Shown here piece after piece: positions 1 through 47,876 of a stretch of 47,876 nucleotides of DNA. Each line of letters starts with the position of its first letter. Within the stretch, counting starts at the first letter, position 1. The position numbers were made by a program, and so were the translations under genes. The notes beneath the pieces were generated by a model. That model searched no databases. It was not told the origin of the DNA and saw nothing but the letters and a program-made list of their open reading frames with translations. Source of the stretch: Candidatus Omnitrophota bacterium (lineage in GTDB: Bacteria > Omnitrophota > Gorgyraeia > Zapsychrales > Zapsychraceae); NCBI GenBank assembly GCA_015233405.1, contig JADFXT010000016.1:1-47876 (forward strand), in the 5' to 3' direction.

Positions 1-18
1 TATCGAATTTGCTTTGTA

Positions 19-1650
19 TCATTTCTTGAATTGGATTAACGACGGGTCATATTCTGCCGGCTTTTCAAATCCCAAAAGATTTAGGATGGTCGCTGCAACA
101 TTGGACAACCCCTGTTTAGGAAGATTCGCCATAACATACTCGCCTTGGTACCCCGCATCCACAATAGCTAATGGCACTTTGTTTAGCGAATGCGCGGTGC
201 TGACGACCTTTTTGCCTTTGGAAACGGTAAACATCTCGTCCGCATTACCATGGTCCGCGCTGATCACGACAATCCCGCCAAGTTCCTGAACGATTTTAAT
301 CAGCTTTCCGACGCATTCATCCACGGTTTCAACGGCCGTAAGGATCGCAGGGATTTTTCCCGTGTGCCCGACCATATCGCCATTGGCGAAGTTGAGTCGT
401 CCGAATTTAAACTCCCCACTCTTTAAAAGTTTAATAGTCTCTTCCGTGATTTCAGCCGCCTTCATTTTAGGCTTCTGGTCGAACTGGATCTTGTCCGACG
501 GGACTTCGATATACAGCTCCATGTTCTCATCCACATAGCCGGACTTGTTCCCGTTCCAGAAATAAGTAACATGGCCGTATTTTTGTGTCTCGGAAATCGC
601 AAAACATTTTACGCCGTTGGCGCACAGATATTCGCTTAAGGTCTGCCCAATCTGCGGAGGGTTGACCAAAAAATTCTTCGGAACATGAAGGTCGCCGTCA
701 TACTGCATCATCCCGGCATACAACACCTCCGGCACACGTTCACGGTCGAATTCCTTAAAGTCCTTTTCTTCAAATGCACGGGAAATCTCAATGGCCCGGT
801 CTCCACGAAAATTAAAGAATATGACCGCATCACCATTATTTATCGTACCGACGGGATTTCCACTGTGCGCAATTACAAACGAGTTCAAATATTGGTCGGT
901 CATTTTCGCATCTTCGCTGTAATATGTCTCCACCGCCTCTTTGGCTGAATTAAAGAACCGTCCCTTGCCCAGCACGTGAGCGTCCCAGCCGCGTTTGACC
1001 ACATTCCAGTCCGCGTTATAACGGTCCATGGTCGTGACCATGCGCCCGCCGCCGGAAGCTATTTTATAATCCACGCCAAATGCTTGATTCATCTTCGACA
1101 AGAAATCTTCCGTTTTTTCAATGTACGTGAGCGCAGACTTTTCATAAACATCCCGGCCATCTAATAAAATATGCACGCGCACTTTCTTGACACCCTCTTC
1201 GGCGCATTTTTGAATAATGGCAAGCAAATGGTCGATATGCGAATGCACATTGCCGTCGGATAAAAGTCCGATAAAATGCAAAGCGGCATCATTATTTTTC
1301 ACCTGAGTCGTGATCTTATTCCAGATCTCGGTCTTAAAAATATTTCCATTGGAAATTGCATCGCTCACCAAAGAAGCGCCTTGAGAAAAAACGCGTCCGG
1401 CGCCAAGCGCATTATGCCCGACTTCGCTGTTTCCCATGTCCGCATCCGATGGCATCCCAACGGCCGTGCCATGGGCTTGAAGTTTAGTATAAAACGGCCA
1501 TTTCTCCAACATGTGCAATGTGGGCGCGTTAGCCATAAAAACACCGTCACTTTCATCCTGCTTCCCAATTCCGACGCCATCCATGATGATAAACAACAAC
1601 GGCCCTTTGCGGCCATGAAAATCTGCCAGTTTCTTAAGTTCAAATTTCAT
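19..1650 (-). CDS. gpmI: 2,3-bisphosphoglycerate-independent phosphoglycerate mutase
   Basis: This 543-aa protein interconverts 3- and 2-phosphoglycerate in cytosolic glycolysis/gluconeogenesis. The metal-binding motif MDGVGIG (about residues 23-29, Asp24) and the motif DMGNSEVGHNALGAGR with the phosphorylated serine at residue 75 are intact, as is the C-terminal SADHGNAD metal site. The surrounding sequence (AHGTAVGMPSDADMGNSEVGHNALGAGRVFSQG, split here for description) is closer in style to the plant/trypanosomatid-like iPGM branch than to the Bacillus branch, which is also about 30 aa shorter. The ATG start is preceded by GAAAGAGG at a 5-nt spacing. It is the last gene before the window edge and stands alone on the minus strand. 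Function is secure from the motifs; the branch assignment is my inference. Confidence 0.97.
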   Translation of the reverse strand: MKFELKKLADFHGRKGPLLFIIMDGVGIGKQDESDGVFMANAPTLHMLEKWPFYTKLQAHGTAVGMPSDADMGNSEVGHNALGAGRVFSQGASLVSDAISNGNIFKTEIWNKITTQVKNNDAALHFIGLLSDGNVHSHIDHLLAIIQKCAEEGVKKVRVHILLDGRDVYEKSALTYIEKTEDFLSKMNQAFGVDYKIASGGGRMVTTMDRYNADWNVVKRGWDAHVLGKGRFFNSAKEAVETYYSEDAKMTDQYLNSFVIAHSGNPVGTINNGDAVIFFNFRGDRAIEISRAFEEKDFKEFDRERVPEVLYAGMMQYDGDLHVPKNFLVNPPQIGQTLSEYLCANGVKCFAISETQKYGHVTYFWNGNKSGYVDENMELYIEVPSDKIQFDQKPKMKAAEITEETIKLLKSGEFKFGRLNFANGDMVGHTGKIPAILTAVETVDECVGKLIKIVQELGGIVVISADHGNADEMFTVSKGKKVVSTAHSLNKVPLAIVDAGYQGEYVMANLPKQGLSNVAATILNLLGFEKPAEYDPSLIQFKK

Positions 1651-1759
1651 AAAAACCTCTTTCTAATAAATACTAGTATTTATTTAATTATTTAAATTGT
1701 TCCCATTGTACAAAAACTCCAACTATTTTAAAAGGATTTTTTCTGGGTTTCAGATGGGA

Positions 1760-1990
1760 TTAAAATGAACTAAAAATTTGCTTAATGGTAGACGTTAATT
1801 TTGTGGAAAGTTTTCTTTTGGGCATGTGATAAGTCATCCAGGACTTCGAAAACCGCTGGAGCCAATCTGCGGCAGCTAAATCATATCCGATATCATAACC
1901 GGCTTTTTCACTTTCAATCCACCGGTGGCGGTCGATCTCTTCACGAACTCTTTTATCCTGGAGAAGTTTTTGTTCGGTAAGTCCGTTCAT
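1760..1990 (-). CDS. small conserved-looking hypothetical protein (76 aa)
   Basis: I do not recognise a function. The 76-aa product is charged and has a central segment with HRWIESEKAGYDIGYDLAAADW (residues about 21-42 from this start), which resembles the short Hxx-W-S-E-x-AG-x-D-G element of DUF4032-like proteins. That likeness is from memory and weak. I chose the ATG at 1990; an in-frame TTG lies 18 nt upstream at 2008. Neither has a clear Shine-Dalgarno sequence. It lies between gpmI and a secreted protein gene, about 48 nt after the latter's stop, so it could be the last cistron of that unit. Confidence 0.55.
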   Translation of the reverse strand: MNGLTEQKLLQDKRVREEIDRHRWIESEKAGYDIGYDLAAADWLQRFSKSWMTYHMPKRKLSTKLTSTIKQIFSSF

Positions 1991-2038
1991 AAATTCAGCA
2001 TAGCACAAAAATCAACAATGAAAAGATAAAAATTCCCC

Positions 2039-2860
2039 CTACTTCCTCGTCATTAAATCCTTGTCTTCCAGCACTTGCCGAATGGCGATCACACTTCCCG
2101 CTAAAAAGGTCTGGCCCTCCCGTAATTCTCCCTGGTATTCGCTTTCATAAAAACGGTCCAATTTCGATAAAAGCTTGTTCTTTTCCTCTTTGGTAAGGCC
2201 TAAATAAACAAAATCCCCTTTCGAATCGGGCGAGCTGCTAATGAGAACTTTTCCGACAAGCAAAGATGCCTGAAGGATTTTCTTATTAGACTCTTTTCTC
2301 TCTAAAGAAATCTCTTGAACCTTTTTAAAAAAAGCCAGTTGAAACCCCTTGTCCATTTTGCCTCGGGATAAAAGCTTCGAAAGCTTGAGCAATAATCCGT
2401 TTTCCAAATTATTCTGGCCGATTTGTTCATTGCAAGATTTAATAAACAAGTCGGAAGCCTTAAGGATCAATCCATTATCTGGAGTAAGAAATTTCTGAAG
2501 ATAATTTCTGGCCACGCGCAAATTGACATTGTCCACAGCAAGATTATGCGTAACCGTTCGAATCGTCTCCGGATCGCTAAAATTTTCCTGCGAGATGATA
2601 ATAGCCCGTTCTTTTTGTTTGGCATTAGTCTTCAATTGGCTTAAACTGTTAAGGTAGGCTTTGACAAACTCATACTTATTCCCGTCGGGATTGTTGAGTT
2701 TAAACTGCGCGGGGTCCTCAATGATGACGCCCAACGGGCGGAACCCTGAGCCAGAAGACCTTGCAATTGCAGACTCGCTATCTGGCGCATGGGCCGGCGC
2801 ACTGAAGGCAGGACAAACAAAAAAGATGCAGAAAAAAATAACTAAGACAAATCGCTTCAA
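2039..2860 (-). CDS. secreted protein of unknown function, TTG start
   Basis: The protein is 273 aa if it starts at the TTG at 2860, which follows GGGGGAG by only 3 nt; a longer frame runs to 2950 but would overlap the preceding gene and bury the signal peptide. Residues 1-21 (KRFVLVIFFCIFFVCPAFSA) are a typical type I signal peptide with an AFSA cleavage region. The mature part is mostly predicted helix, with evenly spaced hydrophobic residues that could form HEAT- or TPR-like hairpins, but I see no firm motif. It follows two paralogous fibre-like secreted proteins with a 31-nt gap, so it is probably co-transcribed and may assist or anchor them. Function is unknown. Confidence 0.7.
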   Translation of the reverse strand: MKRFVLVIFFCIFFVCPAFSAPAHAPDSESAIARSSGSGFRPLGVIIEDPAQFKLNNPDGNKYEFVKAYLNSLSQLKTNAKQKERAIIISQENFSDPETIRTVTHNLAVDNVNLRVARNYLQKFLTPDNGLILKASDLFIKSCNEQIGQNNLENGLLLKLSKLLSRGKMDKGFQLAFFKKVQEISLERKESNKKILQASLLVGKVLISSSPDSKGDFVYLGLTKEEKNKLLSKLDRFYESEYQGELREGQTFLAGSVIAIRQVLEDKDLMTRK

Positions 2861-2891
2861 CTTCTCCCCCTTATATTTCCTAAACTTTCCT

Positions 2892-4472
2892 TTACTGATC
2901 ACACGCGGAACTTCTACGATACATCTTACCACTATCATCAACGCAAACAAATCCCCCTTTAGTACTCGAGTTTGCTGTGCTTTTCATAGACGTAGATATA
3001 TAGCTATTAGCTTGAATCCAACCATATGTTATAAAAACAAGTGGAGAGCCACTGGCGTTTCCTCTCCATGGCATAAATGCTACAGGAAGAAAATCAGATG
3101 TTGAAAAAGTAGCATCCTCTGAAACTTGAACATTATATACTTTTCCCGGAGTAAGATTCCCAATATCATCAATTCCCATCGTCGGCCAGTATGCGTTGCC
3201 ACCTAGATCTTTTGCTATTACGATCTTATCAGACAGTGAAGCAAATGCAGCTGTCGCGGTTTTATTTGTAAGCGCCATGAGAGCATTAAATTCGATACTA
3301 TTACTTTTATATAGAGGAATTTGCATTGGCTGAGCTGTTGATGTTTGGCCATATTGAATTTTTTGCCAACGATATGCATAAGCATGGGCTTGATCGCCGA
3401 TGCGCAAACAAGCCACCAGATAGCTATCCGTTGCCAGATTATTAGATGTTACAAATTTAATCATCCCCGCCTCACTTTGAAGGCAAGAATCATCATTTTC
3501 ATGATTTGTAGAACTCTCAACACCAATTTGAATTCCTGTACTAGCAATAATCGTATTTCCAAAATATGACACACCATTAACTGATAAATCTGCCTGAGCC
3601 GGGTAACCATTTTCATCTGTAAACTCATATGGGTCTCTACCGATAGTAACATTTCCAAAATAACTAACGCCATTGACCGACAAATCTGCCGTTTCCGTAT
3701 TACCATTAGCATCGGTATATTCATACGCGTTGGCTTCCTCTCCTCCATTAATAACCACAGGACCTTTTACAACCAGTTTTGCCTGAGGATTGGTTTCGCC
3801 AATTCCAACATTTCCATTTCCATTCAGAACCATGGAAGTGCCTGCATAACCTTTGGCACTAAATTGTAATTTCCCATCTTCGAATTTATCTTTAGTCCCA
3901 TGATACCAATAATTTATATAGCCATATGCTGGATTGTTTGTCGTTCCGAAAGTAATACCTGCGGTGTGAGATGAAGAGTCATTCCCATAAGCAGCCAAAG
4001 CTAAATAGACGTCTCGAAAAAAGCCAGCCGGCCTTATCAATACGGCTGTTCCTCCCATCAAACCTGAAACAGGACCTTCGCCTTCAAGAATTCCATTAGC
4101 ATCGCCACCAATTTGAAGCTTTACTCCTGGAGTTGGATTTGCGGCTCCAATCCCCACAGACAAACCAGCAACATCATTCAAAGGAGAAACAACATGCATC
4201 CCACCGTTTTGACTGTTAGTGTGTATATTCCAGACCGCGCTCTGCTGAGACCACCCGCCACTACTACAATACTGAAGCTCTCCAGATGTGTTCACATAAA
4301 GAACACCTATATGATTAGAATCGCATGTGGGTTGGGAAGAACTCGGAACAAGACGGATTTGACTGTAATTGGCAAAAGGAGCAGGATAATACGTCGTAAG
4401 AGAAACCTGACCGGCAAAAGAGATACCGCACAACAAGAAAAAAACAGTAACCGTGAGTAAATATTTCTTCAT
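2892..4472 (-). CDS. secreted fibre-like modular protein, paralogue 1
   Basis: The 526-aa protein starts at the ATG at 4472, six nt after AAAGGAG; the frame continues upstream without a ribosome site. A signal peptide (residues 1-20) is followed by GQVSLTTYYPAPFANYSQIRLVP and a two-cysteine module (PTCDSNHIGVLYVN..ELQYCSSGGW). Further on are GNVGIGETNPQAKLVVKG, a motif like the repeats of trimeric phage-tail or adhesin fibres, and two tandem copies of a Y-E-[FY]-x-D-x-N-G-(x)5-ADLSVNGVSYFGN unit. The C-terminus GGFVCVDDSGKMYRRSSAC ends in a cysteine motif shared with the neighbour at 4568-6043. I infer an extracellular or cell-surface fibre. Its N-terminal 200 aa are almost identical to the neighbour, pointing to recent duplication or gene conversion. 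Confidence 0.85.
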   Translation of the reverse strand: MKKYLLTVTVFFLLCGISFAGQVSLTTYYPAPFANYSQIRLVPSSSQPTCDSNHIGVLYVNTSGELQYCSSGGWSQQSAVWNIHTNSQNGGMHVVSPLNDVAGLSVGIGAANPTPGVKLQIGGDANGILEGEGPVSGLMGGTAVLIRPAGFFRDVYLALAAYGNDSSSHTAGITFGTTNNPAYGYINYWYHGTKDKFEDGKLQFSAKGYAGTSMVLNGNGNVGIGETNPQAKLVVKGPVVINGGEEANAYEYTDANGNTETADLSVNGVSYFGNVTIGRDPYEFTDENGYPAQADLSVNGVSYFGNTIIASTGIQIGVESSTNHENDDSCLQSEAGMIKFVTSNNLATDSYLVACLRIGDQAHAYAYRWQKIQYGQTSTAQPMQIPLYKSNSIEFNALMALTNKTATAAFASLSDKIVIAKDLGGNAYWPTMGIDDIGNLTPGKVYNVQVSEDATFSTSDFLPVAFMPWRGNASGSPLVFITYGWIQANSYISTSMKSTANSSTKGGFVCVDDSGKMYRRSSACDQ

Positions 4473-4495
4473 GTCTGTCTCCTTTGCAAAATGAT

Positions 4496-4509
4496 CGTTA
4501 AATTTAACG
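4496..4509. promoter_or_regulatory. 14-bp perfect palindrome upstream of secreted paralogue 1
   Basis: CGTTAAATTTAACG is a perfect palindrome 23 nt upstream of the ATG at 4472, in the 95-nt gap between the two paralogues. It could be an operator for a dimeric regulator or simply an AT-rich palindrome; only its position and symmetry support a regulatory role. Confidence 0.3.
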
Positions 4510-4567
4510 CTTATTTCCAAAATCAACAACAGAAATTTGTTTTGATAAAAAATCTTTAAATAATTCT

Positions 4568-6043
4568 TTACGGACAACTACCAGTTTTACGATATAATTT
4601 CCCGGCGTCATCAACACAAACATATCCCGCTCCTCCAAGAAGACCGGACGCTTTTATATCACCATTAACATCCAATGCGGTCGTAGGGTTTGTTTTTCCA
4701 ATTCCAACGTTGCCTTCACGATTCCAATATAGAGCCAACGGATTTTGAGTTTTATTTGGCGTACCATTTCCAACTGTTCCAAGAGCTCCAGCATCCCAGC
4801 CATATAAAACCGGGCCGTTCAACGCCGAGCCATTCCATGTAGAGTAATAGCCTATTCCATGATTAGGTTCTGGACGAAAATACAAATCTTGATTGTTCAG
4901 AGTAATGTGATTTGTGTAATCTGTCGGAGCCATCATATGGGATTCTGGCGGATACATCTGCAGCCAAAATGAGCTCTGCTGCACCCATCCGCTACTGGCG
5001 CAATATAGAAGATTTCCTGAACCATTCACATAAAGAGTACCAATATGATTACTATCACATGTCGGCTCAACACTGTTCGTGTTTGGGACAAGCCTAACAG
5101 GAGCGTTAATAATAACTTCATTTCCAAAATAAGCTACACCATTAACAGATAAGCTTGCCATCTCTTGAGAACCATATTCATCCGTAAATTCATACGGTTC
5201 ACCGCCGATAGTAGCATTGCCCAAATAGGCTATACCATTAACTGATAAATCTGCTTGAGCTATATCGCCGTTAACATCATTAAATTCGTACGGGCTAACC
5301 TCTTCGTCGCTGCCAATGGCCACAGGGCCTTTAACAACCAATTTAGCATGAGGAGTTGCCCCACCAATGCCTATACCTAAACCTCCATTCGAATCAAGAA
5401 CCATTGAATCGCCTTTGTTCCCTTTCGCACTAAATAGTAATTTCCCTTCTTCGAATGTATCTTTAGTTCCCTGATAGTTATATCTTATGTAACTATACAC
5501 TGGATTGTTTGTAGTTCCAAAAGTAATACCTGCTGTGTGTGATGAAGAGTCATTCCCATAAGCAGCCAAAGCTAAATAGACATCTCGAAAAAAACCAGCC
5601 GGCCTTATCAATACAGCTGTTCCACCCAACAAGCCTGAAACAGGGCCTTCGCCTTCAAGAAATCCATTAGCATCTCCGCCGATTTGAAGCTTTACCCCTG
5701 GAGTTGGATTTGCGGCTCCAAGGCCAACCTGCAGGCCACCAACATCATTCAAAGGAGAAATAACATGCATTCCACTATTTTGACTGTTAGCGTGTAAATT
5801 CCAGATCGCACTCTGTTGAGACCACCCGCCACTACTACAATACTGAAGCTCTCCGGAAGTATTCACATAAAGAACACCTATATGATTAGAATCGCATGTG
5901 GGTTGGGAGGAATTCGGAACAAGACGGATTTGACTGTAATTCGCAAAAGGAGCAGGATAATACGTCGTAAGAGAAACCTGTCCGGCAAATGAAATCCCAC
6001 AAATCAGAAGAAAAATAAATGCGAGAAAAAGATATTTTTTCAT
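4568..6043 (-). CDS. secreted fibre-like modular protein, paralogue 2
   Basis: The 491-aa protein starts at 6043, after AAAAAGGAG. The signal peptide ends near ISFA-GQV (residue 20). The module SQIRLVP..PTCDSNHIGVLYVN..LQYCSSGGWSQQS..W at residues about 37-82 is repeated at about 314-360 (VRLVP..PTCDSNHIGTLYVN..LLYCASSGWVQQS..W), so the protein has an internal duplication absent from its neighbour. Two ADLSVNG/ASLSVNG units occupy 252-280 and 284-312, and fibre-type repeats GLGIG..TPHAKLVVKG and GNVGIGKTNPTTALDVNGDIKASG lie at about 221-239 and 444-467. The C-terminal AGYVCVDDAGKLYR motif matches paralogue 1. It is the first gene of a likely three-gene secreted unit with its own promoter. Extracellular fibre or surface protein by inference; no enzymatic motif seen. 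Confidence 0.85.
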   Translation of the reverse strand: MKKYLFLAFIFLLICGISFAGQVSLTTYYPAPFANYSQIRLVPNSSQPTCDSNHIGVLYVNTSGELQYCSSGGWSQQSAIWNLHANSQNSGMHVISPLNDVGGLQVGLGAANPTPGVKLQIGGDANGFLEGEGPVSGLLGGTAVLIRPAGFFRDVYLALAAYGNDSSSHTAGITFGTTNNPVYSYIRYNYQGTKDTFEEGKLLFSAKGNKGDSMVLDSNGGLGIGIGGATPHAKLVVKGPVAIGSDEEVSPYEFNDVNGDIAQADLSVNGIAYLGNATIGGEPYEFTDEYGSQEMASLSVNGVAYFGNEVIINAPVRLVPNTNSVEPTCDSNHIGTLYVNGSGNLLYCASSGWVQQSSFWLQMYPPESHMMAPTDYTNHITLNNQDLYFRPEPNHGIGYYSTWNGSALNGPVLYGWDAGALGTVGNGTPNKTQNPLALYWNREGNVGIGKTNPTTALDVNGDIKASGLLGGAGYVCVDDAGKLYRKTGSCP

Positions 6044-6091
6044 TTCCCTCTCCTTTTTAAATGAGCTGTTTCCGTTAAACTATCTAACTTA

Positions 6092-6120
6092 AGTATATAA
6101 TATAAAAAAAGCAGGAACAA
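6092..6120 (-). promoter_or_regulatory. sigma70-type promoter for the secreted-protein cluster
   Basis: On the minus strand TTGTTC and TATACT are separated by 17 nt, about 50 nt upstream of the ATG at 6043. The -10 box matches the consensus at five of six positions and the -35 box at four. No experimental support is available. Confidence 0.5.
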
Positions 6121-6188
6121 TGCCAACTCGAGGTTTTTTTGCTAAAAATTGAAAACGCTACCTTGACCGAGGACGGAATCTCCAATTT

Positions 6189-6311
6189 GTCATTGCGAGC
6201 GAAACCGAAGGCGTAGCGAAGCAATCTTTTTAGATGATTTTCATCTATACTCTACAAAAGATTGCTTCGTTACTTCGTCTGCCTGCCGGCAGGCAGGTTC
6301 CTCGCAATGAC
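6189..6311. repeat. MITE-like inverted repeat with GTCATTGCGAG ends
   Basis: The element begins GTCATTGCGAG and ends CTCGCAATGAC (perfect 11-bp inverted termini). Inner arms GCGAAGCAATCTTTT and AAAAGATTGCTTCG are also inverted, so the whole 123 bp can fold into one long hairpin. It lies between the aldolase gene and the secreted cluster and could act as a transcription terminator in either direction. A 20-bp hairpin sequence is inserted in its right arm (listed separately at 6278-6297). Confidence 0.8.
6278..6297. repeat. nested 20-bp hairpin insert, copy 1
   Basis: The sequence TCTGCCTGCCGGCAGGCAGG interrupts the right arm of the surrounding inverted repeat: removing it restores CTTCG-TTCCTCGCAATGAC. 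It contains the hairpin CCTGCC-GGCA-GGCAGG preceded by TCTG. Four closely related copies sit inside other repeat families in this window. Confidence 0.7.
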
Positions 6312-6318
6312 ACCCAAA

Positions 6319-7326
6319 CTAAGCTTTTCCTGCGGAGCCGAGGACATTCTGGTTCTTTTGCTTATACATCGTAACAAGCGCGTCTCTCGCCGGGCCTAAA
6401 TATTTTCTCGGATCAAATTCTGCCGGCTTTTCGGCAAATGTTTTACGAATGGCCGCGGTCATCCAAAGACGTCCATCGGAATCGATATTCACTTTACAAA
6501 CAGCAGACTTGGCTGCCTTACGAATTTGTTCTTCGGGAATACCGACGGAATCCTTTAAAGCTCCGCCATTCGCGTTAATGATTTTCACCGCTTCAATCGG
6601 CACGGACGATGCGCCATGAAGGACGATGGGAAATCCAGGAATCTTTTTTTCAATTTCTTCGAGGATATCAAAGCGCAATTCTGGTGGAATAAAAATGCCG
6701 TCGGCGTTCTTAGTACATTGCTCCGGCTTAAATTTATTAGCGCCATGGGAGGTGCCGATCGAAATCGCCAAGGAATCAACACCGGTCTTGCTCACGAATT
6801 CCACAACTTCTTCAGGTTGCGTATAGTGCGATTTTTCTGAGGAAACCTCGTCTTCAATACCAGCCAAAACGCCCAGCTCACCTTCGACAGTTACATCATG
6901 CTGATGAGCAAACTCGACGACCTTTTTCGTAAGCGCAATATTGTCCGCAAAAGAATGGTGCGAGCCGTCGATCATGACCGAAGAAAATCCTGTTTCAATA
7001 CAGGACTTGGCCAATTCAAAGGTATCGCCATGATCCAAATGAAGAGCAATGGGGATTTCCTTTAAACCTTTTTCCGCTGCCATGGATTTCATCATCTCGA
7101 CCGCGCCTTGCCCCATATATCTTAAGAGAACTTGATTGGCATATTTTCTGGCGCCGCTTGAGACCTGCAAGATGACCGGCGATTGCGTCTCGACGCAGGC
7201 CGTAATGATCGCCTGAATCTGCTCCATATTATTAAAGTTATAGGCGGGAATAGCATACTGCCCTTTAATCGCGCCTTTAAACATTTCTCTGGTGTTGACG
7301 AGACCTAATTCTTTGTACGAGACCAT
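6319..7326 (-). CDS. fba: class II fructose-bisphosphate aldolase
   Basis: This 335-aa zinc enzyme cleaves or forms fructose 1,6-bisphosphate in glycolysis/gluconeogenesis. The motif ALHLDHGD (catalytic Asp98, zinc ligand His99), the segment GFSSVMIDGSH, the second zinc histidine in GTSHGANKF (His194) and the third in VLHGASS (about residue 238) are present. The ATG start is preceded by AAGGAG at 7 nt. Length is normal for the type with a 330-350 aa chain. It is probably transcribed alone or after the Nudix gene, 20 nt upstream; the inverted repeat beyond its stop may end the transcript. Confidence 0.97.
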   Translation of the reverse strand: MVSYKELGLVNTREMFKGAIKGQYAIPAYNFNNMEQIQAIITACVETQSPVILQVSSGARKYANQVLLRYMGQGAVEMMKSMAAEKGLKEIPIALHLDHGDTFELAKSCIETGFSSVMIDGSHHSFADNIALTKKVVEFAHQHDVTVEGELGVLAGIEDEVSSEKSHYTQPEEVVEFVSKTGVDSLAISIGTSHGANKFKPEQCTKNADGIFIPPELRFDILEEIEKKIPGFPIVLHGASSVPIEAVKIINANGGALKDSVGIPEEQIRKAAKSAVCKVNIDSDGRLWMTAAIRKTFAEKPAEFDPRKYLGPARDALVTMYKQKNQNVLGSAGKA

Positions 7327-7346
7327 TGGTTCACTCCTTCGTTAGT

Positions 7347-7907
7347 TTAGTTAATTATTGTTTTATTATATTTTTTAAGAAGATAAAGTCCAGCATAAAT
7401 ACGCGGGCTCACCAATCGCCCCTTTTTCCTCATTTCTTCCATCCAATCTTCCACGCAATCAAAAAGAACGGTATGAACTTTGATGGACTCAAGCTCGTCG
7501 CCTCCGCCGCTACCCACTTTCTTTAAATCATAGGCAACAACAACCGTCAGCATATCTGAACTGATGCCACTGGCCGCAGGACCGTGCAACACTTTAATCA
7601 TTCTTCCGGCTTTATAACCAGTCTCTTCCAGCAATTCCCGTCTGGCGCCTTCAATCAAAGTTTCTTTCTTTCTTGATTTTCCGTCATTGACGAGCCCGGC
7701 AGGAAACTCGATCACATTCTTATCGACCGGCGGACGGTATTGCTCGACGAATATCACCTCTTTTTTGTCTGTCATGGCCAGGATAATAACAATCGCACTA
7801 CAATTTTTGCGCTCAATATATTCCCAGTATCCTTTTTTGACAAAACGAATATGCCGTCCGTCTTTAAGAATAACTTTTTTTGCTTTCTTGTTCTGCTGTG
7901 GATTCAT
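7347..7907 (-). CDS. Nudix hydrolase, ADP-ribose pyrophosphatase-like
   Basis: The 186-aa protein has a Nudix signature centred on GARRELLEETGY, with the upstream FPAGLV typical of ADP-sugar pyrophosphatases (NudF/ADPRase group) and VEQYRPPVDKNVIEFPAG, the strand-loop that precedes it in that group. The stretch between the first glycine and REL is a few residues longer than the strict 23-residue Nudix box. I chose the ATG at 7907 (AGGGG about 10 nt upstream) over an in-frame GTG at 7934 that lacks a ribosome site. Likely role is hydrolysis of ADP-ribose or related nucleotide sugars in the cytoplasm. The exact substrate cannot be told from the sequence. Confidence 0.88.
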   Translation of the reverse strand: MNPQQNKKAKKVILKDGRHIRFVKKGYWEYIERKNCSAIVIILAMTDKKEVIFVEQYRPPVDKNVIEFPAGLVNDGKSRKKETLIEGARRELLEETGYKAGRMIKVLHGPAASGISSDMLTVVVAYDLKKVGSGGGDELESIKVHTVLFDCVEDWMEEMRKKGRLVSPRIYAGLYLLKKYNKTIIN

Positions 7908-7986
7908 GAGAAAATGGCCCCTGCAAATTTTCACCTGTCGTGAATTACAGGGCGAAGATGACTGGCCTGAATATCAAGGAGATTTC

Positions 7987-8598
7987 CTACTTCATTGTAT
8001 TTTGAGGAGTATTGGTCTTTGGCTCTTCCTTTTTTCCTTCTAAAGACGTGGTTAAAACATTACCGACGGTTTTGCCTAAATCTTCCGCTTTCCATTTCTT
8101 AAGGGTAATCACATTCTCAAACGTCAATTTGATCTCGCCGTAATAATAAATGGAATACTGGCCATCGCCAAAAGTCTCATCGACCTCTGTCGGCTCTTTA
8201 TAATCTTTCTTGATCTTCTCGATCAATTCAATATAATTCCCGACGATCTTTTCATCGGCCAAATCTTTCCTTAATTTCTTAATTTCGTTAGTATACTGAA
8301 TTTTGTGCGAATAATCGTATTCCCATTTGCGCATGTAATGCTTTTTTTCAAAATCCAGCCTGACTTTCCCGTAATCATAAACGATGACCTTATCGGTGTT
8401 ATCAATACTTGCGGCGTCGCCATAGCGGTCTTGGATTTCGCTTAAGCGAGTATTTCCGGTTTGGACCTTCCCGTCCACGAGATCCTGGATCAAGTTCTTG
8501 ATTTCCTGGTCGCTGGCTAAAACCCCTTTAAGGGCATGAGCGACAGGAATACTCATTAAAAAGAACGATAAAACGAAGAGGAATCGAACAAATTTCAT
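7987..8598 (-). CDS. secreted protein with two duplicated domains
   Basis: The 203-aa product starts at the ATG at 8598, with AAAGG 9 nt upstream. Residues 1-23 form a signal peptide ending PVAHA. Two homologous halves follow: RYGDAASIDNTDKVIVYDYGKVRLDFEKKHYMRKWEYD and, about 75 residues later, YKEPTEVDETFGDGQYSIYYYGEIKLTFENVITLKKWKAED (each described in pieces). Each half predicts as strand-rich with a Y-x-Y-G-x-[VI]-[RK]-L-x-F core. The C-terminal tail is Lys/Glu/Thr-rich. I do not recognise a family; the fold resembles small outer-membrane-lipoprotein assembly (SmpA/BamE-like) domains in its GxP/GxY-Y pattern, which is only a suggestion. Confidence 0.75.
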   Translation of the reverse strand: MKFVRFLFVLSFFLMSIPVAHALKGVLASDQEIKNLIQDLVDGKVQTGNTRLSEIQDRYGDAASIDNTDKVIVYDYGKVRLDFEKKHYMRKWEYDYSHKIQYTNEIKKLRKDLADEKIVGNYIELIEKIKKDYKEPTEVDETFGDGQYSIYYYGEIKLTFENVITLKKWKAEDLGKTVGNVLTTSLEGKKEEPKTNTPQNTMK

Positions 8599-8651
8599 AA
8601 AAGCCAACCTTTCTTAAGAGAAATTGGTTGTATTGTATTTTTCAAGTGTTC

Positions 8652-8680
8652 ATTATAACATAGAAACATGAGCAGGCTAA
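8652..8680 (-). promoter_or_regulatory. promoter for the duplicated-domain secreted protein
   Basis: A perfect TATAAT -10 box on the minus strand lies 54 nt upstream of the ATG at 8598; a weak -35 (TTAGCC) sits 17 nt further upstream. The -10 match is the main support. Confidence 0.45.
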
Positions 8681-8746
8681 AAAAATCATGGAATTTTTTC
8701 CGTCTCTTAATTATTAATTCCATATGCCGGCGCCGAGTTTGCCCAA

Positions 8747-10465
8747 CTATAGCGCCAGGTCTTTACCAATAGATTCGACCAACGGTGCAATGGTTTCGCG
8801 AGAGAAATCAAAGCGAATACCAGCGGCTTTAAATAGCTCCGGTAACGGCCGCGCCCCCCCAAAAGACAAAGCCTTTTTGTAATCCCGAAGGGCTAAATCC
8901 CAATTGTTTTTCGAATTAAACCAAATCTGTAAAGCGCCTAGCTGGGCGATGGCATATTCAATATAATAAAAAGGCACTTCAAAAATATGGAGCTGCCGAT
9001 GCCAGAGATACGACTCTTCGTCTTTAAGTCCGGACCAATCAACCGTATCCGCGCTAAATCTTTTGCGGATGGCCAGCCACGCGTTCTTGCGCTCTTCCGG
9101 AGAATGCTTAGGGTTTTCATAAATCCAAAACTGAAAAGCATCGACAATCGCCACCCAAACTAAAATAGAAACCATGTCTTCCAGCTGAGAATTATGAGAC
9201 CGCTTGAGGTCTTCCGTGTTTGGATAAAACTGCGACAAAAAGTTCCCGCCTAAAAGTTCCATGCTCATCGAAGCCACTTCGCAAAATTCCATGGGCGCAT
9301 GGCGGTAGGACACGAGCGGGTCCTTCGCGCACAACAACGCATGAAACGCATGCCCAGATTCATGAAGAAGCGTGCGCACATCCTGGTCGATCCCGACTGC
9401 ATTCATAAAGATAAACGGTTTTCTGAACTCATTGAGAGTCGACTGGTATCCGCCTGGAGCTTTGCCTTTACGGCTTTCCAGATCCAATAATTTTTCCTCG
9501 GACATTTCTAAAAACATTTCTCCAAGCTGAGGATCCATTTGACGAAAAATATTCCGGCACCCTTCAATAAGATCCTCAACGCGTTCAAAGGGCTTGAGCG
9601 GCGGCCGGGCCAACACATCGACGGCCAAATCCCATGGACGTAATGTTTCAAGCTTCATATCTTGCCGTCTTTTATTTAAAATTTTTATCCACAACGGTAA
9701 GACTTCTTTTTCAACAACCGCGTGATAGGACTTACACTCTTTGGGCGTGTAATCAAACCGATGAAGCTCCTGAAATTTATAAACACTATAATTCGGATAG
9801 CCGGCATTTTGAGCAATTTTATGACGAAGCTCAACCATCTTTTGAAATATTTCTTCAAGCCGGTCTTTATCCTTGAGCCGGCGCTTGGCTGTTTCCCTCC
9901 ACGCTGATTCTCTTAAAGCCCTATCCGGCTCCAGAAGATATTGCCCCATCTGCGGCAAAGTTTTTTCTTCACCATTAAAGAAAACCGTCATGGCACCGCT
10001 AATGGTTTGATACTCCTGCGACAAAAGCGCCAAGTCCTTTTCCAAGGCCACATTTTCATCCCGAAATAGCTCGACATCAATTTTGATAGCACGGTTATAA
10101 ACTTCATAACGAGTTCTATCCAACGAGAAACTTTTCAGATGTTCAAGATGTTTTTGGTTAAGAACATCTTCCAGAGGTTCAACTGCGGGAGGAATATTCT
10201 CAATAAAGTTTTTGTACATTTCGGCACGTTTTGGGTCATCGGTCTGGCAGGTCATCCGAATATACAAAATGGAACCTTCCTGGTCCAAGGCCGCTTCCAG
10301 TTCTGAACGGTCGAAAATCCACTGTTCCAAATCTTTTTGACAAAGGATCTCTCGCTCCAGAAGCTGTTTAAAGAATCCTTTAATTTCCTCAACATTAAGA
10401 AGGTTCGCCTCTGGCGGGACAAAAGATCTCTTTTGATAAAGTTTTAAATTTTCAAAACCCGTCAT
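8747..10465 (-). CDS. M3 family oligoendopeptidase (PepF-like)
   Basis: The 572-aa zinc metallopeptidase carries the thermolysin-like motif LLHESGHAFHALL (His368, Glu369, His372) with the downstream glutamate in APMEFCEVASMSMELL (about residue 396), the M3 signature. PepF-type enzymes degrade oligopeptides in the cytoplasm; no signal peptide is present. Length matches the roughly 560-600 aa PepF branch better than the larger thimet/Dcp branch. The ATG is preceded by GAGAGGG. It is transcribed divergently from rpmB, sharing a 107-nt intergenic region. Confidence 0.93.
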   Translation of the reverse strand: MTGFENLKLYQKRSFVPPEANLLNVEEIKGFFKQLLEREILCQKDLEQWIFDRSELEAALDQEGSILYIRMTCQTDDPKRAEMYKNFIENIPPAVEPLEDVLNQKHLEHLKSFSLDRTRYEVYNRAIKIDVELFRDENVALEKDLALLSQEYQTISGAMTVFFNGEEKTLPQMGQYLLEPDRALRESAWRETAKRRLKDKDRLEEIFQKMVELRHKIAQNAGYPNYSVYKFQELHRFDYTPKECKSYHAVVEKEVLPLWIKILNKRRQDMKLETLRPWDLAVDVLARPPLKPFERVEDLIEGCRNIFRQMDPQLGEMFLEMSEEKLLDLESRKGKAPGGYQSTLNEFRKPFIFMNAVGIDQDVRTLLHESGHAFHALLCAKDPLVSYRHAPMEFCEVASMSMELLGGNFLSQFYPNTEDLKRSHNSQLEDMVSILVWVAIVDAFQFWIYENPKHSPEERKNAWLAIRKRFSADTVDWSGLKDEESYLWHRQLHIFEVPFYYIEYAIAQLGALQIWFNSKNNWDLALRDYKKALSFGGARPLPELFKAAGIRFDFSRETIAPLVESIGKDLAL

Positions 10466-10494
10466 ATTTCCCTCTCTATTCTAAATTTATTGCC

Positions 10495-10522
10495 TTGACA
10501 AACGGTTGTTTTTCAGTATACT
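10495..10522 (+). promoter_or_regulatory. near-consensus promoter for rpmB
   Basis: TTGACA (perfect -35) and TATACT are separated by 16 nt, 51 nt upstream of the rpmB ATG. This is one of the two best promoter matches in the window, fitting a highly expressed ribosomal protein gene. Confidence 0.75.
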
Positions 10523-10572
10523 TTTAATCTCAACGAACAATTTCTTAACTTTTTAAATAAGGATTTCTGACC

Positions 10573-10803
10573 ATGGCAAAAGCATGCATAATTTGTAACA
10601 AAGGCGCTATTCCCGGTAACAAATATAAAAGACGCGGTATGGCAAAGAAAAAAGGCGGTGCCGGTGCCAAAATCGTCGGAAAGACTCTTCGTCGTTTCCT
10701 TCCTAATCTTCAAAGGATCAAGATCAAGCTAGACGGTACGGTCCAAAGAGCCCTTGTATGCACAAGCTGCATCCAGGCGGGTAAAATCACCAAAGCAGCA
10801 TAA
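10573..10803 (+). CDS. rpmB: 50S ribosomal protein L28
   Basis: The 76-aa basic protein begins MAKACIICNKGAIPGNKYKRRGMAKKKGG and continues with TLRRFLPNLQRIKI, the standard L28 pattern. Cysteine pairs CIIC near the N-terminus and CTSC near the C-terminus make it a zinc-binding (C+) L28. AAGGA lies 9 nt before the ATG. It is the only convincing protein gene on the plus strand in this window and has its own strong promoter. It is followed by an inverted repeat that may end transcription. Confidence 0.97.
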   Translation: MAKACIICNKGAIPGNKYKRRGMAKKKGGAGAKIVGKTLRRFLPNLQRIKIKLDGTVQRALVCTSCIQAGKITKAA

Positions 10804-10818
10804 TATCAAAAAATAAAT

Positions 10819-10920
10819 TCGAAGATCGAAATCCGAAACAAAAAACCTAAATTCTAAATCCAAAAGGGTTGATTCTAGCGTTTAAAATTTGTTTTGGATT
10901 TCGATATTCGTGCTTCGAGC
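10819..10920. repeat. AT-rich inverted repeat of the CGAAATCCGAAACA family
   Basis: ATCGAAATCCGAAACAAA near the left end is inverted as TTTGTTTTGGATTTCGAT near the right end, with CGAAG/CTTCG flanks. The 14-mer CGAAATCCGAAACA recurs at 35214-35227 in the other intergenic member. It fills the space between the convergent rpmB and recJ genes and can fold into a bidirectional hairpin, so a terminator role is plausible. Confidence 0.7.
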
Positions 10921-10922
10921 TT

Positions 10923-12608
10923 TTAATTGTCTGCCAACTTAATATCCTTTAGTTTCAACTGCGGCGTCGGGGCTTTATTCCAGTCGTCAATAATAATTTC
11001 ATACGCTAAATCGATTTTCGCCTTAGGCGTGATCATATCCTGATATTTCGCCATGCCAAATCCAACCGCCGAAATCTTCTGGCTCCCATCCGTCACCCAA
11101 AATTTTAACGTCTCCCGCCCCATGACCATGGGCCGGCTCGTCACGGTCAAATTCTTCGAACAAAAAACAGGGCTCGGATTCCCTTCTCCGTAAGGCTCCA
11201 TGGATTTAATAAGCTGGGCTAATTCTAAATTAATAACGCCTAGATCAATGGCGCAGTCGATTAAAATAGTCGGAACAAGTTTCTTGACCTCCAAAAGTTC
11301 ATCCGCGAGCTGATTGATCTGCTTACGGAGCAAATCAATATTCTCTTCCTTAATAGTTAACCCCGCAGCGCCCTTATGCCCGCCGTAATCCACAAGGAGC
11401 GTCGAACATCTGGACAAGGCCTCATACAAATGGAATCCCTCAATAGACCTGGCGGACGCTGACCCGACGCCATTGTCCGTGGAGATCACGATCGCCGGGC
11501 GGTAATATTTTTCAACTATTTTAGAAGCCACGATTCCCAAAAGTCCCCGATGCCAGCCATCTTTATTAAGCACAATGACTTTCTGGTCATTAAAATTCAC
11601 ATTCTGTTCGATCATCTCTAGCGCATTCTGGACAATGTCTCGCTGCTGACGCTGACGGTCAAGGTTGTGCGCTTCCAAAGCCCTGGCTAACTGCTGCGCT
11701 TGTTTGGTGTCTTCCGTCAGAAAAAGATCCAACGCGGTCTGTGCGGAATCCATACGGCCTGCCGCATTAAGCCTCGGGCCTAAAATAAACCCGACATGAA
11801 AAGGCGAAAGCTCTTTACCGTCGATTTTCGCCACATCCAAAAGGGCCCGAAGCCCCTTGTTCTTTGTGATATGAATCGTCGCCAAACCTTCTTTGACAAA
11901 AATCCGGTTCTCTCCCGTTAGAGGAACCACGTCGGAAATCGTCCCGAGTGCAACCAAATTTAATGTCTCATCCGTCATCTCGCCGGTCAACGCCTGGATC
12001 AACTTTGCAACGGTCCCGACGGCGGCTAAATCCTTGCAAGGATATTCACAATCTTTGCGTTTGGAATTAATGATCGCGAAAGCTTTCGGTAAAAGTTCGG
12101 AAGGCTCATGATGGTCAATGACGATCACTTCAATGCCTAAGGCATTTAACGTCTCTATTTCACTATTGGCCGTGATTCCGCAATCAACCGTAATCAAAAG
12201 GCTCACGCCCTGTTTTTTGGCAATCGGCGCGATTTCATGATTAAGCCCATATCCTTCGTCGACACGATGCGGGATATAATTGATAACCTCCAGGCCTAAG
12301 GCCCTTAGGGTTTTAATCAGCAACGCCGAAGACGTAACGCCGTCCACATCATAATCGCCGTAAATAAGGACACGCTCTTTTTTTCGTCTGGCCTTCTCGA
12401 TCCGCTCGACCGTTTTATCCATATCCTTTAAAAGAAACGGGTCATAAAGGTCTTTACGGCTGACCTGTAAAAATCGTTTGGCTTCAACCGTATCACTGAT
12501 CCCCCGGTTCATCAAAAGCTGGGCGACAATCGCAGGGACCTTCAGCGCCCGACGGAGTTCTTCGACGGCTTTTTTATTGTGTGGATGAATATTCCAGAGT
12601 TTTTGCAT
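10923..12608 (-). CDS. recJ: single-stranded-DNA-specific exonuclease RecJ
   Basis: The product is about 561 aa if it starts at the ATG at 12608 (MQKLWNIHPH); the open frame extends upstream into argS without a plausible start. DHH phosphoesterase motifs are clear: YGDYDVDGVTSSAL, VDCGIT, VIDHHEP and the DHHA1 motif YGGHKGAAGL. RecJ degrades 5' ends of single-stranded DNA in recombination and mismatch repair. No good Shine-Dalgarno precedes the chosen start. It is the last gene of an rsfS-argS-recJ unit, 112 nt after argS. Confidence 0.95.
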   Translation of the reverse strand: MQKLWNIHPHNKKAVEELRRALKVPAIVAQLLMNRGISDTVEAKRFLQVSRKDLYDPFLLKDMDKTVERIEKARRKKERVLIYGDYDVDGVTSSALLIKTLRALGLEVINYIPHRVDEGYGLNHEIAPIAKKQGVSLLITVDCGITANSEIETLNALGIEVIVIDHHEPSELLPKAFAIINSKRKDCEYPCKDLAAVGTVAKLIQALTGEMTDETLNLVALGTISDVVPLTGENRIFVKEGLATIHITKNKGLRALLDVAKIDGKELSPFHVGFILGPRLNAAGRMDSAQTALDLFLTEDTKQAQQLARALEAHNLDRQRQQRDIVQNALEMIEQNVNFNDQKVIVLNKDGWHRGLLGIVASKIVEKYYRPAIVISTDNGVGSASARSIEGFHLYEALSRCSTLLVDYGGHKGAAGLTIKEENIDLLRKQINQLADELLEVKKLVPTILIDCAIDLGVINLELAQLIKSMEPYGEGNPSPVFCSKNLTVTSRPMVMGRETLKFWVTDGSQKISAVGFGMAKYQDMITPKAKIDLAYEIIIDDWNKAPTPQLKLKDIKLADN

Positions 12609-12720
12609 GAAAATATTGTCTAGGGTTAACCTAAATTTTGTATTCGTCTTTTGAGATGCGATTAATTGTAATGCAAAATTGGGGATTACAGTAGGATTTT
12701 TTAAATATCTTGGGGGAAGA

Positions 12721-14400
12721 TTACATTTTTTCCGGAGTCGCGACACCTAAGAGCTTTAGGCCGTTTGCAAAAACGATCTTTGCGCAATTAACCAGCGTCA
12801 ACCGTTCACAAGACAAATCCTTATCCTCGCCGACCACTTTGTGCTTATCATAAAACCGGTGAAAAATGTTCGCGAGATCAAGCAAATAACTCAACAAAGG
12901 ATACGGATCCAACTGCTCATGACAAAACTTGAGCGCGTCGGGAAATTCTCCCAATTTACGAATCAAATCCAACTCTTCCTGCTCTTTGAGCAAATGAAAA
13001 TCTTCCAGCGTCATCCCTAAATTTTGTTCCGCAGCTTTTTTATTAATACTATGAATCCGGGCGTGAGCATATTGAATATAATAAACCGGATTTTCCGGGG
13101 TTTCTTTCTTAGCGACCTCCAGATCAAATTCCAAATGCCCTTCAATATGCCGCATCAAAAAGAAAAATCGCGCCGCATCAACGCCGATCTCATCCATGAC
13201 TTCCCTTAAACTGATATATTGCCCACGACGGGTCGACATCGAGAGAACCTCGCCGTTACGGTAGATCGTCGCCAATTGAATGATCAAAACATCCAAAGAA
13301 TCCTTTGATTTCCCCAAAGCCTGCACGGCCGCTTTGATGCGCGGGATATAACCATGATGATCCGGCCCCCAAATATTGATCAGCCAATCATAACCTCGGT
13401 CAAATTTGTTCTGATGATAAACAATGTCCGGCGCTAAATAGGTATAAGACCCGTCGCTCTTTTTCACCACACGGTCTTTATCGTCGCCAAAATTCGTAGA
13501 TTTAAACCATTCGGCGTTATCCTGGTCATAGACCAAACCCTTTTCACGAAGCGTCTCTAAAACTGTTTCAATTTTATCATGCGTAGCGACCTTCGACTCA
13601 TATAACCAATTATCAAAGAATACGCCAAAGTCGCTTAATTCCGTTTTAATGACATCCAAAAGATAATTGCACGCCCATTGCGACAATTCTTTCGGTTTTC
13701 CCTTAAACTCCTTAAGGGCATCAACACTCTGGATTCCCTTTGCTTCCATAAAAATCCGCGCCATATCCTTGATATACTCGCCCTGATAATAATCGTCGGG
13801 GAATTCAATTTTCTCTCCCAAAATTTCTTCCGCCCTTAAATAAACCGACCAGCCTAAGATATTAATTTGATTCCCGCCGTCGTTAACATAGTATTCTTTA
13901 TCGACATCAAAGCCGAGAAATTTGAGAATGTTCCCCAAGGCATCCCCCACAGCGGCCTGACGGGCATGGGCAACGCTTAACGATCCGGTCGGATTCGCAC
14001 TCACGAATTCAATCAAAACTTTTTTCTTTTCTCCGAGCGTAGATTCTCCGTAAAGGCCCTTTTTCTCAAGGATCGTTGACAATATTTCATAGAATCCCTT
14101 CTGAGAAAGAAAGACATTAATAAATCCCGGGGCCTTGACTTCAACTTTATAAATTTTGTCTTTTAACGGAGAGGCTTGAAGAATGGATTTTATAGACACC
14201 ACAATTTGCTGGGCAATCTCCATCGGAGATTTCTTGAGGATCTTCGCTGACTTTAAGGCCACACTCGAACAAAAATCCCCGTGGGTTTTGTCCACGGGGA
14301 TTTCTAAGTTACTTTCCGGAAAGTTTTCTAAAGAAGGGAATGTTGCTTTAAGTGATTCCTTGATAACAGATTGTATTTGTGTCCTGATATTGTCTAGCAT
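12721..14400 (-). CDS. argS: arginyl-tRNA synthetase
   Basis: The 559-aa class I synthetase charges tRNA-Arg. The segment FVSANPTGSLSVAHARQAAVGDALGNIL carries the family's HIGH-equivalent (here VAHAR), and SMSTRRGQYISL is the KMSK-equivalent, without its lysine, as is usual in many ArgRS. The N-terminal Add-1-like domain and the C-terminal DALR anticodon-binding domain (from about FHLLKEQEELDLIRKLGEFPD) are complete. The start at 14400 lies 18 nt downstream of rsfS with only a weak ribosome site. Confidence 0.97.
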   Translation of the reverse strand: MLDNIRTQIQSVIKESLKATFPSLENFPESNLEIPVDKTHGDFCSSVALKSAKILKKSPMEIAQQIVVSIKSILQASPLKDKIYKVEVKAPGFINVFLSQKGFYEILSTILEKKGLYGESTLGEKKKVLIEFVSANPTGSLSVAHARQAAVGDALGNILKFLGFDVDKEYYVNDGGNQINILGWSVYLRAEEILGEKIEFPDDYYQGEYIKDMARIFMEAKGIQSVDALKEFKGKPKELSQWACNYLLDVIKTELSDFGVFFDNWLYESKVATHDKIETVLETLREKGLVYDQDNAEWFKSTNFGDDKDRVVKKSDGSYTYLAPDIVYHQNKFDRGYDWLINIWGPDHHGYIPRIKAAVQALGKSKDSLDVLIIQLATIYRNGEVLSMSTRRGQYISLREVMDEIGVDAARFFFLMRHIEGHLEFDLEVAKKETPENPVYYIQYAHARIHSINKKAAEQNLGMTLEDFHLLKEQEELDLIRKLGEFPDALKFCHEQLDPYPLLSYLLDLANIFHRFYDKHKVVGEDKDLSCERLTLVNCAKIVFANGLKLLGVATPEKM

Positions 14401-14418
14401 CTTTTAAAAGTTCTTTTT

Positions 14419-14796
14419 TCATTTGGACAAAACTTCTTTGCCTAATTTGACTTTTTTAGCTTGCTGCCATAAATATTCCAGATTATAAAACTCCCTTAAA
14501 TCTTTCTGGAAAATATGCGTAATGACATCTCCCGCATCAAGGACAATCCATTCTGTTGTTTTCGCTTTACGCCCAAACCCCGGAAGAGAGATGCCCAATT
14601 GTTCAAGCCCTTCATCAATGCCTTCTGCGATCGCTTTCACGTGCCGGTCGACATTCCCCGAACAAATCACGAAATAATCGCAGAAATTCACAACCTTCCG
14701 CATATCCAGGACAATAACATCCTCGGCCTTTTTATCAGATGCGAATTGGGCAATATACTGGGCAAGCTTTCTTGAGGTTAAAGACGACTTCCTAAT
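14419..14796 (-). CDS. rsfS: ribosomal silencing factor RsfS, apparent ATT start
   Basis: RsfS binds L14 and blocks subunit joining in starvation. The conserved core DYFVICSG..DRHVKAIAEGI..EWIVLDAGDVITHIF..R.FYNLEYLW is intact. An ATG at 14703 would remove the first helix and strand. In the same frame upstream I read TSRKLAQYIAQFASDKKAEDVIVLD, the family's normal N-terminus. The frame closes at a TAA two codons before an ATT at 14794-14796, which is 9 nt after AAAGGG. No ATG, GTG or TTG occurs between. The full protein is then 125 aa. The start codon assignment is inference from homology and spacing. It leads an rsfS-argS-recJ unit. Confidence 0.9.
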   Translation of the reverse strand: MRKSSLTSRKLAQYIAQFASDKKAEDVIVLDMRKVVNFCDYFVICSGNVDRHVKAIAEGIDEGLEQLGISLPGFGRKAKTTEWIVLDAGDVITHIFQKDLREFYNLEYLWQQAKKVKLGKEVLSK

Positions 14797-14853
14797 CTTT
14801 TAATACCCTTTCCGTCTTAATATTGACACTTCTTGAAGAATTGGATCTTAAAG

Positions 14854-15024
14854 TTATTTCTTTATTTTTGCAGCTTGATCTTTGCTGAGAACTCTCCAGC
14901 ATTCATGCGGGCCTTTTGGGGATTTGGCAACGGCGAAAAAACGGCCGCTTTTTTCTTTGACTTGATATTCGTCTGTTATGAATTTGCCTTTTGTTTTAAC
15001 ATCGTAGAAAGATAACTTTTCCAT
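14854..15024 (-). CDS. small conserved protein (56 aa), MEKLSFYDVKTKGKF type
   Basis: This short gene has a very good ribosome site (AAGGAG, 5 nt before ATG) and a promoter upstream. The product begins MEKLSFYDVKTKGKF and continues with TDEYQVKEKSGRFFAVAKSP, then GPHECWRVLSKDQAAK; it is basic and likely a single small alpha/beta domain. I remember similar short proteins (x-KL-x-FYDVK-x-KKKF-x-TDEY..) in Omnitrophota and related phyla, of unknown function. It lies between rsfS and the M16 peptidase gene as an apparent single-gene unit. Confidence 0.8.
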   Translation of the reverse strand: MEKLSFYDVKTKGKFITDEYQVKEKSGRFFAVAKSPKGPHECWRVLSKDQAAKIKK

Positions 15025-15067
15025 GCTTGCTCCTTCCTTTCTGAAAAAAAGGTTAAATAATGTTAAG

Positions 15068-15096
15068 AGTCTAACTGATAATTTTTATCTTGTCAA
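15068..15096 (-). promoter_or_regulatory. promoter for the 56-aa protein gene
   Basis: TTGACA (perfect) and TAGACT are separated by 17 nt on the minus strand, 44 nt upstream of the ATG at 15024. The match, spacing and position are all good. Confidence 0.65.
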
Positions 15097-15127
15097 TCTC
15101 AAAAAAACTAATTTCCCTTAAAAGGAC

Positions 15128-16402
15128 TCACGCTTTCACATGCAAAAGCCGGTTCATGGCCTTCTCATCTTTCGCTTGAACCGGACCGACAATCGAAAGG
15201 TTAAAACGATCCTTGCATAAAATTTCTTTCGCTACCCGACGGACATCTTCTTTCTTTATTTTCTCAAACTCATGAACGATCATCTTTAAGGTCTTCAGTC
15301 TGTCTCGGGCGACAACACTTTCACCCAACCACAACATGTGATCCATGGTATCTTCCATCCCCAACAAAAGCTGGCCCAATAGATAATCTTTGGCGCGGGT
15401 AAACTCGCCGGCTAACACTCCTTTAGTCCTGATTTTCTCCAGCTCCTTAAGAATAAGACCCAAGGCTTCAACGATTTTATGATTATCCACCCCCGCGCGC
15501 ACCATAAAAACACCCGTATCATGAAAACAGCGAGCACTCGTTCCTATCGAATACGCCAAACCTTTCTTTTCCCTGACCTCCACAAACAAACGGCTCGACA
15601 TGTTCCCACCTAGAATTGTCGCTAAAAGGGTTACGACATGCTTATCTTTATGATTCTCATCGTAAGCCCTCATCCCTAACGCCAAATGCATTTGTTCAAT
15701 GTCCTTTTTGGTATAGATCGTCTTAGGCAGCTCAAGAGCGGAAGGCACTTTCACATATTGCGATTTCGCCAGCTGCTTAAGCTGACCCAATTTTTTCTCA
15801 ACAAGCTCGACGATATGCCGATGCTTTAAATCGCCGCACACGGCCAAAACCGCATTACAAGGATTATAATGAACTCCATGAAATTTTTTTATATCTTCCG
15901 ACGTGACTTTGGACACGGTTTCTGCCGAGCCGGCCAAAGATTCCCCTAACGGATGATCGGGCCACATCAACTGGTCAAGCTTTTCTAACACGACATGCTG
16001 CGGCAGGTCGTGATACATTTTGATCTCTTCAATGATCACCGTCTTTTCTTTGACGAGATCCGCGGGTTGAACTTTGGGGAAAAATACCATATCCGCAAGG
16101 ACATCAAACGTCCGGTCAAGGTATTTGGAAGGGATCTTGGCATAAAAACAGGTTTGCTCCTCCGCCGTAAAAGCATTTAATGTTCCTCCCACGCCTTCGA
16201 TCAATTCCTTGATCGCACTACAGGAATATTTCTGGCTGCCTTTAAAAAGCATGTGCTCGATCACATGGGCGATGCCTTTCTCAGCATTTGCCTCATAACG
16301 GCCGCCGACGCCAAGCCAGAACCCGATCGCGACACTGTCTCTCTGAGCAATATCATGCGTGACTACGCGAAAGCCATTCGATAAAATTTCTTTTCTATAC
16401 AT
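15128..16402 (-). CDS. M16 family zinc peptidase (processing-peptidase-like)
   Basis: The 424-aa protein has the inverted zinc motif HVIEH (residues 46-50, in GIAHVIEHMLFKGS) and the following acidic segment (KTVIIEEIKMYHDLP) that supplies the third ligand. This is the single-chain bacterial group near mitochondrial processing peptidase beta and Bacillus YmxG/MlpA. No signal peptide is seen. AAGGG precedes the ATG by 4 nt. It is 23 nt after the membrane-protein gene and probably ends the long unit that begins beyond the riboswitch. Substrates are unknown. Confidence 0.93.
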   Translation of the reverse strand: MYRKEILSNGFRVVTHDIAQRDSVAIGFWLGVGGRYEANAEKGIAHVIEHMLFKGSQKYSCSAIKELIEGVGGTLNAFTAEEQTCFYAKIPSKYLDRTFDVLADMVFFPKVQPADLVKEKTVIIEEIKMYHDLPQHVVLEKLDQLMWPDHPLGESLAGSAETVSKVTSEDIKKFHGVHYNPCNAVLAVCGDLKHRHIVELVEKKLGQLKQLAKSQYVKVPSALELPKTIYTKKDIEQMHLALGMRAYDENHKDKHVVTLLATILGGNMSSRLFVEVREKKGLAYSIGTSARCFHDTGVFMVRAGVDNHKIVEALGLILKELEKIRTKGVLAGEFTRAKDYLLGQLLLGMEDTMDHMLWLGESVVARDRLKTLKMIVHEFEKIKKEDVRRVAKEILCKDRFNLSIVGPVQAKDEKAMNRLLHVKA

Positions 16403-16425
16403 AAATCCCTTCGCCTTTCTATGGC

Positions 16426-18114
16426 TTAATGTTTAGCGACATAATCGTCCAAATATTCTTTTGCTTGCTCGTGCGTCTTAAACGCCGCAAGCCCGTTCTC
16501 AAGCAAGTAAACAATATAATACTTTGGATGATCTGTCTTTAAAAATCTTGGGAAAAAGAAATAATAGAAATTATTCACATACGGGATTTTTCCTTCGGCA
16601 TCCGTCGTGAAAAGAAGCCGGTAATCGACCTGGCTCCAATACACATCAAAGGAGAAATCCTTTTCCTTTTTATGATCTTCAACAAAACGATTAAGCCTAA
16701 CGACATAGTTTCTAAATGGGGCGGAAGCCCCACGGACTTTTTTATTATATTGATACGTTTGATGGACGCCAACCACCGTAGAGCACGCCAATGCAGAACC
16801 AATCAAAAAGCTCAGAAATCCCATTTTTATACCGACAGGTTTTCTGACCCAAGCAAGCATGGCAACCATCGTAAGAGCAAGAAATATCCCGGGGAAATAA
16901 AAATAGTACAAGCTGGTCCTGATCAAATTTCCTCCCCTGAGGGAAAACCGTCCGAAGAGGATCATCGCCATATACGCAACAAAAAATACCATGACGGTCC
17001 CGGCAATAAAAATCAAGTCTTGTCGTTTGGACCGGTCCTCTGCCAAAGGATGCCGCCTATTTTTAATAAGAACGCTCAGCGCATAAATGAGTGCTAAACA
17101 AATAAGAACTAAATACAGAAAATTGATGGCGGCCCAAATATCCTGGGAACCTGCCGTATGCAGAGCGCCAGCTTGTTTTAGAAAATTTATACGCGAAGAC
17201 GAAAAAACCAACTCAGTCCGCAAAGACGGATTAAGAAAAATTTTCAAAAAATAAGGGAACAAAAAGCCTTCGCTTAAAATCACGGAAAGAAAACAAACCC
17301 CGGACCAAATCCCCCCTTGTTTCACGACGACTGACACAGGGATTTTTAGGCCCATTCGGACTCCATAATCCCAAAGACTTAAAACCGCATATAACATGAC
17401 CGGTAGAAGCAGAATCCAAAGAGATTTAAATTGTCCGACGGTCTTCTCTTTGTCTTCCCTGGGAAGGATAAATCGCCGATGAAAATAAATTGCCGCAATA
17501 AAAACAAAACAACAAAAAAGACCAAACTCATAGGTAAAACATCCCAATGTTAAACACCCCAGTATCCACCAAAGTTCTTTTGTCTTTTGCTGTCCGTCCA
17601 GGATATAAATAATAAAGTGATGAAATGCCTGTAAAAAAAATATGAGAAATAAAAGATACCCCACAATATGATGCCAGATGACCATTTCCGCACTTAAATA
17701 CCAGACAGAAAAACTCAAAACAAAAAATCCGGCCAAAAGACCGGGCATCAACAAATAAAAAATTCGCAAAAGTTGAAATAAAACAATCAAGTGAAGGACA
17801 AAACTTGTTATCTGCCATAACGTAAAATTGTATTGAAAAAACCATCGTTCCAAAGAGAGAAACATATAAAGACACGGGCGAAAAAGCATCTGGTCGCCTA
17901 TCCCGAGTTGACGCGTACGCGTATACGAGTAGGCAAACCGGGTCAGGTCTTTAAACTGGTCGAACTTGGCTGTTTCCGCCAGAAAACAAAGATGGTCGGC
18001 TCTGGCTATGTGGAAAAACGACGGGAAAAAGACATAGAGATTGACCAAAGTGATGATAGAGAAAGACAGAAAGAATAAAATTTTATTCTTTTTATTTTCG
18101 GGGAAAATTTCCAT
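16426..18114 (-). CDS. polytopic membrane protein, possible GT-C-type glycosyltransferase
   Basis: The 562-aa protein has roughly ten to twelve hydrophobic segments, a long first extracytoplasmic loop containing ARADHLCFL after the first membrane helix, and a soluble C-terminal tail of about 90 residues (NRFVEDHKKEKDFSFDVYW onward). This arrangement suits the GT-C superfamily of lipid-linked sugar transferases, in which an acidic residue in the first loop is catalytic, but I see no family-specific motif. It lies 24 nt after trpA. Treat the glycosyltransferase idea as a guess; membrane location is secure. Confidence 0.75.
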   Translation of the reverse strand: MEIFPENKKNKILFFLSFSIITLVNLYVFFPSFFHIARADHLCFLAETAKFDQFKDLTRFAYSYTRTRQLGIGDQMLFRPCLYMFLSLERWFFQYNFTLWQITSFVLHLIVLFQLLRIFYLLMPGLLAGFFVLSFSVWYLSAEMVIWHHIVGYLLFLIFFLQAFHHFIIYILDGQQKTKELWWILGCLTLGCFTYEFGLFCCFVFIAAIYFHRRFILPREDKEKTVGQFKSLWILLLPVMLYAVLSLWDYGVRMGLKIPVSVVVKQGGIWSGVCFLSVILSEGFLFPYFLKIFLNPSLRTELVFSSSRINFLKQAGALHTAGSQDIWAAINFLYLVLICLALIYALSVLIKNRRHPLAEDRSKRQDLIFIAGTVMVFFVAYMAMILFGRFSLRGGNLIRTSLYYFYFPGIFLALTMVAMLAWVRKPVGIKMGFLSFLIGSALACSTVVGVHQTYQYNKKVRGASAPFRNYVVRLNRFVEDHKKEKDFSFDVYWSQVDYRLLFTTDAEGKIPYVNNFYYFFFPRFLKTDHPKYYIVYLLENGLAAFKTHEQAKEYLDDYVAKH

Positions 18115-18138
18115 TTTTATATTCTTGGATGGGCTTTA

Positions 18139-18930
18139 TTACAACACTCGTGTTAAACGGGAGACATACTGTGAAACATTTTGAACCAGGTCTTTTTGCC
18201 CGGAGTTCTTGGCGACTTCACCGACAATGGCGCTGCCGACAATGACCCCGTCAGAAAAACTGGCCACTTTTTTGACCTGCTCCGACGTCGAGATGCCAAA
18301 TCCGACACAAATAGGCTTTTTCGTATAGGTCTTGGCGTCCATAATGCTCTTACGGATAGAAAACGACAGTTTATTCCGGGCGCCCGTAACTCCGGCAACA
18401 GAAACAAAATAAATAAAACCGCTCGAGGCGTTGACAATATTCTTAATGCGGTCTTTTCTTGTCGTTGAAGACAAAAAGAACACCGTGGAAAAATCATTCT
18501 GTTTTGCTATGCCAATAAGCTCTTTGGCTTCTTCCGGCGGCAGATCCGGAATAATAACGCCATCCACGCCACATCTCTTGGCATCTTCGACAAACCGTTT
18601 TTCTCCATACGAAAAAACCGGATTATAATAACTCATGAGCGCAATCGGGATCTGCGTTTCTTTACGGATTTCCTCGACCAGTTTAAGGATTTTCCCGAGC
18701 GTCACGCCTTTTTGTAACGCCCTGTAAGACGCGGATTGAATGGTTGCTCCGTCCGCTAAGGGATCGGAAAACGGAACGCCTAATTCAATGATATCAACCC
18801 CGGACTGCTCAAAGGAAACAACCAACTTTTTTGTTACCTCAAGGCTTGGGTCCCCGGCGGTAATAAAAGCAATGAAAGCTTTTTTATTTTTCTTCCGTAA
18901 TTCCTGAAATTTTTGATCGATTCGATTCAT
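18139..18930 (-). CDS. trpA: tryptophan synthase alpha subunit
   Basis: The 263-aa subunit cleaves indole-3-glycerol phosphate to indole, which is channelled to TrpB. Catalytic Glu49 and Asp60 lie in IIELGVPFSDPLADG, and the phosphate-binding GFGIST and GVIVGSAIV segments are present. AAAGG precedes the ATG by 7 nt, inside the short gap after trpB. It is translated just after trpB, as is usual for the complex. Confidence 0.98.
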   Translation of the reverse strand: MNRIDQKFQELRKKNKKAFIAFITAGDPSLEVTKKLVVSFEQSGVDIIELGVPFSDPLADGATIQSASYRALQKGVTLGKILKLVEEIRKETQIPIALMSYYNPVFSYGEKRFVEDAKRCGVDGVIIPDLPPEEAKELIGIAKQNDFSTVFFLSSTTRKDRIKNIVNASSGFIYFVSVAGVTGARNKLSFSIRKSIMDAKTYTKKPICVGFGISTSEQVKKVASFSDGVIVGSAIVGEVAKNSGQKDLVQNVSQYVSRLTRVL

Positions 18931-18940
18931 TAAGACACCT

Positions 18941-20122
18941 TTAGGCTATAACTTGCTTTATCGCGTCCACGTCTTTATCTCCCCGACCAGAAAGACAGAC
19001 AATGACCGTACTCTTCGACTTTACATGTCGAGCCAATTTCTCTAAATACGCAACCGCATGGGACGATTCCATCGCCGGGATAATGCCTTCAATCCGCGAC
19101 AACAACTTTAATCCCTCGACCGCTTCTTTATCCGTCACAGAAACATATTGGGCGCGTCCTGTTTCTTTATAATAGGCGTGCTCCGGTCCTACGCCGGGAT
19201 AATCAAGCCCTGCGGCAATGGAATGCGCGATCTTGATTTGCCCGTCGGAAGTCTGCAGAAGCCTGCTTTTACTGCCATGGAGCACTCCCACCGTGCCTTG
19301 CGTTAAGGTCGCCGAATGCTCGCCGGAACTTAAACCGTGCCCGGCAGCCTCGACACCGATCATCTTGACTTTTTCATCATGAAAGAACGGATAAAACAAT
19401 CCCATCGCATTACTTCCACCACCAACACAGGCAAGCAAATAATCCGGCAAAGACTTTTCTTTCTTTAGAAATTGCTGACGAGCTTCTTGACCAATAACGG
19501 ACTGAAAATCCCTAACCATGACCGGATACGGATGCGGACCGGCGACGGAGCCAATGAGATAAAAAGTGTCCGCGACATTCGTCACCCAATCGCGAATAGC
19601 TTCATTCATTGCATCCTTTAAAGTTTGCGAACCGCTCGTCACAGGAATAACACGGGTCCCGAGCAATTTCATGCGCGCAACATTAAGCGCCTGGCGCTTC
19701 ATATCTTCGGCGCCCATATAGACATCACATTTAAGACCAAATAACGCACAAACCGTGGCAGTAGCCACGCCATGTTGGCCAGCACCCGTCTCCGCGATAA
19801 CACGGGTCTTGCCCATACGTTTGGCGACGAGAATTTGGCCTAACGTATTATTGATCTTATGCGCACCGGTATGAAGCAGGTCTTCTCTTTTTAGATAAAC
19901 TTTCAGTGTCTTTAAATGATCGCTTAGCCGCTCGGCCAAATAAAGATTCGTCGGCCGGCCCGCAAATTCTCGCAAATAAAATCTAAGCTCCTCTTTAAAC
20001 TTCTTATCTTTCTTAAAAGAGAAATACGCTTTTTCAAGATCAGAGAGCAAAGACATCAACGTCTCGGGAACAAACCGTCCGCCAAATTGTCCAAATCGTC
20101 CTTTGTTATCCGGTAAGCTCAT
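18941..20122 (-). CDS. trpB: tryptophan synthase beta subunit
   Basis: The 393-aa PLP enzyme condenses indole with serine. [13 protein letters not shown] (PLP lysine 89), GGGSNAMG (phosphate cup) and SGRGDKD near the C-terminus mark it as the standard TrpB1 type. GAGGA lies 8 nt before the ATG, and the gene begins one base after the stop of the DUF3108-like gene, indicating co-transcription with unrelated functions upstream. Confidence 0.98.
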
Positions 20123-20123
20123 T

Positions 20124-20831
20124 TTATTTTTCCTCGTACTTCGTCATGATCATGGCAGCGCTGCCGAACCCTACCGCCCCATCGATCCGTAACGGGATCT
20201 TATTCTCCCCTGCATCAAACCAAATGCGGATATTGCGGGGCTTGCCTTGCATAAAAATCGCGTCGTACACTTTTCCGGCGACAGACATCTTCTGCTTCTT
20301 CTCAAAACGGATCGTCACGTCTTGCGTCGGAAGCTGCATACTCAACTCTTCGTTAAGATTTAAAACTCCTTCTTTTCTGTGACGATAGATAAACCCGTAA
20401 ATATTATCCAGTGGCTTACCTTTTTCGATCACCCGCTCACGCGTTCTATCTTTATCATAATTGACGATACGCACAAGTCCTTTTTTCTGGTCGTAAAACT
20501 CGTCGATTTTTTCCTTATCACCAAAGATATTCAAGTTTCTTCGCACCAAAATCGGATAATACGTCTTAGGGTCGACAAAAATCTCTTCCTCGTCTAGAAA
20601 ATTAAACCCGTGAGCCGTAAAAAGGATGAGAATAGCCTCCTGGCCTTCAATCTTTGCCGGGCCCTTGAATACAAGCGTGGCCGATCCCGCCCGTAAACCC
20701 AGCTGCTTGATCTTATACGAAATCGTCTCTCCGACAAAACTCTTTTCCTGGGCGTAGAGATAAGAACTCAAAACTCCGCCGAGAATAAACGCCGAACAAA
20801 CGCTAAACAAAACTTTCTTATAAATTGTCAT
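20124..20831 (-). CDS. DUF3108-like exported protein
   Basis: The product is 235 aa from the ATG at 20831, 14 nt inside the end of the M20 peptidase gene. Residues 1-28 ([26 protein letters not shown]) form a signal peptide. The mature domain begins [24 protein letters not shown], and has [29 protein letters not shown] and [19 protein letters not shown] further on, a pattern I recognise as DUF3108, a beta-rich domain of outer-membrane or periplasmic proteins with no settled function. AAGGA is only 2 nt from the ATG. It is translationally coupled to both neighbours. Confidence 0.85.
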
Positions 20832-21960
20832 ATTCCTTAATAAACTCCTCGAGGATTTTTGTGCCGTTATAAAGTGTATTGATCCGAATATACTCGTCGG
20901 TGGTGTGCGCTGTTCCGCTCGCGCCAAAACCCGTGGCAAACGCCGGGATTTTGTGTTTCCGGAAAAACGTTATCACGGTCGCGCCTTCACTTCCTTTTAA
21001 TATCGCGTTACTCCCCATCCGCCCCGCGGTCTTGACGTATGCGGCAACCGACGGATGCCGGCTATCAATTTCATAAGGCAGCTGCAAGTCGTCGATAACT
21101 ATTTTAAATTTATTCGTTTGTTGTCTGACCACGTTTTTCACCTGACTTAAAATGTTTTTCGGGTTCATCCCCGGCAAATATCTTAAATCCACGGAAAACT
21201 CACAAAAATCCGCGACCATATTGACCTTGTCCCCGCCTTTGATGACACCAATATTGACCGTCGGCGGCCGTAAGAGCGGGTGTTTCTTATGTTTAAGCGG
21301 CATATTTTTTAAATCCGCAATGACCTTGGCGGCGATTTCAATGGCATTGATGCCTTTCCAATTATAGGCGCCGTGGGCTTTCTTGCCGAAAATTTGAATT
21401 CGAAAATGGATCAGCCCTTTTTGTGCGATGATGGCGTCCATCTCGTCGGAATCAAGGACCAAGGCAAACCCAGGTCGTAAAATTTTCTTTTCTAAAAGAG
21501 GAAGGATCCCTAACTGGCTTCCGGTTTCCTCGTCCGCAGTCGCCGCCATAATCACGTCTTTCTGCAGTTTCACCTTATCTTCCACAAGACTTCGCATCAC
21601 TTCCATGGACGCGGCCAAGCTTCCCTTATCGTCGCTGGCGCCACGGCCGTAAATTTTACCGCCGGAAATCTGTCCGCCAAGAGGATCAAACTTCCATCCT
21701 TTTCCCATCGGGACAGTATCCATATGCGGGGTGATGAGAAGCGCTTCTTTCTTAGCTTGATCGCGCGCTCCGACACCTTTTAACGTCGCGAGAACATTCA
21801 ACCGATTTTTAGCAAAAGAGATGACTTTGACATCCAAACCCAAAGACTTCATATCCTCAGCGACAAATCTGCCTAATGACAATTCATTGCCAGGAGGATT
21901 TTGCGAATCAATCGAAATGACTTTCTGGGTAAGTTTAATTAGGCGGGATCTATTGATCAT
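20818..21960 (-). CDS. M20 family metallopeptidase (ArgE/DapE/CPG2-like)
   Basis: The 380-aa zinc hydrolase has LITPHMDTVPMG (first zinc His and catalytic Asp), YGRGASDDKGS (bridging Asp), TADEETGS (general-base Glu and zinc Glu) and the C-terminal zinc His in GTAHTTDEY. The dimerisation domain lies between about residues 180 and 290. Family members deacylate or cleave small peptides and acyl-amino acids; the exact substrate is not evident. Its ATG overlaps the stop of the zinc-ribbon gene (ATGA), indicating coupling. Confidence 0.92.
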   Translation of the reverse strand: MINRSRLIKLTQKVISIDSQNPPGNELSLGRFVAEDMKSLGLDVKVISFAKNRLNVLATLKGVGARDQAKKEALLITPHMDTVPMGKGWKFDPLGGQISGGKIYGRGASDDKGSLAASMEVMRSLVEDKVKLQKDVIMAATADEETGSQLGILPLLEKKILRPGFALVLDSDEMDAIIAQKGLIHFRIQIFGKKAHGAYNWKGINAIEIAAKVIADLKNMPLKHKKHPLLRPPTVNIGVIKGGDKVNMVADFCEFSVDLRYLPGMNPKNILSQVKNVVRQQTNKFKIVIDDLQLPYEIDSRHPSVAAYVKTAGRMGSNAILKGSEGATVITFFRKHKIPAFATGFGASGTAHTTDEYIRINTLYNGTKILEEFIKEYDNL

Positions 21961-22259
21961 TTGAAAATGGATTGGGCTTTTAAATCGCCCATGGCCCTCT
22001 GATAATCGTCAAAATCAACAATGACGAACTGGGGCTTTTCTTCGATTAATTTATAAATTTTAGGGATATGGTTCTTAACGTTGCGGAAAGAAATGTATTT
22101 ATATTCGGTTTTACAGCTCGGGCAATGTGTATCCGTCAGTTTTACGTCCAGGCAGTTGCAGTTTCCACACGCCGCCGACAAGTCGCCGTAGATCATCAAG
22201 TGCGGCTTAATTTGCGTCACATCCTGCTTCTTATAAACACGAATTAATTTTTCACTCAT
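21957..22259 (-). CDS. small zinc-ribbon protein, first gene after the riboswitch
   Basis: The 100-aa protein has two cysteine pairs, CGNC (within AACGNCNCLD) and CPSC (within THCPSCKTEY), forming a likely zinc ribbon at about residues 31-49, followed by a helical C-terminus with FVIVDFDDYQRAMGDLKAQSIFK. No family recognised. There is no Shine-Dalgarno site before the ATG. TACAAT on the minus strand lies about 8 nt upstream of it, so a leaderless transcript is one possibility, as well as read-through from the riboswitch. It overlaps the M20 gene by 4 nt. Confidence 0.75.
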   Translation of the reverse strand: MSEKLIRVYKKQDVTQIKPHLMIYGDLSAACGNCNCLDVKLTDTHCPSCKTEYKYISFRNVKNHIPKIYKLIEEKPQFVIVDFDDYQRAMGDLKAQSIFK

Positions 22260-22393
22260 GGAGGGTTATTGTAGCATAAGAATATTTTTTTGTTTTAAAT
22301 TTTTTTAAAGAACTTGGGTAAGCCCGTAGGTGGAAGAAAAGCTTAAACCTGCGGGGTTTATTTGCCTTTTCTAAAAAAAAATAAGTGGTAGGC

Positions 22394-22423
22394 AAATAAA
22401 AAACCCCTTGTTTAAAGGGGTTT
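22394..22423 (-). terminator. intrinsic terminator after the riboswitch-like RNA
   Basis: On the minus strand AAACCCCTT-loop-AAGGGGTTT is followed by a T-rich run (TTTTTTATTT). It begins about 16 nt after the closing helix of the RNA at 22439-22631 and lies 135 nt before the zinc-ribbon gene, the right place for an expression platform. Further hairpins lie between it and the gene (ATTTGCC/GGCAAAT arms at about 22353-22397, and GCAGGT/ACCTAC arms at about 22328-22358). Confidence 0.85.
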
Positions 22424-22438
22424 GAAGTTTTATAAGAA

Positions 22439-22631
22439 AAGCCGATAAAGAGAGGATATCTCCCTCACTCGCTCGTCGGCAACCCAGCCACCATATAGCC
22501 CCTCAACCAACCCCACATCTCGTGGTCGTGCCCCGTCCTCTAAGGGAACCGCCGGGCCTCTCCGGTTTTAAGCTATTTAGGCCTGTAGGCTTTGTGTCCC
22601 CGAGTTTCCCCGGGTTTACCTTTATCGGCTT
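22439..22631 (-). ncRNA. GEMM-I (cyclic di-GMP-I type) riboswitch-like RNA with enlarged stem
   Basis: The minus strand reads GGTAAACC, then CCGGGGAAACTCGG (a GAAA tetraloop hairpin), then GGGACACAAAGCC, TACAGGCCTAAA, and finally GGTGGCTGGGTTGCCGA. These line up in order with the conserved blocks of the Vibrio Vc2 GEMM-I aptamer (GGCAAACC, GAAA loop, GGGACGCAAAGCC, GGCCUAAA, GGUAGCGGGGUUACCGA). By that alignment the ligand-contacting G20, A47 and C92 are kept, as is the G21-C46 pair. The second long stem holds about 70 extra nt. AGCCGATAAAG and CTTTATCGGCT close the whole 193-nt RNA. The usual short P1 next to the aptamer core is not obvious, so ligand binding is inference. Confidence 0.72.
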
Positions 22632-22637
22632 AGTTCA

Positions 22638-22665
22638 AATATAACACATCCTTCAAAAATTGCAA
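22638..22665 (-). promoter_or_regulatory. promoter for the riboswitch-like RNA
   Basis: TTGCAA and TATATT are separated by 16 nt on the minus strand, placing the likely start of transcription near 22631, exactly at the closing helix of the RNA. It lies 36 nt beyond the stop of trpF. Confidence 0.6.
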
Positions 22666-22701
22666 ATTCGCATCCTATTGAAAATGCTAGACTTACAAAA
22701 T

Positions 22702-23361
22702 TTATTTTAAAACATCTCCAGGCTTTTGTTGAGATTCGAGAAGAATTTTATTTATCTCGTCGAAGAATTCTTTAATCAGCTTCGGATTTTTGATCCCGGC
22801 AGTTTGCTCGAGGGAACTTGAAACGTCGACGGCATAAGGATGAAGTGTTTCGATGGCTTCCCTAATATTAGCGGCGCTTAGCCCGCCGGAGAGGATCACG
22901 GGTTTGTCAAACGAAACACCTTTAATAATGTTCCAGTTAAAAGTTTGTCCCGTTCCCCCTTGGATTCCGTCGACAAAAGCGTCAAAAAGATAAGCGTCGA
23001 CTTTATATTTCTTGACCGTTTCGACGTTAAAGGCATCATCGACGCGAAAGGCCTTAATAATTTTATAATCCCCAAATCGCTTGCAATAAACTTGATCCTC
23101 TCGGCCATGGAACTGAACACAGCGTATCCGCGTAAACTGGCAGATGTCCCGGACCGCCCGTTCATTTAAGTCCACAAAAACACCGACGGGCGTGATAAAA
23201 GGCGGCAGAGACTCAATGATTTTCCTGGCCTTGCTCGGTGAAACATAACGAGGGCTTTTCTTGTGAAAAACAAAGCCGACCGCCCACGCGCCATAAAAGG
23301 ACGCTTTAAGCGCATCTTCTGTATTCGTAATTCCGCAAATCTTAACTCGCGTGTGGACCAT
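22702..23361 (-). CDS. trpF: phosphoribosylanthranilate isomerase
   Basis: The 219-aa TIM-barrel enzyme carries VKICGITN with the catalytic cysteine, AVGFVFHKKSPRYVSP, VGVFVDL, QFHGRED and the catalytic aspartate in YLFDAFVDGIQGGTG, plus the phosphate site PVILSGGLSAANI and VDVSSSLE. It catalyses the third step from anthranilate. AAGGA precedes the ATG, which overlaps the end of trpC by 20 nt. It is the last gene of the trpGDCF block before the riboswitch. Confidence 0.97.
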   Translation of the reverse strand: MVHTRVKICGITNTEDALKASFYGAWAVGFVFHKKSPRYVSPSKARKIIESLPPFITPVGVFVDLNERAVRDICQFTRIRCVQFHGREDQVYCKRFGDYKIIKAFRVDDAFNVETVKKYKVDAYLFDAFVDGIQGGTGQTFNWNIIKGVSFDKPVILSGGLSAANIREAIETLHPYAVDVSSSLEQTAGIKNPKLIKEFFDEINKILLESQQKPGDVLK

Positions 23362-24142
23362 ACATCACTTCCTTCACTTTTTTTCCGATATCCTGTTCTC
23401 TCATAAAAGTTTCGCCGATCAAAACCGCATTGGCGCCTAATTTTGTTATACGATAGATGTCTTCAAAACAATTTATTCCGCTTTCAACCACAATCACCCT
23501 GTCCGGCGGGATTTGAGGAACAAGCCTTTTTGATGTCTCAAAATCGACTTCAAAGGAGCGTAAGTCTCGATTATTAACGCCAATAATATCCGCACCAGCC
23601 TTTAACGCCCTGCGTAATTCTGCTTCATTATGGACTTCGACCAGACAATCCACGTCGAGGGAATTCGCGACAGCCATCAAATGCTTTAAATCATTGTCCG
23701 ACAAGATCGCGACAATCAAAAGCACAGCGCTTGCCCCGAGGACCCGAGCCTCATAGATCTGTCCTTCATCAATAAAAAAATCCTTGGCCAAGACAGGCAA
23801 CCGGACAAATTCCGCGACTTTTCGAACATATGAAGGCTGCCCTAAAAAATACTTGTCTTCCGTCAAGACGGATATCGCATCCGCCTGGCTTTCCGCATAA
23901 GCCTTGGCGATGGCAAGAACATCAAAATCTTCACGGATAAGGCCTTGGGACGGCGAAGCTTTCTTGATTTCCGCTATTAAATTAAGCCGTCCTTCTTGGG
24001 AAATTTTTTTCTTAAAAATCCGATAAGAACTGCACTGAGGAACATTATCCAAAGATTCTTTAAGCCGCTCATAGTATTCTTCTTTGGCTTTAAGAGTGGA
24101 TCTTTTATATTTTACGATCTCATTCAAGAAATCAACGCCCAC
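23342..24142 (-). CDS. trpC: indole-3-glycerol phosphate synthase, GTG start
   Basis: The 266-aa TIM-barrel enzyme has LIAEIKKASPSQG (catalytic lysine), VLTEDKYFLG, VLAKDFFID, LVEVHNEAEL, GVNNRDLRSFEVD and VVESGINCFEDI, all family motifs in order. The initiation codon is GTG with AAAGGAG 7 nt upstream, a strong site. It overlaps trpD by 11 nt and trpF by 20 nt, so the block is translationally coupled. Confidence 0.97.
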   Translation of the reverse strand: MGVDFLNEIVKYKRSTLKAKEEYYERLKESLDNVPQCSSYRIFKKKISQEGRLNLIAEIKKASPSQGLIREDFDVLAIAKAYAESQADAISVLTEDKYFLGQPSYVRKVAEFVRLPVLAKDFFIDEGQIYEARVLGASAVLLIVAILSDNDLKHLMAVANSLDVDCLVEVHNEAELRRALKAGADIIGVNNRDLRSFEVDFETSKRLVPQIPPDRVIVVESGINCFEDIYRITKLGANAVLIGETFMREQDIGKKVKEVMYGPHAS

Positions 24143-25142
24143 GAGCGAACTCCTTTAATTGTTCCAACTTTTCAGCAGCTTTTCCGGTATCAATAGAATT
24201 CTCAGCCGCGATTATCGCGTCGAGAATATTTTCTGTCTGTCCAAAAAGATATATTGCATACGCAGCATTTAACACAACAATATCTCTCTTGGGACCTCGT
24301 TGGCCGTCTAAAATAGCCCGGACAATTTCGACGTTGGTCTTAATGTCCCCTCCCATTAAATCTTTGTGTCTGGCTAACTTAAACCCTAGCTCTTCTGGCA
24401 AGATGTCGTAGCTGATAACTTCTGTCCCGTTATATTCACTGATAAAAGTGTTCGTTGTCGTCGTGATTTCATCAAGGCCGTCAGCGCCATGCACAACCAG
24501 CGCCTTCTTTAGGCCTAAGTTCTTAAGCACATGCGCGATCGGTTCTACCAAATCCCTATTATACACCCCGACGATTTGATGCGTCGCGTTAGCGGGATTG
24601 GTCAAAGGCCCGAGGACATTAAAGATGGTTTCAACACCCAATTCTTTTCTGACCGGAGCCACATTTTTCATGGCCGGATGGAATTTCTGGGCGAATAAAA
24701 ACGCTATGCCAACCTCATTGAGGCATCGGGTAAGCGTGTCCTCTGACAGATTCAGATTAATTCCAAGGGCCTCCAAGACATCTGCACTACCGCACTTACT
24801 GGAGACAGAACGATTGCCGTGTTTCGCTACTGGCACACCGGCTCCTGCAACAACTAAGGCTGTTACCGTTGAAATATTAAAGGTATGTTTCTTGTCTCCG
24901 CCGGTCCCGCAGGTATCAAGAACGTTTCTATACCGGCTTTTTATTTTAACAACAAACTTGCGCATGATCTCTGCAGCACCGGTAATTTCATCGATCGTCG
25001 GGCCTTTCTCTCTTAAGGCAAGAAGGAAATCAGCAATCTCTTCCTTAGGAGCCTTGCCGGACATAATCTCTTGCATGGCAATTCCAATTTCAGCCTGCGT
25101 TAAACTTTCACCGTCTTTGACTTTTTCGATATAAGTTTTCAT
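24132..25142 (-). CDS. trpD: anthranilate phosphoribosyltransferase
   Basis: The 336-aa enzyme has [17 protein letters not shown] (PRPP and metal binding), [21 protein letters not shown], and [11 protein letters not shown] typical of TrpD. It transfers phosphoribose to anthranilate. Its ATG overlaps the trpG stop as ATGA. It is not fused to trpG, unlike in enterobacteria. Confidence 0.98.
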
Positions 25143-25714
25143 GAATTTAACGATAAGCCCATAAAATTTTTAAGCAGCTTCTTGCCTTCTTGGGTCAAAA
25201 TGGATTCCGGATGAAACTGCACGCCCCATAAAGGATACGTCTTATGGCGCACGCCCATAATTTCTTTATCTTCCGTCTGGGCTGTGACCGTAAGACAATC
25301 AGGCAAGGTCTTCCGTTCAATGACCAGCGAATGATACCGCGTCGCTTCAAAAGGGTTTTTTAATCCTTTAAAAAGTTCTTTTCCGTTGTGATGGATCAAT
25401 GACGTCTTGCCGTGCATGATGCTTTTCGCGCGGATAATGTTTCCATGATAAGCATATCCGATCGCCTGGTGGCCTAAGCACACACCTAAAATGGGAATTT
25501 TCCCGGCGAAAGCCTTAATGAGGTCGACGGATATCCCAGCGTCCTCCGGACGGCCCGGGCCAGGGGAAATAACGATACGCTTCGGCTTTAGCTGCTCGAT
25601 TTTCTCTAATGTGATCGCATCATTACGATACACCTCTAGCTCTGCGCCCAATTCTCCGAAATACTGGACGAGGTTATAGGTGAACGAATCATAATTATCG
25701 ATCATCAAAATCAT
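25139..25714 (-). CDS. trpG: anthranilate/aminodeoxychorismate synthase glutamine amidotransferase
   Basis: The 191-aa class I glutaminase begins [19 protein letters not shown] and has the nucleophile cysteine 79 in [12 protein letters not shown] and the His-Glu pair in [10 protein letters not shown]. Located directly upstream of trpD it should supply ammonia to TrpE, but trpE is not in this window; an amphibolic TrpG/PabA role is possible. AAGGA precedes the ATG by 6 nt; murA ends 2 nt upstream. Confidence 0.95.
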
Positions 25715-25716
25715 GG

Positions 25717-26982
25717 TTATTCCTTCTCCCTGTAGACTTTTGCGCCAATGCCTTTTAATTTTTCGTCGATATTTTCATAACCGCGTTCCAGGTGATAAAT
25801 ACGATGGATTTCGGTTCTTCCCTTTGCCGCCAATCCCGCGATCACTAACGCCGCCGACGCGCGTAAGTCGGACGCCATCACCGGCGCACCAAAAAGTTTA
25901 TCAACACCCTGCACAATAGCGTTGGTCCCTTCACGTCGGATATTCGCCCCCATACGATTTAACTCTGCGATGTGCATAAAACGGTCCGGATAAACTTTGT
26001 CCGTAATGATACTGATCCCCTCGACCAAAGACATAAGTGTCATAAATTGCGCCTGCAAATCCGTCGGGAAACCCGGATACGGATAAGTGGTCACACTGAC
26101 CGGCTTGAACTTCTTGGGGCTTTTGACCCGGATAAGGCCTTTGTCTTCATAAACCTCAATACCAGCTTCTTTTAATTTATCGACGAGCGCCATCAAATGA
26201 GACATTGACGCGCCTTTGATGGCGATCTGGTCATTCTTCATAGCGGCGGCAATCAAAAGGAACGTCCCGGCTTCAATACGGTCGGGAATGATCTTATAAT
26301 TAACGCCTTTAAGCTTCTTAACACCGGTAATGCATAGCCGCGGACTGCCCTTTCCCTTTATCTTTGCGCCCATCGCGATCAGAAAATCCGTCAGGTCCTC
26401 AATTTCAGGTTCGCAGGCGGCAGATTCAATAATAGTTTCTCCTTTAGCCAGCGTCGCAGCCATCATGACATTCGCGGTCGCTAATACCGACGAGCCAAAA
26501 GTCCCGCCTAAATACATATGCGCACCCTTAAGCTGCCTGGCCTTAGCGATGACATAACCGCCGTCGATGGTGATCTTGGCACCTAAAGCCGCAATGCCTT
26601 TTAAGTGAAGGTCGACAGGCCTGACACCAATAATACACCCGCCGGGTAATGAGACTTTAGCCTGCCCGAGTTTGGTCAACAAGGGACCTAAGACGCAAAA
26701 ACTTCCGCGCATCGTCGAGACAAGCTTATATTCAGCCACAGGATTCGGTTTTCCATTAGAGGTAATCAAGAGTTTATCTTTTCCGATATCCACGTTTTTC
26801 CCCAATGACCGAAGAAGCTTGATCATCGTCATCGTGTCGCGCAATTTGGGAACATTATCAATGACACATGGCTCATCTGTTAATAATGTCGCCGCAATGA
26901 TCGGCAGCGCAGAATTTTTTGAACCGCTGACCTCAATCTCTCCCTTTAAGGGCTTTCCGCCTTCAATAACAAGTTTATCCAT
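25717..26982 (-). CDS. murA: UDP-N-acetylglucosamine 1-carboxyvinyltransferase
   Basis: The 421-aa enzyme makes the first committed step of peptidoglycan synthesis in the cytosol. It has [16 protein letters not shown] near the N-terminus, the nucleophilic cysteine (residue 116 in [16 protein letters not shown]) and the catalytic aspartate in [13 protein letters not shown]. The cysteine means the fosfomycin-sensitive type by family knowledge. AAGGG precedes the ATG by 6 nt. It sits immediately before trpG, so cell-wall and tryptophan genes probably share a transcript. Confidence 0.97.
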
Positions 26983-27012
26983 AGATGTCCCTTATCTTTT
27001 TCCCCTCTTGGT

Positions 27013-27069
27013 GTCATCCCCGCGGAAGCGGGGATCCAGACCCTGGATTCCCGTTTTCACGGGAATGAC
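27013..27069. repeat. short GTCATCCCCG / CGGGAATGAC repeat element
   Basis: GTCATCCCCGCGGAAGCGGGGATCCAG is followed by CCTGGATTCCCG and ends CGGGAATGAC, so termini and inner arms are inverted. It fills the gap between prmC and murA. It belongs to the family found in several copies at 39.5-42.1 kb and inside the giant ORF at 47751-47823. Confidence 0.8.
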
Positions 27070-27082
27070 AAAGAATTAATTT

Positions 27083-27880
27083 TTATCTAGTCATAACCGC
27101 AATTCTATCTGTCCCGACATAATCTTTTTGGAAAACACATTGGTCATACATCTCTGACGCCTTAACCATAGCGTGAATTTTTTCCGCCTGTCCGTCGCCG
27201 ATCTCAAGCAGCAGAAAACTCCCCTTGTCCAAAAGGTCCACGCTTAGAGCAATAATCTCCCGGTAGAAATCGAGTCCGTCGTCTCCGCCGTCTAACGCCA
27301 TTCTTGGTTCTTTAAGAACATCCGCCGGCAACCGAGGGATTTCAAACGTCGGGATATAGGGCGGATTAGAAATAATTAGATCAAATTTACAATTCGCCTC
27401 TTGCTGCTCTTTTAAAAAATTTACCATGTCCCGTAAAATAAATCGGACCTGTTCGTGTACCCCATTGGCCCGCGCATTCGCTTCAGCCAATTCTATGGCC
27501 TCATAGGAAATATCCACCGTCGAGATAAGCGCATCAGGAATATTTTTTGCAAGCGCAATCGCCACATTTCCCGAGCCGGTGCCTAAATCCAAAATCCGTA
27601 AAGGCCTTTGGGATTTTAACGCTTGGGCCTTTTCAATGGCAACCTCGACTAAAATCTCCGTTTCCGGACGAGGAATAAGCACTCGCTCATCAACGAATAA
27701 CTTTATACCCATAAAATCACTAAATCCCAATATATATTGGAGCGGTTCCCCAGAAGCCAAACGGCTTTTCATATGCAGATACTGTTTCTGCTGGATTCTC
27801 GTTAAAGGTTTTGGGTCCGCATATAAATCTACCCGTCGGCAATTTAAAACGGTTGTCAAGATCTGTTCATCTTCTGTCAT
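27083..27880 (-). CDS. prmC: release factor glutamine N5-methyltransferase
   Basis: The 265-aa SAM-dependent enzyme methylates the GGQ glutamine of release factors. It has ILDLGTGSGNVAIALAK (SAM site) and LIISNPPYIP (catalytic NPPY). It follows prfA with a 4-nt ATGA overlap, the classical pairing of enzyme and substrate genes. The N-terminal domain includes RIQQKQYLHMKSRLASGEPLQYILG, which normally recognises the release factor. Confidence 0.97.
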   Translation of the reverse strand: MTEDEQILTTVLNCRRVDLYADPKPLTRIQQKQYLHMKSRLASGEPLQYILGFSDFMGIKLFVDERVLIPRPETEILVEVAIEKAQALKSQRPLRILDLGTGSGNVAIALAKNIPDALISTVDISYEAIELAEANARANGVHEQVRFILRDMVNFLKEQQEANCKFDLIISNPPYIPTFEIPRLPADVLKEPRMALDGGDDGLDFYREIIALSVDLLDKGSFLLLEIGDGQAEKIHAMVKASEMYDQCVFQKDYVGTDRIAVMTR

Positions 27881-28941
27881 TGGGCTAAAGACTCCTCATA
27901 TTCAGCTTTTAAAAGGGCTTCTGTCATTTCATCCAAATCCCCGTCCATCACATTCGCCAACTGATAGGTTGTAAATCCTATTCTGTGGTCGGTGATACGC
28001 CGGTCAGGGAAATTATATGTACGAATTTTTTCGCTCCTGTCGCCGGAGCCGATCTTTAATTTACGGTCCTGCGACGCCTTGTCCAAAGAATCCTGTTTCA
28101 TCTTATCCATCAAGCGAGCTCGAAGAACACGAAAGGCTTTGGCTTTATTTTTTAACTGCGAGCGCTCATCCTGGCAGACGACCACCATTCCCGTCGGGAT
28201 ATGCGTCAAACGAACCGCGGAATCCGTAGTATTAACGCTCTGCCCTCCCGGGCCGGACGAACGGAACACATCGATACGCACATCATTGGGGTTGATCTCG
28301 ATATCTACTTCTTCCGGTTCAAAGAGAACAGCGACGGTGGCAGCGGAGGTATGAATACGGCCCGAGGCTTCCGTCGTCGGGACACGCTGGACGCGGTGCG
28401 TGCCGCTTTCCCATTTTAAATATTTCGCCGCGCCTTTGCCGCTGACGCTAAAGACAACTTCCTTAAAACCTCCGGCTTCAGACTCATGACTGCCCATGGC
28501 CTCGACCTTCCAGCCTTTTTTATCGGCGTATTTGGTATACATCCGGTACAAGTCTGCAGCAAAAAGACTGGCCTCTCCTCCGCCGGTTCCCGCACGGATC
28601 TCGACGATCAGGTCCTTATCCGCTTCCTGATTCTGGGGATTGGTCAAATATTGGAGTCTCTCAAGACACGCCAGGGACTTTAACTCCATCTCTTTGAGTT
28701 CCGACTTGGCGAGTTCTTCAAAATCAGCGTCGTGCTTTTCTTGAAGCATCTTCTTTAAGTCCTCAATCTGCGAGAGGCACCCTGCGTAATCATCAAAGGC
28801 ATTGGCCGTCGGAGTAATACTGGAATATTCCTTTGCCAATTTTTGATACTGTGCCTGGTCCGCAATAATGGCCGGGTCCGCTAAAAGCTTCTCGAGCTCC
28901 AGAAAACGGTCTTTAAACTTTCTAAACTTGTCCAATGACAT
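27877..28941 (-). CDS. prfA: peptide chain release factor 1
   Basis: The 354-aa factor reads UAA/UAG stop codons and has RSSGPGGQSVNTTDSAVRLTH with the universal GGQ, plus VQRVPTTEASGRIHTSAATVAVL containing the RF1-type PTTEASGR segment preceding the codon-reading region. The N-terminal coiled-coil is complete. A purine-rich GAAGGG/AGG stretch precedes the ATG. It lies between rpmE and prmC in a translation-related block. Confidence 0.97.
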   Translation of the reverse strand: MSLDKFRKFKDRFLELEKLLADPAIIADQAQYQKLAKEYSSITPTANAFDDYAGCLSQIEDLKKMLQEKHDADFEELAKSELKEMELKSLACLERLQYLTNPQNQEADKDLIVEIRAGTGGGEASLFAADLYRMYTKYADKKGWKVEAMGSHESEAGGFKEVVFSVSGKGAAKYLKWESGTHRVQRVPTTEASGRIHTSAATVAVLFEPEEVDIEINPNDVRIDVFRSSGPGGQSVNTTDSAVRLTHIPTGMVVVCQDERSQLKNKAKAFRVLRARLMDKMKQDSLDKASQDRKLKIGSGDRSEKIRTYNFPDRRITDHRIGFTTYQLANVMDGDLDEMTEALLKAEYEESLAQ

Positions 28942-28997
28942 AAACCTGCCAGCCCTTCAAATCCCGAATACACGCCGGGCAATGGTCAAATATTGAA

Positions 28998-29201
28998 TTA
29001 TTTGTTCCCTTTGTATTTTTTCTTGAATCGTTCGATGCGGCCTGCCGTATCCACGAATTTCTTGTCGCCGGTAAAGAACGGATGGCATTTCGAACAAATT
29101 TCGACGTGAATGGCCTTTTTCGTCGAGCGCGTCTGAATGACTTCGCCGCAAGCGCATGTGATCACGGCCTCTTCGTATTTAGGGTGAATATCTTTCTTCA
29201 T
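28998..29201 (-). CDS. rpmE: 50S ribosomal protein L31
   Basis: The 67-aa protein begins [20 protein letters not shown] and has the CxC and CSKC zinc-binding cysteines (C+ type), followed by [20 protein letters not shown], the standard L31 pattern. AGGGA precedes the ATG by 7 nt. The rho-rpmE order is common in bacteria. Confidence 0.97.
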
Positions 29202-29229
29202 GAATAATTCCCTGCCTTTCTTTTGTTTA

Positions 29230-30621
29230 TTATTTGTTAAGATTATCTAAAAAGTCCTTATTGGTTTTATATTTTCCTATCCGGTCGATCAACAGCTCCA
29301 TGGCCTCGGCGGAATTAAGGTCATTGACCGCTTTACGCAATAGCCAAATCCGCTGTAAGTCATCCGAGGGGATAAGCTTCTCTTCATGACGTGTATTCGA
29401 GCGTTTAATATCAATGGCTGGATAAATCCTGCGTTGAAAGAGATTCCGGTCGAGCATGAGCTCCATATTACCAGTTCCTTTGAATTCTTCAAATATAACT
29501 TCATCCATACGGCTTCCGGTATCGACCAGCGCTGTTGCGATGACCGTTAAGCTGCCGCCTTCTTCGACGGCTCTCGCTGCACCAAAAAACCGTTTGGGCT
29601 TATGAAGGGCATTGGAGTCCACACCACCGGAGAGAATTTTTCCGCTGTGAGGAACAACCGTATTATACGCTCTCGCCAGACGGGTGATGCTGTCTAATAG
29701 AATAAAAACATCCTTGCCGTGCTCAACCAAGCGTTTGGCTTTTTCCAAGACCATCTCGGCGATCTGCACATGGCGTTCTGGCGGCTCATCAAATGTGGAC
29801 GCCACAACCTCGCCTTTAACGCTGCGCTGCATGTCCGTGACCTCTTCCGGACGTTCGTCGATCAAAAGAACGATCAACACACAATCCGGATTATTGGCCA
29901 TGATGGAATTGGCGACCTTCTGCAAAAGCACCGTTTTACCGCTATACGGTGGAGCGACGATCAAAGCCCTCTGCCCTTTGCCTAACGGCGTTAAAAGGTC
30001 CATGATCCTCATCGAGACTTCTTCTTTGGTCGTCTCTAGGACCACGCGGTCCTTAGGATAGACCGGCGTCAAATTATCAAAGAAGATCTTCTCTTTGCAC
30101 TTTTCCGGATTTTCAAAATTAACCGCTTCGACTTTTAAAAGAGCAAAATATTTTTCCCCTTCTTTCGGAGGACGAATATGACCGCTCACGGTGTCCCCGG
30201 TCTTCAGATCAAAACGTCTGATCTGGGATGGAGAGACATAAATATCATCCGGACAAGGAAGATAATTATAATTGACGCTGCGTAAAAATCCAAATCCTTC
30301 CGGTAAAATTTCCAAAGTCCCTTCGCCGAACATTAAGCCAGCTTTTTCCGCCTGGGCCTGGAGGATCTTAAAGATCAAATCCTGTTTGCGGATACCGCTC
30401 ACGCCTTGGATTCCCATGTCCTTGGCGAATTTGGAAAGCTCCGTCATTTTCATGTCCTTAAGCTTCGTGATATCGACGTAATCCGCGGGTGTTGTGATGT
30501 TGTCTTTTCTCGAAGACCCGTTCCCATTGTTTTTTTCTTCCGGCTCCATAGGCTTCTCCTCGATTAAGTCTGGTTCTATTATTTTCTTTTCTTTTGTGTC
30601 TTTTGTGACAGTTCGTCCCAT
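29230..30621 (-). CDS. rho: transcription termination factor Rho
   Basis: The 463-aa hexameric RNA helicase has an acidic, low-complexity extension (residues 1-45), the Rho N-terminal helical domain ([22 protein letters not shown]), the RNA-binding cold-shock-like domain ([27 protein letters not shown]), Walker [13 protein letters not shown], Walker [15 protein letters not shown] and the R-loop region. AGGTGG precedes the ATG by 7 nt, although this start lies 43 nt inside coaE. A later ATG at 30549 would drop only the extension. The long overlap is unusual but the ribosome site supports the upstream start. Confidence 0.96.
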
Positions 30622-31190
30622 ATTTGCACCACCTGTTTTCTTGTTTGGTTTATTGTTCCATTATTATCTATGATAAAATTCGCCAAGCGAATCTTTGCTT
30701 TTAAAGGCATCTGCGCCTTGATCCGATTTCCCGCCTGAACCTTGGAAATCTTCAGTTGTCTAACCGCCCGGGTTATTTGTTTTTGTCGATGGGCTTTGAC
30801 AACAACAGAAACATCGACTTCTTTATGTAAGCCGGATTCAAACAATAACGGCACGTCCAAAACCAAAATGCCTTGTTTGCCCCGGAGAGATTGAACCACT
30901 TTTCTGATTTCTTTTTTGACCGCCGGATGAATGATCTTCATAAGCTTGTTTAATTGCGCTCTGTCCTTAAAAACAATTCCCGATAATTTCTTGCGGTCGA
31001 TCATGCCGTCTTCATTCAAAATCTTTTGTCCAAACACTTTGACGATCGGACGATAACAAGACCCTTGCGGCGTCATTTCTTGATGAGCGATCTTATCCGC
31101 ATCGACGACAAATGCGCCAAGCTCAACAAACATTGCGGCAACCGTCGATTTTCCTGTTTTCAAACTCCCTGACAATCCGACAACAAACAT
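30579..31190 (-). CDS. coaE: dephospho-CoA kinase
   Basis: The product is 203 aa from the ATG at 31190, with GAGGA 7 nt upstream. It completes CoA synthesis by phosphorylating dephospho-CoA. The P-loop is [12 protein letters not shown], where the family usually has GGIGSGKS, so the GxxxxGK[ST] core is kept but the loop is atypical. [10 protein letters not shown] and the lid region ([26 protein letters not shown]) and [13 protein letters not shown] are family-like. It overlaps glgA upstream by 31 nt and rho downstream by 43 nt. Confidence 0.92.
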
Positions 31191-32584
31191 CGATACATCC
31201 TCTGATATTGAAGAGCTGATTTGTCCCAACGGAAATCCGCTTTAAAGGCATTGGCGATGAGCCCTTTAAACGTGCTTTTATTATGAAAAACCCCAATGGC
31301 TTTCTTAATGACCTTGGCAAACGCTTCGGGCGTATACTCCGTAAAAGCAAATCCGTCGCCGTGTATCACATCGAGATCAAAAGGAATGACCGTTTCGATA
31401 AGCCCGCCGGTCCGAAAGACAATGGGCACGGTGCCGTAGCGCAAACTGATCATCTGGCTTAATCCGCACGGCTCAAAGCTCGACGGCATTAAGAAAAAAT
31501 CCGCGCCGGCATAGATCCGGTGGGCCATCTTCTCGTCGAAATTGGGAAGAAAAGCCACTTTCCTAGAACGGTCCTGTGCGTATTTTTTCAGCCGCTGGTC
31601 ATATTCTTTATTGCCGATCCCCTGAATGACAAGCTGGAAATCCTCGTCGACAAGCGCCTGAGTAGCCGTGAGGATCAAATCGATCCCTTTCTGATGGGAC
31701 AACCGCGTTACCACGCCGAATAACGGAGCATCACTGGGCTCAAGGCCTAACGACTCCTGAAGATACCGCTTATTTAAAAGCTTTCCTTCCTCAAAATCGG
31801 CCTGAGCATATTTTTTAGTGATCAACCCATCGGTTTCCGGATGCCAATCTTTATAATCCACGCCATTGATAATTCCCTCGACCCCGCCTTTTAAACTACG
31901 CACAACGCCATCCAAGCCGCAGCCATATTCTTCAGTCTCGATCTCTTTGGCATATTGCTTGCTGACCGTCGAGACTTTGTCGCTATAGATCATCCCGGCC
32001 TTAAGAAGATTGATCATTCCGTAAAACTCAAATGCAGCGCCTAGAGAAAACAACTCTTCCCTCAACCCTAAATGCTCCCTCTTATCTCTCGGGAAAATCC
32101 CTTGAAATGACAAATTGTGGACGGTAAGAATGGTCTTGGTATTCTTAAAAAACGCATCCTCGGCATATTTTTCCTTTAAATAAACCGGAATAAGCGCGGT
32201 CTGCCAGTCGTGGCAATGAATGATATCGACATGCACGTTGAGCTTTTTAATCGTTTCCAAGACGCCTAAAGAAAAAAACTGAAATCGTTCCAGGTTATCT
32301 TTATAATCCCCGTGGATGTCGCCGTATAATCCGTCGCGGGAAAAATACTCATCCTGCTCGATCAAATATACCTTGATCTTCTTATTTAAGATCGCCATTG
32401 AGACATGTTCATCGACTTTCACGAGCTGATGGACCTCATAATCGATCTGTTTATACCGAGGCAGAAATATGACAATCTCGATCCCAAGCCTGTCGAGCGC
32501 TAGAGGCAAGGAGCCGCTGACATCCCCTAATCCGCCAGTCTTGACAAACGGCACCATTTCCGATGAGCAAAATGCGATTCTCAT
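31160..32584 (-). CDS. glgA: glycogen (starch) synthase
   Basis: The 474-aa GT5 enzyme elongates alpha-1,4-glucan from ADP-glucose. The N-terminal FVKTGGLGDVSGSLP holds the KxGGL nucleotide-sugar motif at about residues 14-18, and the C-terminal domain has SSFEPCGLSQMISLRYGTVPIVFRTGGL, the donor-site motif. The start overlaps the stop of polA by 4 nt. It implies glycogen storage; no other glycogen gene is in the window. Confidence 0.96.
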   Translation of the reverse strand: MRIAFCSSEMVPFVKTGGLGDVSGSLPLALDRLGIEIVIFLPRYKQIDYEVHQLVKVDEHVSMAILNKKIKVYLIEQDEYFSRDGLYGDIHGDYKDNLERFQFFSLGVLETIKKLNVHVDIIHCHDWQTALIPVYLKEKYAEDAFFKNTKTILTVHNLSFQGIFPRDKREHLGLREELFSLGAAFEFYGMINLLKAGMIYSDKVSTVSKQYAKEIETEEYGCGLDGVVRSLKGGVEGIINGVDYKDWHPETDGLITKKYAQADFEEGKLLNKRYLQESLGLEPSDAPLFGVVTRLSHQKGIDLILTATQALVDEDFQLVIQGIGNKEYDQRLKKYAQDRSRKVAFLPNFDEKMAHRIYAGADFFLMPSSFEPCGLSQMISLRYGTVPIVFRTGGLIETVIPFDLDVIHGDGFAFTEYTPEAFAKVIKKAIGVFHNKSTFKGLIANAFKADFRWDKSALQYQRMYRCLLSDCQGV

Positions 32585-35184
32585 ACTTTCTCTTCTTTCA
32601 TTTCAAGCCAATTATCGCCTGTTTTCACCGTCACTTTAATCGGCACGGACAATTTTAACGGCGTTTCCATAAAATTCCTGACGAGCTTTATGACCTTGCC
32701 TTTTTCCTGGGGGTCGACGTCGAACACCAATTCGTCATGGACCGTAATGAGCATCCGGGATTTCAAATGATCGCGTTCCAATTCCTGCTGGACATTGACC
32801 ATGGCCAGCTTGATCAAATCCGCGGCGGAACCCTGCACCGGCGTATTAATGGCCTGACGCTGGGCAAACTGCCGAATAGAATTATTGGGGCTATTGATCT
32901 CGGGAATATACCGACGACGGTTTAACAAGGTCGTGACAAATCCGTTCTTTTCGCAATCTTTGATCATCTTATCCATAAAGACTTTGACCTTCGGGTAGCG
33001 TAAAAAATACCGGTCGATAAAATCCTGCGCCTCGGCGTTCGAAACGCCCAAATCTCGGGCGAGCCCAAAAGAGCTCATCCCGTAAATGATCCCAAAATTG
33101 ACTCGTTTAGCGGAATCGCGCATCTGTTTGGTCACTTCTTTTTCTTTCGTGTCGAATATTAAGGACGCTGTATAGCTATGGATATCCTCGTCGGTCTCAA
33201 AGGCTTTCTTAAGAGTCTCGTCGCCGGAAAGATGCGCTAAGATCCTCAGCTCGATTTGCGAATAATCCGCGGCCAATAACAGGTAATCTTCTGACGGGAT
33301 AATGGCTTTACGGACTTGGCGGCCCAGTTCTGTGCGGATAGGAATATTCTGCAAATTCGGACGGCTGGAACTTAAACGCCCGGTTTCTGCTCCGGTCTGA
33401 TTAAACTGCGCATGGATTCGATGCGTCTTTGCGTCCACCAAAACAGGCAGCGCGTCGATATACGTTGATTTCAGTTTAGCAATCTGACGGTATTCAAGAA
33501 TACTTTTAGGAAACTCATGGCTGACGGCAAGCCGGCTTAGCACTTCCTCGTCGGTAGAATAGCCTGTCTTTGTTTTCTTAATAACGGGCAGCTTCATTTT
33601 TTCAAACATCACAAATCCAAGCTGTTTAGGAGAGTTTAAATTAAACTCCTGCCCTGCGTCCTTATAAATCTTTGCCGTCAAGGACTGCAACGTTTTATCG
33701 CACTCTTTCGAAAGGGATTTTAGAAGTTCCATGTCGAGCCGAACACCGTTTTTCTCAATTTGAAAAAGGACATAGGCCAGCGGCATCTCGATTTGATGAA
33801 ATAGATCCTTCAAGGCTTTCTGTTCCAATTCCTGATTCATGGTTTTATAAAGCTGATAAACATATTTAGCGCCTTCCGTCGGACCTTGGTCCGCCGTGAG
33901 CGTGTTTTTTAAGAAATCCCAGCAAAGACTTTCCAAAGAAAACGCGCTTTGTCCCGGCTTAAGCAGATAGCCGGCCAGCATCACATCAAAAAAATTATTT
34001 TGATTAAATCGCTCCAGGTTGGACTCGCCGCTTTTTCCCTGGCCCAGCATCCCGGAACTTTCCAAGAAGGCCAATGCTTTTTTTATATCATGCGTGATTT
34101 TGAGAATTCCTTTATCATTCCATACCGGCATCAATTCTTTTGCTTCCTTAGAAGACAAATAATAGCTTTGAGAATCAATCGCGACAACCATTCCTTGGGC
34201 CTGATTGATGGCTTCGCTCTCTATTGTATCGACGAGAAAAACGAATTCGCCTTTCTTTTGGATCTTTTCCAATAATTCAGGAACAGGCACATTTCCTAAA
34301 GGCTCACTGCGTTGGACCGGCAATTCCATCAAAGGAGCAACTTCGCTCAATAATTTCTTAAACTCCAATTCCTTAAACAATTTAAAAAGCCGCTCGTTAT
34401 CCGGAGACTCGACCTTGAGTTGTTTTAAATCCATTTCAAAAGGGACCTTGGTCGCAAGCACCGCCAGCTCTTTACTTAAAACAGCCATGTCTTTTTGCTC
34501 TTCGATTTTTTCCTTAACCTTTTGAGGAGTCACGATATCAATGTGCTTTAAAATATTCTCTAACGTCTTATATTCGCCGATGAGCTTGCGCGCGGTGACT
34601 TCTCCGATGCCCTTCACGCCGGGGATATTATCCGATTGGTCGCCGGCAAGCGCAATGAAATCCACGATATGCTCCGGGGAGAACCCTAATTGTTCTTCCA
34701 AAGCTTTTTGATCCAAAATAATTTCTTTCCGGGGGTTGAGGATCTTGACATTTTCATCGACCAGCTGATACATATCCTTATCTTCGCTGACAATCACCAC
34801 GTCTAACTTTTTATCCGTTCCTTGTTGAGCAAGGGTCGCAATAATATCGTCCGCCTCAAATCCGCCCAGCTCAAAAACAGTCAGGTTATAGGCCTTGACC
34901 ACCTCTTTGATCACCGGGATTTGCTCGATAAGCGCCGGCGGCATGGACGGCCGCTGAATCTTATACTCGGCATATTTTTCCTGACGATGCGTTTTCTTGC
35001 CAGAATCAAAACAAACCGCCACGTATTCAGGCTGATAATCCCGCAAAATCTTCTTTAAAATATTGATAAACCCGAATACGGCATTCGTCGGCTGGCCTTT
35101 GCTCGTCGCCAGATCGCGGACAGCAAAAAACGCTCGATAACATAATGCATGGGCATCGATTAAAAAAAGTCGGGGGTTGGCCAT
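32581..35184 (-). CDS. polA: DNA polymerase I, proofreading site degenerate
   Basis: The 867-aa protein has an intact 5'-3' exonuclease domain (about residues 1-290, with GFEADDIIATLA and SEDKDMYQLV), a middle domain (about 300-470) and the polymerase domain with DYSQIELRILAHLSGD (Asp640), KRVNFGIIYGMSSFGLA (O helix) and VHDELVFD (815-822). In the middle domain the DxE proofreading motif is replaced by DTIES (319-323) and the later HDIKKA / NNFFDVMLAGYLLKP segments lack the remaining acidic pattern. It probably lacks 3'-5' exonuclease activity, like the Thermus enzyme. There is no clear ribosome site; the gene starts beside an intergenic repeat. Confidence 0.96.
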   Translation of the reverse strand: MANPRLFLIDAHALCYRAFFAVRDLATSKGQPTNAVFGFINILKKILRDYQPEYVAVCFDSGKKTHRQEKYAEYKIQRPSMPPALIEQIPVIKEVVKAYNLTVFELGGFEADDIIATLAQQGTDKKLDVVIVSEDKDMYQLVDENVKILNPRKEIILDQKALEEQLGFSPEHIVDFIALAGDQSDNIPGVKGIGEVTARKLIGEYKTLENILKHIDIVTPQKVKEKIEEQKDMAVLSKELAVLATKVPFEMDLKQLKVESPDNERLFKLFKELEFKKLLSEVAPLMELPVQRSEPLGNVPVPELLEKIQKKGEFVFLVDTIESEAINQAQGMVVAIDSQSYYLSSKEAKELMPVWNDKGILKITHDIKKALAFLESSGMLGQGKSGESNLERFNQNNFFDVMLAGYLLKPGQSAFSLESLCWDFLKNTLTADQGPTEGAKYVYQLYKTMNQELEQKALKDLFHQIEMPLAYVLFQIEKNGVRLDMELLKSLSKECDKTLQSLTAKIYKDAGQEFNLNSPKQLGFVMFEKMKLPVIKKTKTGYSTDEEVLSRLAVSHEFPKSILEYRQIAKLKSTYIDALPVLVDAKTHRIHAQFNQTGAETGRLSSSRPNLQNIPIRTELGRQVRKAIIPSEDYLLLAADYSQIELRILAHLSGDETLKKAFETDEDIHSYTASLIFDTKEKEVTKQMRDSAKRVNFGIIYGMSSFGLARDLGVSNAEAQDFIDRYFLRYPKVKVFMDKMIKDCEKNGFVTTLLNRRRYIPEINSPNNSIRQFAQRQAINTPVQGSAADLIKLAMVNVQQELERDHLKSRMLITVHDELVFDVDPQEKGKVIKLVRNFMETPLKLSVPIKVTVKTGDNWLEMKEEKV

Positions 35185-35189
35185 AATGT

Positions 35190-35340
35190 TCTAAAAATCC
35201 GAATTTCAAATCCCGAAATCCGAAACAAGAGTCTAAAACCTCAAAATTCCAAATTTCAGGCTAAAAATTACATTTTTTGTATTTTGTGCTTTCGAATTTA
35301 TTTCGAATTTCGTGTTTAGGATTTCCGGTTTTGGTTATAC
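35190..35340. repeat. AT-rich repeat of the CGAAATCCGAAACA family
   Basis: The 161-nt gap between the TPR gene and polA is almost entirely this repeat. It contains CGAAATCCGAAACA at 35214-35227 (identical to 10827-10840) and inverted stretches such as TCCGAATTTCAAATCC against TTTCGAATTTCGTG. The member upstream of recJ has clearer arms. No gene is visible in it. Confidence 0.65.
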
Positions 35341-35346
35341 TTATCT

Positions 35347-36219
35347 TTATTTGGAATTCGAAGCAGGTTCCTTAGGAATGATGGAAAGAACATCGAGGAT
35401 TTGCGCATTCGCTTTTGCAAAATCCCCTTTTTCAACCAATTCTTTTACCTTGTCCAAACGTTCATTAATACTCAACTTCAGTTTCTTTGTTTCCACATCT
35501 TTGATCGCTTCAAGAATCTTGGGGTTATCCGGCGTTATTTTTAAAGCCGCCTGATATTGTTCTATGGCTTTATCATAGTCGCCCTTGTCAAAAGATTCCT
35601 GTCCCTTACGGCAAATTCCATTTGCTTGTTCAATGCGGGTATTGAAATCGAACTGCTGCTTGGCCACGAGCTCCCGGGCCAATTTTGCCGCAGCCTCTTT
35701 CAATTTCTGGGCGGCTATGCCATCGAGGACTTCCTGATATTCCGGGCGAAGCGCCAGCAATTCTTCTTTGGCCTTTTGCGTCCAGACATCGTCGGGGCTT
35801 CCCATCTCAAAACGTTTTTTAAAGAACTCAAATGCTTTTTCAAACCGGTGATTATCTTTATAAAGATAGGCCAAATTCGTGTAGGACGGCAGATAATTCT
35901 TATCCAACTGGATCGCGGCTAAATAACATTGCTCAGCTTTAACATCAGCGCCGATTTGCTCGTAAAGAACACCCAAATCATTATACGTCACCGCATTCTC
36001 TAAGCCCACGCCTAAGCTGACGGCTTTAGAGTAATACGTCAAGGCATCTGAAATATTGCCTTTTTGTTGAGCTTCATAACCCTGTAAACGATATTCCTGA
36101 GCTGTTTTTTGGATTGTATCGGCGAATGAATATGTTTGAAAAGCAACAAAAGAAATGAAAATAAGAATTGCGATAACAATACGGCTAGGGTTTCTTTCTT
36201 TGTACGTGGACATCAGCAT
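35347..36219 (-). CDS. exported TPR-repeat protein
   Basis: The 290-aa product begins with a basic stretch and a hydrophobic segment (RIVIAILIFISFVAFQTYSFA) that is a signal peptide or anchor. Several tetratricopeptide-like repeats follow: EYRLQGYEAQQKGNISDALTYYSKA, AVTYNDLGVLYEQIGADVKAEQCYLAAIQLD, LPSYTNLAYLYKDNHRFEKAFEFFKK, and, after a helical linker, CRKGQESFDKGDYDKAIEQYQAALKITPDN. Such proteins scaffold complexes in the periplasm or at the membrane; the partner is unknown. Two ATG codons (36219 and 36213) are equally possible and neither has a ribosome site. Confidence 0.85.
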   Translation of the reverse strand: MLMSTYKERNPSRIVIAILIFISFVAFQTYSFADTIQKTAQEYRLQGYEAQQKGNISDALTYYSKAVSLGVGLENAVTYNDLGVLYEQIGADVKAEQCYLAAIQLDKNYLPSYTNLAYLYKDNHRFEKAFEFFKKRFEMGSPDDVWTQKAKEELLALRPEYQEVLDGIAAQKLKEAAAKLARELVAKQQFDFNTRIEQANGICRKGQESFDKGDYDKAIEQYQAALKITPDNPKILEAIKDVETKKLKLSINERLDKVKELVEKGDFAKANAQILDVLSIIPKEPASNSK

Positions 36220-36294
36220 AATATAGATTGGTTATTTTGACAAGAGAAAATATGATATCTATTAATTTATCATTATTTATAGTATTCGGGGCAA

Positions 36295-37257
36295 TTATTT
36301 CAAAATTTTTGCGTCTGTTCCCGGCTCTGGAATGCTGGCGGAAGGTTGATTGTCTAGACTCGCCAAACAGGCGGCCACACATTCGCCTTCTTGCTCTAAC
36401 GTCAGCGCTGGCTGTTGATCTTTGGGTGGTTGACAAACTCGGTCTAAAGCAAAAACATTTTCTACACTTGTTCGGAAAGATGCGTCCACGGCTATTTTTG
36501 CCTCCATTTTAAGCCGCTCGTCCTCATAAAGCCGCAAATCCCGTGTGACAGAATCAAAAAGGATCATTTGGCTGGCGTAAATCTTCCCGGACTCTAAGCG
36601 GACAGCCTTCGTTTCGATGTCGCCTAAGATTTCAGCGATAACATTGTCGGCCAAAAGCGTCACGCCGCTATCGTCTAAAAGTTTCATGAGCGCTTCTTTT
36701 TGATCAGAATGAAGTAACTCGTTTAAAGGACTTTGGACCGGAACGATCAGTAGGACTTCTTTTTTATGCGAACCTAAGGCCAGCGCGAATTGAAGGCCAG
36801 CGGATTGTCTTGCCTCGATACAAATCGTTTCCGTAACGGGAAGCAAGTCCACGATGGTTTGAATGTCTAGGATCCTCTCGATGCCGTAAATCCCCTCTTT
36901 GTTGGCGCCTTTAATATCCGGAAATTTATATTTCGGACAATCCGTGATCAAAAGAACATCGTAATCAACCTGTTTTCTATCTTCAAAAAAAATCTTTTTC
37001 CGGTTCACATTAACGCGCGTGATTTCTTTATCCGTCACGACCTCAATGGCGTTGTCCTTATAAAAATCCTTAGGCCTATAGAAAATCTCATTGATGGATT
37101 TCTGTTTTCGCGCCACCTCACACAAAAGCGCAGCGTCATAGGGATAATTTTTATCAAACGAGTAAATAGAAATTGAGCTGTCTTTATCCGTCGAGCGGAT
37201 AAGCTCAGCCGCCTTAACCCCGGCAATGGAATTTCCTAAGATAACAATTTTTTTCAT
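36295..37257 (-). CDS. FAD/NAD(P)-dependent oxidoreductase
   Basis: The 320-aa protein starts MKKIVILGNSIAGVKAAELIR, an FAD-binding dinucleotide fold with GxSxAG. PYDAALLCEVARKQKSINEIFYRPKDFY is reminiscent of the nitrite-reductase/rubredoxin-reductase-type flavoproteins (pyridine nucleotide-disulfide oxidoreductase family 2). No disulfide CxxxxC is present. The C-terminal third contains a GKIYASQMILFDSVTRD segment and FALDRVCQ, the second FAD contact in shortened form. The partner is unknown. I preferred the ATG at 37257 to an in-frame TTG at 37275, which lies in the tandem repeat. Confidence 0.8.
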   Translation of the reverse strand: MKKIVILGNSIAGVKAAELIRSTDKDSSISIYSFDKNYPYDAALLCEVARKQKSINEIFYRPKDFYKDNAIEVVTDKEITRVNVNRKKIFFEDRKQVDYDVLLITDCPKYKFPDIKGANKEGIYGIERILDIQTIVDLLPVTETICIEARQSAGLQFALALGSHKKEVLLIVPVQSPLNELLHSDQKEALMKLLDDSGVTLLADNVIAEILGDIETKAVRLESGKIYASQMILFDSVTRDLRLYEDERLKMEAKIAVDASFRTSVENVFALDRVCQPPKDQQPALTLEQEGECVAACLASLDNQPSASIPEPGTDAKILK

Positions 37258-37265
37258 GGTTTCGC

Positions 37266-37440
37266 TAATGCTCAACCACTCCCTCGGACATTTCGTCCTC
37301 GGTTGTGATTTCTTCTAATGTTCAAACACTCCCTCGGACATTTCGTCCTCGGTTGTGATTTCTTCTAATGTTCAAACACTCCCTCGGACATTTCGTCCTC
37401 GGTTGTGATTTCTTCTAATGTTCAAACACTCCCTCGGACA
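37266..37440. repeat. 50-bp tandem repeat array
   Basis: The unit beginning CCCTCGGACATTTCGTCCTC is repeated exactly every 50 bp at 37281, 37331 and 37381, and a fourth unit starts at 37431, with a diverged partial unit before the first. The three full units are identical. Each contains the hairpin GGAC-ATTTC-GTCC. The array adjoins the start of the flavoprotein gene, so it may be in its leader. It has no spacers and is not a CRISPR. Confidence 0.95.
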
Positions 37441-37460
37441 CCTGCCTGACGGCAGTCAGG
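37441..37460. repeat. nested 20-bp hairpin insert, copy 2
   Basis: CCTGCCTGACGGCAGTCAGG lies inside the fourth tandem unit: the uninterrupted neighbours read CGGACATTTCG and this one reads CGGACA-insert-TTTCG. The hairpin is CCTGAC-GGCA-GTCAGG with CCTG before it. Confidence 0.85.
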
Positions 37461-37489
37461 TTTCGGCCTCGCCCGGAAGAATTTAGCAC

Positions 37490-37585
37490 TCCTTCGAACT
37501 TTTCGTTCTCAATTGTCTTCGGTCGTAGTTTCACTGTTGCTCAACTACTTCCTCAGACGTTATGTCTTCGGTCGTAGTTTCACTT
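37490..37585. repeat. diverged hairpin-repeat units related to the 50-bp array
   Basis: Two further units follow, with stems GAAC/GTTC (37496-37508) and AGAC/GTCT (37555-37567) replacing GGAC/GTCC, and a shared GGTCGTAGTTTCAC stretch. The minus-strand reading ACGACCGAAGACATAACGTC then TGAGGAAGTAGTTGAGCAAC closely matches the plus strand at 41655-41700. No gene is seen in 37461-37589. Confidence 0.8.
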
Positions 37586-37589
37586 ATAG

Positions 37590-38453
37590 TTATATTTTCA
37601 TTGAGGATTTGAAGGCCTCGATACAATTTTTCATGAGCATGACGACGGTGACAGGGCCGACTCCGCCAGGGACTGGGGTAATGTACGCGGCGCGTTCTTT
37701 AGCCGTTTCAAATTCCACGTCGCCGACCATTTTATCCCCGAGTTGATTGATGCCGACATCAATGACGATCGCGCCGGGCTTGATCCACTCGCCTTTGATA
37801 AAATGAGCCTTGCCCATGGCCGCGACGACCACATCCGCCCGCCCAAGATGTTCGACGAGTTTTCCGGCCGCGCTCGTGCCGCTGTGGCAAACGGTCACGG
37901 TGGCATTTTCTTTTAACAGAAGCATGATCAATGGTTTCCCGACGATATCACTACGCCCGACAATGACCGCCTCTTTACCTTTTAAGCTCACGGGAACGGT
38001 CTTTAAATGTTCCATGACCGCGGCCGGCGTGCAGGGAATAATGCTCGTGTCCGCGACGACCATCTTGCCGATATTGCTTACGTTCATCCCTTCCACGTCC
38101 TTCGACGGGTCAAGATGATCAATGGCCTTGGGATGATCAATATGCGCCGGGACAGGCTTATGGAGCATCACGCCGTTAACATCTGCATCATTATTTAGCA
38201 ACGCAATAAATTCGATCAGCTCTTCCTGCGAGATCTGCGTCGGTAACGTCTTTAATTCATACTGAATCCCGATGGCCTCCGCCGCCTTCTTCTGAGAATT
38301 CGAGTAAGCACTCGCGCCATGGTCTTCGCCGATCATGATGTTGACCATCGACGGGACTTTACCGGTCTTCTCTTTTAAGGAGGCGACCTCAGCACGCAAT
38401 TTTTCCTTAAGATCTAACGCTAATTTTTTTCCATCTAAGATTTGTAGTGTCAT
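37590..38453 (-). CDS. folD: FolD-family methylenetetrahydrofolate dehydrogenase with replaced cyclohydrolase residues
   Basis: The 287-aa protein has the FolD fold: YSNSQKKAAEAIGI, KDVEGMNVSNIG, CTPAAVMEHL, VIVGRSDIVGKP (NADP site), ATVTVCHSGT and the C-terminal PVPGGVGPVTVVMLMKN. However, in E. coli numbering the lysine at 54 is glutamine (Tyr50 is kept and Lys55 follows), Gln98 is histidine in VMLHKPVP where VQLPLP is usual, and Asp121 is glutamate in KDVEGM. These residues serve cyclohydrolase and folate binding. The dehydrogenase step may persist. It is preceded by the fchA-like gene and a repeat; no ribosome site is visible. Confidence 0.9.
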   Translation of the reverse strand: MTLQILDGKKLALDLKEKLRAEVASLKEKTGKVPSMVNIMIGEDHGASAYSNSQKKAAEAIGIQYELKTLPTQISQEELIEFIALLNNDADVNGVMLHKPVPAHIDHPKAIDHLDPSKDVEGMNVSNIGKMVVADTSIIPCTPAAVMEHLKTVPVSLKGKEAVIVGRSDIVGKPLIMLLLKENATVTVCHSGTSAAGKLVEHLGRADVVVAAMGKAHFIKGEWIKPGAIVIDVGINQLGDKMVGDVEFETAKERAAYITPVPGGVGPVTVVMLMKNCIEAFKSSMKI

Positions 38454-38465
38454 AATTTTATTAAG

Positions 38466-38542
38466 TGGTCAGTGAACAGTGCTCAGAGTTCAGCAAAATT
38501 TTTGCCTGCTGACCACTGACATCTGGCCACTGAGCACTATGT
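38466..38542. repeat. nested inverted repeat of the AGTGGTCAGTG family
   Basis: AGTGGTCAG and AGTGCTCAG on the left are inverted as CTGACCACT and CTGAGCACT on the right, separated by an AT-rich centre. The element ends 4 nt from the fchA-like stop codon and fills the whole gap before folD. It could form a hairpin between the two cistrons, and may have removed the 3' end of the upstream gene. Confidence 0.8.
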
Positions 38543-38545
38543 CCT

Positions 38546-39028
38546 CTATTGATTCGCCAACACCAACGCGCTGCGAAGGCCCGCCCCAAGCATTTCCGAG
38601 GCGATGGCGACGTCGTGAATAAGATTTTTATTTCCTTCCTTCATCAAGAACGGAATAAGCTCTACGGCCTTCGCACACAAGTCACAAACTTCCTTCGGGA
38701 TATCGCTCGCTATTTTATTGGCCTTTTCCTGTTCCTCGGCCGACGCTTTTCTTGCCCGCACGACCGCCAAATAAGCTTCGGAATCAAGGTCAACCAATTC
38801 CAAAAACCGCGCTTGATACTTGAGCGCCAAAGCTAAAAGGTCTTGAAGCTGTTCCTCGATCTCTTGCGGCTTGCCTTTACCTAAAGAATATTGTGTGACC
38901 ATACAAATCAGTCCGCAGCCTAAGGCCGCAGACAACGCCGCGACCGAGCCTCCGCCGGGCACTGGTTCCCGACGGGAAAGCACTTCCAAATACTCATTTA
39001 ACGTAAAATCTCGAAACTTTTTTGTCAT
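38546..39028 (-). CDS. fchA: FTCD_C-family cyclodeaminase/methenyl-THF cyclohydrolase, short
   Basis: The 160-aa protein belongs to the formiminotransferase-cyclodeaminase C-terminal family, which includes FchA-type methenyltetrahydrofolate cyclohydrolases. The segment EPVPGGGSVAALSAALGCGLICMV is diagnostic, followed by DSEAYLAVVRARK and KEVCDLCAKAVELIPFL. Family members are usually about 180-210 aa; this one stops at GLRSALVLANQ, just where the conserved N-V-x-I-N-L helix should follow, and a repeat element begins 4 nt later. It is therefore either naturally short or truncated. Being next to folD, it could supply the cyclohydrolase step. Confidence 0.85.
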   Translation of the reverse strand: MTKKFRDFTLNEYLEVLSRREPVPGGGSVAALSAALGCGLICMVTQYSLGKGKPQEIEEQLQDLLALALKYQARFLELVDLDSEAYLAVVRARKASAEEQEKANKIASDIPKEVCDLCAKAVELIPFLMKEGNKNLIHDVAIASEMLGAGLRSALVLANQ

Positions 39029-39095
39029 AGGATTTTATGATTGAAGAAAACGGGTTGAACAACTGAGGGAATTCTTTTTCCTAAAAAGATTATAC

Positions 39096-39473
39096 TTAAA
39101 AATTGCCGGCTTCAAAGGCATTTTTAATAATTTCTACCTCTTGAAAAATCCCAGCCGCTTTAAGCCGCACCGACACCACATCGAACCGGACTTCGTAATT
39201 ATCTAGCTTATACTTATTAAGATAAAAAAACGCGGTCTTGATAATTTTTTCCTGCTTCGCCCTCGAAACGGCCTCGGCCGGAGACCCGCAATGATCCGAG
39301 CGCCTCGCCTTGACCTCGATAAAACAAATTGCCTTTTTATCCCGTGCAATGATATCAACCTCGCCGAAAGGACAGCGGAAATTCTTGGCGAGGATCTTAT
39401 AACCGTCACGCTTTAGCGCGGCCTCTGCCGCATCCTCTCCAATTCTCCCGGTTTGTTGTTTAAAAATACTCAT
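39096..39473 (-). CDS. yraN: UPF0102 family nuclease-like protein YraN
   Basis: The product is 125 aa from the ATG at 39473. TGRIGEDAAEAALKRDGYKILAKNFRCPFGEVDIIARD followed by CFIEVKARRS gives the E...D...E-x-K pattern of the restriction-endonuclease-like fold. The family is widespread and its role in DNA or RNA processing is unsettled. The only ribosome-site-like sequence, GGGGA, lies in the adjacent repeat about 10 nt upstream. Confidence 0.92.
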   Translation of the reverse strand: MSIFKQQTGRIGEDAAEAALKRDGYKILAKNFRCPFGEVDIIARDKKAICFIEVKARRSDHCGSPAEAVSRAKQEKIIKTAFFYLNKYKLDNYEVRFDVVSVRLKAAGIFQEVEIIKNAFEAGNF

Positions 39474-39685
39474 TTTTTTATCATCCCCGAGCTCTTCCCA
39501 CATTGTCATCCCAAATTTCCCCTACACTGTCATCCCCGAACGCCTTAGTCGGGGATCCACAAAGTTTGAAACCCTGGATTCCCAATCATTTCTAGATAAA
39601 AAATCGAGGTAGTTGAGAATGACAACAAAAAATTAATGATTGTCCTCCCAGATTCTCCCCACATTGTCATCCCCGAATGATTTAG

Positions 39686-39705
39686 CCTGCCTGTCGGCAG
39701 ACAGG
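39686..39705. repeat. nested 20-bp hairpin insert, copy 3
   Basis: CCTGCCTGTCGGCAGACAGG separates TTTAG from TCGGGGATCC; the nearby uninterrupted copy at 39529 reads CTTAGTCGGGGATCC. The hairpin is CCTGTC-GGCA-GACAGG. Confidence 0.85.
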
Positions 39706-39893
39706 TCGGGGATCCACAAGGTTTTAACCCTGGATTCCCAATCAATTCTAGATAAAAAATCGAGGTAGTTGAGAATGACAACAAAAAACTAAGGACTGTC
39801 ATCCCCGATTCTCCCTACATTATCATACCCGCAATGCTTGCCTTTTTTGTCATCCCCGAGCTCTTCCTACATTGTCATCCCCGAATGATTTAG

Positions 39894-39913
39894 CCTGCCT
39901 GTCGGCAGACAGG
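39894..39913. repeat. nested 20-bp hairpin insert, copy 4
   Basis: Identical in sequence and in insertion point to the copy at 39686-39705, so the two probably arose by duplication of the host repeat. Confidence 0.8.
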
Positions 39914-39968
39914 TCGGGGATCCACAAGGTTTGAAACCCTGGATTCCCGACCTGCACTTTCGGTCTTT

Positions 39969-41369
39969 TTAAACTTTCTTCTTTCGTAGACGAGAAAAAA
40001 CAGATCTTTTGATCTGGACCAACCGGTTCCAAATGCCAAGTTTTCTTAAGAGGCCCTCGATCAGCATTCTTACGTGATACTTATAATTGGAACGATTGAT
40101 CAGAAATTCCCAATGGCTCCTGTAATACTCCAGCTTTTTCTTAAACTCTTCCGGATATTTTAATACCGTCGAGCGCCGCTCATTGGAAAAGCTGTTATAC
40201 AATTCTTCATTGACCAATCCTTGTTCAAAGCAATAGTCTCCTAGCTTCGTGCCTTTGTAAGGATAAAAAATATTGACCCCGCTTGACGTCGGACGTAACC
40301 GCCGGTTAAGGCGAATCGTATCCCAAATCATTTCTTCCGTCTCTCCCGGCGTGCCGATGATATTGAGTGAATTGGTCTGCAGCCCGTATTTTCGAAATAG
40401 ATCAAACGCCTGGATCATTTGTTCATTGGACATCTTGCGGTTCATCACGGTATTACGCACATAATCATTTCCCGATTCAACGCCGATAGACACCCGATAA
40501 CATCCCGCGTCCTTTAAGAGGCGGACAAATTCTTCGTCGACTAAATTCGCCCTTAAAAGGCAGAAGAATCGGATGTTGATCCGTTCTTTATATTTCTCGC
40601 AGAACTCCTTACGCCATTCTTTATCTATGCCAAAAACATCGTCGACAATAGCGATCTTACTAATTGAATATTTTTTGACCACTTCTTCGATCTCACGAAT
40701 ACTGGACTCCGCGCTACGAAACCGCGGACGGTTGCTCGTCAGTCCATACGCCTGGGCAATGGCGTGATTGCTGCAATAGGAACACAAATATGGACAGCCT
40801 CTTGAAAAAAAGAACGGCGCATATCCCACGGCCTTGACCGTCTCGTCGAATAATGCATTGTCCCGGTCGGGAAACGGCAACCGTTCAAAATCCGTGATGA
40901 GCGGGTTTAATTTGTTCTGGATGAACCGGCCGTTGCGCTGAAAAGCCATATTCGCCACGTCTTCAAAGGATTCATGACGCGAAACTTTCTTTAAGAATTC
41001 CGCAAAGGCATCTTCGGATTCCCCGACGAAAACCGCGTCTAGCGCGTTGGTCTCTAGAACGCACTGTGGATTGATCGTCGGATGAACACCTCCGCAAACC
41101 GTGATCGTTTCAGGAGCCACTTGTTTAACTAATTCAGACAGTTCTTTGACAAAATGGAACTGGGAAGAAACCGAACTAAATCCCACCACCTGCGGATGAG
41201 CGGTTTTAACGGCCCTGGCCACGCGGTCATAATCCCCTTTGTCCCGGATCAAAAGGATCTCGGCGTCATGCCCGTTTTGTTTCGTGACGCTGACGATAGA
41301 GGCCAGCCCAAACGAAAAAACATCGTCGTGGAATCCGTTAATGTTCGTGTAGAGAAATAAAACTTTCAC
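39969..41369 (-). CDS. B12-binding-domain radical SAM protein, GTG start
   Basis: The 466-aa protein has an N-terminal cobalamin-binding-like Rossmann domain (residues about 1-135; no DxHxxG motif, VCGGVHPTINP present) and a radical SAM core with SRGCPYLCSYCSNH (Cys192, Cys196, Cys199). The later YRVSIGVESGNDYVRNTVMNRKMSNEQ is typical of the class B methyltransferase/BchE-like group of anaerobes. The C-terminal 100 residues are basic and helical. The start is GTG with AAAGG 10 nt upstream. These enzymes modify lipids, hopanoids, glycans or natural products; the substrate is unknown. Confidence 0.92.
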   Translation of the reverse strand: MKVLFLYTNINGFHDDVFSFGLASIVSVTKQNGHDAEILLIRDKGDYDRVARAVKTAHPQVVGFSSVSSQFHFVKELSELVKQVAPETITVCGGVHPTINPQCVLETNALDAVFVGESEDAFAEFLKKVSRHESFEDVANMAFQRNGRFIQNKLNPLITDFERLPFPDRDNALFDETVKAVGYAPFFFSRGCPYLCSYCSNHAIAQAYGLTSNRPRFRSAESSIREIEEVVKKYSISKIAIVDDVFGIDKEWRKEFCEKYKERINIRFFCLLRANLVDEEFVRLLKDAGCYRVSIGVESGNDYVRNTVMNRKMSNEQMIQAFDLFRKYGLQTNSLNIIGTPGETEEMIWDTIRLNRRLRPTSSGVNIFYPYKGTKLGDYCFEQGLVNEELYNSFSNERRSTVLKYPEEFKKKLEYYRSHWEFLINRSNYKYHVRMLIEGLLRKLGIWNRLVQIKRSVFSRLRKKKV

Positions 41370-41430
41370 GCTCGAAAAACCTTTCGTGGAATTTTGCGTC
41401 TTGATATTTGCGGTTAATTGAATTGGAAGT

Positions 41431-41459
41431 ATAGTATCCCAAAAAAAGATTCAAGACAA
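41431..41459 (-). promoter_or_regulatory. possible promoter for the radical SAM gene
   Basis: TTGTCT and TACTAT are separated by 17 nt on the minus strand, 61 nt upstream of the GTG start. An overlapping reading with TATACT as -10 is also possible. Confidence 0.4.
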
Positions 41460-41530
41460 CTATTTTGACGGTAAAAAAACTTCCTTTACCGCAGGGCACA
41501 ATTTACCGTGGACTCATATATTCTTTTTTT

Positions 41531-41627
41531 GTCATCCCCGAATGCCTTAGTCGGGGATCCACAAGATTTGAAACCCTGGATTCCCGACCTGTCTGCCGAC
41601 AGGCAGGCAGAAAATTTCGGGAATGAC
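41531..41627. repeat. GTCATCCCCG .. GGGAATGAC repeat element
   Basis: A full member of the family (GTCATCCCCGAATGCCTTAG, TCGGGGATCCACAAG, CCCTGGATTCCCGAC, TTTCGGGAATGAC) with a 20-bp hairpin insert in its right half, listed separately. An otherwise similar copy without the insert is at 42063-42139. Confidence 0.85.
41588..41607. repeat. nested 20-bp hairpin insert, copy 5, inverted
   Basis: CCTGTCTGCCGACAGGCAGG is the exact reverse complement of the copies at 39686 and 39894. Deleting it restores TTCCCGA-CAGAAAATTTCGGG, as in the uninterrupted element at 42063-42139. Confidence 0.85.
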
Positions 41628-41649
41628 AGCTATATATTAAGTATCAAAA

Positions 41650-41800
41650 ACCTTACGACCAAGGACGTAATGTCCGAGGAAGTGGTTGAGCAACTGCGAA
41701 ACCAACAGGCGAAACTGAACGAGCACGAAAGGTGCGAGGGAACGACTGAGGGCATGATGCCCGAAGAAGTGGCTGAACTAACCAGTGAAGCCATGGTTGA
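41650..41800. repeat. hairpin-repeat units related to the 37.3-kb array
   Basis: Three units occur on the plus strand with stems GGAC/GTCC (41663-41675), GCAC/GTGC (41723-41735) and GGGC/GCCC (41750-41762), each with a 5-nt loop and flanked by GAG or AAG before and GAGG or GAAG after. AGTGGTTGAGCAAC or AGTGGCTGAAC follows two of them. An open frame on the plus strand (41508-41822) runs through the region and would give a Glu-rich peptide, but its first third is translated from the unrelated repeat at 41531, so I do not call it a gene. Confidence 0.75.
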
Positions 41801-41820
41801 GGCAACGGCCGAAACCACAT

Positions 41821-41846
41821 AAAAAAGGGCCGGTTTTCACCGGCCC
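41821..41846 (-). terminator. intrinsic terminator downstream of the giant-protein gene
   Basis: On the minus strand GGGCCGGTGAAAACCGGCCC (a perfect 8-bp stem with a short loop) is followed by TTTTTT. It lies about 350 nt beyond the stop of the giant gene and is oriented to end its transcript. Confidence 0.85.
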
Positions 41847-41879
41847 ATACCCCCCTGAAATTTTTATTATGTTACTTAT

Positions 41880-42139
41880 TCTGCTGTCATTCGCGCACTA
41901 CCACTCTCTGTCATCCCGAAGTCTTAGCCCCTAGTTGTCATTCCCATTATTCTTTTCTTGTCATCCCCGAATGCCTTAGTCCCTAGTTGTCATTCCCTCG
42001 CTACCACTCTCTGTTATCCCGTAGTCTTAGCCCCTAGTTGTCATTCCATTTATTCTTTTTTTGTCATCCCCGAATGCTTTAGTCGGGGATCCACAAGGTT
42101 TGAAGCCCTGGATTCCCGACAGAAAATTTCGGGAATAAC
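41880..42139. repeat. degenerate and intact GTCATCCCCG repeats
   Basis: The gap between the giant gene and its terminator contains several partial GTCAT(T/C)CC halves with recurring TAGTCCCTAGTTGTCATTCC and GCTACCACTCTCTGT pieces, and one intact element at 42063-42139. No gene is visible. Confidence 0.8.
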
Positions 42140-42191
42140 AACAAGAACAGAATGAGGATAACAACTATAATTAAACAACTTCTAATTTATC

Positions 42192-45100
42192 TTACCCCAC
42201 CTTATCCATTGGAGACAATTCCACCTTCTTCTCCAAATTTTCCTTGCCCGGCTCTGCCAGCCCCAGCAACGGGAAAATGCTTGGCAGCGGCACGATGTTG
42301 ATAATCACCGGCGAAAGATTATCGACGGGCACATCCTTAAATTGTTCCATCACCTTTGGATCGAACTGGAATGTGAATTTACCTTTCCCATCGCCTTTTA
42401 AATTAATATTGTTCATGTCAATACCACCAACCTCATCAGGTTTCTTAGTCACAAGCGCGTGGTCGACGGATGTTTGACTGTTGATAATTTCCAAATATTC
42501 CGATATCCTTTTGCCTGTCGGTTGAGATCCATATGGAACCTGAGTTCCACCAACCCAAGCAAGTACCTCTTCCATCTCGGGCGTCCCAGGATGATAAATA
42601 ACTTCAAAATCATGAGAAGGATAATGCCCGCTATCCCGAATCCTTTGTACATCAGAAATATTTTCAGAAGAAATCAAATAATGATATTGAGAATCTAATT
42701 TGCTCTCAATCAAGCTTCTTGCTTCATCTTCCGAGATCATCGCCTTGTCCGTCCCGATCAGAGACTCGGAGATTTTGTTTCCCTGCGCGATGGTGTAGCC
42801 GGTCACGGTGACTTTGCCCGTCGGGAAGATAGAATCTTCTAACCCGTCCATTTTGACGATATCGGCAAGTCCTTTTGCGATATCCTCAACAGAAACCAAA
42901 TCAAAATCATATCCTTCAATCCGCAAGCTGAGCGCAAACGGAAGAAGCTCGCTTGTCTCCGTCGACGTGTTGGCAAAAAGCCCGGCGGATTTCGACAATT
43001 TCTCAGAAACCTGCTGATACATTTTTGCAATGGAATCATCCACGGCCTTTAATGCTTCAACAGCTTCCTCTATAAGGCGAGCGTTCGAAGAACTTTTAAT
43101 AACATCGACCTCGGCCTTAATTCTTTCCTTCTTGGAAATATTTAAGGCGGCTAATTTTGCCCTCACAGCCTTTCGGGATTGCGGGGTCGACTCTAATCTC
43201 CTTAAGTGACTGAACAACGCTTCTTTAATCTGATCTTGTTTCACGAAACTTTTTGCTTTCAAATAACGGCGAGCCAAAACATTGACCGCCTGAGTTTGCA
43301 CGTCGACATTGATACTATTTAACCGCTTCATAAACCACGCACTCGAACCAGGGAACGTCATCATGGCCTGGTCCGCCGGAGCGCCTTGAGATTCAAAATT
43401 ATCCCATGCCTGAAGGTTTCTTAACTGATCAAACGCTTCTTTCATCGCCTCAGCATCGTTAGAATACTGAATGACTCTCGAATTGGCCATTCTCATCTCT
43501 GAGGAAGGAACATTTAACGCCGCAAGCGCGTCTCGCACGGCTTGACGGGATTGAACAGTAGAGCCGTCTTTCCCTATCAAATGGTCAAAGAATCCTTGTT
43601 TGATCTTTTCTTGGAGCCTAGGATTGTTTTTGTAAAAGAAACTCAAAAGTTTAATGGCGCTTAACTGCACCTTCGGATGCGCCGCATCCGTCAATTTATG
43701 ATTAATGTACCAATTTGTTATAGGTGAAATCGCCATCATCGCCTTGTCCAGCTTTGGCGCATTGTCAGGTAATTTCTCGCCTTTAACAACGTACCAGCTC
43801 CCTGGAACCTCAACTTTTTCAAAATGTCCCGGCATCCCTTGGACACGTTCATAATGAGCTGGATCATCAACCCATACTTGTGCGTCTTGACCAATATCAT
43901 ATCCAATGTGCCCTGAATCTGGGACATATTTATACTCCACAGGATCCTCAACCCATGTAGGCTGATCTGTACCAAGATCATGTTCAAGATGCCCTGTCGT
44001 CGCTTCGACCCACTCCCTGCTAGTCGTTGGCGCAGAATAACGAACCTCAAAATCGTATCCCGATCGATAAATTTCTAAAGCTTCCCTAAAGAGAGAATCA
44101 AAGTTAGAAGACACTCCTTTTTCTCTCAGCTTGGTGCGGATTTCATCTTCTACCGACATCGCCTTGGTCTCTGGCGCTGTCTTGTTTTCTTTTGTCGCAT
44201 CGACTCTTTTTGCTGTATTATTTCCTGTTGCTGCATTGCTTTCTTTTTCTAATGTATACGGAAGCTTATACCATTCTGCAATCCCGAGATCGATATAATA
44301 CTCGGTAAGATCCTTCTTATCTGTACTAAGAAGCCGTACTTCTTTGCCTTCAAAAAGCGTCTTTCCTGTCTCAATCATCTCTTCAAATTTCGCATCCTCC
44401 GCCGCAAGCCTATAGCCCGCCCATGCTGAATCAATATGTGCAGATTCATCTTGAAGAGATGCATTTGTCCCATCCACTAACGGATGCTCCTCCTCATACC
44501 GTTCAAAATAACTGTCTGCGCTAGTACTATCATATGGAATATAAATATATTTATGTACTATGTCCCACAAGACAGAACGTACAGAACTTTTCGCAAAATA
44601 AGCCTCTGCTTGTTCAGATGCCATCATCGCCTTGTCCGTCTTCGCGGCGTCGTAATATTTGAAAATATTACTTGTTTCCTCTGCCGCATTAGCGGGAGAG
44701 TCTGAGCCGTGAATACGATTGACCGTTAAGTTGGAGTCCTCGCCTTTAAAATGTTCACGGATCTGTTCTACAATGGCGCGAATTTCCTCGACGGCTTTCG
44801 GAGATTTGGTTTCAATGAATAAAGGAATAACCGGGCCACTTGTGACATAATCCAAAAGCGTCTCATAAAAATCTTTGCCCTTTTTACTGGAATAAAACTC
44901 GGCGGCCTGTTCTCTGGTTAAAGTAATTTGCGGTCCCATAGACACTTTAATATCTTCTCCATTTAGTTTCTTTTCGCTTAAATAACTCATGATAGCTTCC
45001 TGATAGGCCTTGACGGCATCAGGCTTAAGCATCGCATAGGTGTTATTACCTTTAAGGATCCCGTCTAAAAAGGCCGTGCGGAAATCTTTATTGTTAACAT

Positions 45101-47876
45101 CCGCGACCTTAACGACTAAACCGTTAGAATAAATCTTAAGTGAAATATTCTCAAGAACCGGGCGGCCATTTTCCGTCGGGAAAAGATGAGCCATTTCATT
45201 GTAACCGGTTAAATCAAAAAGCCCTTTGTCAAAAGCACTTTCAATTTTGACTTTGCCTCTAAAAATAGGATTTAATATTTTGACTTTCCCTAGAATCGTG
45301 AGCGATTTTAAATCTTTCATACCAATGCGCTTGCCGAAAGCATTAATATAATTCTGCTGTTCACTCCAGAACCCTTCCTTATCATCCAAAGTGATTTCCG
45401 GCGGAACCGCGTTAGGCTTAGAATCCCGCAACACCCATTGCTTGGCATCAAAAGTATAATAATCACTTTGCTGAAGCAGAATGTCATAATTCTTTTTGAC
45501 GGGCGTAAAAAATTCCGTACGTGGAATGCTGACAAAATACAAGAGTCGGTCTAAACGGTCTTTTCCTTTAAGCCCCAGCTCATCACTGACTTCTTCTAAA
45601 ATAGCTTTTGCCTTCGGCTCAGTCAAAAAGAACTGGTTTAAATTATGCATATTCGTTCCGATAGCCCCATCGATAGGAACATATTCCTCTTTATCTGTGT
45701 CAAAGCCCTTCTGAAGCTTCTTTTCGATATAAACTGAAGAGATAACTTCCTTCAACTTTTCTTCTCCAAAATCACGCACCAACTTAACAAAAATTTTGTG
45801 CAAAAGTGACGTGTTGATATAAAAGATATTCGTATTAAACGGCTGATTGCCTTCCTTTTGGCCGCCCTGAATGAAATCTTTCTCTTGATCGACGGCTTTA
45901 GCGTCGGCAACTTCCATCTGCGCAGGGACAGGGACTTGGACGATTTTACCGTCTATTACGACGTCCACCATACGGACTCCGTCCTTGCCGCCCTTATTAT
46001 CAATGGGCGTCGCCACTGTCGTAAGTTTAATGATAGGTAAATTCCTGCGGACCATGGCGCCGGCGATCACATCACTGACGCGGCTGTTGATATTATCCCC
46101 GTTATAAAAAACACGGATGTGTGTTTGCCCTTCAGGGATTTGAGCTGTGTAAGCATCCCATAAAAATAAATACCCCCAATAACCGTGCCCGCCGGGCTGA
46201 CGGTAACGGAACATCGGAGTATCGCTCTTTAAAGCCAAACTTTTTAAATCTTTATTGACCCACGGAAGGTCGGCTTGTTCCCGGTAAGGAAGAATCTCCA
46301 CTCCGGCGGCTTCAAACATTTGGCGATAAGTCCTTTTGACGATTCTGTCGGCATCAAGGCGGTCTAAGAGATATTCTTGATTAAACAACTTCTCATAAGA
46401 TTTTTTGGATTGCCAATTGACCAACGGCTGAAGCTCGACTCCAGCGAATATTTTCTCTTTTAAAATCTCAATCAATTGAAGGAATTTCGCCTCTGCGATA
46501 GAGACAAAAACTTTTCCTTTCTTCGACGGATTCTTAATGCCCAATGACGCGACAGAAATTTCATAACCCAAATCCGTTCCTTTTGCGCCGCGAACAACTG
46601 TTATCTCTTTGTCGGCATAGCGAATAACATATCCGGTTTTCTTATCCGTGGCAGGGTCTATATATTCCTCGACCGTGATTTTTTCTCCCTTGGCGTCTTC
46701 TTTAGCTTGGGCTAAAATCATTTCTTTTAAAAACTCAATACGATCTAAACTTTCTCCAATTCCGCCGTCCATGGAATTTAAGGTCATATAAGCCTTCTTC
46801 GCGGCTTCGGCATTTTGAGGATCCTTTACCAAATCCTCATAAGACTCTTCTCCAAGCCAATTCTTTCTCTGTGTTTCATCTAAATCTGTGGCAAGAATGA
46901 AATTCTGGTCAGCCGGATGGTCATTGACATGCTTTTTGTAATCTAAAATGATTTTTATCGGTTGATTGGATTTATTATCTGTGTTGCCATATCTACGGGC
47001 AAACGCTTGTTTCCACATCTGGCCCAAATAATCCAAATCCGTATCTTTCAAATCAGGATAAAGTTTCTTGGCCTGCGCAAACTGTTCCTTCATTTCCGCA
47101 TCGGTCAGCATGGCGTGGTCGACGGGCTTTTTATTATCCGTCACAAGCGCGGAGTCAGAATAGTCTTCGGGAAGCATCTCCCAAGATCCGCCCTCTATCG
47201 GCGTTCCTGCTGGAATAACTGACCCTATTGAATAATTTTGTTTCCAAATATACCCGTCAACAACTTCTCCATCATAATCACCATCTCTTGAAGGCGCGCT
47301 ACTCATCATCGCCTTATCCTTCTTTCCCGCGATGTTGACCGACATATTGAAATCCTGCCCGACGATGGAACGTGCGATTTCTTTGGCGCTGGCGGTTTTC
47401 ATGGCCAAGTCAGCATCTTTAAACCCACCGGAGAAATATTTCTTAGGCATAATTTGCTGGGTCTTAGGGTCATACTCTTCCTTCATATAGTTATAGACAC
47501 CCTTTTTATAGGCTTCCATGTACTGCGTATAAATTTCTTCTTTGGCTTTCGGATTATTTTCATCAATGCCTGCGACTTTATTTTTATTGATATACGACGA
47601 GGAAAGGATGCTATTGCGGACTTTCTCTTTATACCACTTAGCTAAGATGAGCGAATGATAGATCTGGCGAAGTGGAGCGAAATTCTTGCCGGTGTTCACT
47701 TCCTTCTCAATGGCGGGAAGGATTATTTCTTTGATGATAGAAGAAAGTTTGTCATTCCCGCGAAGGCGGGAATCCAGTAACCCGTTTTTAGACCCTGGAT
47801 CCCGGGTCTGCGCCCGGGATGACAAAGAAGAAAAAGCGGGATGACTAGAAGCAGCTTGACTGGAAGTAGATTGATT
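42192..47876 (-). CDS. giant modular protein with DxAM motifs, partial (5' end outside window)
   Basis: The frame is open to the window edge; at least 1894 residues are visible. Residues below are numbered from a TTG at 47825. Order: a repeat-encoded segment (1-25); a helical domain to about 165; a UDP-sugar pyrophosphorylase-like domain (about 380-880); a nucleoside diphosphate kinase domain (about 927-1058, with NRIHGSDS and His1039); GH-x-x-x-D-x-G-x-D-x-x-x-WV-x-DP-x-x-Y repeats (about 1278-1345); two homologous roughly 100-aa helical modules (about 1369-1480 and 1494-1600); and a C-terminal GGIDMNN domain (about 1800-1850). Motifs DKAMM, DSALV, DHAML, DKAMM, TKAMS, DKAMM, DQAMM, DKAMI and DHALV are at 170, 224, 236, 1064, 1220, 1360, 1485, 1693 and 1788. 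I associate this style with Omnitrophota giant proteins; the overall role is unknown. Confidence 0.92.
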   Translation of the reverse strand, partial: NQSTSSQAASSHPAFSSLSSRAQTRDPGSKNGLLDSRLRGNDKLSSIIKEIILPAIEKEVNTGKNFAPLRQIYHSLILAKWYKEKVRNSILSSSYINKNKVAGIDENNPKAKEEIYTQYMEAYKKGVYNYMKEEYDPKTQQIMPKKYFSGGFKDADLAMKTASAKEIARSIVGQDFNMSVNIAGKKDKAMMSSAPSRDGDYDGEVVDGYIWKQNYSIGSVIPAGTPIEGGSWEMLPEDYSDSALVTDNKKPVDHAMLTDAEMKEQFAQAKKLYPDLKDTDLDYLGQMWKQAFARRYGNTDNKSNQPIKIILDYKKHVNDHPADQNFILATDLDETQRKNWLGEESYEDLVKDPQNAEAAKKAYMTLNSMDGGIGESLDRIEFLKEMILAQAKEDAKGEKITVEEYIDPATDKKTGYVIRYADKEITVVRGAKGTDLGYEISVASLGIKNPSKKGKVFVSIAEAKFLQLIEILKEKIFAGVELQPLVNWQSKKSYEKLFNQEYLLDRLDADRIVKRTYRQMFEAAGVEILPYREQADLPWVNKDLKSLALKSDTPMFRYRQPGGHGYWGYLFLWDAYTAQIPEGQTHIRVFYNGDNINSRVSDVIAGAMVRRNLPIIKLTTVATPIDNKGGKDGVRMVDVVIDGKIVQVPVPAQMEVADAKAVDQEKDFIQGGQKEGNQPFNTNIFYINTSLLHKIFVKLVRDFGEEKLKEVISSVYIEKKLQKGFDTDKEEYVPIDGAIGTNMHNLNQFFLTEPKAKAILEEVSDELGLKGKDRLDRLLYFVSIPRTEFFTPVKKNYDILLQQSDYYTFDAKQWVLRDSKPNAVPPEITLDDKEGFWSEQQNYINAFGKRIGMKDLKSLTILGKVKILNPIFRGKVKIESAFDKGLFDLTGYNEMAHLFPTENGRPVLENISLKIYSNGLVVKVADVNNKDFRTAFLDGILKGNNTYAMLKPDAVKAYQEAIMSYLSEKKLNGEDIKVSMGPQITLTREQAAEFYSSKKGKDFYETLLDYVTSGPVIPLFIETKSPKAVEEIRAIVEQIREHFKGEDSNLTVNRIHGSDSPANAAEETSNIFKYYDAAKTDKAMMASEQAEAYFAKSSVRSVLWDIVHKYIYIPYDSTSADSYFERYEEEHPLVDGTNASLQDESAHIDSAWAGYRLAAEDAKFEEMIETGKTLFEGKEVRLLSTDKKDLTEYYIDLGIAEWYKLPYTLEKESNAATGNNTAKRVDATKENKTAPETKAMSVEDEIRTKLREKGVSSNFDSLFREALEIYRSGYDFEVRYSAPTTSREWVEATTGHLEHDLGTDQPTWVEDPVEYKYVPDSGHIGYDIGQDAQVWVDDPAHYERVQGMPGHFEKVEVPGSWYVVKGEKLPDNAPKLDKAMMAISPITNWYINHKLTDAAHPKVQLSAIKLLSFFYKNNPRLQEKIKQGFFDHLIGKDGSTVQSRQAVRDALAALNVPSSEMRMANSRVIQYSNDAEAMKEAFDQLRNLQAWDNFESQGAPADQAMMTFPGSSAWFMKRLNSINVDVQTQAVNVLARRYLKAKSFVKQDQIKEALFSHLRRLESTPQSRKAVRAKLAALNISKKERIKAEVDVIKSSSNARLIEEAVEALKAVDDSIAKMYQQVSEKLSKSAGLFANTSTETSELLPFALSLRIEGYDFDLVSVEDIAKGLADIVKMDGLEDSIFPTGKVTVTGYTIAQGNKISESLIGTDKAMISEDEARSLIESKLDSQYHYLISSENISDVQRIRDSGHYPSHDFEVIYHPGTPEMEEVLAWVGGTQVPYGSQPTGKRISEYLEIINSQTSVDHALVTKKPDEVGGIDMNNINLKGDGKGKFTFQFDPKVMEQFKDVPVDNLSPVIINIVPLPSIFPLLGLAEPGKENLEKKVELSPMDKVG
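42275..42464 (-). other. C-terminal DHALV-GGID domain of the giant protein
   Basis: This covers residues about 1788-1850: DHALVTKKPDEVGGIDMNN, then KFTFQFDPKVMEQFKD, then LSPVIINIVPLPSIFPLLGL. I recall C-terminal GGID-x-(L/M)-(N/S)..FDP-x-M-x-x-F..PVII-x-I-x-P domains with a preceding D-x-A-(M/L) motif ending other Omnitrophota proteins. It may be a sorting or attachment domain, by analogy only. Confidence 0.6.
44652..45047 (-). other. nucleoside diphosphate kinase domain inside the giant protein
   Basis: YAMLKPDAVKAYQEAIMSYL matches the N-terminal KPD-x-V strand and helix of NDPK; QITLTREQAAEFYSSKKGKDFYETLLDYVTSGPV matches the LT-x-x-x-A-x-x-x-Y..F..L..Y-x-x-SGPV block; and NRIHGSDSPANA carries the phosphorylated histidine (residue 1039) and the downstream serine and aspartate. 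The spacing between blocks is that of free NDPK, with a modest extra stretch before NRIHG. Confidence 0.85.
45186..46688 (-). other. UDP-sugar pyrophosphorylase-like domain inside the giant protein
   Basis: RYRQPGGHGYWGYLFL, HIRVFYNGDNINSRVSDVIAG, RRNLPIIKLTTVATP, FNTNIFYIN and RTEFFTPVKKNYDILLQQSDYYTFD follow the order of the UDPGP family (uridine-binding loop, NxD motif, F-N-T-N strand, P-V-K-x-x-x-D-L segment). The usual N-terminal L-x-GG-x-GT-x-x-G signature is only RGAKGTDLG here, so activity is doubtful. The likeness is from motif order, without a score. Confidence 0.65.
47751..47823. repeat. GTCATTCCCG repeat element translated within the giant ORF
   Basis: GTCATTCCCGCGAAGGCGGGAATCCAG at the left end and CCCGGGATGAC at the right, with the family's inner arms. 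It lies in phase within the open frame, giving the peptide SSRAQTRDPGSKN followed by GLLDSRLRGNDK. The frame is open on both sides of it. Confidence 0.85.

Follow-up and report, generated by a model that had tools for sequence, protein, structure and literature searches.

Organization of the giant ORF

The window analysed here is an entire contig (C7) of 47,876 bases from a Candidatus Omnitrophota genome, and one of its ends is occupied by a giant modular ORF of which 1894 amino acids are visible (Table 1). Since the frame runs open to the contig end, the ORF is truncated at its 5' side. The contig breaks at a palindromic repeat, the probable cause of the break, and thus the ORF retains only the second half of a conserved N-terminal domain, referred to below as the N-domain. 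A contig end identical to that of the window was found in C5_55641. Residues are numbered along the stop-to-end frame; the original prediction counted from a TTG at 47825, and its numbers are converted by adding 17.

Table 1. Features of the giant ORF in the window (aa, residue of the stop-to-end frame)
Feature	Position	Strand	Remarks
Giant modular ORF, 1894 aa visible	42192..47876	-	Open to end of contig C7
In-frame stretch with palindromic repeat element	47739..47876	-	75-bp element at 47748-47822
N-domain, C-terminal half (IIKEIILPAIEKEV...KKYFSGG)	47421..47738	-	
Junction motif DLAMKT, aa 156	47394..47411	-	Position-5 variant
Junction motif DKAMMS, aa 187	47301..47318	-	
Junction motif DSALVT, aa 241	47139..47156	-	
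Junction motif DHAMLT, aa 253	47103..47120	-	
Passenger UTP-glucose-1-phosphate uridylyltransferase-like domain, aa 524-866	45279..46307	-	Pfam PF01704, E 6e-11
Passenger nucleoside diphosphate kinase (NDK) domain, aa 945-1073	44658..45044	-	Pfam PF00334, E 4e-19
Junction motif DKAMMA, aa 1081	44619..44636	-	8 aa past NDK domain
Junction motif DKAMMA, aa 1377	43731..43748	-	
Helical module, copy 1	43377..43733	-	Begins directly after motif; 36% identity to copy 2 over 107 codons
Junction motif DQAMMT, aa 1502	43356..43373	-	
Helical module, copy 2	43002..43358	-	Begins directly after motif
Junction motif DKAMIS, aa 1710	42732..42749	-	
Junction motif DHALVT, aa 1805	42447..42464	-	Ahead of C-terminal tail
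Conserved C-terminal GGID tail, ~75 aa	42195..42428	-	32 matches in genome, alignment

Nine copies of the pentapeptide D-x-A-(M/L)-(M/L/I/V) had been reported in this ORF, and eight of them are present (residues 187, 241, 253, 1081, 1377, 1502, 1710, and 1805), compared with 0.26 expected from residue shuffles (maximum of 3 in 2000); the ninth, placed at residue 1220, reads ETKAMS. The list had also missed the junction-like copy DLAMKT at residue 156, right behind the N-domain. The two homologous helical modules of ~100 aa, described as following DKAMM and DQAMM directly, are real, and their relatives in two other giants likewise begin directly after DxAM[LM]. Similarly, DHALV does precede the C-terminal GGID domain, 7 residues upstream of the tail.

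No NDK besides the module of this ORF was found in the assembly, which is 84% complete. By sequence inspection the module retains HGSDS and lacks much of the loop that usually precedes it, which suggests that an active enzyme is not required of every module.

A family of giant proteins sharing one motif

About 31 ORFs of the window's genome end in the conserved GGID tail, whose 32 matches in the genome mostly terminate ORFs that are 700-4000 aa long. The set analysed comprises 32 ORFs (67 kaa), namely the 31 tailed ones and one truncated relative; it was gathered from search matches, and the census may be incomplete. Giants whose 5' end is intact start with a signal peptide of the Sec type, in most cases terminated by AQ, and continue with the N-domain of ~300 aa, which ends in KYFSGG. 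No known Pfam family corresponds to the N-domain, and a PDB fold search with its model (pLDDT 77) gave no match at E<=0.001. The tail of the window's ORF matches no Pfam or NCBIfam model, the LPXTG, PEP-CTERM, and Por-type sorting tails included. Its predicted structure consists of only two short helices of low confidence (pTM 0.27) with no match in PDB, and the conserved tail is thus apparently unstructured.

The modules between the N-domain and the tail differ from ORF to ORF. They include NDK, UDPGP, adenylate kinase, galactokinase, epimerase, UroD, HPr, PGM, CoaD-CoaE, ARMT1, GDPD, PRTase, methyltransferase, and TPR types as well as many of no known type, so that several independently folded protein types are encoded together in single ORFs, as in polyproteins. 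Paralogous modules evolve under purifying selection (dN/dS 0.19-0.45 for the measurable pairs). A canonical paralogue of the CoaE module of another giant is present in the window at 30648-31184. In two adjacent giants (C45:39539-50143 and C45:50486-62506), as many as 10 PRTase-CE-like modules stand in tandem, and a motif recurs about every 300 aa within these arrays.

Examination of all giants confirmed the D-x-A-M core of the predicted pattern and changed its periphery: position 5 is filled by T, M, V, A, S, L, or I, and position 6 by a small residue. The giants (67 kaa) contain 178 copies of the resulting motif D-x-A-M-[TMVASLI]-[TSAGV], counting sites within tandem arrays that are not independent of one another, versus 1.1 copies expected, and the motif is absent from the 154 other complete ORFs (>=200 aa, 55 kaa) of the same loci. 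Single-residue near-misses stay at background (D->N 1, D->E 1, A->T 0, A->V 0), while GAT replaces GAC at 61 of the 178 sites and each of the four Ala codons appears; conservation of the motif is therefore all-or-none and acts at the protein level. About seven positions, [TSGA]-D-x-A-M-[TMVASL]-[TSAV], carry the information, and the flanks are unconserved. Shuffles and near-miss counts rule out chance or composition as the origin of the motif.

At the DNA level, the sites in the giants of the window's genome (G000) show a bias for GAC over GAT and for GCG/GCC over GCA/GCT. GAC encodes the D of the motif in 66% versus 35%, and the third base of the position-5 codon (ACG, ATG, GTG, CTG) is G in 60% of sites versus 25%.

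The genome also encodes a giant of a second class, at C46:22825-114756 on the reverse strand (loci L204-L208), whose open frame spans 30,644 aa or more and is cut by the contig end. This ORF has neither N-domain nor tail and contains one strict motif match, which equals background. The motif is thus not general to giant proteins; together with its absence from the 154 ordinary ORFs, this assigns it to the N-domain/tail family.

Placement of the motif and its possible role

The placement of the motif strongly favours the proposal that it demarcates junctions. Only one of 207 sites lies within a Pfam domain, versus 12 expected; the outcome named beforehand as a refutation, motifs falling inside folded domains, was not seen. 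Blocks of homology between paralogous giants end within 8 aa of a motif in 38 cases (9.9 expected). In addition, a motif is found within 45 aa upstream of 29 of the 31 GGID tails and within 60 aa downstream of 24 of the 28 N-domains. A short conserved sequence at the borders of units that avoids their interiors is what a polyprotein displays.

A further regularity concerns export signals. A motif lies 4-32 aa ahead of the start of 16 of the 36 internal hydrophobic segments, whereas 4.9 would be expected (P ~7e-6), and three of the four matches to the Tat consensus in all giants closely follow D-x-A-M. Examples are an export signal with a Tat motif (DNAM followed by STRREFIGDVAGGG), a lipobox-like module (DSAM followed by TVTHNQSLAKTLLTALLITVGVNLFVGC), and a complete-looking export signal (DAAM followed by MTKWVSAVAFAGALAFMNMQPATAQ). 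Sec, Tat, and lipoprotein signals normally require a nearby free N-terminus.

These observations suggest, with a probability of roughly 0.5, that the motif is a processing site of bacterial polyproteins that is cut by a trans-acting protease. The primary chain would consist of a Sec signal peptide, the N-domain, variable modules, and the C-tail, the modules being cytosolic-type enzymes, repeat proteins, and proteins seemingly bearing their own Sec, Tat, or lipoprotein signals. By reading the motif, the protease would separate the N-domain, the modules, and the tail from each other, and a single cleaved ORF would take the place of an operon. Cleavage after residue 4 agrees with the arrangement of fixed and free positions, with D in P4, any residue in P3, A in P2, M (some Q or L in relatives) in P1, a hydrophobic residue or Thr in P1', and a small residue in P2'; a cut between A and M is also possible. 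A Sec signal in front of the N-domain is hard to square with Tat-, lipoprotein-, and cytosolic-type modules further along the same chain, a conflict that would be resolved most easily if cutting took place before export.

The modules that follow the motif resemble native N-termini with signal peptides, and Met is fixed in position 4. The same features could arise if the ATG (or ATG ATG) of the motif restarted translation, so that modules would also be made separately from a single mRNA. Such an internal start is very improbable: no Shine-Dalgarno-like purine enrichment is seen at -12 to -4 relative to the D codon (0.01-0.09 bit), the upstream D and A are fixed as protein, and in some copies Met is replaced by Leu or Gln. 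A docking function, in which many exposed D-x-A-M sites per chain would bind a partner in assembly such as a scaffold, an export chaperone, or a shell protein, agrees with the repeated, exposed, and tight consensus and with flanks poor in hydrophobic residues (T as the second codon base in 11-16% versus 29% at several near positions). Nevertheless, docking gives no reason for sites located exactly at both ends of modules or in front of signal peptides and Tat motifs, and we consider it quite improbable.

Candidates for the putative processing protease were sought within and around the family. The N-domain contains no invariant His or Cys in the alignment, and, along with the lack of a PDB fold match at E<=0.001, this led us to reject it as the protease. 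No recurrent family was found among the genes next to the giants. Caspase-like C14 peptidases are missing from the window's genome and from the related genomes listed, and in view of their absence from the N-domain-rich relatives, caspase-like recognition of the D was rejected. Thus, the N-domain, the neighbouring genes, and the C14 family yielded no candidate for a cognate protease. Five HtrA-like Trypsin_2 genes exist in the window's genome, one of them 340 bases upstream of a giant, and these genes are only a lead.

The DNA sequence of the junctions reveals a second process. In several relatives the junction codons are near-identical within a gene and different between genes, and their flanks are unrelated, as exemplified by GAC GGC GCG ATG CTG in L194 and GAC CCG/GGG GCG ATG GTG in L195. 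The mutual information between the gene and its x codon reaches z=5.8 in the relatives and z=3.2 in the window's genome. Together with the biased codons for D, Ala, and the fifth residue, this within-gene homogenization indicates that modules were seemingly gained and swapped at the junctions. One may go further and regard the motif as a joint that is never cut, at which modules are duplicated or exchanged by recombination within and between giants and which persists because it is tolerated as a linker and supplies a short homologous sequence. The ends of homology blocks at motifs and the preference for GAC and for G in the third base of codon 5 agree with this explanation. However, a joint maintained as DNA should have changed into non-synonymous neighbours as well, and these stay at background while synonymous variants are common, and the Tat and Sec signals after the motif would be left unexplained. 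We therefore find an uncut joint unlikely, and for the same near-miss and codon data a pure DNA scar is rejected as the whole story.

Hence, of the three roles originally offered for the motif, namely cleavage, docking, and a scar of shuffling, cleavage is the best supported, by the internal Sec and Tat signals and the sharp conservation at the protein level, and the scar holds in part, given the homogenized DNA. Module shuffling at the junctions also contributes and is compatible with the processing site, which would be needed at each new joint. As a tentative overall picture, somewhat short of an even chance, dozens of loci per genome in a clade of bacteria would encode whole sets of unrelated secreted and cytosolic proteins as giant polyproteins, which are cut at D-x-A-M by a dedicated protease and evolve by module swaps at these same junctions.

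If this is true, operons would be replaced by polyproteins, and the poorly understood giant proteins of Omnitrophota would acquire a processing logic, by which a few unreadable large proteins turn into hundreds of bounded modules, each of which can be annotated singly. A new protease specific for a sharply defined sequence would also be implied, and it could serve as a tool. Should the chain stay uncut, a six-residue junction conserved at the protein level, with 178 copies within a single genome and drift between lineages, still provides a new approach to bacterial module shuffling.

Relatives and comparable systems

The N-domain was detected in 56 of 193 Omnitrophota genomes, all of them belonging to the class of the window's genome, and many copies per genome are common. 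The motif is thus not general to Omnitrophota, for which a search across the proteomes of the phylum had been proposed. The named examples of the N-domain are nearly all from Omnitrophota; one locus (L151, CAISRK010000157.1) is in a bin labelled Bacteroidales, into which an Omnitrophota contig was probably mis-binned. The giants of other genera likewise have D.AM as their most frequent gapped triplet (59 versus 3.8), and position 5 is mostly L or V, giving D-x-A-M-L-[SAGT]; in position 4, Gln and, less clearly, Leu substitute for Met above chance. An apparent restriction of the motif to the window's genome was an artefact of scanning for ATG-AYG, since position 5 is Leu or Val in the relatives. 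The lineage-specific drift of position 5 is expected if one recognition factor reads all sites of a genome.

Bacteria are the textbook users of operons, and polyproteins with conserved junctions are known from viruses and a few eukaryotes. To our knowledge, genome-wide polyproteins with a dedicated junction motif have not been described in bacteria, and their use in a bacterium would be new. In viral polyproteins processed by chymotrypsin-fold (3C-like) proteases, the protease is a part of the polyprotein and P1 is Gln. The giants share with them a tight recognition sequence of the P4-P2' type at domain borders and differ in that no protease was found within the giants and P1 would be Met. The FbcH precursor of Bradyrhizobium (cytochrome b/c1) is another polyprotein from a bacterium, split at a signal sequence within the chain; unlike the giants, it represents one gene for two proteins, which signal peptidase separates, and it has no dedicated junction motif. 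Polymorphic toxin systems likewise combine a constant N-terminal trafficking part with variable modules behind it, whereas the giants have a constant C-terminus, the GGID tail, a variable middle, and metabolic-enzyme modules, and no recurrent immunity-type neighbour accompanies them.

The closest functional analogue that we found is the RbcS polyprotein of Euglena, where the decapeptide linker NMAAMTGEKD between the units is excised (PMC4938576). Like the giants, the RbcS and light-harvesting polyproteins of Euglena combine one ORF, many units, a short conserved linker, and a leader signal, and they are processed by a trans-acting peptidase that has not yet been identified (PMC4938576). The A-M-T core common to the Euglena linker and our motif may be a coincidence. 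The Euglena units are identical repeats made for a eukaryotic plastid and their cleavage has been shown, whereas the giants are bacterial, join unrelated modules, and would be cleaved judging from their sequences; they also have ~31 loci per genome and a conserved N-domain and C-tail.

Giant ORFs of more than 20 kb, including one for a 39,678-aa Velamenicoccus protein, have been reported in Omnitrophota (PMC10066038; PMC12419801) and tied to predation or adhesion (PMC10066038; PMC12419801; PMC12057145). The accessible parts of these three papers make no mention of a motif of the D-x-A-M kind, and our literature search revealed neither the motif nor a comparable bacterial system. The reported ORFs resemble the present family in phylum, multi-module make-up, predicted export or membrane segments, and scarcity of annotated domains. 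The present family differs by its size, mostly 0.7-5.7 kaa, and by its N-domain, tail, and motif, all three of which are lacking in the Velamenicoccus-sized ORF of the window's genome. The longest family member in this genome, with 4007 aa or 12 kb, is below the >20 kb that defines giant ORFs (Seymour et al. 2023).

Finally, the 75-bp palindromic repeat of the window ORF (Table 1), read in frame as SSRAQTRDPGSKNGLLDSRLRGND, lies within the linker of the N-domain and recurs in paralogous giants (e.g., L066, L071, and L078), its copies being near-identical and at the equivalent place. Other in-frame repeats (VGAGFPRPDDKGRGNRAPT and QTKDHRQKTIDQPSAEKRS) occupy the same spot of the N-domain linker in other giants, and shorter repeat pieces are scattered across the loci examined. 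These in-frame repeats are much like the palindromic elements of Rickettsia.

Follow-up and report, generated by a model that had tools for sequence, protein, structure and literature searches.

Nucleoside diphosphate kinases (NDKs) are usually oligomers. Their Kpn loop is located at the active site and at oligomer contacts, and viral enzymes in which it is shorter show higher affinity for pyrimidine and deoxynucleotides (PMC7554756). Eukaryotic-type UDP-glucose pyrophosphorylases (UGPs; PF01704) are recognized by a fixed order of catalytic motifs (GGxG, Lys, HG, NGD, NTN, and TPVK). The giant open reading frames (ORFs) of the Omnitrophota, including one of 39,678 aa in Ca. Velamenicoccus archaeovorus, are poorly conserved, have few annotated domains, and are of unclear function; roles in adhesion or predation have been suggested (PMC10066038; related literature, PMC12057145). 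Polymorphic toxin systems use a constant module for trafficking, exchangeable cargo, and a short motif at the boundary.

The window analyzed here is a stretch of 47,876 nucleotides that makes up a whole contig of a Candidatus Omnitrophota metagenome-assembled genome (MAG), which is 84% complete. A single frame at its end encodes a carrier protein with a UGP-like domain and an NDK domain (Table 1). The contig end truncates the gene at its 5' end. With the missing N terminus estimated from homologs, the 5.7 kb that are visible extend to about 6.3 kb and the chain to about 2,100 aa, which does not justify the term "giant chain" used in the first-pass annotation. The NDK domain has the fold and catalytic histidine of stand-alone NDKs (PF00334) and almost the whole set of their active-site residues, but it is embedded in a larger, exported-looking chain, has a short Kpn loop, and belongs to a clade of its own. 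The UGP-like domain has the same catalytic motifs in the same order as the eukaryotic-type enzymes and differs from them by GGxGE in place of GGxGT/S, AKG in place of PKS, and insertions around the loop. With the Omnitrophota giants, the protein has in common the phylum, a large multidomain build, and a UGP-like domain; however, the giant ORFs exceed 20 kb, and the window gene has N- and C-modules shared with other proteins as well as D-x-A-M boundaries. In the giants sampled from other classes, neither module was found. One UGP-like domain (L296; G160:C1:80500-88000) lies within a frame of 39,687 aa in a 1.97-Mb genome that consists of a single contig. This frame is presumably the giant protein of Ca. 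V. archaeovorus.

Constant modules and boundary motif of the proposed carrier family

Aligning the frames that bear UGP or NDK domains exposed two constant modules. The N-module is a hydrophobic N terminus ending in AxA-Q, followed by about 290 residues up to RKYFSGG, with 45 to 68% identity; in the window protein, the signal peptide and the first half of this module lie beyond the contig end. It is present in 80 of 92 relatives, often in at least 20 copies each. The C-module comprises about 70 residues (GGIDLN...PVIINITPI), has 36 matches in the window's genome, and stands at the end of 58 of the 64 complete N-module ORFs on Omnitrophota contigs. The family is like a polymorphic toxin system in its constant module, swappable cargo, and boundary motif, but its recognized cargo consists of metabolic enzymes rather than toxins and its C terminus is constant rather than variable. 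Profile searches of the window's genome recovered about 36 paralogs; the distinct frames of 500 aa or more number 36, total 73,152 aa, and occupy 9.2% of the bases; the complete proteins range from 715 to 4,007 aa. This exported-looking, cysteine-free chassis had been missed in the first-pass annotation, although its domain calls were sound. A model of the N-module (pTM 0.71) had no match in the PDB (Foldseek best E value, 0.36; VIA best Z, 3.1), which does not by itself establish a new fold, and the N-module profile found nothing significant among PDB sequences. A palindromic REP-like repeat (cgggaatccag / ctggatcccggg) lies in frame within the N-terminal part of the carrier gene (window positions 47740 to 47830; aa ~16 to 45).

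Within the cargo of 87 complete proteins, D-x-A-M was the most overrepresented of the patterns scanned (244 occurrences versus 15 expected), while it was depleted in 450 control ORFs (7 observed versus 19 expected). In 48 of the 87 proteins, a copy of the motif follows the N-module by no more than 60 aa, and in 41, one precedes the C-module by no more than 60 aa. One carrier paralog of 4,007 aa (L250:1487-13507, plus strand) consists of nine tandem units of about 290 aa that are ~44 to 62% identical, and each unit starts at D-x-A-M. This placement indicates that the motif marks unit boundaries, where it may serve as a linker or a processing site. The possibility that D-x-A-M is a property of the cargo itself was ruled out, since the motif is nearly absent from UGP and NDK proteins of other classes as well as depleted in the control ORFs.

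Table 1. Features of the carrier gene in the window
Feature	Position	Strand	Details
Carrier protein gene	42192..47876	(-)	Single open frame, 1894 aa visible
N-module, C-terminal part (AKWYK...PKKYFSGGF)	47424..47762	(-)	aa 39-151; 176-bit N-module profile match
D-x-A-M boundary motif DKAMM, after N-module	47304..47318	(-)	aa 187; another at aa 156
D-x-A-M motif DHAML, upstream of UGP-NDK cassette	47106..47120	(-)	aa 253
UGP-like domain	45102..46799	(-)	aa ~360-925; PF01704 match at 45279-46307
UGP G-loop MDGGIGES (GGxGT variant)	46749..46772	(-)	GGIGE in place of GGxGT/S
UGP lysine motif GAKGTDL (K432)	46569..46589	(-)	Matched by eye to the PK lysine of UGPs
UGP PGGHG motif (H564)	46173..46196	(-)	Aligned to GHG of solved UGPs
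UGP NGD motif (D594)	46083..46106	(-)	Asp invariant, 20 copies
UGP FTPVK motif (K794)	45483..45509	(-)	Aligned to FAPVK of solved UGP
NDK domain	44658..45044	(-)	aa 945-1073; PF00334
NDK catalytic NRIHGSDSP (N1053, H1056, S1058)	44694..44720	(-)	aa 1053-1061
D-x-A-M motif DKAMM, closes UGP-NDK cassette	44622..44636	(-)	aa 1081
Further cargo	42735..44621	(-)	D-x-A-M at aa 1377, 1502, 1710; Pfam matches all below cut-off
C-module (GGIDMN...PVIINIVPL...LLGL)	42231..42428	(-)	aa 1817-1882; 55-63-bit C-module profile match

NDK and UGP-like domains of the window protein

The first-pass annotation had proposed an embedded NDK with its active-site histidine context preserved, and both calls were upheld. 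The domain matched PF00334 with 69.2 bits (4e-19) to 73.9 bits against a gathering score of 27. In an AlphaFold model of aa 330 to 1089 (window positions 44610 to 46889), the NDK part reached a pLDDT of ~78 to 90, and VIA-align placed it in the ferredoxin-like NDK fold. It matched solved NDKs with a Foldseek E value of 5e-6 and a VIA-align Z of 13.6 (rmsd, 2.0 to 2.1 over 122 to 125 residues), and the Mimivirus NDK was among the closest structures. In the active site, K951, Y995, R1040, N1053, H1056, S1058, and E1067 correspond to K12, Y52, R105, N115, H118, S120, and E129, respectively, and R88 is also kept. The Kpn loop is about 10 residues short, as the spacing between R88 and R105 (human NDPK-A numbering) is 7 rather than 17. 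Since functional viral NDPKs with short loops are known (PMC7554756), the loop marks a variant, and we file the domain as a divergent rather than a canonical NDK.

Ten embedded NDKs from large Omnitrophota frames were compared with stand-alone Omnitrophota NDKs, and the two sets formed separate clades with branch support of 100/100. K12, Y52, F60, R88, R105, N115, and S120 are conserved in all 10 embedded copies and H118 is conserved in 9, with a change to Q in L290, while identity to the window NDK is only ~30 to 47%. Two further embedded NDKs (G022:C166 and G013:C351) lack the catalytic histidine or its context and look decayed. A profile search found no second NDK in the window's genome, the MAG being 84% complete. 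A stand-alone NDK is present in the relatives G001, G022, and G072.

The UDPGP-like domain of the first-pass annotation was likewise confirmed by a PF01704 match at aa 524 to 866 (42.1 bits; 6e-11; Pfam gathering score, 22). In addition, a profile built from seven UGP copies of the host order matched solved UDP-glucose pyrophosphorylases at 2.5e-17. The extent given to the domain needed correction, as its real start lies upstream of the boundary drawn earlier and includes the G-loop. That annotation had also doubted the domain on account of its degenerate GGxGT signature. Across the Omnitrophota family, this loop reads GGxG[E/S/T/A/Q], with GGIGE in the window copy. Among 20 Omnitrophota copies, the histidine of HG and the aspartate of NGD are found in all 20 and NTN is found in 19, and the lysines of GAK/AAK (18/18) and TPxK (19/19) are present in every copy that covers the site. 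The range of loop sequences found with the remaining motifs intact suggests that the GGxGT change is a lineage variant rather than decay. The doubt is thus not supported, and a decayed UGP domain is rejected on the conservation of the motifs across the 20 copies. The UGP part of the AlphaFold model had a pLDDT of only ~20 to 75 and was not usable because the alignment contained just four rows. Among the UGP relatives, the nearest (G008; 53% identity) is divided between two overlapping frames (1,758 and 902 aa; L085:3378-11319, minus strand); a frameshift is likely here, since the second frame bears the C-module.

Cargo of sister proteins and evidence on cellular location

Enzymes of consecutive steps are paired in other paralogs as well. 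One paralog carries NadD and NadE, which score 153 and 577.9 bits against NCBIfam equivalog cut-offs of 112 and 479, and another (G000:C45) carries CoaD and CoaE, which score 123 and 97 bits against cut-offs of 103 and 66. A further paralog in the window's genome joins a UGP domain to a phosphoglucomutase (PGM) domain, and others match galactokinase and, at 1.3e-90, GalE (18 members scanned together). In relatives, the cargo of the chassis includes PGK, enolase, TIM, FBP aldolase/phosphatase, and RmlD; one chain contains both PGK and enolase, with their motifs intact and D-x-A-M between them. Many cargo regions have no match to any known enzyme. Stand-alone CoaD and CoaE are both encoded in the window's genome beside the carried copies, and a stand-alone NDK or NadE is found in many relatives. 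This coexistence indicates that the carried enzymes are mostly extra copies. No other full NadE was seen in the window's genome, at 84% completeness of the MAG. The stand-alone CoaE is located in the window itself (30648 to 31184, minus strand; 172.9 bits), and the second CoaE is the one joined to CoaD in G000:C45.

A hydrophobic N terminus ending in AxA-Q/E was found in 76 of the 87 complete family proteins. Cysteine makes up 0.12% of residues in the family in the window's genome and 0.13% in relatives; the remaining genes of the window have 1.10% and the control ORFs 1.07%. The window carrier protein contains no cysteine, and the carried NadE has 1 compared with 7 in the stand-alone NadE of G001. 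The signal-peptide-like N termini and the cysteine depletion are two independent features that point outside the cytoplasm, and they suggest that the proteins are exported by way of a Sec-type signal peptide.

Proposed function and alternative explanations

The best-supported reading, to which we give an even chance, is that these proteins are exported carriers of functional duplicate enzymes. Each chain would consist of a Sec-type signal peptide with the ~290-residue N-module, then enzyme cassettes separated by D-x-A-M, and then the ~70-residue C-module. In the window protein, NDK would rephosphorylate UDP to UTP using another NTP and UGP would combine UTP with a sugar 1-phosphate to give a UDP-sugar, so that the two could jointly regenerate the donor for glycosyl transfer. 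Judged by its sequence, the cassette fits such a UDP-sugar regeneration module. The first-pass annotation had left a choice between a nucleotide-sugar module and retired folds used as binding surfaces; the former is favored, since divergent copies within the Omnitrophota retain the catalytic residues of UGP and NDK alike, and it gains support from the consecutive-step pairs in the sister paralogs. The exported-looking, cysteine-free chassis makes a simple cytoplasmic UDP-glucose module unlikely. Taken together, the family would duplicate central, cofactor, and sugar-nucleotide metabolism beyond the bacterial cytoplasm; the likeliest site is a host or prey cell, either inside it or on its surface, where the substrates are available. 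In its widest form, which we consider rather unlikely, this proposal describes a near-cysteine-free second central metabolism (glycolysis and the synthesis of UDP-sugars, NAD, and CoA) that is exported on dozens of modular carriers, each with constant modules for export and attachment flanking its D-x-A-M-bounded cassettes, and that runs or remodels metabolism inside another cell. Against the carrier proposal, the signal peptide of the window copy falls outside the contig, an exported protein would need NTPs and sugar phosphates outside the cell, and the mostly missing Kpn loop, the shuffling of cassettes, the decayed-looking embedded NDKs, and the unmatched cargo also count against it.

The adjacency of UGP and NDK could instead be an accidental mix of cargo in which each domain acts, or does not act, alone. 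The direct succession of the two domains reported in the first-pass annotation is real, but the search of relatives that it called for showed the combination to be rare: of 384 genomes in the phylum, just two (G000, the window's own, and G116) encode them in a shared frame, with the order reversed in G116. This distribution indicates that cassettes shuffle, and a conserved fusion is ruled out. Moreover, NDK is the sole recognized enzyme domain above the cut-off in G001. On the other hand, the window has D-x-A-M on both sides of the pair and none between its members, consecutive steps are paired in other paralogs, and in G072 the NDK is accompanied on its chain by domains resembling uridine kinase and CMP kinase and by glycosyltransferase domains. 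We therefore regard an accidental mix as possible but probably wrong. The chain in G072 is a 9,774-aa frame (L082; G072:C12) that carries fn3 domains beside its uridine-kinase-like, cytidylate-kinase-like, NDK, and glycosyltransferase domains and looks like a single-protein route from uridine to UTP. Surface-located enolase, PGK, and TIM of other bacteria are known as moonlighting binding proteins, and the family might similarly be surface adhesins or a coat that uses the folds of metabolic enzymes for binding. The chassis is exported-looking and cysteine-poor, the catalytic histidine or its context is lost in some embedded NDKs, including L290, and most of the Kpn loop is absent, all of which would suit this explanation; giant Omnitrophota ORFs have also been proposed as coat proteins or adhesins (PMC10066038). 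We nevertheless consider it unlikely, as active-site residues are kept across divergent copies, NadE, NadD, CoaD, and CoaE all score above their equivalog cut-offs, and pairs of consecutive-step enzymes would be superfluous for binding.

If the hydrophobic N terminus were an uncleaved anchor, the proteins could be metabolons tethered to the cytoplasmic side of the membrane. There, ATP and UTP would be at hand for the intact nucleotide-dependent active sites, and in the MAG, which is only 84% complete, neither a second NDK nor a second full NadE was seen. However, the AxA-Q/E ending of 76 of 87 N termini and the 9-fold depletion of cysteine fit extracytoplasmic life, and relatives have stand-alone cytoplasmic copies of the same enzymes, which makes tethered metabolons quite improbable. 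An artefact of assembly or profile searching might be suspected in a MAG contig that is open at its end, but the frame is uninterrupted, the same modules recur in independent MAGs, and the same domains occur in other Omnitrophota classes, including in a single-contig genome; we consider the chance of an artefact negligible.

To our knowledge, no secreted protein family is known to have housekeeping-metabolism cargo with intact catalytic sites. The published literature that was covered describes neither the two modules nor D-x-A-M nor a metabolic cargo of this kind, and an earlier description may exist. If the carriers act outside the cell, the host-dependent life that has been proposed for Omnitrophota would gain a testable mechanism, and the N-module, the C-module, and D-x-A-M are handles by which carriers can be found, named, and tested across the lineage. 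In the host order and the sampled class relatives, PF01704 matches occur only in frames of at least 767 aa. Three short UGP-like ORFs of 605 to 614 aa with intact motifs (L283, L284, and L285) come from one Omnitrophota family (f41) and are possibly stand-alone relatives of the UGP cargo.
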